Shown: positions 1-39,345 of the stretch, one piece after another
Position numbering within the stretch: position 1 is the first letter of the stretch
Layout of the letters: every line of letters starts with the position of its first letter
Virus record (IMG/VR): IMGVR_UViG_3300031785_000016
Coordinates: 1-39,345 of that record
Reading direction: 5' to 3' (one strand)
Length of the DNA stretch: 39,345 nt
Source: a virus
Translations under genes and position numbers: made by a program
Notes under the pieces: model-generated
What the model saw: the letters and a program-made list of their open reading frames with translations, nothing else
Told to the model about the DNA's origin: nothing
The model's database searches: none

Positions 1-195
1 GTATAGAAAGATTATATTTAGAAACAAAAAAAAGATACTTAGGCAAATTCCATGCAGGACATAATCTACTTTTACTTACTGATGAAGGATTGATTTTGTA
101 CGAGACAAGATACAAAAACATTAATTTTAAACATGGTTCTAAAGTAAAAGAAAAAATACGCAAATTGCCATTTTTTAATTACAAAATAGATGGAT
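1..195. repeat. Left copy of terminal direct repeat
   Basis: Bases 1-195 reappear at 39151-39345 with one difference (T at 128, A at 39278). This indicates a circular or terminally redundant molecule of about 39,150 bp. The mismatch changes a Phe codon to Leu in the helicase gene that spans the junction, which suggests population variation or a read error rather than two distinct loci. Confidence 0.95.
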
Positions 196-323
196 TTATT
201 GAGATAGCAAGGCAAGCACATTTTAATGTTGGATATAACGCAGATTGGGTTTATAGAAACTTTTATGGTAGAAAACTTATAAAAGAACTTAAAAAATATC
301 ACAAACAATTCAAAAAATTATAA
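1..323 (+). CDS. C-terminal end of the junction-spanning SF2 helicase
   Basis: This open frame has no start of its own. It is the continuation of the helicase gene that begins at 37506: the phase at base 1 (second codon position) is exactly what joining 39150 to 1 gives, and the combined gene is 1,968 nt, or 655 residues. An internal ATG at 90 could be taken for the start of a 77-residue gene, but the reading frame is open across the whole repeat. The tail is Lys/Tyr-rich with no motif I recognise. Eight bases separate the stop from the methyltransferase ATG at 332, so the two are likely co-transcribed. Confidence 0.85.
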   Translation, partial: IERLYLETKKRYLGKFHAGHNLLLLTDEGLILYETRYKNINFKHGSKVKEKIRKLPFFNYKIDGFIEIARQAHFNVGYNADWVYRNFYGRKLIKELKKYHKQFKKL

Positions 324-331
324 TTAAAAGA

Positions 332-1762
332 ATGAAAAAGTTAAAAATGATTGATCTATTCAGTGGCGGTGGAATGTTCTCCTACGCTGCTGAAAAACTT
401 GTTGGCGGTATTGAAACAATACAATTTTGTGAAATTGATTCATACTGTAAAAAAGTTCTTAAAAAACATTGGCCTTTAGTTCCTATTCACGATGACATCA
501 GAACCTACAAACCAGAACCATATTCAGCAGACATTGTGGTCGGAGGATTTCCTTGCCAAGATTTGTCCTGTAGTGGCAAACGCCTTGGTATCACAAAAGA
601 AACGAGGTCTGGCCTCTTTTACGAACTCATGCGAGTCGTATGCGTGGTTCGACCCAAATACGTCATCATGGAAAACGTGGCAGCGATCCTTAATAACGGA
701 TTGGGAATTGTTCTCGGAGAGCTTTCCAAGGCAGGGTTTGATGCAGAATGGGGAACTTTTCGAGCAAGCGATTATGTCCGAGCCGCCCACCACAGAGATC
801 GATGGTTTTGCATTGCAATTAACAGAGACTTTACCGACCCCAACAGCGATGGATATAAGAGAAGATGGGCTGAAACACGCAACAAAAATGCTGCAGGGGA
901 AAACTCACAGATCATCAGGCCAACCAATACAGGTGACTTTGAGCGACAAAGTAATGATGAATCAAATCAAGGACAATCCAGAGTTGATGAAAATTTATCA
1001 GGATCATCAAATACAGGAAAGGCCATATCTCCCAAGTCAGGAGGAGTTTGTGAGTTATCTAAGAAAACAAGCAACGATCAAGGAACTAGCAGCCAAGACA
1101 AATATCAGGAAAACAAAGATAGAACATTGGTTTCGGAAGGACAAAGCGGGATTCAGTTATCCCAGCATCGAGGATTGGGAAGTGATAAAACCACATTTGA
1201 TAGAGATTCAATTCGACAAAGAAATGACAACAGTGAAAACAAAGGAGTGGACTTCCAAAAGTCCAATATTACCAACTCCGACAGCATCGGACATCGAGGG
1301 AGGGACAGCCAAAGATGTTCAGTTCAAGAACGGCAGCTTTTACAGGGAGAACAAGAAAGGGGAAAGGTGGGGAGTAAAACTCAGGGATGCAATAACAATA
1401 CTCCCAACACCAACAACAATGGATCATTTATCCCAAAGAAGCCCACAGGCACTGAAAAATTTGATGGAGGGAGCAAAGAAAGGAAGGAAATCTTTGTCAA
1501 ATCTGAGGGAAGCAGTCAATCCAGAAACTCAAGAACTGTTCAACAAACTTCAAAATGGAGAAACACAGAACACTTACTCAACCCAAACTGGAAAGAATAT
1601 GGTGTTGAACCCGCAATTTGTGGAGATCCTGATGGGCCTACCTCTGAACTACTCACAAATCGAGCCAGCAGACTTAAGTTGCTCGGAAACGGATTAGTGC
1701 CGCAATGTGCAGCTATCCCTCTACAACGTGTTCTGGATTTAGAAAATGAATCACAAACTTGA
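332..1762 (+). CDS. DNA cytosine-5 methyltransferase (Dcm type) with an overprinted middle
   Basis: Transfers a methyl group from S-adenosylmethionine to cytosine C5 in a specific DNA site. Motif I (DLFSGGG, residues 8-14) binds the cofactor, motif IV (GFPCQ, 72-76) carries catalytic Cys75, motif VI is ENV (114-116), motif VIII is around 153-162 (HRDRWFCIA), and the terminal motif X (LGNGLVPQ) lies in the last 33 residues. Between about 168 and 430, where the target-recognition domain is expected, this frame gives a low-complexity stretch rich in N, S, Q, G, K and E. The same DNA in another frame encodes a well-formed protein (492-1697). Likely role: protecting phage DNA from host restriction. 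No cognate nuclease was seen next to it. Confidence 0.88.
   Translation: MKKLKMIDLFSGGGMFSYAAEKLVGGIETIQFCEIDSYCKKVLKKHWPLVPIHDDIRTYKPEPYSADIVVGGFPCQDLSCSGKRLGITKETRSGLFYELMRVVCVVRPKYVIMENVAAILNNGLGIVLGELSKAGFDAEWGTFRASDYVRAAHHRDRWFCIAINRDFTDPNSDGYKRRWAETRNKNAAGENSQIIRPTNTGDFERQSNDESNQGQSRVDENLSGSSNTGKAISPKSGGVCELSKKTSNDQGTSSQDKYQENKDRTLVSEGQSGIQLSQHRGLGSDKTTFDRDSIRQRNDNSENKGVDFQKSNITNSDSIGHRGRDSQRCSVQERQLLQGEQERGKVGSKTQGCNNNTPNTNNNGSFIPKKPTGTEKFDGGSKERKEIFVKSEGSSQSRNSRTVQQTSKWRNTEHLLNPNWKEYGVEPAICGDPDGPTSELLTNRASRLKLLGNGLVPQCAAIPLQRVLDLENESQT
492..1697 (+). CDS. Overprinted methyltransferase-associated protein with an HTH-like domain
   Basis: This 401-codon frame lies entirely inside the methyltransferase gene, shifted by one base. 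A second frame this long without a stop in AT-rich DNA is very unlikely by chance. The product looks globular. It has a TSSWKT-type segment (about 57-62), LPTPT motifs at 114, 260 and 304, an HTH-like stretch ending in IEHWFR (about 183-222), and a C-terminal NPQFVEILMGLPLNY. From memory, SSWKT/LPTPT/MGFP proteins occur in or beside phage Dcm genes, and a VEHWFR domain occurs inside some phage and archaeal DNA methyltransferases. I infer an accessory or target-recognition partner. No clear Shine-Dalgarno precedes the ATG, so the start is uncertain. Confidence 0.6.
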   Translation: MTSEPTNQNHIQQTLWSEDFLAKICPVVANALVSQKKRGLASFTNSCESYAWFDPNTSSWKTWQRSLITDWELFSESFPRQGLMQNGELFEQAIMSEPPTTEIDGFALQLTETLPTPTAMDIREDGLKHATKMLQGKTHRSSGQPIQVTLSDKVMMNQIKDNPELMKIYQDHQIQERPYLPSQEEFVSYLRKQATIKELAAKTNIRKTKIEHWFRKDKAGFSYPSIEDWEVIKPHLIEIQFDKEMTTVKTKEWTSKSPILPTPTASDIEGGTAKDVQFKNGSFYRENKKGERWGVKLRDAITILPTPTTMDHLSQRSPQALKNLMEGAKKGRKSLSNLREAVNPETQELFNKLQNGETQNTYSTQTGKNMVLNPQFVEILMGLPLNYSQIEPADLSCSETD

Positions 1763-1952
1763 ATTTCAGTTCAAAAAAGCTTTTTTAGAGCAAGAATCAG
1801 AGAAATTTATTGATTATCTTTGTGAGCCTAGAACGAGAAGAGAAGTTTATGTTGCAATAGAAAAGATTGCATTATTACAGTTAGAGATTCAAAATTGTGA
1901 GGATATTATTTACAGCGCAAATATTCCAGAATGTGATGATCCGTTGTTTTAA
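1746..1952 (+). CDS. Small hypothetical protein
   Basis: Encodes 68 residues, acidic and mostly helical by appearance. The ATG lies 17 bases inside the end of the methyltransferase gene, a typical coupled arrangement. I recognise no motif. The position suggests an accessory early gene in the helicase-methyltransferase transcript. Confidence 0.6.
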   Translation: MNHKLEFQFKKAFLEQESEKFIDYLCEPRTRREVYVAIEKIALLQLEIQNCEDIIYSANIPECDDPLF

Positions 1953-1982
1953 GAGTTAATATCTAAATGTAAGAGATTGCCC

Positions 1983-2171
1983 ATGCTTCGCTACCTCAAA
2001 CGATACATGAACATCTTTCTCAACATCAAAGCTGAAGATGCCCATAGGCTCAGACAGTTTTTGAAAAAGAACCCATCAACTAAAGGATCTGGTGTTTCAA
2101 GAGAACATCTTGACGCTGGTATTATTTCCAGAGTTGTTTTTCAATTAGAACACGCTTTAAATGAATTATGA
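1983..2171 (+). CDS. Small hypothetical protein
   Basis: Encodes about 62 residues from ATG 1983. An in-frame TTG at 1977 and an ATG at 2007 are alternatives. The protein is basic, and its middle (STKGSGVSREHLDAGIISR) looks helical. There is no recognised family. Its stop directly abuts the predicted RNA structure at 2173-2283. Confidence 0.5.
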   Translation: MLRYLKRYMNIFLNIKAEDAHRLRQFLKKNPSTKGSGVSREHLDAGIISRVVFQLEHALNEL

Positions 2172-2172
2172 G

Positions 2173-2283
2173 AGTCGGGTAGCCTGACGATCCATTGCAA
2201 AGCTGGATCTGAAAGCCATACAATACCTACTGAGACTTAGGAAAGGCAGGGGAGCAAGCGAAGTGCTTATCCATCACCCGACT
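2173..2283. ncRNA. Candidate structured RNA or 3' structural element
   Basis: A 111-base stretch between convergent genes folds by eye into a multi-branch structure. The closing helix is AGTCGGGT (2173-2180) with ACCCGACT (2276-2283). Inside it are GCCT/AGGC (2182-2185 with 2244-2247), GATCCA/TGGATC (2189-2194 with 2204-2209), CCTA/TAGG (2226-2229 with 2238-2241), and a GGA..AAGC/GCTT..TCC hairpin (2251-2272). It is visibly GC-richer than its surroundings. It may be a small RNA, a riboswitch-like element or a bidirectional 3' end structure. I could not assign it to a known RNA family. Confidence 0.5.
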
Positions 2284-2479
2284 ACTCTTTTAAAATATAT
2301 TTAGCTTTTATGTCATCAATAATCATTTCTGGATATTGAAGAGTTTGCCATCTATGACCACATTCAAGACATAATCTGCGTCTTAGAATAATATGTTTTT
2401 TATTTCTCTCTGATCTAATTACTTTTTGATCGGTGTATTCAACACAAATAGGACATTTAATCCAAGTTAGACGTTTCAT
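2282..2479 (-). CDS. NrdR-like zinc-ribbon protein
   Basis: Encodes 65 residues with two Cys pairs, C9-x2-C12 and C37-x2-C40, in the arrangement CPIC...RRRLCLECGHRWQT. This closely resembles the N-terminal zinc ribbon of NrdR, the repressor of ribonucleotide reductase genes, but the ATP-cone domain of NrdR is absent. It may bind DNA or act as a small regulator. The gene overlaps the end of the RusA-like gene upstream by 23 bases and is probably translated from the same minus-strand message. Its stop lies in the closing helix of the RNA element at 2173-2283. Confidence 0.65.
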   Translation of the reverse strand: MKRLTWIKCPICVEYTDQKVIRSERNKKHIILRRRLCLECGHRWQTLQYPEMIIDDIKAKYILKE

Positions 2480-2900
2480 TTATTGTTTTTATTTTTATGT
2501 TTGCACCAGTTTCAGATTCTGTTTCGCAATACTTTTTGACAGCGTGTAAAGATACAACTTGGCTATCGTCAGCAAATGCGGACTTAGTTAGACTATCCAG
2601 TAATGCTCTGCAATGTTTGTCTAGATCACCTTTGTTTTTGTTGGTGATATACACAGGGGCAGCTTGACGCACCATGCCATTTGGGAGATAGTGCTTTTGC
2701 GGCCTTTTAAAAAAGAAACTTACCTCTATTTCAACTGGTTCTAATATTATATCGGTCACAATCAACTTCGCCCTCATTTCCACCTGTTTTCGCCATGACC
2801 TTAGACGCTTACTTGTCTCAACCATTATTCCATTGCCTATATGTTTTTTGCTTCCCTGTGGAGCAGATTCCATGCCTTTTACAGAAATAATATATTCCAT
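2457..2900 (-). CDS. RusA-like Holliday-junction resolvase
   Basis: RusA-family endonucleases cut four-way DNA junctions during phage recombination and before packaging. The 147-residue length fits the family. The signature is NKGDLDKHCRALLDSL (residues 89-104) followed by FADDSQVV (109-116), giving the Asp cluster D92, D94, D102, D111 and D112. The lysine usually found in the DxDNxxK motif appears to be Arg98 here. The ATG is only five bases from the divergent initiator ATG at 2906, so the promoter for one or both must lie inside the opposite gene. Confidence 0.8.
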   Translation of the reverse strand: MEYIISVKGMESAPQGSKKHIGNGIMVETSKRLRSWRKQVEMRAKLIVTDIILEPVEIEVSFFFKRPQKHYLPNGMVRQAAPVYITNKNKGDLDKHCRALLDSLTKSAFADDSQVVSLHAVKKYCETESETGANIKIKTINETSNLD

Positions 2901-2905
2901 AGAAA

Positions 2906-3652
2906 ATGAGTTTTATTCCAGAGAATACCCCATTTATCGCATTGCCAACAGCTTTAAAAGGTAAAGTCACACCAAACCAACTTTCAGTGATTTGGGTATT
3001 GCAGTCATATTATCCAAACATTTGGCCAAGCTACCAGACCATTGCTAAGGACGCAATGATGTCCTCTCGCACAGTCATAAGAACTGTCAACCAATTAGTA
3101 GAACTTGGATTGCTACAAAAACAAATAAGGATTGATGAAAATAACCAGATGACAAACTGCTACAGAGTCACTGTCTGGAAACATTTTAAACCATCACCTG
3201 TGATAAGCCCATCGATAACAAGAGGGGGTGTCTTAGAGTCACAGGGGGGTGACAGAGAGTCACAGGGGTTATGTCAAAAAGTCATAGCCCCTATGTCACA
3301 GAGTCACCCTAAGAAAAACAATATAACTAAAACAATTAACTATAAAAATAAAAGCTTTGAACCTTTTTGGAAAACTTATCTAGAAATACCAAAAGACATG
3401 AGAACAATATCCCTGTCAAAAAAGCTTGCATACAATGAATTTATGAAATTAGATACAAACACAAGGGACAAACTGAAACAGTGCCTTGAGGCCGATTTGA
3501 GAGCCAGAACAAAGACACTTAAAGCTGATAAGTTTACTCCATTATTTCCTGATGCACACCGCTGGATAAAAAATGGTCAATATGAACAATATTTATTGAC
3601 ACTGGATAAAAAAGCACCTACATTAAGAAAACCCAAAACCACCCCTTTTTAA
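2906..3652 (+). CDS. Winged-helix replication initiator (lambda O-like organisation)
   Basis: Encodes 248 residues in two parts. Residues about 15-90 form a helix-turn-helix of the type seen in phage replication organisers (PSYQTIAKDAMMSSRTVIRT, then VNQLVELGLLQKQ). A polar linker (about 105-150) follows, and then a C-terminal part (FEPFWKTYLEIP..., DAHRWIKNGQYEQYL) like that of phage O/DnaD-type proteins. The DNA encoding the linker carries repeated GTCAC-AGGGG units and then an AT-rich tract, the layout of the lambda origin inside gene O. Probable role: binding the origin and recruiting the replication helicase. Identification rests on architecture, not on a database match. Confidence 0.65.
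   Translation: MSFIPENTPFIALPTALKGKVTPNQLSVIWVLQSYYPNIWPSYQTIAKDAMMSSRTVIRTVNQLVELGLLQKQIRIDENNQMTNCYRVTVWKHFKPSPVISPSITRGGVLESQGGDRESQGLCQKVIAPMSQSHPKKNNITKTINYKNKSFEPFWKTYLEIPKDMRTISLSKKLAYNEFMKLDTNTRDKLKQCLEADLRARTKTLKADKFTPLFPDAHRWIKNGQYEQYLLTLDKKAPTLRKPKTTPF
3190..3355. other. Candidate replication origin (iterons plus AT-rich tract)
   Basis: The 13-base unit AGAGTCACAGGGG occurs at 3235-3247 and 3256-3268. Related or inverted GTCAC/GTGAC cores occur at 3195-3202, 3249-3253, 3295-3299 and 3302-3306. An imperfect inverted pair GGGGTTATGTC/GTCATAGCCCC lies at 3265-3288. Bases 3311-3355 are almost entirely A/T. This resembles iterons beside an unwinding element within the initiator gene. 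Confidence 0.5.
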
Positions 3653-4120
3653 ATGAAAAATTATAAACGATCACCCATTGATCGGGAAGTTACTTTTAAA
3701 GCACCACATTACGAATGTCATGCTTGTAACGATTCTGGAATAATCCATAATTCTGATGGACTAATCAACCATCACTTGCCTGATTATGATATAGATGACT
3801 CAGGAAAACGCTGTGGTGGACAGGATTTAGCTCTGATATGCTGGTGTGCAGCTGCTAACGCAACTTACGATCAAGACAATCAATTAATCTGTAAAGGTTA
3901 TAGGGATTTAGATAACAACATAAGAAACAATCTTGGTGTAAATCTTGATATTGATATTGTTAGAGAAATTCATAATATTAGAAAAGAAAATTGGATAAAA
4001 ACAACCAAATTAATGAATAAGATTATTGCTGATAATTTAAAAAAGAAAAAAACTAAATTGCCACCAGAAGTCCAAAAAGTAAAACGTCAACTAGCAAACT
4101 TTACTATTAAATCATTATGA
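3653..4120 (+). CDS. Hypothetical protein with a Cys-rich N-terminal half
   Basis: Encodes 155 residues. The ATG follows the initiator stop with no gap. The N-terminal half has CHAC (about 23-26), RCGGQD and CWC motifs, which suggests a zinc-binding fold. The C-terminal half is helical and Lys-rich (NLKKKKTKLPPEVQKVKRQL). A role in replication is suggested only by position. I recognise no family. Confidence 0.6.
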   Translation: MKNYKRSPIDREVTFKAPHYECHACNDSGIIHNSDGLINHHLPDYDIDDSGKRCGGQDLALICWCAAANATYDQDNQLICKGYRDLDNNIRNNLGVNLDIDIVREIHNIRKENWIKTTKLMNKIIADNLKKKKTKLPPEVQKVKRQLANFTIKSL

Positions 4121-4269
4121 ATGAAGAAGAATTAAAAATGAGAAGGAGACATCAAATGATGTATAAAATCAATCAAGAGTATTTTAAAGATGGTAAATTT
4201 AGAAATTTACATGAATTTTATTTAGAAAATGAAAAAATACTAAATGATTATGAAAAACAAAGACTTTGA
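4117..4269 (+). CDS. Small hypothetical protein
   Basis: Encodes 50 residues. Its ATG overlaps the preceding stop (ATGA), a common sign of coupled translation. The protein is rich in charged and aromatic residues (MNEEELKMRRRHQMMYK...). No family is recognised. Confidence 0.55.
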   Translation: MNEEELKMRRRHQMMYKINQEYFKDGKFRNLHEFYLENEKILNDYEKQRL

Positions 4270-4378
4270 CAGCTTTAATAATGACCGCATCAATGCACTA
4301 AGAAAAAGGATTGATGAACTCATATACTTAAAAAATAGCTGGGAAAAACAAAGTAAATCGACAAAAACTAACGATTGA
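4250..4378 (+). CDS. Small coiled-coil-like hypothetical protein
   Basis: Encodes 42 residues (MKNKDFDSFNNDRINALRK...) and overlaps the previous gene by 20 bases. The heptad-like RINALRKRIDELIYLKNS segment suggests a short helix. It lies directly before the terminase genes. Confidence 0.5.
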   Translation: MKNKDFDSFNNDRINALRKRIDELIYLKNSWEKQSKSTKTND

Positions 4379-4414
4379 CGCTACATTTAGAATAATAAAA
4401 ACCATAACTTTATA

Positions 4415-4738
4415 GTGTCTAACGGCAGAACTAGTAAGAATGAGCATGAGTTCAGAGTGAACAAAGTTGCAAAGCTTTTATCTGTTGGCACTGTTCGATC
4501 AGAAATAAGTCAGTTTGCATCAACTGAGTGGGGTGTTAGTCAAAGATCAATAGATAGATATATTCAAGAAGCAACTGTGATCTTAAAGCAAGACTTTGAT
4601 ATTGACCGTAGACAATTTACGGCTGAAGTTTTAGCTCAGTATGCCTCATTGGCAAAAGAGGCTAGAAAATCAGGGCAGCTTACAGTTGCTTTAGGCTGTA
4701 TTAATTCAATGGCAAAGGTCGGTCAGGTGATGTCTTGA
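4415..4738 (+). CDS. terS: Small terminase subunit
   Basis: DNA-recognition subunit of the packaging motor. The 107-residue product starts with GTG. Its helix-turn-helix region (VAKLLSVGTVRSEISQFAS...WGVSQRSIDRYIQEA, about 18-53) is typical of TerS proteins and is followed by a helical oligomerisation segment. It overlaps the large subunit by four bases, the standard terS-terL arrangement. Function is inferred from the fold pattern and context. Confidence 0.75.
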   Translation: MSNGRTSKNEHEFRVNKVAKLLSVGTVRSEISQFASTEWGVSQRSIDRYIQEATVILKQDFDIDRRQFTAEVLAQYASLAKEARKSGQLTVALGCINSMAKVGQVMS

Positions 4739-6075
4739 GCATACTGAACAGAGAAGGATCAGTCTTAGATCACATAGGTAGTCACTACACTGACATTGAT
4801 ACTGGAGAGCTACTGGAAAGAATTAGAAATGACTTACACCCACCACAGCAACAGTTCTTTGATAATCAGAATGAAATAGTAGGACTTAGTGCAGGATATG
4901 GTGCTGGTAAGACAAGAGCTTTGTGCAGTATGGCCGTAAAGCTTGCAGCCCAAAACATAGGATTTATTGGTGCTGTTATGGAACCTACTGCCCCATTGAT
5001 TAGAGACATTTGGCAAACAGACTTTGAGTTGTTCCTTGAGCAGTATGAGATTCCATATACTTTCAGAGCTAGTCCGCTACCAGAATATACTTTGCACTTT
5101 AAAGAAGGTGATAGCAAGCTGCTATGCAGATCCTTTGAAAACTGGAGCAGAATTATAGGACTCAATTTATCGCACGTTCTAGTTGATGAAATAGATGTTG
5201 TTTCACCTACTATTGCTGACAAAGCTTTCCCAAAGATATTGGGACGATTAAGAGCTGGTAATGTTCGCCAGTTTTGTGCAGCAAGTACACCAGAAGGATT
5301 TAGATGGCTATATAACACCTTCGGTACAGATGAAGCAAAGGAGAGAACAGACAGGCAGCTAATTAAGATGAGGACAGAAGATAACCCACATTTGCCCAGT
5401 GACTTCATTGAACGTATGCAAAGCAACTATGACCCATCAATGTTGCAAGCTTACCTAAATGGAGAGTTTATTAACTTAACCACTGGGCAAGTATATAGTC
5501 GCTTTACTAGAGAACAGAATGTTACAAACATCAAGCCTGACATTGGCCTTGAACCTCTTAGAATTGGGGTCGATTTTAATATTTCAAACACAAACGCTGT
5601 AATCGGTATTGTTCAAGATCAAAAATTGTTAATATTTGACGAAATTTCGGCTGCCTACGATACTGATTCATTGGCACAAACCATTAAGTCCAGATATCCT
5701 ATGAACAAGATATACGTTTACCCAGATGCTAGTGGAGGAAACAGGAGTACAAATGCGAGCCAGACAGACATTGAGATACTGGCTGGATATGGTTTCAGCA
5801 ATCAAAGTCCCCGTAGCAACCCGCCAGTCAGAGATAGGGTCGCTTCCGTACAGGCTTTACTATGTAACGGCAAGGGGGAAAGCCGTTTACAAATCCATGC
5901 CAGTTGCAGAAAGCTAATCGAATCAATGGAACTTCAGTCATATACAGAAAAAGGAGAACCAGATAAAGAGTCTGGCTATGACCACATGGCTGATGCTCTT
6001 GGGTATCTGATATGGAGAGAGTTCAATCCATTATTTGCAAGGTCGGGCAAACCTACAGGGATTAGAATATATTAA
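4735..6075 (+). CDS. terL: Large terminase subunit (ATPase and nuclease)
   Basis: Motor that pumps DNA into the prohead and cuts it. The 446-residue protein has a Walker A (SAGYGAGKT, about 52-60), Walker B (VLVDEID, 148-154), a coupling region near CAAST (181-185) and an RNase H-like nuclease with acidic residues D280 (GVDFN), D331 (YPDASGG) and D416/D420 (DHMADALGYL). The start is TTG at 4735, overlapping the terS stop; no ATG lies near. The packaging mode cannot be read from the protein by eye. Confidence 0.93.
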   Translation: MSILNREGSVLDHIGSHYTDIDTGELLERIRNDLHPPQQQFFDNQNEIVGLSAGYGAGKTRALCSMAVKLAAQNIGFIGAVMEPTAPLIRDIWQTDFELFLEQYEIPYTFRASPLPEYTLHFKEGDSKLLCRSFENWSRIIGLNLSHVLVDEIDVVSPTIADKAFPKILGRLRAGNVRQFCAASTPEGFRWLYNTFGTDEAKERTDRQLIKMRTEDNPHLPSDFIERMQSNYDPSMLQAYLNGEFINLTTGQVYSRFTREQNVTNIKPDIGLEPLRIGVDFNISNTNAVIGIVQDQKLLIFDEISAAYDTDSLAQTIKSRYPMNKIYVYPDASGGNRSTNASQTDIEILAGYGFSNQSPRSNPPVRDRVASVQALLCNGKGESRLQIHASCRKLIESMELQSYTEKGEPDKESGYDHMADALGYLIWREFNPLFARSGKPTGIRIY

Positions 6076-6101
6076 GATCATGGTATTATTGAGGCAAAAC
6101 T

Positions 6102-7520
6102 GTGTATAGCTCACTAAATATTTACAATCAGCCCATAACAGTAGCTCCTACAACAGTTGTAAGCCCAAACGCAGCTTATCAACGCATGGCTCAGTTCTGG
6201 GATTTGATAGCAGATTTAAAGGAAGGGACATACAAGATTAGATCAGAACATAGGAAATACTTGCCTCAGTTAGAAAGGGAGGTAGATGACAGCTATGACC
6301 GCAGACTTGCAAGGTCAACAGTAGTCCCATATCTTCAGAGAATCGAGAAAATGTTGTCAGGTATGCTGGTTAGAAAGCCAGTAAGACTTGATGATGTATC
6401 TGACTTAGTAAGAGAACAGTTATTTGATGTAGACCTCGAAGGCAACGACTTGAATATTTGGCTTTATCAGACAGCAAGAATAGTAATATCATTCGGCCAT
6501 TGTGGTGTTTTGGTAGATGCACCAAAGGAAGGCGAGAAAACAAGGCCATACTGGGTGACATATAAACCATCAGATATTTTAGGCTGGAGAACCGAGATCA
6601 TAGATGGTTCAAGGGTACTCACACAAGTGCGTTTGTTGGAAAAGGTTGTTGAACCAGATGGAGCTTATGGTGAGAAGAACATTACACAGGTTAGGGTTTT
6701 AGAGCGTGGTAGATATGAAATCCACAGAAAAGACGATAAAAAAGGCGAATATAAATTGTTTGAAGAGGGTGAAATGAGCCTTAAAGACAAAATACCTTTT
6801 GCTGTAGCATATTCAAACAGAGTTGGATTTTATGAAAGCCGCAGTCCTTTATATGACATTGCTGAATTAAACTTAAAGCATTATCAGATCCAGTCTGACT
6901 TGGACAACATATTACACATCAGTTCTGTTCCATTACTTGCAGTCTTTGGCTATCCAAATGCAGATGAGATAACAACAGGCCCCAGTGAGGCATTAGCATT
7001 GCCACCTGAGTCTCGCATGGAATATATCAGTCCATCAGGAGATAGCTATGATAGTCAGTTCAAAAGACTTGATGATATTAAGGAACAGATAAATACTTTA
7101 TCTTTAGCTGCAGTTCTTGGGCAGAAGTTAGTGGGAGAGACAGCAGAGGCTAAAAGAATTGATAGATCCCAGAATGACAGCACAATGATGGTTGTTGCCC
7201 AGCAGATGCAAGACTTGATTGATAACTGCCTTAAGTTTCATAGTGAGTATTTAAATGAGCCTAACGCTGGAAGCAGTTTTGTAAACAGAGACTTTGTTTC
7301 TACAAGATTAGAACCACAAGAGATCCAGTCATTACTTGCATTGTTTACCTCTGGCACAATTAGTCAGGAGACATTATTGAATCAGCTATCGGCTGGAGAG
7401 ATTCTCGGTGATGACTTTGATGTTGAAGACGAGATCGAAACAACACAGAATGGAGGACTTGCAGAAAGGGAAGAGCTACCAGCCCCAGCGGAGGAGCCAG
7501 CGAACGCAGAGGACGAATGA
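6102..7520 (+). CDS. Portal protein (DUF4055-like)
   Basis: Forms the ring at the head vertex through which DNA passes. The 472-residue product starts with GTG, preceded by a GAGG ribosome site about 8 bases upstream. The sequence matches the DUF4055 portal type as I remember it: an N-terminal helical part (YQRMAQFWDLIADLKEGT), a central wing, and a long stem and clip with SLAAVLGQKL. The acidic C-terminus (PAPAEEPANAEDE) is common in portals. It lies directly after terL and before the MuF gene. Confidence 0.88.
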   Translation: MYSSLNIYNQPITVAPTTVVSPNAAYQRMAQFWDLIADLKEGTYKIRSEHRKYLPQLEREVDDSYDRRLARSTVVPYLQRIEKMLSGMLVRKPVRLDDVSDLVREQLFDVDLEGNDLNIWLYQTARIVISFGHCGVLVDAPKEGEKTRPYWVTYKPSDILGWRTEIIDGSRVLTQVRLLEKVVEPDGAYGEKNITQVRVLERGRYEIHRKDDKKGEYKLFEEGEMSLKDKIPFAVAYSNRVGFYESRSPLYDIAELNLKHYQIQSDLDNILHISSVPLLAVFGYPNADEITTGPSEALALPPESRMEYISPSGDSYDSQFKRLDDIKEQINTLSLAAVLGQKLVGETAEAKRIDRSQNDSTMMVVAQQMQDLIDNCLKFHSEYLNEPNAGSSFVNRDFVSTRLEPQEIQSLLALFTSGTISQETLLNQLSAGEILGDDFDVEDEIETTQNGGLAEREELPAPAEEPANAEDE

Positions 7521-7523
7521 TAA

Positions 7524-9788
7524 ATGTCCACTCCAGAGGTATTTTTTAGGGAAACTATTGATCTAAATAGATATAGTAATTCTGTTGCAAAAAAATATGC
7601 TGTTACTTACAACGAAATAATAGTCAATGCAGCAAAGCAACTTAAACAGATAGACCTTAGACAGCAAGCGGCAGACGCTGGTGTAGTAATAGCACCACAA
7701 ACAAGAAAAAGACTTAGGGCAATAATCAAACAGTCAAAAGATAGTCTTGCCACTTGGTCAACTAAATCTGCCATTGATTTTAAAAAAGAACTTCAAGGGG
7801 TAACGATATTACAAAAAGATTTTATTGAGAATGAATTAAAAAAGGTTACAGCATCTGGTGATGTACCTATCAACAGCGTTGCCATAAGTCCAAAATATGC
7901 AGAGTCAGTGATAATGACTGATCCATCAAAAGTAAATATTTTTACAAGTAAAGCTTTTACAGAAGATAATTTTGTGAACTTTGGTTCTGGTAAATTTAGT
8001 CTTACTGCTACGCAAGGTGCTGCAATCAGACTGCCAAACGGCACAACAGTGAGCAAGGCATTTAGGGGTTTAGCAGAATCCTCGGCAGAAAGATTAGATT
8101 TAGCTGTTAGATCAGGAGTGTTTGCTGGTGAGTCACTAGATCAGATTACTAGGAGACTTGTTGGTAGGCTTGAGTTTGCAGACTTTGGCCCTTTATCTGT
8201 AAAGCAATTAGCTTTAGCTGGAGGAGAACTTACAAAAGTAGCTAATAATCAAATCTCAACAATTGTCAGAACATCTGTTAATCAGGTTACAAATCAGGCT
8301 TCACAGGCTGTGTATGCAGCAAATAAAAAGGTTGCACCAAAATATGAATATGTTGCAACGCTAGACTCAAGGACAAGTCCAATATGTCAAAGGTTAGATG
8401 GTCAGGTATTTGACTATAACAAAGGCCCTACACCACCTCAACACTTCAATTGTCGATCAACTACTGTCCCTGTTGTTGACTTTGATGGTTTGCAAAAAAA
8501 ATATCCAACTCTTGAAAAACCGCCAGCGACTAAGCTTGATACAAGGCCAAGTATTACAGGGAGAGTGCCGCAGGGAACACCATACGGCAACTGGCTTTTA
8601 CAACAGGATAGAAAGCTGCAAGTTAAGACTTTTGGTAATGAAGGAAAAGTAAACTTCTTTAAAAAACTTGCAAAGAAAGAAGGTTCTGGACAGGCAGCGT
8701 TACGGAAGATGATAAGAACAGATGGAAGCGAAAGAAGTTTGAAGGACTTAGAAAGATTGTATGGCAAACCTAGTGCTATCAAACCAGTAGTTCAAGCTGT
8801 TACTCCACCAGTTACAACACCTGAGCCAACAACCCCAGCACCTACAATTAAAACTTCACCTGTATTATCAACAGATGGCTTTGATGAATGGCTTGCTCAA
8901 AACAAACTTGCAAAAAACTCTCAGCAGTTCATTGAGGAAAGTTTAGACAGTATGGAGAATCTAAAAGGCGAAACAGGTAAAAATATCAAAAAAATGCGTA
9001 AATTTATGAAAAAGAATAAAGTTCTCTGTCACTTCAATATGAAACATGAGAAAACAAAGTCTTTTGATAAGCTACAAAGCAAGTTCCTTACTGGTAAAAA
9101 CTTAGAAATTTTTGAAGATCAATATAAAACTACTGTTAAAAGATTTGATAGGTTCAGAGGAGAGAGGGTTTCAAACTACATGGACGAAATGTATCTTTAT
9201 TGGCCTCGAAATGATATTGCAATTAAAACAGGTATACAACAGGCAAAACAAGGATTGCCAATTACTGATGAAAGATTTAAAGCATTAGTTTCTAAGAGTT
9301 ATCTTAAAAATGCTACTGGTAACTCAAACGGCTTTACTAATCTCAGTTCGGCCATTGTCCATACAAGGTTGCGGGACGGGGCAAAGAAAATTAATGCTAG
9401 TCTTGCCAAAAAAATAAAAAAAAGTGCAGCCGATACTCTTGAAAATAATGCAAGTATTACAACCTTAGAAGGTATGGAGAGGTATACTGCTAAAGAGATC
9501 TGGTCAAACTCTCACCCTATGCCACAAGAATATGACTGGTTTTCCACATTTGTGCATGAAATGGGTCATCAAGTACACTTTGAGGCGGGGACACAGCCGC
9601 TGGGCAACAAGTTCAGAAGGCTGAAGGGCATGAAATTTGTTACTGAATACAGTAGAAAAAACATCAGAGAACAATTTGCCGAAGCTTTCACTCAATATAT
9701 TTTTAACCCAGAAGGACTGAAAGATAAAGCACCCCGCTTATATAATTGGGTAGATTCAACAATTAACTTTGCATTAGAGGCCAAATGA
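7524..9788 (+). CDS. MuF-type head morphogenesis protein fused to a zinc metallopeptidase-like domain
   Basis: A 754-residue fusion. The N-terminal part ends in a MuF/SPP1 gp7 signature (TLDSRTSPICQRLDGQVF, then PPQHFNCRSTTVPV, about 279-317). MuF proteins are minor head proteins that in some phages travel with the DNA. A Pro/Thr-rich linker spans about 420-447. The C-terminal part (450-754) contains FVHEMGHQVHFEAG with HEMGH at 678-682 and a downstream EQFAEAFTQY (E717/E720), fitting a gluzincin zinc site of two His and a Glu. This resembles MuF-toxin fusions, so the domain may be a protease delivered into the host or may act in the prohead. Substrate unknown. Confidence 0.8.
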   Translation: MSTPEVFFRETIDLNRYSNSVAKKYAVTYNEIIVNAAKQLKQIDLRQQAADAGVVIAPQTRKRLRAIIKQSKDSLATWSTKSAIDFKKELQGVTILQKDFIENELKKVTASGDVPINSVAISPKYAESVIMTDPSKVNIFTSKAFTEDNFVNFGSGKFSLTATQGAAIRLPNGTTVSKAFRGLAESSAERLDLAVRSGVFAGESLDQITRRLVGRLEFADFGPLSVKQLALAGGELTKVANNQISTIVRTSVNQVTNQASQAVYAANKKVAPKYEYVATLDSRTSPICQRLDGQVFDYNKGPTPPQHFNCRSTTVPVVDFDGLQKKYPTLEKPPATKLDTRPSITGRVPQGTPYGNWLLQQDRKLQVKTFGNEGKVNFFKKLAKKEGSGQAALRKMIRTDGSERSLKDLERLYGKPSAIKPVVQAVTPPVTTPEPTTPAPTIKTSPVLSTDGFDEWLAQNKLAKNSQQFIEESLDSMENLKGETGKNIKKMRKFMKKNKVLCHFNMKHEKTKSFDKLQSKFLTGKNLEIFEDQYKTTVKRFDRFRGERVSNYMDEMYLYWPRNDIAIKTGIQQAKQGLPITDERFKALVSKSYLKNATGNSNGFTNLSSAIVHTRLRDGAKKINASLAKKIKKSAADTLENNASITTLEGMERYTAKEIWSNSHPMPQEYDWFSTFVHEMGHQVHFEAGTQPLGNKFRRLKGMKFVTEYSRKNIREQFAEAFTQYIFNPEGLKDKAPRLYNWVDSTINFALEAK

Positions 9789-9979
9789 CACCAACTGAAG
9801 CACTAGAACTGTCAAAGCAGTTCCCAGAAAACAGAACAGTTCCTAGACGTATTGCAAATGCAATGAAAAAGACAAGGGGTGATGATAGAAAGAAATATGA
9901 ACAAATTGTTGAGGGATTGTATGTTGACTGTCTTTCTATTGAGGATATTGATTTAATGGATAAATACTTTGACAACTAA
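9785..9979 (+). CDS. Small hypothetical protein after the MuF fusion
   Basis: Encodes 64 residues and overlaps the MuF gene by four bases (ATGA). It has a basic centre (RTVPRRIANAMKKTRGDDRKK) and an acidic C-terminus. Position directly after a possible toxin domain makes an immunity or chaperone role conceivable, but the sequence shows no evidence for it. Confidence 0.6.
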   Translation: MTPTEALELSKQFPENRTVPRRIANAMKKTRGDDRKKYEQIVEGLYVDCLSIEDIDLMDKYFDN

Positions 9980-10110
9980 TGCCACTTAAGAAAGGGAAAT
10001 CACAAAAGACTATTTCTGGCAACATACGTTTGCTAATGAAAGAGGGCAAAACATTAAAGCAAGCTCAAGCAATAGCTTTATCAACTGCTAAAAAACGCAA
10101 AAGGAAGTAA
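9979..10110 (+). CDS. Very basic mini-protein (DUF6496-like)
   Basis: Encodes 43 residues: MPLKKGKSQKTISGNIR... through QAQAIALSTAKKRKRK. The KKGKS..I..NI...KEG....QA.AIAL pattern is common in phage structural regions and resembles DUF6496 from memory. The ATG shares a base with the preceding stop (TAATG). Too short for routine gene callers, but the family pattern supports it. Confidence 0.7.
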   Translation: MPLKKGKSQKTISGNIRLLMKEGKTLKQAQAIALSTAKKRKRK

Positions 10111-10120
10111 TATAAAGACA
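10108..10120 (+). promoter_or_regulatory. TARTATA motif (candidate late promoter)
   Basis: The stop TAA continues as TAATATAAAGACA. The TATA box lies 25 bases before the next ATG (10136). It is one of six plus-strand copies of a stop-overlapping TARTATA motif found in the gaps of the late region. Confidence 0.35.
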
Positions 10121-10135
10121 GCTACTTTTATTGTC

Positions 10136-10207
10136 ATGCCTTCACACTACGGATCAATGAAGCCCAAGGGTAAAAAGAAAAAGGTTAAGAAAGGAGGCAA
10201 AAAGTAA
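10136..10207 (+). CDS. Lysine-rich micro-protein
   Basis: Encodes 23 residues (MPSHYGSMKPKGKKKKVKK, then GGKK). Similar tiny MPxxYG/S-start Lys-rich peptides are common beside phage head genes as I remember. An AAGG-type site is lacking, but the stop overlaps the next ATG (TAATG), which supports translation. Confidence 0.45.
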   Translation: MPSHYGSMKPKGKKKKVKKGGKK

Positions 10208-10296
10208 TGGGATACATTTTTAAGGTACAGGGCGAAGAGGAAACGAAAAAGCCCAAAGAAACTAAGCTTACTGCTAAAAAGAAAACTAAAAAGTGA
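10207..10296 (+). CDS. Lysine-rich micro-protein
   Basis: Encodes 29 residues (MGYIFKVQGEEETKKPKETK, then LTAKKKTKK). An AAAGGAGG sequence at 10191-10198 ends eight bases before the ATG, a strong ribosome site. The ATG overlaps the previous stop, and the TGA overlaps the next GTG. The function is unknown. The Lys-rich tail suggests DNA contact inside the head, which is inference only. Confidence 0.55.
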   Translation: MGYIFKVQGEEETKKPKETKLTAKKKTKK

Positions 10297-10517
10297 GAAG
10301 ATTCCGCAAAGTTGCAAAAGATAAAAAAACTGGCGTTGCTAAGAAATATCTTAGTGGAGCCAAAAACAAGAGTGCAAAAGCGGCTGAAATAAAACGCACA
10401 GCGGAAGCTTACAAAAGAGGTGAATTTATTGATATAAAGGCAGTATCCAAATCTCGCACAAAACAAGATGGCTCCAAAAAGAAAACCACTGTCCGCCGCC
10501 GTAGAAAAAAGTCTTAG
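10293..10517 (+). CDS. Basic hypothetical protein (DUF5872-like)
   Basis: Encodes 74 residues from a GTG that overlaps the preceding stop. Pattern RRFRKVAKDKKTGVAKKYLSG with SAKAAEIKRTAEAYKRGEF is close to the phage family I know as DUF5872. It ends in a polybasic tail (TTVRRRRKKS). The last 50 bases overlap the next gene in another frame. Probably a structural-region accessory protein. Confidence 0.7.
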   Translation: MRRFRKVAKDKKTGVAKKYLSGAKNKSAKAAEIKRTAEAYKRGEFIDIKAVSKSRTKQDGSKKKTTVRRRRKKS

Positions 10518-10713
10518 AGCAAAGGCAGAAAAATCCAAATTCACATATCGTCAGCTTGCAGCCGTTTACAGGCGTGGACAAGGTGCTTACTTATCTAGTG
10601 GATCAAGAAATGTTCCTATGGGTGCGTGGGCTATGGGAAGAGTTAATAGTTTCATTTCTGGAAAAGGTGGGGCTCGAAAAGCAGATGCTGATTTGTTGAG
10701 GAAAAAGAAGTGA
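10468..10713 (+). CDS. Basic hypothetical protein (DUF5824-like)
   Basis: Encodes 81 residues (MAPKRKPLSAAVEKSLRAKA...). The core KFTYRQLAAVYRRGQGAYLS, with GAWAMGRVNSF, matches a phage family I know as DUF5824. The first 50 bases are read in two frames together with the end of the previous gene, both producing polybasic peptides. Confidence 0.7.
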   Translation: MAPKRKPLSAAVEKSLRAKAEKSKFTYRQLAAVYRRGQGAYLSSGSRNVPMGAWAMGRVNSFISGKGGARKADADLLRKKK

Positions 10714-10865
10714 GACTGACTACCAGACAAAAGAACACACTTGCAAAGCACCAGAAGGCTCATGGTCACACAAAGGCTCACATGGAATATATGAAACGCA
10801 AGATGAGAGAAGGGGTTTCATTTACTGAGGCACACAATATGGCAATGAAGAGGAAAGGCAAATGA
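10710..10865 (+). CDS. His/Lys-rich mini-protein
   Basis: Encodes 51 residues from a GTG overlapping the previous TGA: MRLTTRQKNTLAKHQKAHGH and onward to MAMKRKGK. The KHQKAHGHTKAHMEYMKRKM pattern occurs in other marine phages from memory. The end overlaps the next ATG by four bases, as expected in a tightly coupled series. Confidence 0.65.
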   Translation: MRLTTRQKNTLAKHQKAHGHTKAHMEYMKRKMREGVSFTEAHNMAMKRKGK

Positions 10866-11143
10866 GTGATCCAAGATTAAAAAGATTTGGATTAGCTGGT
10901 TTTAACAAACCAAAAAGAACCCCATCACACCCAACAAAGTCTCACGTTGTTCTTGCAAAAGAAGGCGATAAGGTTAAGCTCATAAGGTTTGGTATGCAGG
11001 GAGCTAAGAATAAACCACCAAGAAAAGGTGAATCAGACGCAGATAAGGCAAAACGCAAGAGTTTTAAGGCTCGGCACGCAAAAAATATTGCCAAAGGTAA
11101 AATGTCAGCAGCTTTTTGGGCAGACCGCACAAAGTGGAGCTAG
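10862..11143 (+). CDS. Basic hypothetical protein (DUF6321-like)
   Basis: Encodes 93 residues. The motifs DPRLKRFGLAGFNKPKRTP, HPTKSHVVLAKEGDKVKLIR and ARHAKNIAKGKMSAAFWAD fit a phage family I remember as DUF6321. It is the last of eight short genes between the MuF fusion and the scaffold. All overlap or abut except for one gap at 10111-10135. The function is unknown. Confidence 0.75.
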   Translation: MSDPRLKRFGLAGFNKPKRTPSHPTKSHVVLAKEGDKVKLIRFGMQGAKNKPPRKGESDADKAKRKSFKARHAKNIAKGKMSAAFWADRTKWS

Positions 11144-11151
11144 TATTGTGA
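11141..11151 (+). promoter_or_regulatory. TAGTAT motif variant at a stop codon
   Basis: The stop TAG continues as TAGTATTGTGA, a weaker match to the motif seen at 10108, 11839, 15500, 16507 and 29065. It lies in the 29-base gap before the scaffold gene. Confidence 0.2.
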
Positions 11152-11172
11152 ATAATTGTTAATTTTTTACTT

Positions 11173-11841
11173 ATGGCAGACGAAGTAATCAAGCCTGACA
11201 ACTCAGATGAAATAGCTGCGTTGAAAGCTGAAGTCGAAAGACTTAGAAAATCTAATAGTGAAATATTAGATGATTACAAGAAAGCTAAGGAAGCTGCAAA
11301 AGCTGTTCCTCAAGATGTTGATGTAAATGCTTTGATTGCATTTAAACAAAAAAAAGAACAGGAAGAACTTGAGGCAAAAGGTAGATATGAAGAAGCTACA
11401 GAAAAACTAGCAACTCAGTACAGGGAGGCAGAACAACAGCAAAAGCAAAAGATTGAGCAGTTGTTAGCTGAAAAGAGACAACTTGAAGTTGAAGCTCCAG
11501 CAGTTACAGCACTGGCTGATGTTGTACACGACCCTCAATATGTATTAAGTCGTATTAGCAAGGAACAGCTTGCCAGAGAATCAGATGGCACAGTTGTAGT
11601 TGTTGATGGATATAACAGAACACCAGTTAAAGAATGGGCAATGTCTCAAATGCCTCAATGGGTGCAAAAGAATCCTAGACCTCAAGGTGGTGGAGCTACG
11701 ACAACAAAGGTACAGACTGAGTTTGTTTCTAATGATAAAAATCCATTTGCACCTGATTCATTCAATCTTACAGAGCAAGCTAGGTTATATAGAACAGACA
11801 TTAATAAATATAATATGCTCAAAAACGCAGTTACAGGTTAG
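11173..11841 (+). CDS. Capsid scaffolding protein
   Basis: Guides assembly of the major capsid protein and is then removed. The 222-residue protein has a long charged coiled coil (about 10-115, with EIAALKAEVERLRKSNSEIL and QKQKIEQLLAEKRQLEVEA), an unusual β-rich middle (VVVVDGYNRTPVKEW), and a C-terminal segment ending in RLYRTDINKYNMLKNAV that could contact the shell. Its position directly before the capsid gene is the usual one for scaffolds. No protease motif is seen. Confidence 0.78.
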   Translation: MADEVIKPDNSDEIAALKAEVERLRKSNSEILDDYKKAKEAAKAVPQDVDVNALIAFKQKKEQEELEAKGRYEEATEKLATQYREAEQQQKQKIEQLLAEKRQLEVEAPAVTALADVVHDPQYVLSRISKEQLARESDGTVVVVDGYNRTPVKEWAMSQMPQWVQKNPRPQGGGATTTKVQTEFVSNDKNPFAPDSFNLTEQARLYRTDINKYNMLKNAVTG

Positions 11842-11851
11842 TATATAGACA
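11839..11851 (+). promoter_or_regulatory. TARTATA motif (candidate late promoter of the capsid gene)
   Basis: TAGTATATAGACA starts at the scaffold stop codon. The first eleven bases, TAGTATATAGA, recur exactly at 29065-29075. The major capsid gene starts 60 bases downstream, after two hairpins. Confidence 0.35.
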
Positions 11852-11883
11852 ACGTGGTTGTGCCATGTTAGAGGTTGTGCCTC
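11852..11883 (+). promoter_or_regulatory. Tandem hairpins with identical TTGTG loops in the capsid leader
   Basis: ACGTGG-TTGTG-CCATGT (11852-11868, one G-U pair) is followed by GAGG-TTGTG-CCTC (11871-11883). The stems differ but the five-base loops are the same. They lie between scaffold and capsid genes. They might be protein-binding RNA sites, 5' stabilisers or partial terminators. No T-run follows. Confidence 0.4.
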
Positions 11884-11908
11884 GCAGTAAACATTCTTAT
11901 TAATTCAC

Positions 11909-12946
11909 ATGGCGACAGTTCGCAGTGATTTAATCATTCCAGAGGTGTTTACACCCTATTTGATCGAAGCTACTACACAGACAGATAGCTTTCTTCAAAG
12001 TGGGGTTGTGCAACCTTTGGCTGAATTAAATCTTTCCTCCACTGCTGGGGGTGACTTCGTAAAAATACCGTTTTACAAGGCAAATTTAACAGGAGATTTT
12101 GAGGTTCTTTCAGATTCAACATCATTAACTCCATCAAAGATACAAGCAGACAATCAAATTGCTGCTGTTTTACATAGAGGTCGTGCTTTTAGCTCAAGAG
12201 ATTTAGCATCTTTAGCTGTTGGAAGCAGTACAGATCCAATGGCCGCCATAGCTCAAAAGATGGCCGCATATGTAAACAACCAGAAACAGAAGGATTTATA
12301 TTCTTGCTTGACTGGTGCTTTTGGTTCTATTAATGCAAACGATAGTAACTCAGCTTTATTTGATTTAACTATTGATTCTGAGTCAGGTGATTCACCTACA
12401 GCATTAAGTCCTAGACACGTTGCAAAAGCTCAGTCATTACTAGGCGATCAAGGTGGCAAACTTACAACAATCGCAATGCACAGTAAGTGCTATTACGACC
12501 TTGTTGAAAGAAGAGCAGTTGATTTTGTTCTTGCTGCTGACATCAATGGTGGCGGTGCTACAGCTTCAGGTGGTTCTATTCAGAACGCATTTGGAAATCC
12601 AACAGTTCCAACATTCATGGGTCTAAGAGTTATCGTTTCTGACGATATTCCTACAACAGGCTCTGGAGCATCTACTGAATACTCAGTATTTATGTTCACT
12701 GCTGGTGCTGTTGTTACTGGGGAGCAAGCTCCAATCAGAACACAAACTGACAGAGATATTCTTGCACTAGAGGAAGCAATGGCAGTTGATCTTCACTACA
12801 TTTATCACCCAGTAGGGTTGAAATATGCAGTGACGACAGTTAATCCCAATCGCAGCGTTCTAGAAACTGTAGGCTCTTGGTCGAAAGTCTATGAAACCAA
12901 AAATATAGGGATTGTACGTGCGACGGTCGTAAGCAATAACGACTAG
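11909..12946 (+). CDS. Major capsid protein
   Basis: Main shell protein, 345 residues. Features fitting an HK97-fold coat protein include IIPEVFTPYLIEATTQTDSF at the N-terminus, AVLHRGRAFSSRDLASLAVG (about 86-105), IAMHSKCYYDLVERRAVDF, and a C-terminal part with MGLRVIVSDDIP, ALEEAMAVDLHYIYHPVGLK and NPNRSVLETVGSW. There is no N-terminal delta domain, so a separate scaffold is used. The gene stands alone with a 67-base leader, consistent with high expression. Confidence 0.88.
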   Translation: MATVRSDLIIPEVFTPYLIEATTQTDSFLQSGVVQPLAELNLSSTAGGDFVKIPFYKANLTGDFEVLSDSTSLTPSKIQADNQIAAVLHRGRAFSSRDLASLAVGSSTDPMAAIAQKMAAYVNNQKQKDLYSCLTGAFGSINANDSNSALFDLTIDSESGDSPTALSPRHVAKAQSLLGDQGGKLTTIAMHSKCYYDLVERRAVDFVLAADINGGGATASGGSIQNAFGNPTVPTFMGLRVIVSDDIPTTGSGASTEYSVFMFTAGAVVTGEQAPIRTQTDRDILALEEAMAVDLHYIYHPVGLKYAVTTVNPNRSVLETVGSWSKVYETKNIGIVRATVVSNND

Positions 12947-12980
12947 CCGTAAACCCTTGCTATAACTAGGATTTTCAATC

Positions 12981-13346
12981 ATGCCATCTTTATTTGATGT
13001 AACTGCTGGGTCATTAATAGGCCCAACAACAGGCGGGACAGTCACACAGGCTAGTTCTAAATCAACAGGTGTAACTCTAAACACAGAGTCAGGTCAAATC
13101 ACAATGAACAATGCACAGCTTGACGCTGGCACAGAGGTAACTTTCACAGTAACTAACAGCAAGATCGCAGCAACAGACGTTGTTGTTGCTTGCCACGGTT
13201 CTGCGGGTACAGCTGGTTCTTATCTTGTGAACGCTAACAGCATTGCTTCTGGATCTTTTGCAGTAACAGTTTCAAACGTATCTGCTGGCAACTTAAGCCA
13301 AGCTATCGTTATAAACTTTGTTGCTCTTAAAGGTGCTTCAAGTTAA
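12981..13346 (+). CDS. Probable head decoration or small structural protein
   Basis: Encodes 121 residues, rich in Ser, Thr, Val, Ala and Gly and predicted mostly β-strand. It has the regular hydrophobic alternation of an immunoglobulin-like or decoration fold (GTEVTFTVTNSKIAATDVVV, then ASGSFAVTVSNVSAGNL). The position after the major capsid gene suits a decoration or head fibre protein. The name is inferred from context. Confidence 0.6.
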   Translation: MPSLFDVTAGSLIGPTTGGTVTQASSKSTGVTLNTESGQITMNNAQLDAGTEVTFTVTNSKIAATDVVVACHGSAGTAGSYLVNANSIASGSFAVTVSNVSAGNLSQAIVINFVALKGASS

Positions 13347-13477
13347 TGTCAATTTACGCTTTTAGGCGTATGAGGGAACAAAACGAAGCTACCAAAAAGG
13401 TGGCTTCAGTTTCCACATCTAAGCCAAAACCTAAAACAAAGCCCAAAAAGGTGAAACTCAATGGCGATAACTCTTGA
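13346..13477 (+). CDS. Small Lys/Pro-rich protein
   Basis: Encodes 43 residues: MSIYAFRRMREQNEATKK then SVSTSKPKPKTKPKKVKL. The ATG shares a base with the previous TAA, and the gene overlaps the connector gene by 17 bases. Similar YAFRRMREQ...-KPKPK peptides lie after capsid genes in other phages from memory. The function is unknown. Confidence 0.65.
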   Translation: MSIYAFRRMREQNEATKKVASVSTSKPKPKTKPKKVKLNGDNS

Positions 13478-14021
13478 TGCAACTGTTGGTGGAGCTAACG
13501 CTAACACTTATATAACTCTTGCTGATGCAAACTCTTTTATTGAGGGCTTAGTTCTCAATGATGACACTGCCGCATGGGACGGTTCAAGCAACGATAATAA
13601 AAATCGTGCATTGTTTACAGCGGCTCAGAGGATAGACAGAGAAAAGTTTTTAGGTGCCAGGGTAGCCGATACTCAAGCTTTGGAGTGGCCAAGGTCAGGT
13701 GTAAGGAAACCTGATACATACACCAACCTGTATGGTTTGAGCTTTCCAAATAGATTAGTTGCAGATTATTACCTTGATACTGAAATCCCAGACAGGGTAA
13801 AACACGCACAAGTAGTTTTAGCTGTTTATTTAAATAATAATAGAGGAGGACTTGATCTTTCTGGTTTGGAAGATTTTGCCTCAGTAAATATTGGAAACAT
13901 AAACGTCACTCCTAGATTTTATGGGGCTGTGGGCATTGATAGGATTCCACCAATCGTTGACCACTATTTAATGGGTATTAGAATAGGTGGAAGAGCAAAT
14001 TTACAAATCAAGAGGTCTTAA
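13461..14021 (+). CDS. Head-tail connector (DnaT-like/gp6-type fold)
   Basis: Encodes 186 residues. The opening (NTYITLADANSFIEG) and the helical core (NRALFTAAQRIDREKFLG, LEWPRSG, DRVKHAQVVLAVYL) match the phage family often labelled putative DnaT-like, which acts as a head-completion adaptor. The position right after the capsid genes agrees with this role. Confidence 0.75.
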   Translation: MAITLDATVGGANANTYITLADANSFIEGLVLNDDTAAWDGSSNDNKNRALFTAAQRIDREKFLGARVADTQALEWPRSGVRKPDTYTNLYGLSFPNRLVADYYLDTEIPDRVKHAQVVLAVYLNNNRGGLDLSGLEDFASVNIGNINVTPRFYGAVGIDRIPPIVDHYLMGIRIGGRANLQIKRS

Positions 14022-14246
14022 ATGTACACAGATTATCCAGCAGCAAAAATAATTAATGATACAGCAGCCCATACTGGAAGGTTTGGCAAGATTGTAGCAT
14101 TACAAGATTCAGTGATTAACACTTTAGCCGCTGAAAATATTACTGGTGATTTAACAAGCTTGCAGTTTAAATCAACCGCTGAAATATGTGGTGTAATTAC
14201 CAGCGTAAAATTAGACAGTGGTACTGTAGTAGCTTATTTATTATGA
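14022..14246 (+). CDS. Small structural-region protein, possible head-tail junction
   Basis: Encodes 74 residues (MYTDYPAAKIINDTAAHTGR...). It starts directly after the previous stop. The TAAHTGRFGKIVALQDSVI pattern recurs in other phages between connector genes as I remember. It is β-rich towards the end (CGVITSVKLDSGTVVAYLL). Role uncertain. Confidence 0.6.
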   Translation: MYTDYPAAKIINDTAAHTGRFGKIVALQDSVINTLAAENITGDLTSLQFKSTAEICGVITSVKLDSGTVVAYLL

Positions 14247-14596
14247 GTCTTGCTAATGCACTAAAAAAAGCTGCCAGTGCTTCACTGAAAAAGCTTGGTG
14301 GTGATGTGACTATCAGACAAGTGACAGCAGGGGCATACAATACCACTACTGGAGCTATTTCAGAATCTACATCTGATACAACTATCAAAGGTGCATTGAG
14401 TAATATTTCAAGAAATCAGGTAAATGATTTGATTGAGTCACAAGATAAATTACTTACTTTATCTGCTGGTGATCTTACATTTGTCCCTACAACAAAAGAC
14501 AGGGTAGTTATTAGTAGTGTTGAATTTAAAATTATTCAAGTTGTTATAAATGAGCAAAATAATACACCAGTAAGTTTTGATCTTATTTTGAGGTAA
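14243..14596 (+). CDS. Head-closure/neck protein candidate
   Basis: The ATG at 14243 overlaps the previous stop (ATGA), and an ATG or other start further upstream would invade the previous gene. The 117-residue product starts MSLANALKKAASASLKKLGG and continues with β-strands (DVTIRQVTAGAYNTTTGAI, DRVVISSVEFKIIQVVI). Size, fold pattern and order before the gp10-like gene suit a head-tail stopper. Confidence 0.6.
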   Translation: MSLANALKKAASASLKKLGGDVTIRQVTAGAYNTTTGAISESTSDTTIKGALSNISRNQVNDLIESQDKLLTLSAGDLTFVPTTKDRVVISSVEFKIIQVVINEQNNTPVSFDLILR

Positions 14597-14598
14597 AG

Positions 14599-14937
14599 AT
14601 GGCTAGAAGAATCAAAGTTACAGAAATAAAAGATTTTTATGAAGGATTGATAGTCGATGCTGTTGCTGGGACAACTCTTGAGTGGACTAGAAGAGTTAAA
14701 AAAGCAACACCTGTTGATACTGGTAGGTTGAGAGCAGCTTGGCAAACAGATATAAAGCCACTTGAAGGTACAGTTTCAAATAATGTTGTATATTCAGAGC
14801 CTGTTTGCTTTGGTGTAAACCTACCACCATCATGGGGTGGAAGATATAGAACAAAGCAAAAAACTGTTGCTGGGTTTCCAGCTTTGATAGGAAAAGAGCT
14901 TGAAATTTATATAAATAGACAATTTGGTAAATTCTGA
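14599..14937 (+). CDS. HK97 gp10-like tail completion protein
   Basis: Encodes 112 residues. The key pattern TPVDTGRLRAAW (about 36-47), followed by NVVYSEPV, is characteristic of the HK97 gp10/minor tail family that joins neck and tail. Its order (closure protein, gp10-like, terminator, tube) is the normal siphovirus order. Confidence 0.78.
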   Translation: MARRIKVTEIKDFYEGLIVDAVAGTTLEWTRRVKKATPVDTGRLRAAWQTDIKPLEGTVSNNVVYSEPVCFGVNLPPSWGGRYRTKQKTVAGFPALIGKELEIYINRQFGKF

Positions 14938-15359
14938 TGGCAGCAATAGATTTAAATACAGTCAGATCAACAATAGAGGCTAGGTTAGCTACAGAGTTAG
15001 CATCAAGTCCAGCAGTACCTGTAGTTTTCAGTAATATGGCTTTTGATTCAACTACTGAGGATACTTTTGTTCAATGTATTACTAATTTTGGGACAAATGA
15101 ATACTTGACTCAAGGCGATTCAAGCTCTGCCGTTAATAATGTTGTAGGTTTGTTATTACTTAATGTGTTTACAGAAGAGGGAATTGGGGCAGGGTCAAAC
15201 TTTACAATTTGCAATAGGCTTAGAAACTTATACAATAGAATCACTGTTTCTAATGTAATTTTTGATGCACCAGTAGGGCCTGAGATATTTACTTCAAGTC
15301 CAGAGGGTAAATTTCAAACACAAATTAGAATCACTTTTAATATTTATGAGGACTTGTAA
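14937..15359 (+). CDS. Tail terminator protein
   Basis: Encodes 140 residues and shares one base with the previous stop. It has the α/β pattern of tail terminators (lambda gpU/DUF4128 type): an N-terminal helix VRSTIEARLATELA, then strands LLLLNVFTEEGIGAG, and the ending QTQIRITFNIYEDL. It caps the tail tube before head joining. Identified from pattern and context. Confidence 0.68.
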   Translation: MAAIDLNTVRSTIEARLATELASSPAVPVVFSNMAFDSTTEDTFVQCITNFGTNEYLTQGDSSSAVNNVVGLLLLNVFTEEGIGAGSNFTICNRLRNLYNRITVSNVIFDAPVGPEIFTSSPEGKFQTQIRITFNIYEDL

Positions 15360-15502
15360 TGGAAATTACTGAAAAAATGCTAGATGTCATTGAGGCAGTT
15401 AAAGGCAGAAGAGAGCCACAGTATTGGGATAATCAGTGCAGAAGGTATATGGAAAAACAAGAAGCGGAAGCAAAAGCTGTAAAAAATCCAAAAAAAGGTT
15501 AA
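15359..15502 (+). CDS. Small hypothetical protein
   Basis: Encodes 47 residues, highly charged (MEITEKMLDVIEAVKGRREP...), sharing one base with the previous stop (TAATG). It precedes the tube gene. No family is recognised. Confidence 0.55.
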   Translation: MEITEKMLDVIEAVKGRREPQYWDNQCRRYMEKQEAEAKAVKNPKKG

Positions 15503-15516
15503 TATAATTATAAATA
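15500..15516 (+). promoter_or_regulatory. TARTATA motif with consensus TATAAT (candidate promoter of tail tube gene)
   Basis: The stop TAA continues as TAATATAATTATAAATA. It contains TATAAT at 15503-15508 and TATAAATA at 15509-15516. The ATG of the tube gene is at 15532, 29 bases after the first TATA. No -35 box is evident. Confidence 0.4.
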
Positions 15517-15531
15517 TTTCTTTTTATTGTT

Positions 15532-15951
15532 ATGGCTGCTGTAAAAGGTGATGTCGGGCAAGTCAAATTTGATGATGGCGGCTCTTCAGTCAACCCAGTT
15601 TTAGGCACTAGAGAGTGGTCTATGTCTATTACTAAAGACACTCAAGAAACAACTGTTCAAGGTGACACTTTTAAATCTTTTGTTGGTGGACTTATTGAAG
15701 GTGAAGGATCTGCTGTACTTCAATATGACAACGCTGCTTCTGGAGAAACCGCAACCTTTATGGACGGCGTTTTGACCACAGGTGACCCAGCAACAGCATC
15801 TTTTGAACTATTTCCTGATAGTGCAAGCGGAACAAAAAAAATAAGCTTTAGCGGACTTATAACAAACTTTGAGCAGGGTTCAGCTATAGGTGATGTCAGC
15901 ACAATCAACATTACATTTAAGCCATCTGGCACAATTACATCAGCAATCTAA
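15532..15951 (+). CDS. Major tail (tube) protein
   Basis: Encodes 139 residues with the tail-tube pattern. KGDVGQVKFDDGG and WSMSITKDTQETTVQGDTFK resemble the TP901/lambda-type tube fold, and the C-terminus SFSGLITNFEQGSAIGD, then STINITFKPSG, is the usual closing sheet. The gene stands before the G/GT chaperones and tape measure, as expected. Confidence 0.8.
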   Translation: MAAVKGDVGQVKFDDGGSSVNPVLGTREWSMSITKDTQETTVQGDTFKSFVGGLIEGEGSAVLQYDNAASGETATFMDGVLTTGDPATASFELFPDSASGTKKISFSGLITNFEQGSAIGDVSTINITFKPSGTITSAI

Positions 15952-15976
15952 AAAGTAAAAATCTTCGCACTTATTT

Positions 15977-16333
15977 ATGGCAACTGAAAGAACCGCAGAC
16001 CTTATTCTTGGAGCTTTTCAAGATGAAATGGTTACAAGACGACCATTTGAGGTAAAAGATTCAAAAGGCAAAGTAGTCACTACTATTTACTTCAAACCTA
16101 TTACAAGATATGCAAGAGTAAAAGCACAACAATTAGCTGGCGCAAATGCTGACGCATTAGTTGTATCAACTCAACTTCTTTGTCAAATGGCAGAAAAAGA
16201 AGATGGAACTCCAGCTTTTGATATGTCAGATGCACCTATATTGCAGAGACAGCTTCCAGAAAAGGTATTGAATGAGCTTGAACTATTTTTAAATGAAATA
16301 GAATTAGATATTGATACAGCAAAAAAAGAATAG
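15977..16333 (+). CDS. Tail assembly chaperone G
   Basis: Encodes 118 residues. Siphovirus G proteins bind the tape measure during tail assembly. The protein is α/β with an opening β unit (RPFEVKDSKGKVVTTIYFKP) and helices (YARVKAQQLAGANADALVV). It ends ...DTAKKE directly after a slippery A-run. Its position between tube and tape measure, and the open frame continuing at -1, identify it better than sequence similarity does. Confidence 0.8.
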   Translation: MATERTADLILGAFQDEMVTRRPFEVKDSKGKVVTTIYFKPITRYARVKAQQLAGANADALVVSTQLLCQMAEKEDGTPAFDMSDAPILQRQLPEKVLNELELFLNEIELDIDTAKKE

Positions 16334-16509
16334 TTGGGGATAACTGGTTAAGATTTGAGTTTTTCCTAGCAACAGAACTCGGCAAGACAGTGCAAGAACT
16401 CAGAATGAATATGACTGAGGCAGAGCTTATTTATTGGGCTGGATATTATGAAATTAAAACTGAAGAAGAAAAAAAAGCATTGCAACGACAAAAACGCAAT
16501 TCGAGGTAA
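15977..16509 (+). CDS. Tail assembly chaperone GT (-1 frameshift product)
   Basis: After the slippery site at 16321-16327 a -1 shift gives codons from 16327 onward: RIVGDNWLRFEFFLATELGK, then TVQELRMNMTEAELIYWAGY and a Lys-rich end at 16509. That is about 60 extra residues, 177 in total. The extension has no start codon of its own near its beginning. Its WLRFEFFLATELG...AELIYWAGYYE content is typical of T domains. Programmed -1 frameshifting here is a conserved feature of siphovirus G/T genes. Confidence 0.8.
16321..16328 (+). promoter_or_regulatory. -1 ribosomal slippery site
   Basis: A_AAA_AAA_G is in the correct phase for simultaneous tRNA slippage (zero-frame codons GCA AAA AAA GAA TAG). 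The zero-frame stop is six bases downstream. Confidence 0.78.
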
Positions 16510-16519
16510 TATAGAGTAA
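16507..16519 (+). promoter_or_regulatory. TARTATA motif (candidate promoter of tape measure gene)
   Basis: The GT stop TAA continues as TAATATAGAGTAA. The TATA lies 24 bases before the tape-measure GTG at 16534. An AAAGG ribosome site lies within this gap. Confidence 0.3.
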
Positions 16520-16533
16520 AGGTTTTTTTATTT

Positions 16534-18405
16534 GTGGCAGAAGCAGTCGTTAGATTAAAAGTTGATGCGACAAATGCTAGAAAGGCTCTTTCTGGTGTAC
16601 AAACTCAAACTAACAAATTACAAAAATCATTTGGTGGTTTAAAAACTGCGATTGCTGGTATTGGTATTGGGTTGTTAGCTAAACAGGCAGTCCAAGTATC
16701 ATCAAATTTTGACAAGTTAAATGTCAGGCTAGGTTTATTGACAAAACAAAGTGGGACATTTGCAAAATCTCAACAGATTGCCGCAGATGCACAGAAAGCT
16801 TTTGGTCTTAGTGCAACTGAAGCTCTTGAAGGTATAACAGATATTACAGCAAGATTAGCTCCTTTAGGTGTTGGCGTAGAGGATATAAAAAGTACATTTT
16901 TTGGATTTAATACTGCTGCTAAATTGGCTGGTGCATCTGCCATAGAATCCTCAAACGCATTTAGACAATTAGCACAGGCTCTTGGATCAGGAAGGCTTGC
17001 TGGTGATGAATTTAGGAGTATATCTGAACAAATACCGACTTTATTACAGCCTATAGCTACAGAACTAAATGTTCCTATTGGAAAACTTAAAGAATTAGCT
17101 GCTGAAGGTAAGTTAACAAGTGAAGTTGTCTTAAGAGCTTTGAGAAAAATTGAAACAGATGGTGCGGCTTCACTAAAAGAGTTAGTAGCAAATGATCCTA
17201 CTCAAATATTTAAAAACTTTAGTAACGCAACAGAAGATTTATCAAAAGCCTTTGGTAAAGAATTGAGGCCAGCAGTCGAAGGTGCAACCAAGATATTAAC
17301 TGAATTTATTAAACAAGTTACAACATTTATTGAATCTGATGCTGGCAGAGCAACTTTACTTTTAACTGCTATTGCTGGGAGTATTCAAGCTATTGCTGTT
17401 GCTGCCCCACTAGCAGGGGCGGCTCTTGCTGCTTTGACTATTAAAGTAGGAGCATTAAAAATTGCTGTCCTTGGGTTGTCTGGTGCTATAGCTGCAACTG
17501 GAATAGGTGCTTTTGTTATAGCTCTTGGTGCTTTGACAACACAAATAATTAAAACAAGAAGAGAACAAAAAGAATTAAACGATGCGATAGCTGGTGGATC
17601 TGGTGAAGAGGTTGAAAAAGCACTTAAAAAACAAGAGGAAGCTTTAGCAAAAATTAATGAAAGATTAATTAATGCAAATGGTAGAACCAAAAAGAATCTT
17701 GAAGAAAAGAAAAAAGAAGTTGAACTAGATATAAAAATGCTTAAAGGTAGAGAGAAAACTCTTGAATCAGATAAATTAATTAATGATAAATTGAAAGAAA
17801 GAAATGATATTCAGAAAAAAAATACAGAAGAAATCGAAAAACAACAAAAAGAAACAGATAAATTAGCAGAGAAACAAAAAAAACAATTAGAAATAACAAG
17901 ATCAATTGGTCAAGAAATTGAAAGCAATATCAAAGATAATCTCAGGGATGCTATAACTGGCGCACAGTCTTTTGGTGATGCTATGAACAATGTTTTAAAT
18001 AAAATAAAAAATAAGCTTTTAGACAAAACATTAGACAAACTATTTAAAGGTTTTGAAAAAGGATTTACTGGTGAAAAACAAGAAAAAGGAGGACTTGGAG
18101 GTTTAATAGGTGGTGTCATTGGAGGTCTTTTCAGAGCAAATGGAGGCTCTGTTAAAGCTAATCAGCCTTATATTGTTGGTGAACGTCAGCCTGAGTTGTT
18201 TGTTCCTAATAGATCAGGAACTATACTCCCCTCAGTAACGTCTGGAGGCGATAGTATTACAAATATAGTCAATGTTTCAGTAGATGCCTCTGGTAGTTCA
18301 GTACAAGGTGATAGTGCAATGTCTCAACAACTAGGAGAAACTATAGCGTTGGTTGTTCAAGAATCTATTGTAAGAGAAAAAAGAAGCGGAGGTTTATTAG
18401 CATAA
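16534..18405 (+). CDS. Tail tape measure protein
   Basis: Sets tail length and leaves the tail during DNA injection. The protein is 623 residues from a GTG start. At about 1.5 Å per residue this predicts a tail near 90 nm. The N-terminal region (GGLKTAIAGIGIGLLAKQAV) and the conserved tape-measure segment (GLSATEALEGITDITARLAP through GSGRLAGDEFRSISEQIP) are typical. A hydrophobic stretch (about 272-340, Ala/Gly/Ile-rich) could insert into a membrane. A Lys/Glu coiled coil (about 345-470) and a Gly-rich tail domain (VGERQPELFVPNRSGTILP) follow. No lytic domain is visible. Confidence 0.9.
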   Translation: MAEAVVRLKVDATNARKALSGVQTQTNKLQKSFGGLKTAIAGIGIGLLAKQAVQVSSNFDKLNVRLGLLTKQSGTFAKSQQIAADAQKAFGLSATEALEGITDITARLAPLGVGVEDIKSTFFGFNTAAKLAGASAIESSNAFRQLAQALGSGRLAGDEFRSISEQIPTLLQPIATELNVPIGKLKELAAEGKLTSEVVLRALRKIETDGAASLKELVANDPTQIFKNFSNATEDLSKAFGKELRPAVEGATKILTEFIKQVTTFIESDAGRATLLLTAIAGSIQAIAVAAPLAGAALAALTIKVGALKIAVLGLSGAIAATGIGAFVIALGALTTQIIKTRREQKELNDAIAGGSGEEVEKALKKQEEALAKINERLINANGRTKKNLEEKKKEVELDIKMLKGREKTLESDKLINDKLKERNDIQKKNTEEIEKQQKETDKLAEKQKKQLEITRSIGQEIESNIKDNLRDAITGAQSFGDAMNNVLNKIKNKLLDKTLDKLFKGFEKGFTGEKQEKGGLGGLIGGVIGGLFRANGGSVKANQPYIVGERQPELFVPNRSGTILPSVTSGGDSITNIVNVSVDASGSSVQGDSAMSQQLGETIALVVQESIVREKRSGGLLA

Positions 18406-18752
18406 TGGCAACTTTTCCCTCAATCACTCCAGCTTACGGAGAAACACAAACCATAGAGCAAGACAATATTGTTGTTAAATTAGGTGATGGGTATGAGCAA
18501 AGATTAGTTCGAGGACTTGCAGCGAACAAAAGGTATCATGTTATCAGTTTAGTTTTTAACATTACTCAGTCGCAAGCAGATACAATTAATACATTTTTAA
18601 ATGCACGTTTTGACGATCAAGACGCTTTTCAATACACAATAGGTGGCGAGTCCTCAGCTAGAAATTTTAAATGCACTAGAAGAAGTGCTTCTATACCTTA
18701 TAACAACAGAGTCACAATGAACTTAACTTTTGAAGAGGTCTTTGAGGCTTAA
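18405..18752 (+). CDS. Minor tail protein M-like
   Basis: Encodes 115 residues. The pattern (GDGYEQRLVRGLAANKRYH, ending in MNLTFEEVFEA) fits the lambda gpM/phage minor tail family that forms part of the tail tip. It shares a base with the tape measure stop and with the next gene, in the lambda order H-M-L-K-I-J. Confidence 0.85.
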   Translation: MATFPSITPAYGETQTIEQDNIVVKLGDGYEQRLVRGLAANKRYHVISLVFNITQSQADTINTFLNARFDDQDAFQYTIGGESSARNFKCTRRSASIPYNNRVTMNLTFEEVFEA

Positions 18753-19369
18753 TGGCAATACCACATTCTGAACTACAAAAAATAAATCCAAATTCAATAA
18801 TTGAATTGTTTGAATTAGAACTTGTCGAGGGTTTACATTATGCAACTGGCAATCCATCAAATGTTCCTACAATCTACCGCTTTCATGCTGGTGGCAATAT
18901 AGATACTTACGCAAATATAATATGGCAGACAAATACTTATGAAAGATTTCCAGTAGAAGCAAAAGGTTATGAATTTACTGGTAAAGGGCAAATTCCTAGA
19001 CCAACTTTAACTCTGAGTAACTTAGGTGGTATTACAAGATTAGGCTCTGTGATTAGGGTTACAGATCTGTTAATTTCAGTTAATTTAGTGACGGCACATA
19101 ATGACTTGCTAGATGCAAAAGTAACAAGAAGAACACTAACGGCAGATGCTCTAGATGCAAGTAATTTTGCTGGTAATACTAATCCTTTTGGCACACCAAG
19201 TTCAAACGAATTTCCGCAAGAAATTTATTTTATTGATAGAAAAATACAAGAGAATAGAAGTATTGTTTCTTTTGAATTAGTTAATAGGCTTGATATGGAG
19301 AACAAAACAGTGCCAGCAAGACAAGTTACAAGAAAAGATTTTGAAGGTGTTGGTACATTTATTAATTAA
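18752..19369 (+). CDS. Minor tail protein L-like
   Basis: Encodes 205 residues. The start (IPHSELQKINPNSIIELFEL) and the motif FTGKGQIPRPTLTLSNLGG are characteristic of lambda gpL. In lambda, gpL carries C-terminal Cys residues that bind an iron-sulfur cluster; I see no Cys in this protein, so the cluster is probably absent. Role: tail tip hub. Confidence 0.85.
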   Translation: MAIPHSELQKINPNSIIELFELELVEGLHYATGNPSNVPTIYRFHAGGNIDTYANIIWQTNTYERFPVEAKGYEFTGKGQIPRPTLTLSNLGGITRLGSVIRVTDLLISVNLVTAHNDLLDAKVTRRTLTADALDASNFAGNTNPFGTPSSNEFPQEIYFIDRKIQENRSIVSFELVNRLDMENKTVPARQVTRKDFEGVGTFIN

Positions 19370-19371
19370 TC

Positions 19372-19713
19372 ATGAATGAATTATGTAAAAATCAAGCTAT
19401 ACAACACGCTAAAGAAGTAGCACCAAATGAATGTTGTGGTTTATTTTTAAAAACAGAAAAAGGTTTTGAATATTTCAGATGTAAAAATGTAGCTTATGAA
19501 TTTGAAATGACTTCTTTTATTATTGATCCATTAGACTTTGCTGATGGAGAGGACAGAGGAGAAATAGTAGGGATAGTTCATTCACACCCTCAAAATGTAT
19601 TGGAATTTTCAGAAGAAGATATTGTAAGTTGTAATGCAGTACAGATACCTTTTTACCTTGTTTGTCCAGATTTAGATAAAATGATTGTAATAGAGCCTAA
19701 AGAAGATGCTTAA
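19372..19713 (+). CDS. Tail tip JAMM peptidase, lambda K-like but short
   Basis: Encodes 113 residues with a JAMM/MPN metallopeptidase motif: HSHPQNVLEFSEED fits HxH-x7-S-x2-D, and an upstream ECCGLF supplies the usual glutamate. Lambda gpK couples this domain to an NlpC/P60 peptidoglycan hydrolase. Here the second domain is missing, so cell-wall cutting during entry must come from another protein if it occurs. It overlaps the I-like gene by eight bases. Confidence 0.85.
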   Translation: MNELCKNQAIQHAKEVAPNECCGLFLKTEKGFEYFRCKNVAYEFEMTSFIIDPLDFADGEDRGEIVGIVHSHPQNVLEFSEEDIVSCNAVQIPFYLVCPDLDKMIVIEPKEDA

Positions 19714-20281
19714 AAAAATAAAAGTTTATGGATTTATAAAAAAATTTACAGGCCAAAGTGAATTTATGGCTGATGTAAATTCTCCTTATGAGGCATTTAG
19801 TTTTTTGTTTTGTAATTTTAAAGGTCTTGAACAGAAAATGGCTAAACAATTATTTTGTGTAAAAGTTGGAGATAAACCAATATCTGAAGATCTATTAAAT
19901 ATCAGAACAGAGCAAGATATAAAAATAATACCCTTAGTTCATGGTAATTTTTTTACTCTTCTTTTGGGCATAGGTTTGAAATATGCAGCTAAAGAATATA
20001 TAAAAAGAGAAATTATAAGAAACATAGTAACGTACATTGCCGTAAGCATGATAACTCAGGGTGTAAATGAAATAATTTCACCACAACAAGACACAAGAAG
20101 TAGGGACTCACAACAAGATCCATTAGACCCCTCTGCACTAGCAAGTAACTATTCATTTACAGGACTGACAAATATTAGCCAAGCTGGTATTCCAGTTAAC
20201 TTGGCATATGGTGAAATTGTTGTCGGTTCTATTGTGGTATCAAATGGTATTGATACAGTTCAAGTAGAAGGTACAAACTGA
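19706..20281 (+). CDS. Tail assembly protein I-like
   Basis: Encodes 191 residues. The N-terminal ubiquitin-like half (KIKVYGFIKKFTGQSEFMAD, then RTEQDIKIIPLV) precedes a hydrophobic middle (NFFTLLLGIGLKYAAKEYI) and a C-terminal segment beginning at SALASNYSFTGLTNISQAGI and ending in a PVNLAYGEIVVGS strand, as in lambda gpI. It shares one base with the J-like gene. Confidence 0.82.
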   Translation: MLKKIKVYGFIKKFTGQSEFMADVNSPYEAFSFLFCNFKGLEQKMAKQLFCVKVGDKPISEDLLNIRTEQDIKIIPLVHGNFFTLLLGIGLKYAAKEYIKREIIRNIVTYIAVSMITQGVNEIISPQQDTRSRDSQQDPLDPSALASNYSFTGLTNISQAGIPVNLAYGEIVVGSIVVSNGIDTVQVEGTN

Positions 20282-23200
20282 TGAGTATTAAAGAATTTGA
20301 CCAAAGCACCACTTTTTCAAATCCTGATTTACCTAGTGGAGCATTATCTTCAAAGCAATTTAATACCATCGTAGAGTTACTTTCTGAAGGTGAAATAGAA
20401 GGAAGTGCAACAGCATCAAAAAATGGAATTACAGATAAAACATCAACAGCTTATATAAATAGTTTTAAAAAAGATATTTTTTTAAATAAAACACCAATAT
20501 TACAAGCTGCTGCAAGTGTAACTTCACCTCAAGATAGTGATTTTAATTTTAAAGATGTTGGTCTTGATTTTAGGGATGGCACTGCAAATCAAACTTTCAT
20601 CTCTGGTATAAAAAATATAGAGACAGAAGTTGGTATTGGAACAGAGGTAAAAACTACAAATCCTGTCACACATACAGTAACTCAATCTACCATTAATGCA
20701 GTAAGGGTAACTTTACAATTCCCTTCAATGCAAGTTTTCAATGATAATGGTGGTATTGATGGTACAGAAGTTCAATTAAGAATAAAAGTTATTGAAAATG
20801 ATGGGACTACAACAACTGCTGTAGATGACACTGTAAAAGGTAGATCAACAAACGCATATTTCAGAGATTATCTAATAAACCTTGCTAGTGGTACTTCTTT
20901 TCCTGTGCAAATAAGAGTTGAAAGAGTTACAGCAGATAGCACAGACGCAAATACTGTAAACGCTTTTAGATTTAGTTCTGCGACAGAAATAATAATGAAG
21001 CAAAACGCTTATCCAAACACAGCACATACAGCCTTACGATTTAGTGCTGAGAAATTTCCTCGAATCCCAAATAGGCGATATAGGATTAGAGGAATAAAAG
21101 TAAAAATTCCTTCAAATGCAACAGTAAATTCCACTCATGGCAATCTTACTTATGCTGGTACATGGAACGGCACTTTTAAAGCCAGTAAAGAGTGGTGTTC
21201 AGATCCAGCTTGGATTTTATATGATTTGTTAACAAATGATCGCTTTGGGTGCAATATTGCTGAAGCCTCTCTTGATAAATATACTTTTAAATCTGTTAGT
21301 GAATATTGTGGAGCATTAATTGACGCTGGTAATGGTGATGGAAGCACAGAACCAAGATTCTCAGTTAATGCAAATATTACACAGCAATCTTCCGCATTTA
21401 ATTTAATAAATGCTTTATGCAGCACAATGAGAGCTATTGCTTTTTATTCTGCTGGTACGATAGCTATTTCACAAGATGCTGAAGGTCAAGCAACAAAATA
21501 TATTTTTAATAATTCAAACGTTACAGACAGTGGATTTGTCTACAACGGCTCAAGTTTAAAAACAAGACATACAGTAATTAATGTTCAATATTTTGACATG
21601 GTTACACAAGAATTAGATATTGAAACTGTTGAAGCTGACGCATCCACTCAAGCAAAATACGGAGTACAGACTAAAACTATAAAAGCATTTGCCTGTACAT
21701 CAAGAGGACAAGCAGCAAGGCTAGGAAAATGGTTTTTGTTTAATGAACAAAACTCAGGAGAAAGTTGTGCTTTTACTACGACTGCGGCTGCTGGTGTTTT
21801 GGTTAGGTGTGGAGACCTTATTGAAATTGCAGACTCATTAAAAGCTGGAGTTAGAAGGGGTGGTTTGCTTTCTTCAGTAACAAGTACAACAGTTGTTGTT
21901 TTAGACGACTCAGCTTCAACAGATATTCCAACTACAAACAGCCCAACAATTTCTATTGTGATGCCTGACGGCTCGATTGAAACTAAAACTATCAGCAACG
22001 TATCAGGAGCCACGATATCTGTTTCCTCTGCATTTAGCACCACACCAAATGTAAACGCTCCTTATGTTTTGGAAAGTTCAACTTTAGAGACAACAACATG
22101 GAGGGTTGTATCTGTAAGTGAAAATGATGATACGACTTATTCAATTACTGCTCTTGAACATATTGAAGGTAAATATGCTTTTGTTGAAGATGGAACTGCA
22201 TTACCAACACGAACAATAAATTCCTTAACACAAGTATTAGATCCACCTGTTGGGCTTACGGCCACAGAGCAAATTGTTTTGATTAACAACAAAGCAGTTT
22301 CAAAAATACTATTAGATTGGCAAACACAATCAGGAGCAGCAAGATATGAACTTCATTACAGAGTTAATAATGGTAGTTTTACAAAAATAGAGACAGTTTC
22401 AAGTTATGCAGAAATACTGAATAGTGAAGCTGGTACTTATGAATTTAGATTATTTTCCTTCAATGGTTTAAATGAACCAAGTAGGAATCCAGCAACATTA
22501 ACATTTACTGCTGTTGGTAAAACAGCCCCACCATCAAACATAACAAATCTTACTTATGAACCTATATCTGATAAAGAAATAAGACTTAGATGGGATGCTG
22601 TTACAGACCAAGATGTAAGGGCTGGCGGCCGTATTCATATACGGCACACACCTAAAACAGATGGAACTGGTACTTTTCAAGATGCTACAGATTTGGTATT
22701 TGGTTTGTCAGGAGCATCTACAGAAAAAGTTGTTCCTTTACTTGAAGGGGAATATATTCTTAAAGCACAAGATGATGGCGATAGATTCAGCATTGGAGAA
22801 ACCTCACTTGTAATAGATCTACCAGACGCACAACCCAAATTATTAGTACAGACAAGAAGAGAGGATCAAGACAGTCCAGCATTTCAAGGAAGTAAAACTA
22901 ATGTTGGTTTTGATGTTTCAAGTAATACAATTAGTTTGGCTGGTACAGGATTATTCGACTCAATAACTAATTTTGATAATGTCTCTAGCCTTGATGACTT
23001 GGGTGGTGTATCACCAAGCGGTACATATCTGTTTAATGAAACCTTAGATTTAGGCGGTGTGTTTAGCTTAGATTTAAGAAAACATCTTCAAAGTGCATCT
23101 GTATATTCAACAGATTTATTTGATTCAATTGTTGATTTAGACGCAAGACAAGATTTTGATGGTACTGGTAGCACAGATACAAATGCTGAAGTATTTGTTC

Positions 23201-23631
23201 AAACTTCTCAAGATGGTAGTAATTATTCAAGTTTCCAAAAATTTGCTAATGGAACATTCAAAGGAAGAACTTTTAAATTTAAATGTGTTTTGACAACAAA
23301 AGATACAAACCAAGATATAAGAATTAGTGAACTTGGTTATACTGCTGAATTTCAAAGAAGAACAGAACAAAGCACAACAACTATTGCGTCAGGGGCTGGG
23401 GCGAAGTCAATCAGCTTCAACTCTCCGTTTTTCACAGGTACTAGCGCATTATTAGGTGCAAACTCTAACCCACCAGCAATAGGAATTACTGCTTTTAATA
23501 TGGCCTCTGGTGATTTTTTCGAGCTTTCAAGCATAACTGGTAGCGGATTTACTGTACACTTTAAAAACAGTTCTGGAAGTTCTGTAGATCGAAACTTTAA
23601 CTTTACTGCTATTGGTTTTGGTAAAGGGTAA
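20281..23631 (+). CDS. Tail tip / central fibre protein (lambda J-like)
   Basis: Main host-contact hub at the tail tip, 1,116 residues. The N-terminal two thirds match the gpJ pattern (FNTIVELLSEGEIEG near 28, KEWCSDPAWILYDLLTNDRF near 302, and RGQAARLGKWFLF). Two fibronectin type III-like domains follow at about 655-745 (VGLTATEQIVLI..., WQTQSGAARYELHYRV) and 750-840 (ITNLTYEPISDKEIRLRWD). The C-terminus is β-rich and ends ...NRNFNFTAIGFGKG. The C-terminal part likely governs receptor contact together with the fibre genes downstream. Confidence 0.9.
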   Translation: MSIKEFDQSTTFSNPDLPSGALSSKQFNTIVELLSEGEIEGSATASKNGITDKTSTAYINSFKKDIFLNKTPILQAAASVTSPQDSDFNFKDVGLDFRDGTANQTFISGIKNIETEVGIGTEVKTTNPVTHTVTQSTINAVRVTLQFPSMQVFNDNGGIDGTEVQLRIKVIENDGTTTTAVDDTVKGRSTNAYFRDYLINLASGTSFPVQIRVERVTADSTDANTVNAFRFSSATEIIMKQNAYPNTAHTALRFSAEKFPRIPNRRYRIRGIKVKIPSNATVNSTHGNLTYAGTWNGTFKASKEWCSDPAWILYDLLTNDRFGCNIAEASLDKYTFKSVSEYCGALIDAGNGDGSTEPRFSVNANITQQSSAFNLINALCSTMRAIAFYSAGTIAISQDAEGQATKYIFNNSNVTDSGFVYNGSSLKTRHTVINVQYFDMVTQELDIETVEADASTQAKYGVQTKTIKAFACTSRGQAARLGKWFLFNEQNSGESCAFTTTAAAGVLVRCGDLIEIADSLKAGVRRGGLLSSVTSTTVVVLDDSASTDIPTTNSPTISIVMPDGSIETKTISNVSGATISVSSAFSTTPNVNAPYVLESSTLETTTWRVVSVSENDDTTYSITALEHIEGKYAFVEDGTALPTRTINSLTQVLDPPVGLTATEQIVLINNKAVSKILLDWQTQSGAARYELHYRVNNGSFTKIETVSSYAEILNSEAGTYEFRLFSFNGLNEPSRNPATLTFTAVGKTAPPSNITNLTYEPISDKEIRLRWDAVTDQDVRAGGRIHIRHTPKTDGTGTFQDATDLVFGLSGASTEKVVPLLEGEYILKAQDDGDRFSIGETSLVIDLPDAQPKLLVQTRREDQDSPAFQGSKTNVGFDVSSNTISLAGTGLFDSITNFDNVSSLDDLGGVSPSGTYLFNETLDLGGVFSLDLRKHLQSASVYSTDLFDSIVDLDARQDFDGTGSTDTNAEVFVQTSQDGSNYSSFQKFANGTFKGRTFKFKCVLTTKDTNQDIRISELGYTAEFQRRTEQSTTTIASGAGAKSISFNSPFFTGTSALLGANSNPPAIGITAFNMASGDFFELSSITGSGFTVHFKNSSGSSVDRNFNFTAIGFGKG

Positions 23632-23666
23632 AATTTAGGATATACTAAAAAAAACAGTACAAGTTA

Positions 23667-24308
23667 ATGGCAAGAGTTGATAATACTGGTGGTTCTGGTT
23701 TTAATGTTGATAATGGTACAGGTCTTGTTGTAAGAACAAAGCTAAATCAAATAATTGCTGCACTATCTACTTTAAGTCAGGGTTCTGGTACACCTACAAT
23801 AGGACTTTCTGCATATACTCCTTTTATTGATGGAAACACTTTAAAAATACAGAACGCAGCAAATAACGCAGCAATTACTCTTGGTGATGTAAGCCAAACA
23901 AACTTTGGTCATGCTGCACTCAGTGGGTCTACTTTTACAGGTGATGTTGAATTATCAAATCAATCTGACTTGCGATTTGGTGAAGCAACATCTAATGGAA
24001 GTAATTATGTAGGTTTTCAAGCACCAGCAAGCATAACGAGTAATATTACATGGACTTTACCAGCTACAGATGCGTCTGTAAGTGGCTATGCTCTTGTTTC
24101 TAACGCCTCTGGTGTCTTATCTTGGGCTGCTGCTGGAGGGGCTGGAGCGACAGGCGGTGGCTCTGATGAAGTATTCTTTGAGTCAGACCAAAATGTAACG
24201 ACTTCATACACGTTAAGTTCAAACAAACACGCCCACACTGTGTCCCCTACAATAAATAACGGAGTCACAATAATTGTGCCTTCTGGCGCAATCCTTGTTA
24301 TCTTATAA
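23667..24308 (+). CDS. Tail fibre-like protein
   Basis: Encodes 213 residues. The segment ALSGSTFTGDVELSNQSDL is the repeat-like unit seen in many phage fibre proteins, and PASITSNITWTLPATDAS is another common fibre segment. The Gly/Ala-rich hinge (SWAAAGGAGATGGG) precedes a β-rich end. It follows the J-like gene after 35 bases that contain TATACT. Probably a trimeric fibre or its attachment protein. Confidence 0.7.
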   Translation: MARVDNTGGSGFNVDNGTGLVVRTKLNQIIAALSTLSQGSGTPTIGLSAYTPFIDGNTLKIQNAANNAAITLGDVSQTNFGHAALSGSTFTGDVELSNQSDLRFGEATSNGSNYVGFQAPASITSNITWTLPATDASVSGYALVSNASGVLSWAAAGGAGATGGGSDEVFFESDQNVTTSYTLSSNKHAHTVSPTINNGVTIIVPSGAILVIL

Positions 24309-24310
24309 TT

Positions 24311-24913
24311 ATGCCAATAGCAATCAACGGATCAGGAACATTAACAGGAATCTCGGTAGGAGGTTTGCCTGACGGAATAGTGGATGCAGATATGCTTGCT
24401 TCTAATGCTGTTACTGCTGGAAAATTAGCAAGTGGTGTTGGTGGTAAAATTCTACAAGTTGTTCAAACAGTTAAGAAAGATAAAACAACCATACAATCGA
24501 CAAGTTTAACTGATATTACAGGCATGAGTGTTACCATTACGCCTAGTTCATCTTCTAATAAAGTTCTAATTAGATATTCTCTTAGTATTTTTACAAATAA
24601 TCAATATTGGGCTATGCGTTTACTAAGAGGTAGTGATAGCACAATTTTTATTGGAGATCAAAACCCAAGTGCTACAAGTCAGACTAGAGGTTCTTTTGGT
24701 AGTTATATGCCATCTTATGTTGATGGAAGGACTGTAGTTCAAGAGCTTTTAGATTCTCCAAATACAACGTCTGCAACAACTTATAAATTACAAGCACATA
24801 CTCCGTATTCTTCTAGTTACATCATTGGTATTAATACTTCTCCAACGCAAGATAATTACACTTACATGACAAACTGTGTTTCTACAATAACAGCTATGGA
24901 GGTGGCCGCATAA
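24311..24913 (+). CDS. Fibre-associated protein, paralog 1
   Basis: Encodes 200 residues. The N-terminal helix-turn (DGIVDADMLASNAVTAGKLA) is typical of fibre proteins, followed by GKILQVVQTVKKDKT and a β-sandwich-like body (MSVTITPSSSSNKVLIRYSL). The end ITAMEVAA overlaps the ribosome-binding site and ATG of the next gene. Its body is paralogous to that of the next gene. Confidence 0.7.
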   Translation: MPIAINGSGTLTGISVGGLPDGIVDADMLASNAVTAGKLASGVGGKILQVVQTVKKDKTTIQSTSLTDITGMSVTITPSSSSNKVLIRYSLSIFTNNQYWAMRLLRGSDSTIFIGDQNPSATSQTRGSFGSYMPSYVDGRTVVQELLDSPNTTSATTYKLQAHTPYSSSYIIGINTSPTQDNYTYMTNCVSTITAMEVAA

Positions 24914-24919
24914 TGTCCA
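24895..24919 (+). repeat. MEVAA/ribosome-site repeat, copy 1
   Basis: TATGGAGGTGGCCGCATAAT plus GTCCA is nearly identical to 25530-25554. The GGAGG serves as a strong ribosome-binding site for the downstream ATG while encoding the C-terminal MEVAA of the upstream gene. Confidence 0.75.
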
Positions 24920-25548
24920 AGATTTCACTAAAACATTCAGGTGGTAATGTTGTTTCACTCAACTCTCCAACTTCCGCACCAACTTCTGCAGACGTAGCAT
25001 TTAAATTACCAAATGCTGACGGGACATCTGGACAAGTATTAAAAACAGATGGTTCTGGTAATTTAAGTTTTGGTGCTGATACTGGCGGTAAAATTCTTCA
25101 ATATAAAATAGTGAAAAAAACAGACGGAATATCTACAACTACAACATCACACCATGAAATAAGTAGCGATTTTCGTATAGAAATAACGCCTACTGCATCA
25201 AATACTACTATTGTTATTCAAGCTGAATTATCTATTGCAGATGCAGCGGGTTATACACGTAGTTTAAGAATTGTCAAAAATACAGCAAGTGATTTTTCTG
25301 GAACACAATCAGATTTTTCAAGTCCTGATGTTTATAATAATGATACTGATGGACACGTTGTTAGTTATATTAATACTGCAAATTCTTCTCCAATATCAAT
25401 GAGAGTTTTTGAAACATCAGGTAATACTACTGCTCGTACCTATGGTATAACTTGGTCAACATCAGGTGGAACTTTGTATCTCAATAGATGGAATAATACC
25501 AGTATGAACGCAATATCTACTTTTTCAGTTATGGAGGTGGCAGCTTAA
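24913..25548 (+). CDS. Fibre-associated protein, paralog 2
   Basis: Encodes 211 residues. It opens with a different stalk-like segment (SLKHSGGNVVSLNSPTSAPT and a TSGQVLKTDGSGNLSFGADT linker common in fibres). It then shares with its neighbour the GKILQ...KKT-D body, the ITPTASN strand and the C-terminal MEVAA. Start overlap with the previous stop and an embedded GGAGG indicate coupled translation. Confidence 0.7.
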   Translation: MSKISLKHSGGNVVSLNSPTSAPTSADVAFKLPNADGTSGQVLKTDGSGNLSFGADTGGKILQYKIVKKTDGISTTTTSHHEISSDFRIEITPTASNTTIVIQAELSIADAAGYTRSLRIVKNTASDFSGTQSDFSSPDVYNNDTDGHVVSYINTANSSPISMRVFETSGNTTARTYGITWSTSGGTLYLNRWNNTSMNAISTFSVMEVAA

Positions 25549-25554
25549 TGTCCA
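25530..25554 (+). repeat. MEVAA/ribosome-site repeat, copy 2
   Basis: Second copy of the 25-base element; differences from copy 1 are two bases in the Ala-Ala codons. The ATG it serves opens only a seven-codon frame (25548-25568). Confidence 0.75.
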
Positions 25555-25568
25555 TCTTTTATAATTAA
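25548..25568 (+). pseudogene. Six-residue remnant of a third paralog start
   Basis: ATG TCC ATC TTT TAT AAT TAA follows a perfect GGAGG site and resembles the start of paralog 2 (ATG TCC AAG ATT). It looks like the leftover 5' end of a deleted gene in this fibre cassette. Inference from position and the repeat. Confidence 0.35.
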
Positions 25569-25580
25569 GGAAAAACTATT

Positions 25581-25898
25581 ATGGCCTTAGATCACGAAGC
25601 TATTTACAAAAGTCACCCAACAGTCGTGTCTGTTGATGATGGTGCTGGAGCGTTTGATAAAGATGGTAAGTCTGTAACTCTTGACCAAAGTAAAATAGAT
25701 ACTGCAAGAACTGAAATTAACAAAGGTTTAGCTGATACTTTATACCAACGTCAAAGGACAGGTGAAGCTGGAACTACAGATACAATATATTTACCTCTGG
25801 CTCAACAATTAGACATGCAGTATTGGGACAGTGTAAATGGAACAACGACATGGAAAGATCACGTTGCTGCTGTAAAAGCTAAATATCCTAAGCCATGA
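25581..25898 (+). CDS. Small virion-associated hypothetical protein
   Basis: Encodes 105 residues, starting MALDHEAIYKSHPTVVSVDD. Proteins with this opening and a TLDQSKIDTARTEI segment are familiar from marine cyanophage tail regions. It overlaps the next gene by four bases (ATGA). Possibly a fibre accessory or assembly protein; function unproven. Confidence 0.65.
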   Translation: MALDHEAIYKSHPTVVSVDDGAGAFDKDGKSVTLDQSKIDTARTEINKGLADTLYQRQRTGEAGTTDTIYLPLAQQLDMQYWDSVNGTTTWKDHVAAVKAKYPKP

Positions 25899-26320
25899 GT
25901 ACACTAAAAGTCACTAATGTCGCACACGAAACAAGCACATTAAATACGCTTGTTTTTGATAATGGTGGTGGTTCTGGTAACGGAAGAGTTACTACAAAAG
26001 GAACTATTGGAGAAATAACTGCTGTCTCTTACGCATCTACAATTACATTAGATTTCAGAACTGGTAATAATTTTTCTACAACGCTTACTGGTAATGTCAC
26101 TATTGCCAACCCTTCAAACATTTCTGCTGGGCAAAGCGGTGTTCTAATAATTACACAAGATGGAACTGGAAGTAGAACCGCAGCTTTTGGTTCTTACTGG
26201 GATTTTTCAGATGGTACAGCACCTACACTTTCAACAGGAGCAAATGCAGTAGATGTTATAGCTTGGTTTGCTAGATCATCAACAAAAATATCTGCACAAT
26301 TCATCGGAAACTTTAGCTAA
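25895..26320 (+). CDS. Fibre-associated β-rich protein
   Basis: Encodes 141 residues. STLKVTNVAHETSTLNTLVF and the strand-rich core (LTGNVTIANPSNISAGQSGV, then LIITQDGTGSRTAAFGSYWD) are typical of marine phage fibre tips. It shares one base with the following large fibre gene. Confidence 0.68.
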   Translation: MSTLKVTNVAHETSTLNTLVFDNGGGSGNGRVTTKGTIGEITAVSYASTITLDFRTGNNFSTTLTGNVTIANPSNISAGQSGVLIITQDGTGSRTAAFGSYWDFSDGTAPTLSTGANAVDVIAWFARSSTKISAQFIGNFS

Positions 26321-29067
26321 TGAGCAGCTTTGGTAGTCCATCACCTTTCTTTCTAGCAGGGAAGAAGGCATACGAAGTAGAACGTAGTTTAAGGTTTAAT
26401 GATAATGATTCTGCTTATTTAAGAAAATCAGACTATGGAAGTCCTGATAGCAGTACAACTTTTACATTTTCTGCATGGATAAAAAGGGCTAATCTTGATG
26501 TATGGGTTCCTATAGCTGGTTCACATTCTGGATCTAACGCTTTTAATGTTTTTGGAATAAACCCACAAAACGAATTAGTGTGGAGAATGAGAAATTCCAG
26601 TAGTGTTGATGTAACCAGAATTGAAAGTGCAAATCTATTAAGAGATACTAGTGCTTGGTATCATGTATTACTGGAAAGAAATAGCACTTTATCAACAGCT
26701 GGAGACAGAGCAAAGTTATATATAAATGGAGTTAGAGTTACTGAGTTCGATCAAAATAATACTGATTCTCAAAATGATGGCTATAGAAGTGATTTCCTGC
26801 AAGATATAAATATTGGAAGGTATCAAGTCAATACTTCAACTATAAATTATGGTGATTTTTACCTTGCAGAATTTCATTATATAGATGGTCAAGCATATGA
26901 TCCTTCATATTTCACTGAAACAGACCCAATAACAGGTCAATTAATACCTAAAAAATATACAGGTGGTTATGGATCAAATGGGTTTTATTTAAATTTTTCA
27001 GACAATTCTGGAACAACTGCAACAACACTTGGCAAGGACTCTTCTGGTAATGGAAATAATTTTACACCAAATAATTTCGTAACTGGTGATGCTGTAAAAG
27101 ATAGTCCTACAAATAATTTTTGTACATACAATCCTTTAAATGCAAATAAAAACAGAGGTCAAGCCAGTTTTAGTCAAGGGAATTTAAGAATGACCTCAAC
27201 ATCAGGAAATAGAGGTTTTACAACTGGAACAATTAAAGCACAAGGTAAAATATATTTTGAAGTTCTTAATAAAAGCAATAGTGGTTTTGTGGGCATTGCT
27301 GATATAACTGGAAGTAATCATCAAAGTTTAGACTTTTATAACGGCACTCCAAGAATAGATGGTTCGGCACAAAGTAATACTGGACAATTCTCTTCTGGCG
27401 ATATAATGGGTGTAAAAGTTGATATAGATGCAAAAAGTATAGAATTTTTTAAAAATGGCTCCAGTGTTTTTTCTGCAACTTATACAACGGATGTAGAGTA
27501 CTTTCCTTTTATAGAAGATCCTTCTGGAGGAAGAAGCACAGATGCTATAGCAAATTTTGGACAAGATAGTTCATTTGCTGGAGAAAAAACAGCACAAGGA
27601 AATACAGATGCAAATGGCATTGGAGATTTTTATTATTCAGTTCCTAGCGGATATAAAGCAATATGTTCAGCAAACTTACCCGACCCAACAATACTGCTAC
27701 CTAATAAACATTTTGGAACTTTACTATGGACAGGTAATGCAACTGTAAGAACAATTTCTGATACTTCTCAGGTTAATTTTACACCTGATTGGGTTTGGGT
27801 AAAATCAAGAAGTGCTGGACATGACCATCAACTTACAGACTCAGTAAGAGGATCTTCAAAAGCACTTGCAGCTAATTTATCTGAACAAGAAATTGATTGG
27901 GATGTTTTATATAGTGGCAATAACAAAGGGATGGGAGACTATGTTAATGGTGGTTTTATATTGGATGATGATGGTAACAATGCTAGATATAATCAAAATT
28001 CACAAACTTATGTTGCATGGAACTGGAACGCTGGCGATACAGATGGCAAAACTTATGCAGTTACAGTTGTTTCTGACTCTGGTAATAAATATAGATTTGA
28101 TGGTTTTGGAACGTCTGCTGTAACTCTTGATCTTGCAGAAGGTGGAACTTATGTTTTTGATTGGTCAGATAGTTCAGCACAATCACATCCAATTAGATTT
28201 TCTACAACATCAGATGGCACACATGGAGGTGGTTCAGAATATACAACTGGTGTCACAAAAGACGATAGTGCATATAAAACAACAATAACTGTTGCTGCTT
28301 CTGCACCAACTCTTTATTATTATTGTCAAAACCACAGCGGGATGGGGGGTGCGATAAATACAAACTCAACTCTTGGATCAAGTAATTTTGATGGGTCAAT
28401 TCAATCTGTAGCAAAAGTAAATGCCTCGGCAGGGTTTTCCATAACTCGATACACAGGAACAGCAGCAAATGCAACTGTTGGTCATGGTTTAGGTGTTAAA
28501 CCTGATTCTGTGATATTAAAAAGGAGAACTGGTGGTGATTCTGATTGGATGGTTTTTCACAAAGATTTAGGAAATACAAAAAATATAAGACTTAATACAA
28601 CAAGTTCACAATATACAACTTCAAACATTTGGAATAATACTGACCCTACAAGTTCTGCTGTAAATATTGGTACAAGTAGTGCTGTGAATGGAAATGGAAG
28701 CACTTATGTAATGTACTGTTTCAGCGAAGTAGCATCATTTTCAAAATTCGGCTCGTACACAGGCAACGGATCAAGTGATGGCACGTTTGTTTTTACAGGT
28801 TTCAAACCAGCTTTTGTAATTTTCAAATATGCAAGTGGTTCAGCACAATGGAACATAAGAGATATAGCAAGAGATACAGACAATCCAACAGAAAAATATT
28901 TGCTTCCAAGTGATTCTGGAGCAGAAGGAACTTCTTCACATGAAATTGATTTTCTTTCAAATGGTTTTAAACATAGAGGTACAGGATCAGCATTTAATTC
29001 AAATGGAGGAACATACATTTATTTAGCTTTTGCGAGTTCACCTTTCAAAAATGCAAGGGCAAGGTAG
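26320..29067 (+). CDS. Large fibre/adhesin with lectin-like, SPRY-like and cupredoxin-like domains
   Basis: Encodes 915 residues, probably a receptor-binding or decoration fibre. Residues about 22-205 look like a LamG/concanavalin-like lectin (FTFSAWIKRANLDVWVPIAG, LYINGVRVTEF, GDFYLAEFHYIDGQAYDPS). About 265-425 resemble a SPRY domain (KIYFEVLNKSNSGFVGIAD, GVKVDIDAKSIEFFKNG). Residues 465-565 and 690-910 share units of the type FTPDWVWVKSRSAG/VKPDSVILKRRTGG. Between them, about 576-685, lies a cupredoxin-like insert with H623, C669, H672 and M675 in type 1 copper positions. All domain calls are by eye. Confidence 0.78.
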   Translation: MSSFGSPSPFFLAGKKAYEVERSLRFNDNDSAYLRKSDYGSPDSSTTFTFSAWIKRANLDVWVPIAGSHSGSNAFNVFGINPQNELVWRMRNSSSVDVTRIESANLLRDTSAWYHVLLERNSTLSTAGDRAKLYINGVRVTEFDQNNTDSQNDGYRSDFLQDINIGRYQVNTSTINYGDFYLAEFHYIDGQAYDPSYFTETDPITGQLIPKKYTGGYGSNGFYLNFSDNSGTTATTLGKDSSGNGNNFTPNNFVTGDAVKDSPTNNFCTYNPLNANKNRGQASFSQGNLRMTSTSGNRGFTTGTIKAQGKIYFEVLNKSNSGFVGIADITGSNHQSLDFYNGTPRIDGSAQSNTGQFSSGDIMGVKVDIDAKSIEFFKNGSSVFSATYTTDVEYFPFIEDPSGGRSTDAIANFGQDSSFAGEKTAQGNTDANGIGDFYYSVPSGYKAICSANLPDPTILLPNKHFGTLLWTGNATVRTISDTSQVNFTPDWVWVKSRSAGHDHQLTDSVRGSSKALAANLSEQEIDWDVLYSGNNKGMGDYVNGGFILDDDGNNARYNQNSQTYVAWNWNAGDTDGKTYAVTVVSDSGNKYRFDGFGTSAVTLDLAEGGTYVFDWSDSSAQSHPIRFSTTSDGTHGGGSEYTTGVTKDDSAYKTTITVAASAPTLYYYCQNHSGMGGAINTNSTLGSSNFDGSIQSVAKVNASAGFSITRYTGTAANATVGHGLGVKPDSVILKRRTGGDSDWMVFHKDLGNTKNIRLNTTSSQYTTSNIWNNTDPTSSAVNIGTSSAVNGNGSTYVMYCFSEVASFSKFGSYTGNGSSDGTFVFTGFKPAFVIFKYASGSAQWNIRDIARDTDNPTEKYLLPSDSGAEGTSSHEIDFLSNGFKHRGTGSAFNSNGGTYIYLAFASSPFKNARAR

Positions 29068-29075
29068 TATATAGA
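29065..29075 (+). promoter_or_regulatory. TARTATA motif (second exact copy of TAGTATATAGA)
   Basis: Starts at the fibre stop codon and is identical over 11 bases to 11839-11849. The next ATG (29077) is only nine bases beyond the TATA, so if it is a promoter it would serve a gene further on or give a leaderless start. Confidence 0.3.
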
Positions 29076-29076
29076 T

Positions 29077-29622
29077 ATGGCTTTTAAATTAGACGGATCA
29101 CCCTTAGCTATTGATGTTGCATTTAAAACATCTGATGGAACACAGTACCCTGCTAACTGGTTAAGACTTGCTAGTGCTGATGAAAAAGCAGCTTTAAAAA
29201 TTACAGAGGTTGCTGATTCTCCGACATATGATTCACGTTTTTATTGGGGTGATGGAACTGCAAAAACTCTTACAGATACAAATGAAGTTGATGAAAATGG
29301 CGATCCAGTATTAGATGAGAATGGAGATCAGGTTGTTACTTTAGGTGTCAAATCAGTACTAAAAGCACAGGAAAAAGCAACTGCTGGTAGTTTGTTAGCT
29401 AAATATGATTGGTACGTTGTAAGAAAAGCAGAAAAATCTACTGCAATACCAACAGCAATTACAACTTATCGTGATGGTGTAAGAACTGCTTGTGATACAA
29501 GAGAAAAAGAAATTGATGCCTGTAAAGATACAGCAGCTTTAGTTACTCTTTACGGATCAACAGAAAAAGATGGTGTTTTTACACCAAACATGACACAATA
29601 TCCAGACGATCCTAACGATTAG
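29077..29622 (+). CDS. Hypothetical protein at the end of the fibre operon
   Basis: Encodes 181 residues (MAFKLDGSPLAIDVAFKTSD...). The motif YPANWLRLASADEKAALKIT and a helical C-terminal half with TTYRDGVRTACDTREKEIDA resemble small proteins encoded beside fibre genes in marine phages, some related to DUF4376. Possibly a fibre assembly helper. An acidic repeat-like loop (DENGDPVLDENGDQ) is noteworthy. Confidence 0.65.
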   Translation: MAFKLDGSPLAIDVAFKTSDGTQYPANWLRLASADEKAALKITEVADSPTYDSRFYWGDGTAKTLTDTNEVDENGDPVLDENGDQVVTLGVKSVLKAQEKATAGSLLAKYDWYVVRKAEKSTAIPTAITTYRDGVRTACDTREKEIDACKDTAALVTLYGSTEKDGVFTPNMTQYPDDPND

Positions 29623-29746
29623 ATTCTTGCATTTGTCTAGTCATATAACTAGAAATTAGATATAAGGGTGCAATACTAGGAATAATTATTAAAAAGGATA
29701 TAATTAAAGTGTGAGAAATTGCTCTTAGTATTGCTTCTTTAACCAT
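29612..29746 (-). CDS. Small single-span membrane protein (antisense)
   Basis: Encodes 44 residues: MVKEAILRAISHTLIISFLI, then IIPSIAPLYLISSYMTRQMQ and a polar end. A hydrophobic span of about 20 residues follows a basic N-terminus. The ATG and the ATG of the plus-strand gene at 29745 share the sequence CATG, and the 3' end overlaps the previous gene by 11 bases. It fills the otherwise empty interval 29623-29744. Holin-like size, but no evidence of that function. Confidence 0.5.
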   Translation of the reverse strand: MVKEAILRAISHTLIISFLIIIPSIAPLYLISSYMTRQMQESNR

Positions 29747-29975
29747 GTTTCAAAAAATTTGTCAGATAGCTTCATTGTTGTCGCTTTTTCTAACCTTGTC
29801 AATGTTGGGCGGTGGATACTATGCTTTTCGTTTTGTGACTAGCGAGCAGTTCAAGGCTAGGGTCATGAATGAGATTCTTGATAACGTATCTGGAATAATG
29901 CCCAAAGTATTAGACAATGCTTTGCCAGACATGACAGGGCCAACAGTTCCAGAATATATAAAGCCTAAGAGTTGA
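29745..29975 (+). CDS. Membrane-anchored hypothetical protein
   Basis: Encodes 76 residues with one membrane span at about 8-31 (IASLLSLFLTLSMLGGGYYA) and a mostly extramembrane C-terminal part ending GPTVPEYIKPKS. Related short anchors with TGP-VP endings occur in cyanophages from memory, followed by a Pro-rich partner as here. The stop overlaps the next ATG. Role unknown; may belong to lysis or envelope functions. Confidence 0.65.
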   Translation: MFQKICQIASLLSLFLTLSMLGGGYYAFRFVTSEQFKARVMNEILDNVSGIMPKVLDNALPDMTGPTVPEYIKPKS

Positions 29976-30625
29976 TGGAGATACCAGAAATAGGTATCAA
30001 ACAAATAAATGTTCCAGAAATTTATATACCTGAGATATACAGGCCAGATCCTGTATTGCCTGTAATAACAAATTTAGAAATAGATGTTGTTGGTTGTACA
30101 TATCAGCACAGAGATATAAAAAATACTGGTAATACACAGCTTTTGCTTGATGACCCAAACGGCGTGTTTTTGACTTGTGGAGAATCTTTGTTTCCTAGCT
30201 TTTACCCTATTGATTACAGACCAGATCAGTTGGTGATTACGGAAGATTTGCCAATAACAAATGATGCCCCACCTATGCCAGAGACAGATATTCCAAAGAC
30301 TGAAACACCAAAAGAAAAAGAAGAAATAAAAGTAGAACCATGTCCACCAAAAGATGCACCATTTATGGCTGGTGATTACAGAAATGATAAAAAAATACAG
30401 AGATTGGTAAAATATGAAAAAACTATAGGAGGCTCCTGTGATCCGATCTGGGAAGATGTACCATTCCGAGAGAGTTTTATTGGTACTCCTGAGGTTCTCG
30501 TTTCTACTGCTATTATCGGTCTGGTTGCTGGTGGGTCTGCGGCTCTTGTCCCTATAATTCAAGGGATTGCGAAGAGTGCCATGAAACAATTAGGCAAGCG
30601 TTTTTCTAAAAAAGACAAGGTATAA
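29975..30625 (+). CDS. Pro-rich protein with C-terminal membrane segment
   Basis: Encodes 216 residues; the ATG overlaps the previous stop (TGATG), preferred over a TTG one codon earlier. The N-terminus contains repeated (V/I)PEI units (INVPEIYIPEIYRPD). The middle is Pro/Glu/Lys-rich with Cys residues, and a Gly/Ala hydrophobic stretch (VSTAIIGLVAGGSAALVPII) precedes a Lys-rich end. Similar proteins occur in T4-like and other cyanophages from memory, always of unknown function. Confidence 0.65.
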   Translation: MEIPEIGIKQINVPEIYIPEIYRPDPVLPVITNLEIDVVGCTYQHRDIKNTGNTQLLLDDPNGVFLTCGESLFPSFYPIDYRPDQLVITEDLPITNDAPPMPETDIPKTETPKEKEEIKVEPCPPKDAPFMAGDYRNDKKIQRLVKYEKTIGGSCDPIWEDVPFRESFIGTPEVLVSTAIIGLVAGGSAALVPIIQGIAKSAMKQLGKRFSKKDKV

Positions 30626-30648
30626 ACATAAGCAAAAGATTTTACAAG

Positions 30649-30683
30649 CCCTTTACAGGCGATTTAAATGCCCTATTTTTTTT
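30649..30683 (+). terminator. Candidate Rho-independent terminator of the late operon
   Basis: AGGCGAT-TTAA-ATGCCCT forms an imperfect stem (one bulge) and is followed by eight T at 30676-30683. It lies just past the last plus-strand late gene and overlaps the 3' end of the convergent gene. Confidence 0.45.
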
Positions 30684-31386
30684 CGATTTTGTGAGTATGA
30701 GGCAAAACTTGGTTTGGTAAGGGAATAAGCTTAACATCTTTACAAGTGACAGCGTGTTCACCTGTCAGCACCACTCCGAGTTTAGCTTGTTTACCACATA
30801 CCTCTAGCCTATACAAGGCCATTTCTAATTTTGTTTTTTTGATTAACAACTCCTGAGCTTCGATATTTACAGCCGCAGCTTTTTTGCAAAGCTCCCCACC
30901 ATTACCCAAAGGAATATTAAATTGCATAGATATTCCATAATTTAAGTTGTAATTATCTTTTTCAAATCTTGGTGTTTCTTGTACATATTTGACCTCACCT
31001 GTATCCTCGTCATAAATATTCTGTCTTGTAACGTATTCTGTAGGGCGGTTAAATGACCACGCATCTGTCAAATAAGGAGTTATAGTTAAACTGGGCGAGG
31101 TGCAAACAATCCCTTGACTGTAGCGATTCTGGGGCAAGCTGGAGGGAGTTATCATTGTGGCGTTGTTATTGACTACCCCTTGAGCATTTGATGAGGGTGA
31201 GGCAACAGTTGTATTTGCTAAAACTTTTGCAGGGCTTAGAAATAAAATTATTGCCCAAAGACAGAGGTTGTTTCTGTGGTTGTAGTTGTTGTAATTGTTC
31301 GATTTATTGTAGTTACGTTGGAAAGGCCAGCACCTTGCAAAGATTCCACCAATGAAAAACTTTGACCAGCGTTTACTATTTTCCAT
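30673..31386 (-). CDS. Exported Cys-containing protein of the secreted cassette
   Basis: The frame gives 237 residues, but the first 46 overlap the previous gene. A signal peptide-like core LCLWAIILFLSPAKVLA ends near residue 57, and the mature part begins NTTVASPSS. No ATG, GTG or TTG lies just before that core, so the start may be ATG 31386 (long leader), a rare ATA/ATT codon near 31250, or reinitiation. The mature part has four Cys (YSQGIVC, GELCKKAA, RLEVCGKQ, AVTCKDV), a helical segment and a His-containing tail (HTHKIEKK). This matches a protein recurrent in cyanophages by memory. Probably periplasmic; function unknown. Confidence 0.6.
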   Translation of the reverse strand: MENSKRWSKFFIGGIFARCWPFQRNYNKSNNYNNYNHRNNLCLWAIILFLSPAKVLANTTVASPSSNAQGVVNNNATMITPSSLPQNRYSQGIVCTSPSLTITPYLTDAWSFNRPTEYVTRQNIYDEDTGEVKYVQETPRFEKDNYNLNYGISMQFNIPLGNGGELCKKAAAVNIEAQELLIKKTKLEMALYRLEVCGKQAKLGVVLTGEHAVTCKDVKLIPLPNQVLPHTHKIEKK

Positions 31387-31685
31387 CTTGGCACAGCCTC
31401 AAGTTCTGGACTTGTCCAACTAAACTGAACACCATTAAGAGTTTGAGTTGTTCCAGTAACTGTCGAAGGGTTGATATAACCATTAAGGTCTGCTGATTCA
31501 ATATTGTGACCTGATGCTGAATATGAAAATCCAGAATTGTATTGGTGCGAAGTGATTGTCTCATTAATTACTGATTGCGAAGTAGAACTCTGAGTACTAG
31601 AACCAGACCTAAACTGGGGGACTACAGGTGTGGCAAGGGTTCTCAGAGGTAGTAGTAATATTAATGATAACCAAAATCTAGTCAA
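31248..31685 (-). CDS. Exported protein of the secreted cassette (second)
   Basis: I choose the TTG at 31685 (145 residues). It overlaps the previous stop by eight bases and is followed at once by a signal peptide (TRFWLSLILLLPLRTLA, then TPVVPQFRSG). The track's longer frame to 31760 would put 25 residues in front of the signal sequence. The mature part is Ser/Thr-rich, with SGFSYSASGHNIESAD and NAGQSFSLVESLQGAG, and ends in a Thr-rich tail before TSVFGQ. It shares motifs with the next gene upstream (31678-32199). Confidence 0.62.
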   Translation of the reverse strand: MTRFWLSLILLLPLRTLATPVVPQFRSGSSTQSSTSQSVINETITSHQYNSGFSYSASGHNIESADLNGYINPSTVTGTTQTLNGVQFSWTSPELEAVPRWKIVNAGQSFSLVESLQGAGLSNVTTINRTITTTTTTETTSVFGQ

Positions 31686-32199
31686 TTTCAATCTGAACAG
31701 TAGTTGAAGCAATGCAGCTAGTACCAGAACCAAATGCTCCAGAGCAAGAATGAACCCCACTAGATAAACTGCTTATACTTCCAGAACCTAAAGTCCCCCC
31801 AGAAATAACTGTTGTTTGTCCACCTAATATTGGAAGAGTTGCTATGCCGCTTGATGGAGTGATTGCTGATTGTGTTACGTCACCAGCTTGATATGACTCC
31901 GATAGTGAGAACGCTGATCCAGCAGTTGTAACCGATTTATTTGTATTTACCAAAGCTGGAACTCCATTGCTTAAGCTGCCAAGATTTAGGCCACCTATCC
32001 CATTTGTCACCACACTATCCCCTGTTCCTGTAGAAGTAGTAATATTATTTCCACTTATAGAGTATGAACTAGGGGCGGCATTTGTAATCACATAAGGAGA
32101 GTCAATAGAAATCTGTGCAGAGGTCACATATTTGGCCGTTATATCAGCAAAGGCACTAGACGGAGAAAGAAAGATTATAAATGGAATTAGTTTTTTCAT
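31678..32199 (-). CDS. Exported protein of the secreted cassette (first)
   Basis: Encodes 173 residues with a clear Sec signal peptide (MKKLIPFIIFLSPSSAFA, cleavage before DITAKY). The mature part is Ser/Thr/Gly-rich and β-prone, with SSYSISGNNITTSTG, AGSAFSLSESYQAGD and two late Cys (HSCSGAF, GTSCIAS). It resembles a family in T4-like cyanophages that I know only as hypothetical. The ATG overlaps the stop of the membrane protein gene upstream (32196-32438). Likely surface or periplasmic. Confidence 0.7.
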   Translation of the reverse strand: MKKLIPFIIFLSPSSAFADITAKYVTSAQISIDSPYVITNAAPSSYSISGNNITTSTGTGDSVVTNGIGGLNLGSLSNGVPALVNTNKSVTTAGSAFSLSESYQAGDVTQSAITPSSGIATLPILGGQTTVISGGTLGSGSISSLSSGVHSCSGAFGSGTSCIASTTVQIEID

Positions 32200-32438
32200 T
32201 TGATTCCAGCTTTTGTATTCTTATTATCCACTATAACTGGTTTTTTTCCGTTTCCATTTTTACCCTTTACAGCTATCCCATAGCTGCTAGCTATATTGCC
32301 CACGAGGCCAGCCGCAAAAGTGTCGAGCCTGATTCTTTCCATATATCCAAGAGTCATAACTGACAAAGCCCAACAAAGGATAATAAATCGGATTGCGTGT
32401 CCAAAATAATCACGACTTTCCTTTTCTTCTTCTTCCAT
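32196..32438 (-). CDS. Membrane protein heading the secreted cassette
   Basis: Encodes 80 residues: an acidic N-terminus (MEEEEKESRDYFGH), one or two hydrophobic segments (AIRFIILCWALSVMTLGYME, then TFAAGLVGNIASSYGIAV) and a basic Lys-rich tail. Its stop overlaps the next gene by four bases. A TAGTATTAGACAAG motif stands 24 bases before the ATG. Possibly the membrane partner of the three exported proteins, or a holin-like protein. Unproven. Confidence 0.65.
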   Translation of the reverse strand: MEEEEKESRDYFGHAIRFIILCWALSVMTLGYMERIRLDTFAAGLVGNIASSYGIAVKGKNGNGKKPVIVDNKNTKAGIK

Positions 32439-32451
32439 AAAATTAAGGTTT

Positions 32452-32465
32452 CTTGTCTAATACTA
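32452..32465 (-). promoter_or_regulatory. TARTAT-type promoter candidate for the secreted cassette
   Basis: On the minus strand TAGTATTAGACAAG stands 14-27 bases before ATG 32438. It differs by one deletion from the capsid leader motif TAGTATATAGACAACG at 11839, which suggests that the cassette is expressed together with late genes. Confidence 0.4.
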
Positions 32466-32499
32466 GCAATTTAGCTATGTTTGGAAAAACAAACAAATC

Positions 32500-32661
32500 A
32501 TGTCTAAATTTTTTATTAACCTATTCATCAGATTCGGCAAAAGTGAGTCACTTCGCAAAGGTGTGCTTTTTATCTTGAAAGACTTAAGTGCTAAAAGTGA
32601 TAATGACGTTGATGACGCAATAGTGAAAATGATTGAAGAAAAGCTATTTCCAGTCAAATGA
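32500..32661 (+). CDS. Small hypothetical protein
   Basis: Encodes 53 residues (MSKFFINLFIRFGKSESLRK...). It has a hydrophobic and basic N-terminus and an acidic helical end (DNDVDDAIVKMIEEKL). The stop overlaps the next ATG by four bases. No family is recognised. Confidence 0.6.
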   Translation: MSKFFINLFIRFGKSESLRKGVLFILKDLSAKSDNDVDDAIVKMIEEKLFPVK

Positions 32662-32942
32662 AAAACATAATAGACGCACTGACTAGCAGCTACAGCCTTG
32701 AGGGTGAGTTCGAGGTGCAAAAGTCTATACAGTTTATTCAGAACTTAGATGATATAGAACTACTTAAGCCTTATGCAATCAAGTTGTTGCAAACAAATGC
32801 AAAGCAAGCTCACTTTATAAGCACTTCTCTTGAAGTTATATCTCAGCAAGCCGCTTTTATATTTAAGTTAGAAAAACAACTAAACAAGAAAAAAGCGACT
32901 TTTTGGAGCCGCTTCAAGTTTGTTATATTTGGAAAGAAGTAG
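32658..32942 (+). CDS. Helical hypothetical protein
   Basis: Encodes 94 residues. The opening MKNIIDALTSSYSLEGEFEV is one I remember from cyanophage proteins. The body is α-helical (QTNAKQAHFISTSLEVISQQ) and the end is basic and hydrophobic (WSRFKFVIFGKK). Coupled to the gene before it. Function unknown. Confidence 0.62.
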   Translation: MKNIIDALTSSYSLEGEFEVQKSIQFIQNLDDIELLKPYAIKLLQTNAKQAHFISTSLEVISQQAAFIFKLEKQLNKKKATFWSRFKFVIFGKK

Positions 32943-33014
32943 AGGACTTACTGACTATATCGCTTACTTACTGAGCTTATGGGACTATTAGACCCTTGCC
33001 CCTCAGTAGTCCTC
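32942..33014. ncRNA. Candidate structured RNA in a convergent gap
   Basis: GAGGACTTACTGA (32942-32954) pairs with TCAGTAGTCCTC (33003-33014) over 12 bp with one bulged T. An inner hairpin GGGACT-ATT-AGACCC-like (32981-32994) is visible, and ACTTACTGA is repeated at 32946-32954 and 32966-32974. The rest of the 188-base gap, to 33130, holds only a small hairpin (ACTCTG/CAGAGT, 33097-33116) and no convincing gene. Confidence 0.4.
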
Positions 33015-33130
33015 GAAGGGAACTCATGTCTTTTTACAAAGATGTTGCACAGGTAGTAGGGCAGTAAACCTCAAATTTGTAAAAGAGCAGCTTTATACTC
33101 TGGGTATTTTCAGAGTTGTCATGCCTCAAC

Positions 33131-33301
33131 TTATGGAACTAAGTCTTTTTCTGTAATATCAATCCAGTTTGCAGACTCTATCATTTCTCCAGTTTCTTGA
33201 TTTTTCTTTAAGGTTTCACAAAACTCATAAGTTCTTTCAGATTCTGGGTGATAAAAAATCTGACCTACATAGGGATTTTTTGGAAAAGTTACTAAGTACA
33301 T
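33131..33301 (-). CDS. Small hypothetical protein
   Basis: Encodes 56 residues (MYLVTFPKNPYVGQIFYHPE...). It starts two bases after the preceding stop in the recombination operon. It has an acidic end with NWIDITEKDLVP and looks like a small β-fold. No family is recognised. Confidence 0.6.
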   Translation of the reverse strand: MYLVTFPKNPYVGQIFYHPESERTYEFCETLKKNQETGEMIESANWIDITEKDLVP

Positions 33302-33303
33302 AA

Positions 33304-33645
33304 TCAAAAAGGTAAATCCTCTGGAAGTTCACGCTGGTTTGCTTGGACGTTTACAGTCCTCTCAGAGGCTGGTTTAGGGTTTAGTGGTGCAATCTTGCCT
33401 GAGTTACCCCAGAGGCCACCCCAAATCGAAAAACCAGCTATTTCATCATAATCTGATTTGCTTTTATAAACCCTTATCTTAGTATCTTCGATATGGGCAT
33501 TATCAACCATAGTTTGTAACCAGTTTGCCATTTTCATAGCTTCATCAACTGATATGTCGATAATTAAGTTTCTTTCTGGTGCATTGTCTCTATCGCTGTT
33601 GTTATCAACGATTCTGAATTTTGCGTTAAATGCGGTGTTAGCCAT
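33304..33645 (-). CDS. Protein with SSB-like acidic tip
   Basis: Encodes 113 residues. The C-terminus ELPEDLPF resembles the acidic tip that single-strand DNA-binding proteins use to recruit partners, preceded by a Pro/Asn/Gln-rich linker. The N-terminal 75 residues are α/β (NLIIDISVDEAMKMANWLQT, then IRVYKSKSDYDEIAG). No classical OB-fold is certain by eye. Its location beside a Rad52-like protein and a RecE-like nuclease supports a role in recombination. Confidence 0.6.
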   Translation of the reverse strand: MANTAFNAKFRIVDNNSDRDNAPERNLIIDISVDEAMKMANWLQTMVDNAHIEDTKIRVYKSKSDYDEIAGFSIWGGLWGNSGKIAPLNPKPASERTVNVQANQRELPEDLPF

Positions 33646-33650
33646 AATAA

Positions 33651-33875
33651 TTAAAAGGGTTCAATGGGTGTAATGCCGTTTGCTTCTTCCCAAGCAAGGA
33701 CTTTGTGAAGGTCATATCTGACTCTAGGATCACCATAAGAGACAGCAAAGATAGGAAGTTCATAGTACTCAGGGCCTATGCCTTTGTACCGCCATCTTCT
33801 TATGGAGTCTGGGTGCATACCATATCTCTTGGCGAGTTGATCGGTAGAGAAATACTGGCTGCCAGCTACTGTCAT
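33651..33875 (-). CDS. Helix-turn-helix DNA-binding protein
   Basis: Encodes 74 residues. FSTDQLAKRYGMHPDSIRRW (about 9-28) is a typical MerR/excisionase-type helix-turn-helix, followed by a wing (YKGIGPEYYEL) and RYDLHKVLAWEEANG. It overlaps the Rad52-like gene by four bases. It could be a regulator of the early operon or an accessory protein. No integrase is present to make it an excisionase. Confidence 0.7.
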   Translation of the reverse strand: MTVAGSQYFSTDQLAKRYGMHPDSIRRWRYKGIGPEYYELPIFAVSYGDPRVRYDLHKVLAWEEANGITPIEPF

Positions 33876-34498
33876 GTTGTGATCACCTCTTTTCTAGTTT
33901 TGATAAGGTCGCAAAGATCGTTGTAATCATTTTGCGGTATTTGTCTGTTAGCATAACGCACCTCTAAGGACTCAGCACATTTATCTAATCTTTGTCTGGT
34001 GTCAGCTTTTAAAATTGCATCTTTGGCAACAACTGTAAGGTTTTGAGTAGAAACTGGAGTCCTATCTTTTTTAGGATTTTTCCATGCTTTTTTAGCGTCA
34101 TAAAGTGAAAGTCCAAACTGATTGCCAAATTGCATCAAGGCTCTTTTTCTAGCGTCAGATTCAGCCTCTTTTACTGCTGATTCATGCTTGTCACCTAAGT
34201 TGACTCTTTCACCTTTGCCATGACCAGCACCAACTCCTTCTCTGATTACATCACCAACTGTTACTCTGACTTTTGCAATGTAAGTAACACAGAGGTCATC
34301 ACTCTGAACACAGTCAAGCTGTATTGTTTCAGATGACCAACCATCAAATCCAAAGATGCGGTTTGCTTCTTTGATAACGTGCCAGCTTTCAACATAAGCA
34401 AGCTGCAAAGAGCCGCTTCTATTGCCGTCCCTAGTTTCTACATTTTTGGGATCAATGGGTTGATTTAGTTGTTCTGTTTGTTCTTTAGTAAATGTCAT
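33872..34498 (-). CDS. Rad52-like single-strand annealing protein
   Basis: Encodes 208 residues from the ATG at 34498, which overlaps the nuclease stop (ATGA). An ATG two codons earlier is possible. The Rad52/Rad22 signature is clear: YVESWHVIKEANRIFGFDGW, then GVGAGHGKGERVNLGDKHES and AVKEAESDARKRALMQFGNQ with FGLSLYD. Annealing proteins of this type pair single strands produced by the phage exonuclease. The C-terminal 60 residues are a helical partner-binding tail. Confidence 0.85.
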   Translation of the reverse strand: MTFTKEQTEQLNQPIDPKNVETRDGNRSGSLQLAYVESWHVIKEANRIFGFDGWSSETIQLDCVQSDDLCVTYIAKVRVTVGDVIREGVGAGHGKGERVNLGDKHESAVKEAESDARKRALMQFGNQFGLSLYDAKKAWKNPKKDRTPVSTQNLTVVAKDAILKADTRQRLDKCAESLEVRYANRQIPQNDYNDLCDLIKTRKEVITT

Positions 34499-35328
34499 AA
34501 CCATTTAGGGGGTGTAAGTGTTTTGATGCCCTCTGGAGCTTGATCGGTATATCCAGCCCAGATGCCTGACTCTTGGGCTTGTTTGATGTCAAACAATGTT
34601 TGTTCTTGTAGTTCATAACCACGCTCAATAAAATGAGGTGACAGTTCATAGATCCCCACGCTGTATGGGAATACCTTTTCAACAGCCACGAATATAAACC
34701 GCTTTGCTCCAGTACCTTGAAGGTAATGAGCCGCAGCCAAGTGGTAGTTAAAATTAACTATAGTTTTGGTAAATTTATCTGGTGATGCTCCACCTTCACC
34801 AGTAGTTTTGAGATCAATGACCATATCATCAATCACATAGTCACAACGGCATTTGCATTGCAAACCTGTTTCCCTATGCTTCCACCAAAAAGATTGTTCT
34901 GCTAAACCTTGTTTGTTTTTAACATTGCTAAGAAGATATTTCCAAGCAAAATTGTTTTCAACAAGAGAATGTTCAATGTTGTCTAGCAATTCCTTTTCTT
35001 GACTGGTGTAAGTAAGTAAACCTTTTTCTTCACAGGCAAGAGCAAGCTCTTTACCTTTTTTTGTACGTTTTTCTTCAAGAAGTGCATAACTACTTGGAAA
35101 TGCGTCAGGTTCAAGAATCCATTTATGAATCATTGACCCTAGTTTCATTGCTGAAGTTGCAATTCTGGGTGGATTGTTTTTGCCATACTTATAGATGTTG
35201 AAAGCCTCTAGGCCATGATCTATGGCATATTTCAAGTCAGACGCTGCAATAGCTGGATCTGATCTATACACTTGTTCGTCAATATCAACTGACGTTATGT
35301 GTGGTGTGGTGTTGTTTAAAGATTCCAT
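34495..35328 (-). CDS. RecE-like PD-(D/E)XK exonuclease
   Basis: Encodes 277 residues. It degrades one strand at DNA ends to feed the annealing protein. Motifs: KLGSMIHKWILEP (about 62-74, the RecB-family His), E144 (GLAEQSFWW), the catalytic core CRCDYVIDDMVIDLKTT (D163, D172, K174) and YHLAAAHYLQ (195-204). It is first in the operon nuclease, Rad52-like, HTH, SSB-like. TACTAT stands six bases before the ATG. Confidence 0.85.
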   Translation of the reverse strand: MESLNNTTPHITSVDIDEQVYRSDPAIAASDLKYAIDHGLEAFNIYKYGKNNPPRIATSAMKLGSMIHKWILEPDAFPSSYALLEEKRTKKGKELALACEEKGLLTYTSQEKELLDNIEHSLVENNFAWKYLLSNVKNKQGLAEQSFWWKHRETGLQCKCRCDYVIDDMVIDLKTTGEGGASPDKFTKTIVNFNYHLAAAHYLQGTGAKRFIFVAVEKVFPYSVGIYELSPHFIERGYELQEQTLFDIKQAQESGIWAGYTDQAPEGIKTLTPPKWL

Positions 35329-35334
35329 TTTGTT

Positions 35335-35340
35335 ATAGTA
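35335..35340 (-). promoter_or_regulatory. -10 box of recombination operon, possible leaderless start
   Basis: On the minus strand TACTAT is followed by AACAAA and ATGG of the nuclease gene. With usual spacing the transcript would start at or next to the ATG. A weak -35-like TTGTCC is at 35366-35361. Confidence 0.4.
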
Positions 35341-35344
35341 ATGG

Positions 35345-35364
35345 TGTCCTTAGGTGTTAGGACA
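35345..35364. promoter_or_regulatory. Inverted repeat, candidate operator
   Basis: TGTCCTTAGGTGTTAGGACA has perfect six-base arms (TGTCCT/AGGACA) and lies directly upstream of the -10 box of the nuclease gene, across its -35 region. The HTH protein at 33651 is one possible ligand. Confidence 0.45.
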
Positions 35365-35373
35365 ATGGGTGGG

Positions 35374-35414
35374 TACTGGTAGAGATCAGGGGTGGTCTTT
35401 ACCAGTATTTTTTT
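35374..35414 (+). terminator. Intrinsic terminator facing the plus strand
   Basis: TACTGGTA (35374-35381) and TACCAGTA (35400-35407) form a perfect eight-pair stem, and seven T follow (35408-35414). No plus-strand gene precedes it for about 2.5 kb, so it would stop antisense transcription in this minus-strand region. Confidence 0.55.
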
Positions 35415-35556
35415 GTTTAAGTGAAGCAATAGTATTTATTTCTTCTTGTATTACTATCATTGTTAAATTAATCTCAGAAATTACTTTAAGAAGTTTCTCT
35501 TGATTCTTTTCAAGATCAGCAAGCCTTTGCTTTATGCGTGTCATTTCAAAAGTCAT
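35386..35556 (-). CDS. Small coiled-coil protein
   Basis: Encodes 56 residues (MTFEMTRIKQRLADLEKNQE...). A leucine/isoleucine heptad pattern runs through most of it (KLLKVISEINLTMIVIQEEI). The ATG overlaps the preceding stop (ATGA). No family is recognised. Confidence 0.62.
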   Translation of the reverse strand: MTFEMTRIKQRLADLEKNQEKLLKVISEINLTMIVIQEEINTIASLKQKNTGKDHP

Positions 35557-35957
35557 AATTTTTCTGACTTCTTAGCTAAGTCTGTGAGTTCTCTGCCGAT
35601 TTTGTGCCACTTCTTAGAAACGTCCATCAACTGATCTTCAATCTTTTTTTGTTTTAGTGGATTAGCGTCTGAGTTTCTTAGTCTAACTGATTCAGAGATA
35701 AGGGCTTTTCTTTTTTTATCTATGTTGATAAATTGCATTTCAAGGTCAGCAGTCTTTTGATCTAAGTGAAGTCCATAATGATTGAGATTAACTGTTGTCT
35801 GTTCTATTGGAACATCAACTAATATCTCAACTTGTTTTTGTCCCTCTGTTTCAAAGCACAGTTGATGAAAGTTTGTAATAGGAAAAGGACATTCATTAAG
35901 CCATTTTTCTAGTTGGCCATTTTTGAAGTCGAGGCGGTTTAGGTGTTCTTGGTTCAT
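35553..35957 (-). CDS. Coiled-coil hypothetical protein
   Basis: I place the start at ATG 35957 (134 residues), where it overlaps the stop of the preceding small gene. A frame extends to 36005 but would invade that gene. The N-terminal part (HLNRLDFKNGQLEKWLNECP) is followed by a helical Lys/Glu-rich half (LKQKKIEDQLMDVSKKWHKI). Function unknown. Confidence 0.65.
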   Translation of the reverse strand: MNQEHLNRLDFKNGQLEKWLNECPFPITNFHQLCFETEGQKQVEILVDVPIEQTTVNLNHYGLHLDQKTADLEMQFINIDKKRKALISESVRLRNSDANPLKQKKIEDQLMDVSKKWHKIGRELTDLAKKSEKL

Positions 35958-36094
35958 TTTGAATAATAGGTGGCACAGGCCATAGGGATTTGATTTACTA
36001 GACAATCATGTTTGGTCATGTCATCTAGTGTTGAGGTGAGTGCGAGGGTCATGATAGACCCTGCACTGAGAAATAGGAAAAGTTGATTGAGCAT
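35954..36094 (-). CDS. Small membrane or exported protein
   Basis: Encodes 46 residues. MLNQLFLFLSAGSIMTLALT is a hydrophobic, signal-like start, and two Cys follow (DCLVNQIPMACATYY). Start and stop overlap both neighbours by one to four bases, which supports expression. A small periplasmic or membrane protein. Confidence 0.55.
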   Translation of the reverse strand: MLNQLFLFLSAGSIMTLALTSTLDDMTKHDCLVNQIPMACATYYSK

Positions 36095-36435
36095 TAGTCA
36101 TACTCCGTTGTGTCGAATTGGATAGGTTCTGCATTGAACTCTTTTAGTGGGTCAAGAAACTCATCTGCCGCTTCATCTAATTGCTCTTGCATAAACTTGA
36201 CGATTGCTTTAGCTTCATTCTCTGTGTAAACGTAGTTGCTACGATTAGCGACATTCTTGACTTGTTTCATACGAAACTTGAGTTCTTTGAGTCTTGGAAG
36301 AATGAGAGCTTTGAATCTATCCCTCTTATGCCTTTGCTTATCGTCTGTAAGTTTGGCTTCAAGCTCTGGGTCAGCAACCTTACCACCGATAGGGGTGGCA
36401 AGTTCTGTATCTGTAGGAAGTTTGGTAGAGGTCAT
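36094..36435 (-). CDS. Helical hypothetical protein
   Basis: Encodes 113 residues. It is highly charged with a basic centre (DDKQRHKRDRFKALILPRLK) and an acidic helical end (MQEQLDEAADEFLDPLKEF). It is coupled at both ends by overlapping stop/start codons. Early-operon protein of unknown role. Confidence 0.62.
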   Translation of the reverse strand: MTSTKLPTDTELATPIGGKVADPELEAKLTDDKQRHKRDRFKALILPRLKELKFRMKQVKNVANRSNYVYTENEAKAIVKFMQEQLDEAADEFLDPLKEFNAEPIQFDTTEYD

Positions 36436-36773
36436 TTTGTGACCTCCTTTTGTATTCTGTTTAATATGTTGTAAGTCCAGTTTGGCTCATATTCAAGGTC
36501 ACGAAAATCAGCGTTGGCTTTATTGGCCTCATAATTTGTTTCATGTATGCTGAAGTGTATAACCTTGTTTGTAAGATGGTTGAATAAGTGAGCTACACCA
36601 AACTCTGCTGCTGATTGATCGCAAAACTTAATTGCATCTTGCCAGCTAACAAATATATGATCTAAGTGACCATTTTTGTATGGTGTTTCAACCCTGTACT
36701 GTAAGTATTTTGGGTTGCCTTGAATTGGGTTTTTCATTTGAATACCTTGCGAAAGAACGGCTATCTCAGCCAT
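36432..36773 (-). CDS. Hypothetical early protein, first gene of the minus operon
   Basis: Encodes 113 residues from ATG 36773 (a TTG at 36806 is in frame but forms the -35 box). It contains AEIAVLSQGIQMKNPIQGNP, HIFVSWQDAIKFCDQSAAEF and an acidic C-terminal part. I know no family. The -10 box lies six bases before this ATG, so translation may be leaderless. Confidence 0.62.
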   Translation of the reverse strand: MAEIAVLSQGIQMKNPIQGNPKYLQYRVETPYKNGHLDHIFVSWQDAIKFCDQSAAEFGVAHLFNHLTNKVIHFSIHETNYEANKANADFRDLEYEPNWTYNILNRIQKEVTK

Positions 36774-36779
36774 TTCAAT

Positions 36780-36806
36780 ATTATATGCACTATGTTGTCC
36801 TGTCAA
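36780..36806 (-). promoter_or_regulatory. Strong σ70-type promoter of the minus early operon
   Basis: TTGACA (36806-36801), a 15-base spacer, then TATAAT (36785-36780); both boxes match the consensus. With a usual distance the transcript would begin at the ATG at 36773. A -10 of TAATAT with a 17-base spacer is an alternative. Confidence 0.65.
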
Positions 36807-36820
36807 GTCCTATAAGATAT

Positions 36821-36838
36821 TGTTACAGATCCATAACA
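36821..36838. promoter_or_regulatory. Inverted repeat in the divergent control region
   Basis: TGTTA-8-TAACA sits between the minus promoter and the plus-strand gene at 36948. Possible operator. The 174-base gap 36774-36947 also holds TTACAG-18-TATATT, a plausible plus-strand promoter. Confidence 0.3.
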
Positions 36839-36947
36839 TTTAAAAATACTTACAGGGCAAGGGTGGACATATATATATTATTCATGTATCATCTAAAGTA
36901 TGAGGTCGAGAGATTGGCCGATTATTCAAACTTCGCAAAGGATTCAA

Positions 36948-37292
36948 ATGCAAATCGAAAAATACGAACTCACAGAAAAAGAAGCAACACTAGCTCAATG
37001 TGCTGGTATCAAATTTGATTATTTCTATGAAGAAACTGGTTACTCTAATTGTGATGGAGATGGCTATTTTCTTTGCTTCACTTTAAGAGAGGCTTTAGAA
37101 ACAACTGACTTTGACAAACATCAGATTGCTGGACTTATTAGCAGCCTAGATCAAAAAGGTGTTTTATACATTGAATACAGACACCCAGATGGTTCAGAAG
37201 GCCCAGATCTTTACTACTTGAGTGAAGATTTCATTAATGCAGTAGCTAGAAAAAACATTGCAGAAGGCAAAGGCCGTTACTGTTTCGCATAA
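36948..37292 (+). CDS. Hypothetical protein, first gene of the plus replication operon
   Basis: The start is ATG 36948 because AAAGGA stands five bases before it; an ATG at 36900 lacks such a site. The product has 114 residues, acidic, with a LREALETTDFDKHQIAGLIS helix pair and VLYIEYRHPDGSEGPDLYYL. The layout suggests a small regulatory or winged-helix-like fold, but I recognise no family. Confidence 0.65.
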   Translation: MQIEKYELTEKEATLAQCAGIKFDYFYEETGYSNCDGDGYFLCFTLREALETTDFDKHQIAGLISSLDQKGVLYIEYRHPDGSEGPDLYYLSEDFINAVARKNIAEGKGRYCFA

Positions 37293-37301
37293 ACCTATCA
37301 G

Positions 37302-37321
37302 CCCCACCTTAACTGGTGGGG
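37302..37321 (+). terminator. Terminator or attenuator hairpin
   Basis: CCCCACC-TTAACT-GGTGGGG is a perfect seven-pair GC-rich stem, followed by TATTTATTC. The short T-run makes it a weak terminator, so it may limit transcription into the helicase operon. Confidence 0.6.
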
Positions 37322-37349
37322 TATTTATTCACCTATCACCCCAAAAACA

Positions 37350-37505
37350 ATGAACGCATTTAGAGAAAAAGCACTCTGGGAAAACAATCAGAGACTCCTC
37401 AGCCAAAAAGACATTCTTAAAACAAAGCTTGCAGAGGTAAAACAAATTAGGGAAAACATTGCTGAACTTGAAGCAATGAGAACAGTAATCAAAGAGGTTA
37501 AGTAA
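37350..37505 (+). CDS. Small coiled-coil protein
   Basis: Encodes 51 residues. The heptad-rich body (LLSQKDILKTKLAEVKQIRE) suggests a helical dimer. The stop abuts the helicase ATG at 37506. No family is recognised. Confidence 0.6.
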   Translation: MNAFREKALWENNQRLLSQKDILKTKLAEVKQIRENIAELEAMRTVIKEVK

Positions 37506-39345
37506 ATGAAATTAAGAGATTATCAAATAGAAGTTCTTGACCACCTCAGAACTTCACTAAAGCAAGGGGCAAAAGCTCCTTTGCTTGTTCTTCCAACAGG
37601 TGCTGGCAAGACAGTTATCTTTTCTGAGCTTGCAAAAGACTTTGTATCTCAAGATAAAAATGTCCTTATCCTTGTTCACAGAAGAGAGCTTGTTAAGCAA
37701 GCCTGTGAAAAGCTAGACCTTGTAGATGTTGACTATGGTGTTATCGCCTCTGGTTTTGATAGCAATGAAGATTCAAGCTTACAAGTCGCATCTGTTTATA
37801 CTTTATGGAGAAGGATTGCAGCAAACAAAGACACTTTTGTTCCTGATGTAATTATTTTTGATGAAGCTCATCATGTAGCTGCTGGAACTTGGACAACTAT
37901 CGTTGATAAGTATAAAAAAGCTTTAAGAGTAGGAGTAACGGCAACACCTATACGTTTGGATAATAGACCACTTGGAAAGTTCTTTGACAGACTAATTAAT
38001 GGGGTTCAAGTCGATCATTTAGTTTCTAAAGGTTACTTATGCGATCACAAAGTTTTTGCAGGGGCAGAGCTTCCAGATTTATCAAAGCTAAAAGAAAGAA
38101 GAGGTGATTATCAAGCCAAAGACTTAAAAGAGGTTATGGATCAGCCAGTAATTATTGGTGATGCTGTTCATCAATACAAAAAACATTTATCAAACAAACC
38201 AGCAATAGCTTTTTGTGTTGATATTGCTCATGCAACAAAGGTGCTACAACAGTTTAAGAAAGAAGGTGTAAAAGCTGAACTTCTAACTGGAAGCATGAAA
38301 CTTGATGAAAGAGATAATGTTCTCAATAGACTCAGATCACATAAAACTCATGTGGTGGTTTCTGTTGATGTTATTTCTGAAGGCACAGACTTACCTTGTG
38401 TTTCTGGAGCAATCCTGCTTAGACCTACAAAATCTCAAGCCTTGTATATGCAGCAAGTAGGTAGGATTCTTAGGCCAGAAAAAAACAAAACTGCAATAGT
38501 TTTGGATCATGTTGGCAATACTTACAGACATGATTTCATTGACATTGAAAGAAACTGGAAGCTTGAGTTTGACCATGAAGAGATAAAGAGACTACCAAAA
38601 CCTGTATTTATAACCTGTAAAAATTGCGGCTTTGTATATAAACCACAGACAAGTTGTCCTAACTGTGGCATCAAGGTTTCCAAAAAAGAATTACTAGCTA
38701 TTGAAGGTGAACTTAAAGAGTTAAAAAGACGAGAAGAAAAACAGCCTACAACTATCAAAGAACAATATCCTTTTTCACATTATGCTAAGAAAAAATTTCA
38801 CGACAAAAACAAAGCTTTTTTTAGGGAATTAAATAAAAAAAGTAAAATAGTTTTTGAAAATGACAATCAGCTTTTAGTTGGTGACAATATCACTTACTAC
38901 AACGGACATAATGAACAAAAGTATGGAATAGTAATTGCTTTTGTTGACCTTGGTTTGCAAGATAAATATGAATATTATAAAGTTGTACCTAAAATACCAG
39001 ATTATTTAGTCAGGGCTGGATTTAACTACAAGTGTCCAGAGATAGTTAAAGAAGGTGTAGAGCTTTCAAAACTAAGAGCAAATGGATTATATCATACTGG
39101 TAAAAGAAGTCAGCCTTTTGTTTATTTAGAAGCTGAACTTACGTTTGTAGGTATAGAAAGATTATATTTAGAAACAAAAAAAAGATACTTAGGCAAATTC
39201 CATGCAGGACATAATCTACTTTTACTTACTGATGAAGGATTGATTTTGTACGAGACAAGATACAAAAACATTAATTTAAAACATGGTTCTAAAGTAAAAG
39301 AAAAAATACGCAAATTGCCATTTTTTAATTACAAAATAGATGGAT
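37506..39345 (+). CDS. SF2 DEAD/DEAH-box helicase (RadD-like), spanning the contig end
   Basis: A DNA-dependent ATPase likely used in replication or recombination. Motifs: LRDYQIEVL (Q-like, 3-11), Walker A PTGAGKT (30-36), DEAH (119-122), TAT (145-147), and in the second RecA domain SVDVISEGTDLPCV and QQVGRILRPEK. A zinc ribbon follows (CKNCGFVYKPQTSCPNCG), as in RadD/YejH-type helicases. The frame is still open at the last base and continues at 1-323 for 655 residues in total. No other replicative helicase was found. Confidence 0.9.
   Translation, partial: MKLRDYQIEVLDHLRTSLKQGAKAPLLVLPTGAGKTVIFSELAKDFVSQDKNVLILVHRRELVKQACEKLDLVDVDYGVIASGFDSNEDSSLQVASVYTLWRRIAANKDTFVPDVIIFDEAHHVAAGTWTTIVDKYKKALRVGVTATPIRLDNRPLGKFFDRLINGVQVDHLVSKGYLCDHKVFAGAELPDLSKLKERRGDYQAKDLKEVMDQPVIIGDAVHQYKKHLSNKPAIAFCVDIAHATKVLQQFKKEGVKAELLTGSMKLDERDNVLNRLRSHKTHVVVSVDVISEGTDLPCVSGAILLRPTKSQALYMQQVGRILRPEKNKTAIVLDHVGNTYRHDFIDIERNWKLEFDHEEIKRLPKPVFITCKNCGFVYKPQTSCPNCGIKVSKKELLAIEGELKELKRREEKQPTTIKEQYPFSHYAKKKFHDKNKAFFRELNKKSKIVFENDNQLLVGDNITYYNGHNEQKYGIVIAFVDLGLQDKYEYYKVVPKIPDYLVRAGFNYKCPEIVKEGVELSKLRANGLYHTGKRSQPFVYLEAELTFVGIERLYLETKKRYLGKFHAGHNLLLLTDEGLILYETRYKNINLKHGSKVKEKIRKLPFFNYKIDG
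39151..39345. repeat. Right copy of terminal direct repeat
   Basis: Matches bases 1-195 except at 39278. It most likely reflects assembly overlap of a circularly permuted or circular genome. A true packaged terminal repeat is possible but cannot be told apart from sequence alone. Confidence 0.95.

Follow-up and report, generated by a model that had tools for sequence, protein, structure and literature searches.

A phage gene overprinted on a C5-cytosine methyltransferase probably supplies motif IX and an array of recognition cassettes

Multispecific phage C5-cytosine methyltransferases of the SPR/phi3T type carry tandem short recognition modules between motifs VIII and IX. In M.EcoHK31I, the small chain is reportedly encoded within the large one in another reading frame, and both are said to be required. 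The large chain of that enzyme holds motifs I-VIII, motif X and a predicted recognition domain, and the small chain holds motif IX; in M.AquI, motifs I-VIII lie in one chain and motifs IX-X in a small subunit (PMC3404938). We analyzed a virus record of 39,345 bases in its entirety (hereafter, the window), which encodes terminase, portal, major head and tail genes, together with a pair of genes overprinted on its plus strand. The larger gene, alpha (332..1762; ATG at 332, TGA at 1762; 476 aa), encodes the catalytic chain of a C5-cytosine methyltransferase and contains motifs I-VIII and X. The second, beta (492..1697; ATG at 492, TAG at 1697; 401 aa), runs in the +1 frame of alpha and comprises an N-terminal domain, three cassettes and motif IX. 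The initial annotation had recognized these two genes on the same DNA, and its coordinates and frame assignment were exact. It is very likely that together they encode a heterodimeric C5-cytosine methyltransferase, with recognition residing in exchangeable beta cassettes.

The distribution of motifs is that of M.EcoHK31I (compared here by description) and M.EaeI, with motifs I-VIII and X in the larger chain and IX in the smaller. The nesting reported for the M.EcoHK31I small-chain gene also has its counterpart, since 492-1697 lies within 332-1762 in the +1 frame. However, the recognition domain of M.EcoHK31I has been placed in its large chain, whereas the window cassettes are arrayed in beta and the equivalent region of alpha is a disordered linker; moreover, M.EcoHK31I belongs to a restriction-modification system, while the window enzyme looks like a phage orphan. 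M.AquI had been proposed as the precedent. It does share with the window the division of the enzyme between a catalytic chain and a chain with recognition and motif IX, but its small subunit carries both IX and X, whereas motif X of the window is in alpha, and M.EcoHK31I is therefore the better precedent. Relative to the latter, the new element is most likely the transfer of recognition to an array of exchangeable cassettes in beta, and revisiting where the literature places the recognition domain of EcoHK31I is a fair question. The SPR/phi3T type is similar in arrangement, having tandem modules between VIII and IX, but there the modules belong to the same chain and frame, and here to a second, overprinted chain. 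A search of plasmids for an EcoHK31I-like relative of beta found none, with two weak matches only.

Alpha matches PF00145 (3e-37), TIGR00675 (6e-31) and phrog_363 (1e-62), and the motifs expected of a PF00145 catalytic chain are found in it, apart from motif IX: motif I (DLFSGGG, 353..373); motif IV with the catalytic Cys (GGFPCQ, 542..559), whose PCQ is invariant in two alignments; motif VI (MENV, 668..679), whose ENV is invariant in one of these; the motif VIII region (HHRDRWF, 788..808); and motif X (LLGNGLVPQC, 1679..1708), placed by sequence and alignments, which overlaps and then follows the end of beta. We recognized no motif IX in this chain. From motif VIII to the motif X region (833..1588) extends a low-complexity linker, the alpha-frame read-out of the beta cassettes. 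The low complexity of this recognition region, already noticed in the initial annotation, covers about residues 194-441, which are also predicted to be disordered and were modeled at a pLDDT of about 28-46. The prediction is confident for the motif X helix and over most of the catalytic domain, and residues 2-476 of the M.HhaI-like model align with M.HhaI chain residues 10-327 (Z 20 over 205 residues). About 120 M.HhaI residues find no match in the alpha model, consistent with alpha apparently having the M.HhaI fold minus its small domain.

The middle of alpha is of low complexity and little constrained beyond staying open, and the related gp9.1 of Streptomyces phage phiBT1 has been annotated as 'may be inactive'. 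Alpha could thus be seen as the decayed remnant of a catalytic chain, with only the DNA-binding cassettes of beta still of consequence, the two together being an inactive or regulatory DNA-binding protein. We find this very improbable, given that Cys75, ENV, motif X and other catalytic motifs are unchanged in 21 alphas, and that the alpha frame is kept open for >250 codons, apparently just to reach motif X. The overlapping ORF present in phiBT1 (see below) may itself explain the annotation of gp9.1.

Motif IX (LNPQFVEILMGLP) is found in beta. The initial annotation was right in assigning motifs I-VIII and X to the alpha frame, but omitted this one, which lies at 1605..1655 (LNPQFVEILMGLPLNYS) and is recognized by its signature, directly upstream of motif X of alpha. 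Both motif IX and the recognition region, absent from alpha, are thus present in beta, as shown by their sequence pattern, their location and their homology with single-chain enzymes. Along the DNA the order is ordinary for a C5 methyltransferase (I-VIII, recognition region, IX, X), and the frame switch is confined to the recognition region and motif IX. Beta opens with an N-terminal domain (WFDPNTSSWKTWQRSL...FPRQGLMQNG, 492..830) overlying alpha motifs IV-VIII, which is conserved beyond the shadow of alpha and, in searches against phage proteins, matches phrog_1008 'DNA methyltransferase' at 7e-19 (residues 7-135). Next come three interchangeable "PTP" cassettes: the first (LPTPTAMD..., 831..1268, 146 aa) includes a helix-turn-helix (HTH) at about 1029-1199; the second (LPTPTASDIEGG...RENKKGERWGVKLRDAI, 44 aa) spans 1269..1400; and the third (LPTPTTMDHLSQRS...) occupies 1401..1604 together with a spacer. 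The three LPTPT motifs and the HTH ending in IEHWFR, within 401 codons, are as originally described. The two PHROG families, phrog_1008 for beta and phrog_363 for alpha, are annotated without mention of partnership, cassettes or frame relation.

When alpha was fused in silico to motif IX of beta, the Pfam match stayed about unchanged in 4 of 5 loci; at the fifth, L047, it gained 11 bits, a weak extension. With no clear gain from the fusions, we base the assignment of motif IX on its pattern, its location and the single-chain relatives. Beta alone was modeled at pLDDT 54, a poor fold; a Foldseek search of the PDB with this low-confidence model returned no significant structural match, and the beta profile matched nothing among PDB sequences. 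Judged by their sequences, beta N-termini fall into two classes, with no shared N-terminal constraint between the window and the class of L009.

If alpha were the sole gene, beta would be an open shadow of its composition, which does generate long +1 runs by chance. To quantify this, we held the protein of one ORF fixed and either shuffled its synonymous codons or redrew them by phage codon usage. With alpha fixed, shuffling left on average 156 open codons in the +1 frame (maximum 362) and re-coding 97 (maximum 327), against 405 observed, a value equalled in 0 of 20,000 randomizations in each test. The third frame at alpha, with 46 open codons, is ordinary. In the converse experiment, with beta fixed, the alpha frame remained open for at most 114 codons in 20,000 re-codings, against 401 observed.

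Substitutions between the window and its near relative L001 tell the two frames apart. Counted by alpha codon position (1:2:3), those in the cassette region number 29:6:6, the first alpha position corresponding to the third of beta; over the N-terminal overlap the tendency is reversed, at 9:7:16. These opposite patterns indicate that the constrained product is beta in the cassette region, and alpha where motifs IV-VIII are encoded. We then held alpha proteins constant, redrew their codons, and scored similarity in the beta frame against expectation. In pairs whose alphas are 48-69% identical, the N-terminal overlap was more similar in the beta frame than expected, with z of 4-10. As a control we used the stretch of these genes that precedes the overlap, where z ranged from about -1 to 3.7. 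The null ignores codons shared by ancestry, which this control answers in part. Synonymous-site constraint begins where beta begins, and the excess is small or mostly absent upstream. The +2 frame in the overlap was also raised, less than the beta frame, as expected since double coding freezes nucleotides. The homologues thus indicate that alpha and beta are both genes, and the earlier impression that both frames are informative is borne out: alpha does not evolve as a normal single gene would, with substitutions collecting at beta position 3 over the recognition region and excess constraint in the overlap. Nor were the homologues found to keep only the alpha frame open; the +1 frame is open and conserved in viral and genome loci alike. 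In L005-L008 and L035, moreover, beta goes on past the alpha stop, and after motif IX, outside any overlap, carries an HTH cassette with 47-56% identity to that of the window, which shows the cassette to be a mobile protein unit in its own right rather than a shadow. Considering also the re-codings, the codon-position bias and the presence of motif IX in beta only, the shadow reading is almost certainly wrong.

We saw the overlapping two-frame arrangement at well over a hundred loci, phage or prophage-like, from many microbial groups, and in essentially all of those compared, whether picked through beta or through alpha only. Scanning viral contigs with beta yielded 57 relatives; where both genes matched, beta always lay at +1 to an alpha. 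Scanning them with alpha alone yielded 80 loci, and automatic scoring placed motif IX in the +1 frame and X in alpha in 57 of these, and IX in the +1 frame only in 2; by eye, most of the remaining 21 are alike. No single-chain form was scored among the 80. A scan of prokaryote genomes produced 36 loci, and in about 35 of them beta overlaps alpha at +1. Their sources are Pseudomonadota, Bacteroidota, Chloroflexota, Myxococcota, Actinomycetota, Thermodesulfobacteriota, Hydrogenedentota and archaeal assemblies. Many were assembled from metagenomes and may represent prophages or mis-binned viruses. The split of motifs, with IX in the small chain and X in the large one, holds in most relatives.

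Annotation of these loci is uneven. Both genes are annotated, nested, in Paenibacillus phage Jacopo, and beta has no annotation in Synechococcus phage S-H1. We found no description of a phage family of this kind in the openly readable literature. The architecture is apparently widespread and little recognized. Some loci show further peculiarities. In uncultured phage KM23-C739 (L060:1498-2423), alpha is split between two frames near residue 40, by either a sequencing error or a real change, and beta is annotated while most of alpha is not. In L121:2489-3262, the +1 frame holds a truncated motif IX and then motif X, apparently through one frame change.

Across relatives, beta is built of the N-terminal domain, a variable number of PTP-opening units and motif IX. 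With an automatic rule, we extracted 424 beta-frame cassettes from 181 loci, at 0-7 per beta; most relatives have 1-7 between motifs VIII and IX in DNA order. The cassettes form 37 multi-member families plus many singletons under single-linkage clustering, by which the largest family is probably several merged. One family can occupy different positions in the array, as cassette 1 of the window does; over all cassettes, positions 1-7 were seen. The third cassette of the window is missing from L001 by an exact, clean 147-nt deletion. Extension of beta past motif IX and the alpha stop, with an HTH cassette, is seen at L005:5406-5819 and likewise in L006, L007, L008, L035 and L071.

The cassettes can be compared with those of single-chain enzymes. 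In Babsiella gp54, from an actinobacterial phage, motifs I-VIII, six PTP cassettes, IX and X follow one another in one frame, and phrog_1008 spans both beta and the C-terminal part of this protein (1.9e-81). Related cassettes occupy the recognition region of single-chain actinobacterial enzymes; four cassette families are common to beta and to in-frame single chains, and the beta profile aligns with the cassettes and motif IX of these enzymes (hhalign 95%, 2.6e-8). Since homologous cassettes and motif IX fill the VIII-to-IX interval of single chains, the earlier suggestion that beta provides specificity in trans is supported, and we infer the partnership itself.

The HTH part of cassette 1 (EHWFR-type) also occurs in a Twort-like Staphylococcus phage (L067:1431-2573). 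We rejected this match as the same enzyme: it is an amino-methyltransferase, which shares the HTH part of cassette 1 between its PPY and FxGxG motifs. The recognition region of such amino-methyltransferases is expected between these motifs. As a side observation, the HTH unit would thus appear, on sequence grounds, to be a recognition unit common to two methyltransferase classes. It is on account of the single-chain cassettes and of this HTH that we call the cassettes recognition units; each one is probably a separate unit, with a target of its own.

Other divisions exist among actinophages. In Streptomyces phages phiBT1 and Vash (L065:1501-2548, L061:1290-2343), alpha ends after motif VIII, and a +1 ORF has the cassettes, IX and X; this is nearer to the M.AquI division, but with an overlap in the +1 frame. 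Arthrobacter phage 1191A and mycobacteriophages have a +1 ORF with the N-terminal domain and cassettes, though IX and X are in alpha. Such ORFs, with a beta-like N-terminus (ETLPTSGMTRSG) and PTP cassettes, were noted at L062:1844-2347, L063:1847-2158, L070:1688-2137 and L069:1835-2485, where IX and X are in the main frame of the methyltransferase; their cassettes are possibly extra recognition units acting in trans. When the catalytic domains of 122 alphas are placed in a maximum-likelihood tree, the actinobacterial single chains and the phiBT1/Vash form make up one clade (100/100), nested in a group that also holds split enzymes (99/92). This suggests that single chains arose from split enzymes by frame switching, an origin suggested and not proved, as the tree is unrooted and the sampling was partly beta-driven.

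Programmed ribosomal frameshifting could instead join motifs I-VIII of alpha to the cassettes and motif IX of beta as a single chain, and in phiBT1 and Vash one +1 shift would indeed yield a complete enzyme. In loci of the window type, however, two opposite shifts would be required to regain motif X, and a shift further downstream would not call for the beta-frame constraint seen on the 110 N-terminal codons of beta, which overlie motifs IV-VIII. Both points favor separate initiation. In addition, relatives have a separate beta ATG in a comparable position, and many of them carry a good Shine-Dalgarno sequence (AAGGAG, AGGAGG or similar) 5-10 nt ahead of it, inside alpha codons. No Shine-Dalgarno was seen before beta in the window, as for about half of the other window genes sampled. 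We consider frameshifting unlikely.

We therefore favor a two-chain enzyme made from separately initiated genes. Alpha would fold into an AdoMet-binding catalytic domain, which the motif X segment at its C-terminus would rejoin across the long disordered linker. Beta, presumably translated from its own ATG within alpha in the window as well, would supply the missing small domain, consisting of the array of recognition cassettes followed by motif IX, and the resulting complex would be catalytically active. With cassettes as separate recognition units, their gain or loss would change or broaden the set of methylated sequences.

The pair is adjoined by RusA-like resolvase and replication initiation genes. 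Nearby, a small protein encoded on the minus strand (2282-2479) has four Cys with zinc-ribbon-like spacing (CPIC...CLECGH). Among the genes scanned in the window, we saw no restriction endonuclease next to alpha and beta, and the likeliest role is therefore that of an orphan methyltransferase for self-protection of phage DNA; the phage would most likely use the enzyme to shield its DNA from host restriction.

More broadly, the 1.2-kb same-strand overprint is a conserved architecture, found in several bacterial phyla and archaeal assemblies, and not a curiosity. It explains C5 methyltransferases that seem to be without a recognition domain; in the records examined, one gene of the pair is often missed, or labeled without a role. 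The cassettes form a natural collection of candidate DNA-recognition units that recombine easily. If split and single-chain forms interconvert by frame switching, as the tree suggests, the way in which long double-coding genes arise becomes open to test. We lean, somewhat tentatively, towards a widespread phage-borne class of multispecific C5 methyltransferases whose specificity array lies wholly in an overprinted frame, with cassettes that can come and go provided the alpha linker frame remains open. If this is true, the range of targets evolves without change to the catalytic domain.

Follow-up and report, generated by a model that had tools for sequence, protein, structure and literature searches.

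A syntenic block of membrane and exported proteins in marine cyanophages as a candidate late exit module

To leave Prochlorococcus and Synechococcus, cyanophages have to break the outer envelope of these hosts. In the late lysis region of T7, a class II holin (gp17.5) and the spanins gp18.5 and gp18.7 (Rz/Rz1) are encoded around gp18. A published list of spanin-less phages includes 23 cyanophages, and a fragile outer membrane was offered as one reason for this absence. A second point of comparison comes from T4-like cyanophages. The portion of Sullivan et al. 2010 (PMC3037559) drawn on here describes a block of hypothetical genes (T4-GC 218, 219, 234, 235 and 237, with a 'plasmid stability' gene) as 'clustered for functional reasons', suggests that it is mobile by means of the 'plasmid stability' gene, and proposes no function beyond clustering and mobility.

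Organization of the block

The window that we analysed, 39,345 nucleotides of a siphovirus (IMG/VR record IMGVR_UViG_3300031785_000016), carries such a block after its tail-fibre genes. A preliminary description had placed seven ORFs at 29612-32438, and all of them (P1 to P7) were found there. The layout is convergent, as in the T4-like cluster: a minus-strand operon running P7, P6, P5, P4 (32438 to 30673) faces the plus-strand genes P2 and P3, an arrangement (P7 P6 P5 P4, then P3 P2 on the other strand) that we call the S-type order. It differs from the T4-like cluster in lying in a 39-kb siphovirus and in the place of P7, which here comes first in the operon of the exported proteins. The equivalent of GC219 (syn9 gp163) is missing here; it was found in 99 of 331 loci, none of them of S-type order.

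The first gene of the operon, P7 (32196-32438; T4-GC 218; phrog_21865, E 1e-8), encodes a holin-like protein of 80 aa with two transmembrane (TM) segments, of the DUF6450 family, and overlaps by 4 nt with P6 (31678-32199; T4-GC 237; phrog_564, E 2e-33). P5 (31248-31685; T4-GC 236; phrog_650; Pfam DUF6322, PF19847, E 8.6e-34) and P4 (30673-31386; T4-GC 235; phrog_848, E 4e-68) follow, and P6, P5 and P4 all encode exported proteins. The frame of P5 is open to 31760, and the start that it has in common with its relatives is a TTG at 31685. On the plus strand, P2 (29745-29975; syn9 gp162, T4-GC 414; phrog_568, 'plasmid stability', E 6e-16) encodes 76 aa with one N-terminal TM segment, a single segment being found in 181 of 209 distinct homologues. 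P3 (29975-30625, with its ATG at 29975; syn9 gp164, T4-GC 234; phrog_570, E 7e-37) encodes 216 aa rich in proline (11%), with a single C-terminal TM segment at 174-192, a basic tail of charge +6 and no signal peptide. Because of the PHROG family matches of P2 to P6 (E 6e-16 to 4e-68) and the synteny across 331 loci, the block stands above chance.

The start codon of P2 lies back-to-back with that of P1 (29612-29746, minus strand), an ORF for a hydrophobic membrane peptide of 44 aa. Of 70 S-type loci, 64 have an abutting ORF on the opposite strand; 56 of these ORFs are hydrophobic, and the ORF rule picked some of the 64 out of frame. The loci called negative lacked an ATG (3), had too short an ORF (1) or had none (2). 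On the other flank, P8 (32500-32661, plus strand; phrog_2738, E 8.5e-10) encodes 53 aa and resembles, by eye, the small gene that precedes TerS in P-SSP10 (P-SSP10_47) and Syn5 (gp48).

The exported proteins

Three consecutive Sec-exported proteins had been proposed from the window, and their signal peptides hold across homologues. Among distinct leaders holding the anchor motif, an h-region with an AxA-like site was found in 224/224 for P4, 219/219 for P5 and 121/122 for P6, by a simple rule that is distinct from SignalP; a lipobox-like motif, also sought by a simple rule, was found in 0/224, 1/219 and 0/122, respectively. The P5 relative PSSP7_044 carries the annotation 'possible SignalP'. 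Cleavage of P4 is placed near residue 57, leaving a mature part at about 31215-30676 with four conserved cysteines, three of them invariant. The leader of P4 (31248-31386, minus strand) is overprinted on the 3' end of P5 as a second reading frame, an overlap of 139 nt, and this frame stays open for at least 45 codons over P5 in 262 of 264 non-redundant loci (simulated mean 15-17).

P5 and P6 are rich in serine and threonine, and appear to be paralogues (hhalign E 6.6e-7, probability 92) on the basis of a PHROG search and hhalign, the iterated P6 HMM having drifted into P5. In the AF2 model of P4 (pLDDT 66) a helix of 40 residues comes after a long beta hairpin, and that of P5 (pLDDT 77) has two strands of 23-24 residues. 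Foldseek searches against the PDB gave no significant match, the best E values being 0.3 (P4) and 0.041 (P5), mostly to phage tail parts and to pore proteins with long hairpins; VIA-align likewise gave no significant structural match (best Z 4.8 for P4 and 3.5 for P5). Those BFVD matches at E<=0.001 that bear a name were cyanophage or marine phage proteins, and several rows were nameless. Sequence searches of solved structures returned nothing for P4 and P5, and two chance-level matches for P6.

The succession in P4 of a strand, a PL and an alanine-rich helix resembles that of outer-membrane efflux proteins, and the low-confidence model, with its strand and long helix, is in this respect TolC-like. 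Membership of that family, an idea formed by eye, gained no support: P4 has no match to PF02321 at E<=1. When P4 was compared by hhalign with 24 efflux proteins of Prochlorococcus, E was 0.11 and the probability 0.5, but the internal-repeat control of that comparison also failed, which leaves the idea unproven more than disproved.

Distribution across phage classes

Similar proteins had been mentioned for T4-like cyanophages, with the suggestion that the module moves across phage classes. Both points are borne out, and the range widens to T7-like podoviruses: the same families are syntenic, by HMM synteny, in the 331 loci fetched via P4. The T7-like cyanopodoviruses P-SSP10, P-SSP7 and S-TIP37 have a compact version, P3-P7-P5-P4, which lacks P6 and P2 and keeps P7. 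In T4-like phages the block lies beside regA/hsp20 or psbA/hli, away from structural genes, except in S-RSM4, where a structural-protein gene adjoins it. All tblastn records (378, 393, 428 and 456), classed by the first word of the record name, were from cyanophages or marine or uncultured viruses. P4 and P7 were not found in the isolated phages S-PM2 (by a PHROG search with alignment A1 and positive controls), S-SZBM1, Syn5, P60, PSS2 and S-CBS4.

A T4-type late motif, [AC]TAAATA, precedes P6 in 108 of 148 T4-type loci and P7 in 84 of 178, against a background of 0.026 per 120 nt. The other 40 loci in the P6 set, including syn9, S-SM1, P-SSM4 and P-HM1 as printed, lack it ahead of P6, and it is missing in 71 of 74 S-type loci.

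Exit from the cell and other candidate functions

Several features of P7 point to a candidate holin. Like class II holins, it is small and has two TM segments, which a Kyte-Doolittle rule finds in 180 of 199 distinct homologues. A class II holin would have both ends in the cytoplasm and a basic C-terminus; for P7, the C-terminus is net basic in 197 of the 198 homologues with a TM segment. Its profile matches are to a DUF and to no holin family; the copy in the window falls below the DUF6450 cut-off (E 0.0018) and six relatives reach 6e-18 to 3e-33. In P-SSP10, P-SSP7 and S-TIP37, P7 and its partners occupy the interval between the tail-fibre genes and TerS, the slot of the T7 holin in the lysis region, next to which T7 has Rz/Rz1. 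Unlike the T7 region, the block has no lipoprotein and includes additional proteins, among them the Sec-exported P4 and P5, and no sequence relation between the two was found. The likeness to Rz/Rz1 lies in the proposed job of breaching the outer membrane, in the N-terminal TM segment of P2, which recalls an i-spanin, and in the nesting of the P4 leader over P5; P4 to P6 differ in lacking a lipobox, being beta-rich exported proteins in place of a lipoprotein.

The preliminary description had recognised no lysis genes, and this stands for the window: a PHROG search of 40 further ORFs gave, at E<=0.001, no match with the name of a holin, an endolysin or a spanin. The cassette is present in 17 of the 23 cyanophages of the spanin-less list. 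Eleven cassette carriers were examined for a free-standing phage lysozyme and none has one; among the six phages without the cassette, S-PM2 alone has it. A GH108 search was silent in everything searched and is thus uninformative.

We give an even chance to the cassette being a late module for phage exit by lysis, specific to marine cyanophages, with P7 as the holin and P3 to P6 in place of spanins. P7 would gather in the inner membrane and act as a class II holin. On the inner-membrane side, P3 would be anchored by its C-terminal TM segment, with its basic tail putatively in the cytoplasm, and would be joined by P2 in myoviruses and siphoviruses. P4, P5 and P6 would be exported by Sec, P4 probably forming disulphides, and may come together on or within the outer membrane with their long beta strands, where together with P3 they would breach the outer envelope and so replace lipoprotein spanins. 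The peptidoglycan enzyme may be virion-borne. Counted in favour of an exit module are the TM segments and basic C-terminus of P7, the restriction of tblastn records to cyanophages and marine or uncultured viruses, the lysozyme contrast with S-PM2, three signal peptides without a lipoprotein, and the lack of a named lysis gene in the window. Counted against it are the chromosomal copies described below, the six isolated phages without the cassette, the missing late motifs, the match of P7 to a DUF only, weak models without significant structural match, and the failure to find an endolysin.

Lysis, envelope remodelling and superinfection exclusion had all been suggested at the outset. The first gains support from the T7 holin slot, the late-type promoters of T4-like phages and the published absence of spanins, and the last is disfavoured by late timing. 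Remodelling stays a live rival, because P4 to P6 occur without P7 and P2 in three cyanobacterial chromosomes. These Cyanobiaceae chromosomes carry P6-P5-P4 beside housekeeping genes; two of them, those in which the stretch was readable, also have a P3-like gene, and phage genes, P7 and P2 were not seen near the genes in any of the three; the proteins are therefore not lethal by themselves. A late, non-lytic module in which P4 to P6 coat or perforate the outer membrane, anchored or exported by P7, P2 and P3, would alter adsorption (hence superinfection exclusion), nutrient uptake or surface properties. Such a role would suit the chromosomal copies, the Ser/Thr-rich P5 and P6, the long predicted strands of P5 and the fact that some phages without the cassette still lyse, but a late-type promoter is late for exclusion, and both the T7 holin slot and the most compact version, which retains P7 while losing P6 and P2, speak against it; we regard it as rather unlikely.

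It is improbable that the exported proteins become part of the virion or assist in adsorption or in the assembly of tail fibres. The block does follow tail-fibre genes in podoviruses and in the window, and virion genes use late-type promoters too, but Sec signal peptides are unusual for parts assembled in the cytoplasm, and in T4-like phages the neighbours are, S-RSM4 aside, other than structural genes. A trans-envelope channel or secretion system made by the phage, with a TolC-like P4 moving small molecules out or in late in infection, seems to us quite improbable: the hairpin and 40-residue helix of the model, and the likeness to efflux proteins, would agree with it, and the silent PF02321 profile and, less clearly in view of its failed control, the poor hhalign score would not. 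The differing genome places of the block, and its spread over phage classes, would agree with a cassette mobilized by P2, as Sullivan et al. 2010 (PMC3037559) suggest. P2 is however a one-TM protein of 76 aa for which a Pfam search gave nothing over the cut-off and no recombinase feature was seen, and podoviruses have the block without it; we hold mobility by means of P2 to be very improbable.

If the cassette is an exit machine, its sharing across morphotypes would be explained, and several of the commonest gene families of unknown function in marine viruses would receive one. We tentatively raise the broader possibility, with the balance of likelihood against it, that a compact and overprinted apparatus, unrelated to spanins and made of a holin and outer-membrane-breaching proteins, serves marine T4-, T7- and lambda-like cyanophages as a common lysis machine. 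Since each of the three morphotypes has to deal with one and the same picocyanobacterial envelope, the machine would have been exchanged among them, and some cyanobacteria would have adopted its P3-P6 portion as an envelope structure. Further matches in genome collections carry the block and are for this reason taken to be probable mis-binned phage contigs. On the genome contigs G108, G399 and G317, which may hold integrated or contaminating phages, the block resembles that of podoviruses.

Distribution of the cassette across phage morphotypes

The seven ORFs at 29612-32438 (P1 to P7) lie between tail-fibre and recombination genes. P2 and P3, on the plus strand, are convergent with P7, P6, P5 and P4 on the minus strand, and P1, a 44-aa membrane peptide, abuts the start of P2. 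The window, an IMG/VR virus record of 39,345 nt, is kin to the Prochlorococcus MED4 siphoviruses MED4-117, MED4-184 and P-HS2. The only PHROG label other than unknown function is the 'plasmid stability' of P2 (PHROG 568); P3 (570), P4 (848/1755), P5 (650, also Pfam DUF6322), P6 (564) and P7 (21865/721) all fall in families of unknown function. Relatives of P7 match Pfam DUF6450, for which the window's own P7 is under the cut-off (E 0.0018). The stretch 33651-33875 encodes an excisionase-like small regulator (phrog_66, E 1e-6), and no integrase was found among the ORFs scanned.

The preliminary description pointed to similar proteins in T4-like cyanophages, and a syntenic block is indeed present in syn9, S-SM1 and P-SSM4 (near regA), S-RSM4 (near psbA) and P-HM1 (near hli/psbA). 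To this extent the cassette is already known: Sullivan et al. 2010 (PMC3037559) compared 16 T4-like cyanophages, report the cluster in every one except S-PM2, and propose that it is 'clustered for functional reasons'. Our own check agrees, as hsp20 directly follows regA in S-PM2, which lacks the cassette. Among 50,697 phage records, tblastn with the window's P4 matched 378, and syn9 P6 matched 393 records; the names in both sets are cyanophages or marine/uncultured viruses. We then compared 331 loci from four IMG/VR scans and named records, selected by P4 and often cut by contig ends, which include P3 in 322, P5 in 321, P6 in 297, P2 in 267, P7 in 263 and a gene like syn9 gp163 in 99. Synteny in relatives, proposed earlier as a check, is nearly universal in the convergent order of P6-P5-P4 against P3-P2. 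P7 heads the exported operon in 74 loci (S type, including the window), lies by P2 at the far end in 189 (T type), and was not found in 68 of these P4-chosen, frequently truncated loci.

It had also been suggested that the module may move across phage classes, and the genes P3-P7-P5-P4 occur in T7-like podoviruses. A viral structure library search found P4 relatives in P-SSP10 and P-SSP3. Starting from the tail side, P-SSP10 encodes a P3-like protein (weak profile match, E 0.002), P7 (E 5e-28), P5 (unannotated there, 3e-11), P4 (E 1e-20), a small gene and the terminase small subunit. All four cassette genes recur in P-SSP7 and S-TIP37, the P3-like reading being spread over two frames in S-TIP37; the P-SSP7 record annotates the first three as having one TM, two TM and a possible signal peptide. 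With P-SSP10 queries, tblastn reached 428 records for P7 and 456 for P4. The cassette is a real, widespread, cross-morphotype module. Podovirus-type P3-P7-P5-P4 arrays also occur on three contigs of Cyanobiaceae genomes (L397, L398 and L399, about 8-10 kb), as integrated or contaminating phage.

Protein features and the P4/P5 overlap

Two TM segments were counted in 180 of 199 P7 homologues, and one in 181 of 209 P2 homologues. The window's P3 has 11% Pro, a single C-terminal TM and a basic tail. Its topology is not settled, because a rule-based count gives 265 distinct homologues one (88), two (67), three (105) or four (5) TM. By their sequences, P5 and P6 are paralogues. Of four conserved Cys in mature P4, three are invariant and the other nearly invariant. 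Its AlphaFold model, of low confidence (pLDDT 66, pTM 0.31), has two strands of 21-22 residues and a 40-residue helix, and that of P5 (pLDDT 77, pTM 0.42) two strands of 23-24 residues. Solved structures gave no significant match in sequence searches with P4, P5 and P6 or in structure comparisons with P4 and P5.

P4 starts inside P5, and the last 45 or so codons before the P5 stop also encode P4 in another frame. Of 264 non-redundant loci, all but two (262) keep this frame open over 45 codons or more; synonymous-codon recoding of P5 leaves a mean open run of 15-17. In many relatives the overprinted leader is Arg/Lys-rich immediately ahead of its hydrophobic core. It is broken in MED4-184 (L001, 4344-4931), truly or by sequencing error, and intact in the near-identical MED4-117. 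In S-SSM6a (L170, 3589-4822) the P4 frame is open over about 130 codons of P5, far beyond most relatives.

Timing and the case for lysis

The T4-type late -10 element is [AC]TAAATA. In stretches of S-PM2 and S-SM1 it precedes several virion genes and none of the listed replication genes, cobS of S-SM1 being a metabolic exception. In the 120 nt ahead of each gene in T-type loci, it accompanies P6 in 108 of 148 (chiefly at -40 to -20) and P7 in 84 of 178; the counts for P2, P5, P4 and P3 are 29/169, 3/165, 0/175 and 0/187. The background is 0.026 per 120 nt, and the loci are related, hence not independent. No such motif was seen upstream of P6 in 71 of the 74 loci of S type, to which the window belongs, or in the printed leaders of syn9, S-SM1, P-SSM4 and P-HM1, so that late timing is supported in most, not all, T4-like versions.

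The preliminary description recognised no lysis genes, and the 40 other window ORFs likewise matched none named as such in PHROGs. Its suggestion that the cassette may serve lysis, which we specify as P7 acting as holin and P3-P6 in place of spanins, is the best-supported reading, not a proved one. P3 and P4 are candidates for the pair discussed by Kongari et al. in the context of spanins. Among 23 cyanophages printed as spanin-less, 17 carry a cassette gene by tblastn or profile matches (taking pRSM4, PSSM-7 and SRS-M4 as P-RSM4, P-SSM7 and S-RSM4). P4 is missing in five (S-PM2, Syn5, P60, PSS2 and S-CBS4), and Pf-WMP4 fell outside the comparison. A search of 17 records for a phage lysozyme encoded as a free-standing gene found one in S-PM2 only, a second match lying inside a 925-aa frame of S-SM1; the lysozyme printed for PSS2 was not picked up by PF00959. 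In coliphage T7, the gp17-gp18 interval holds a type II holin, and Rz-like spanins follow gp18. None of the four podovirus cassette genes was found in Syn5, where gp47 (L411, 6393-6653), with an N-terminal TM and, by eye, a coiled coil, fills the slot between tail fibre and TerS; it is possibly a different lysis protein. We found no paper in PMC on DUF6322, DUF6450 or a cyanophage holin, spanin or lysis cassette, and among the papers listed by further searches, including PMC6139136 and PMC10575957, none names the cassette as lysis genes in its listing.

Copies in cyanobacterial genomes

The main objection to lysis as the sole role comes from the copies in host genomes. P4 was matched in 9 of 400 Cyanobiaceae genomes. 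Three of them, G301, G318 and G385 (the three loci are L395, 150-2837; L396, 305-2064; and L394, 7311-9830), carry P6-P5-P4 in the chromosome, which shows that the exported proteins are able to live in a cell. These copies lack the P4/P5 overlap and adjoin an apparent NAD kinase gene (by eye), with ndh genes too in G301 and G318; a convergent Pro-rich, P3-like protein with a C-terminal TM is encoded in G301 (E 0.0013) and G385 (E 0.0044). P7 and P2 were not found in the three chromosomal stretches, and the lack of a holin-like P7 beside the host copies fits the division of labour proposed under lysis. One Cyanobiaceae genome encodes a distant, solitary exported P4-like protein (L400, 8351-9061; E 4e-7), near apparent two-partner-secretion genes (by eye).
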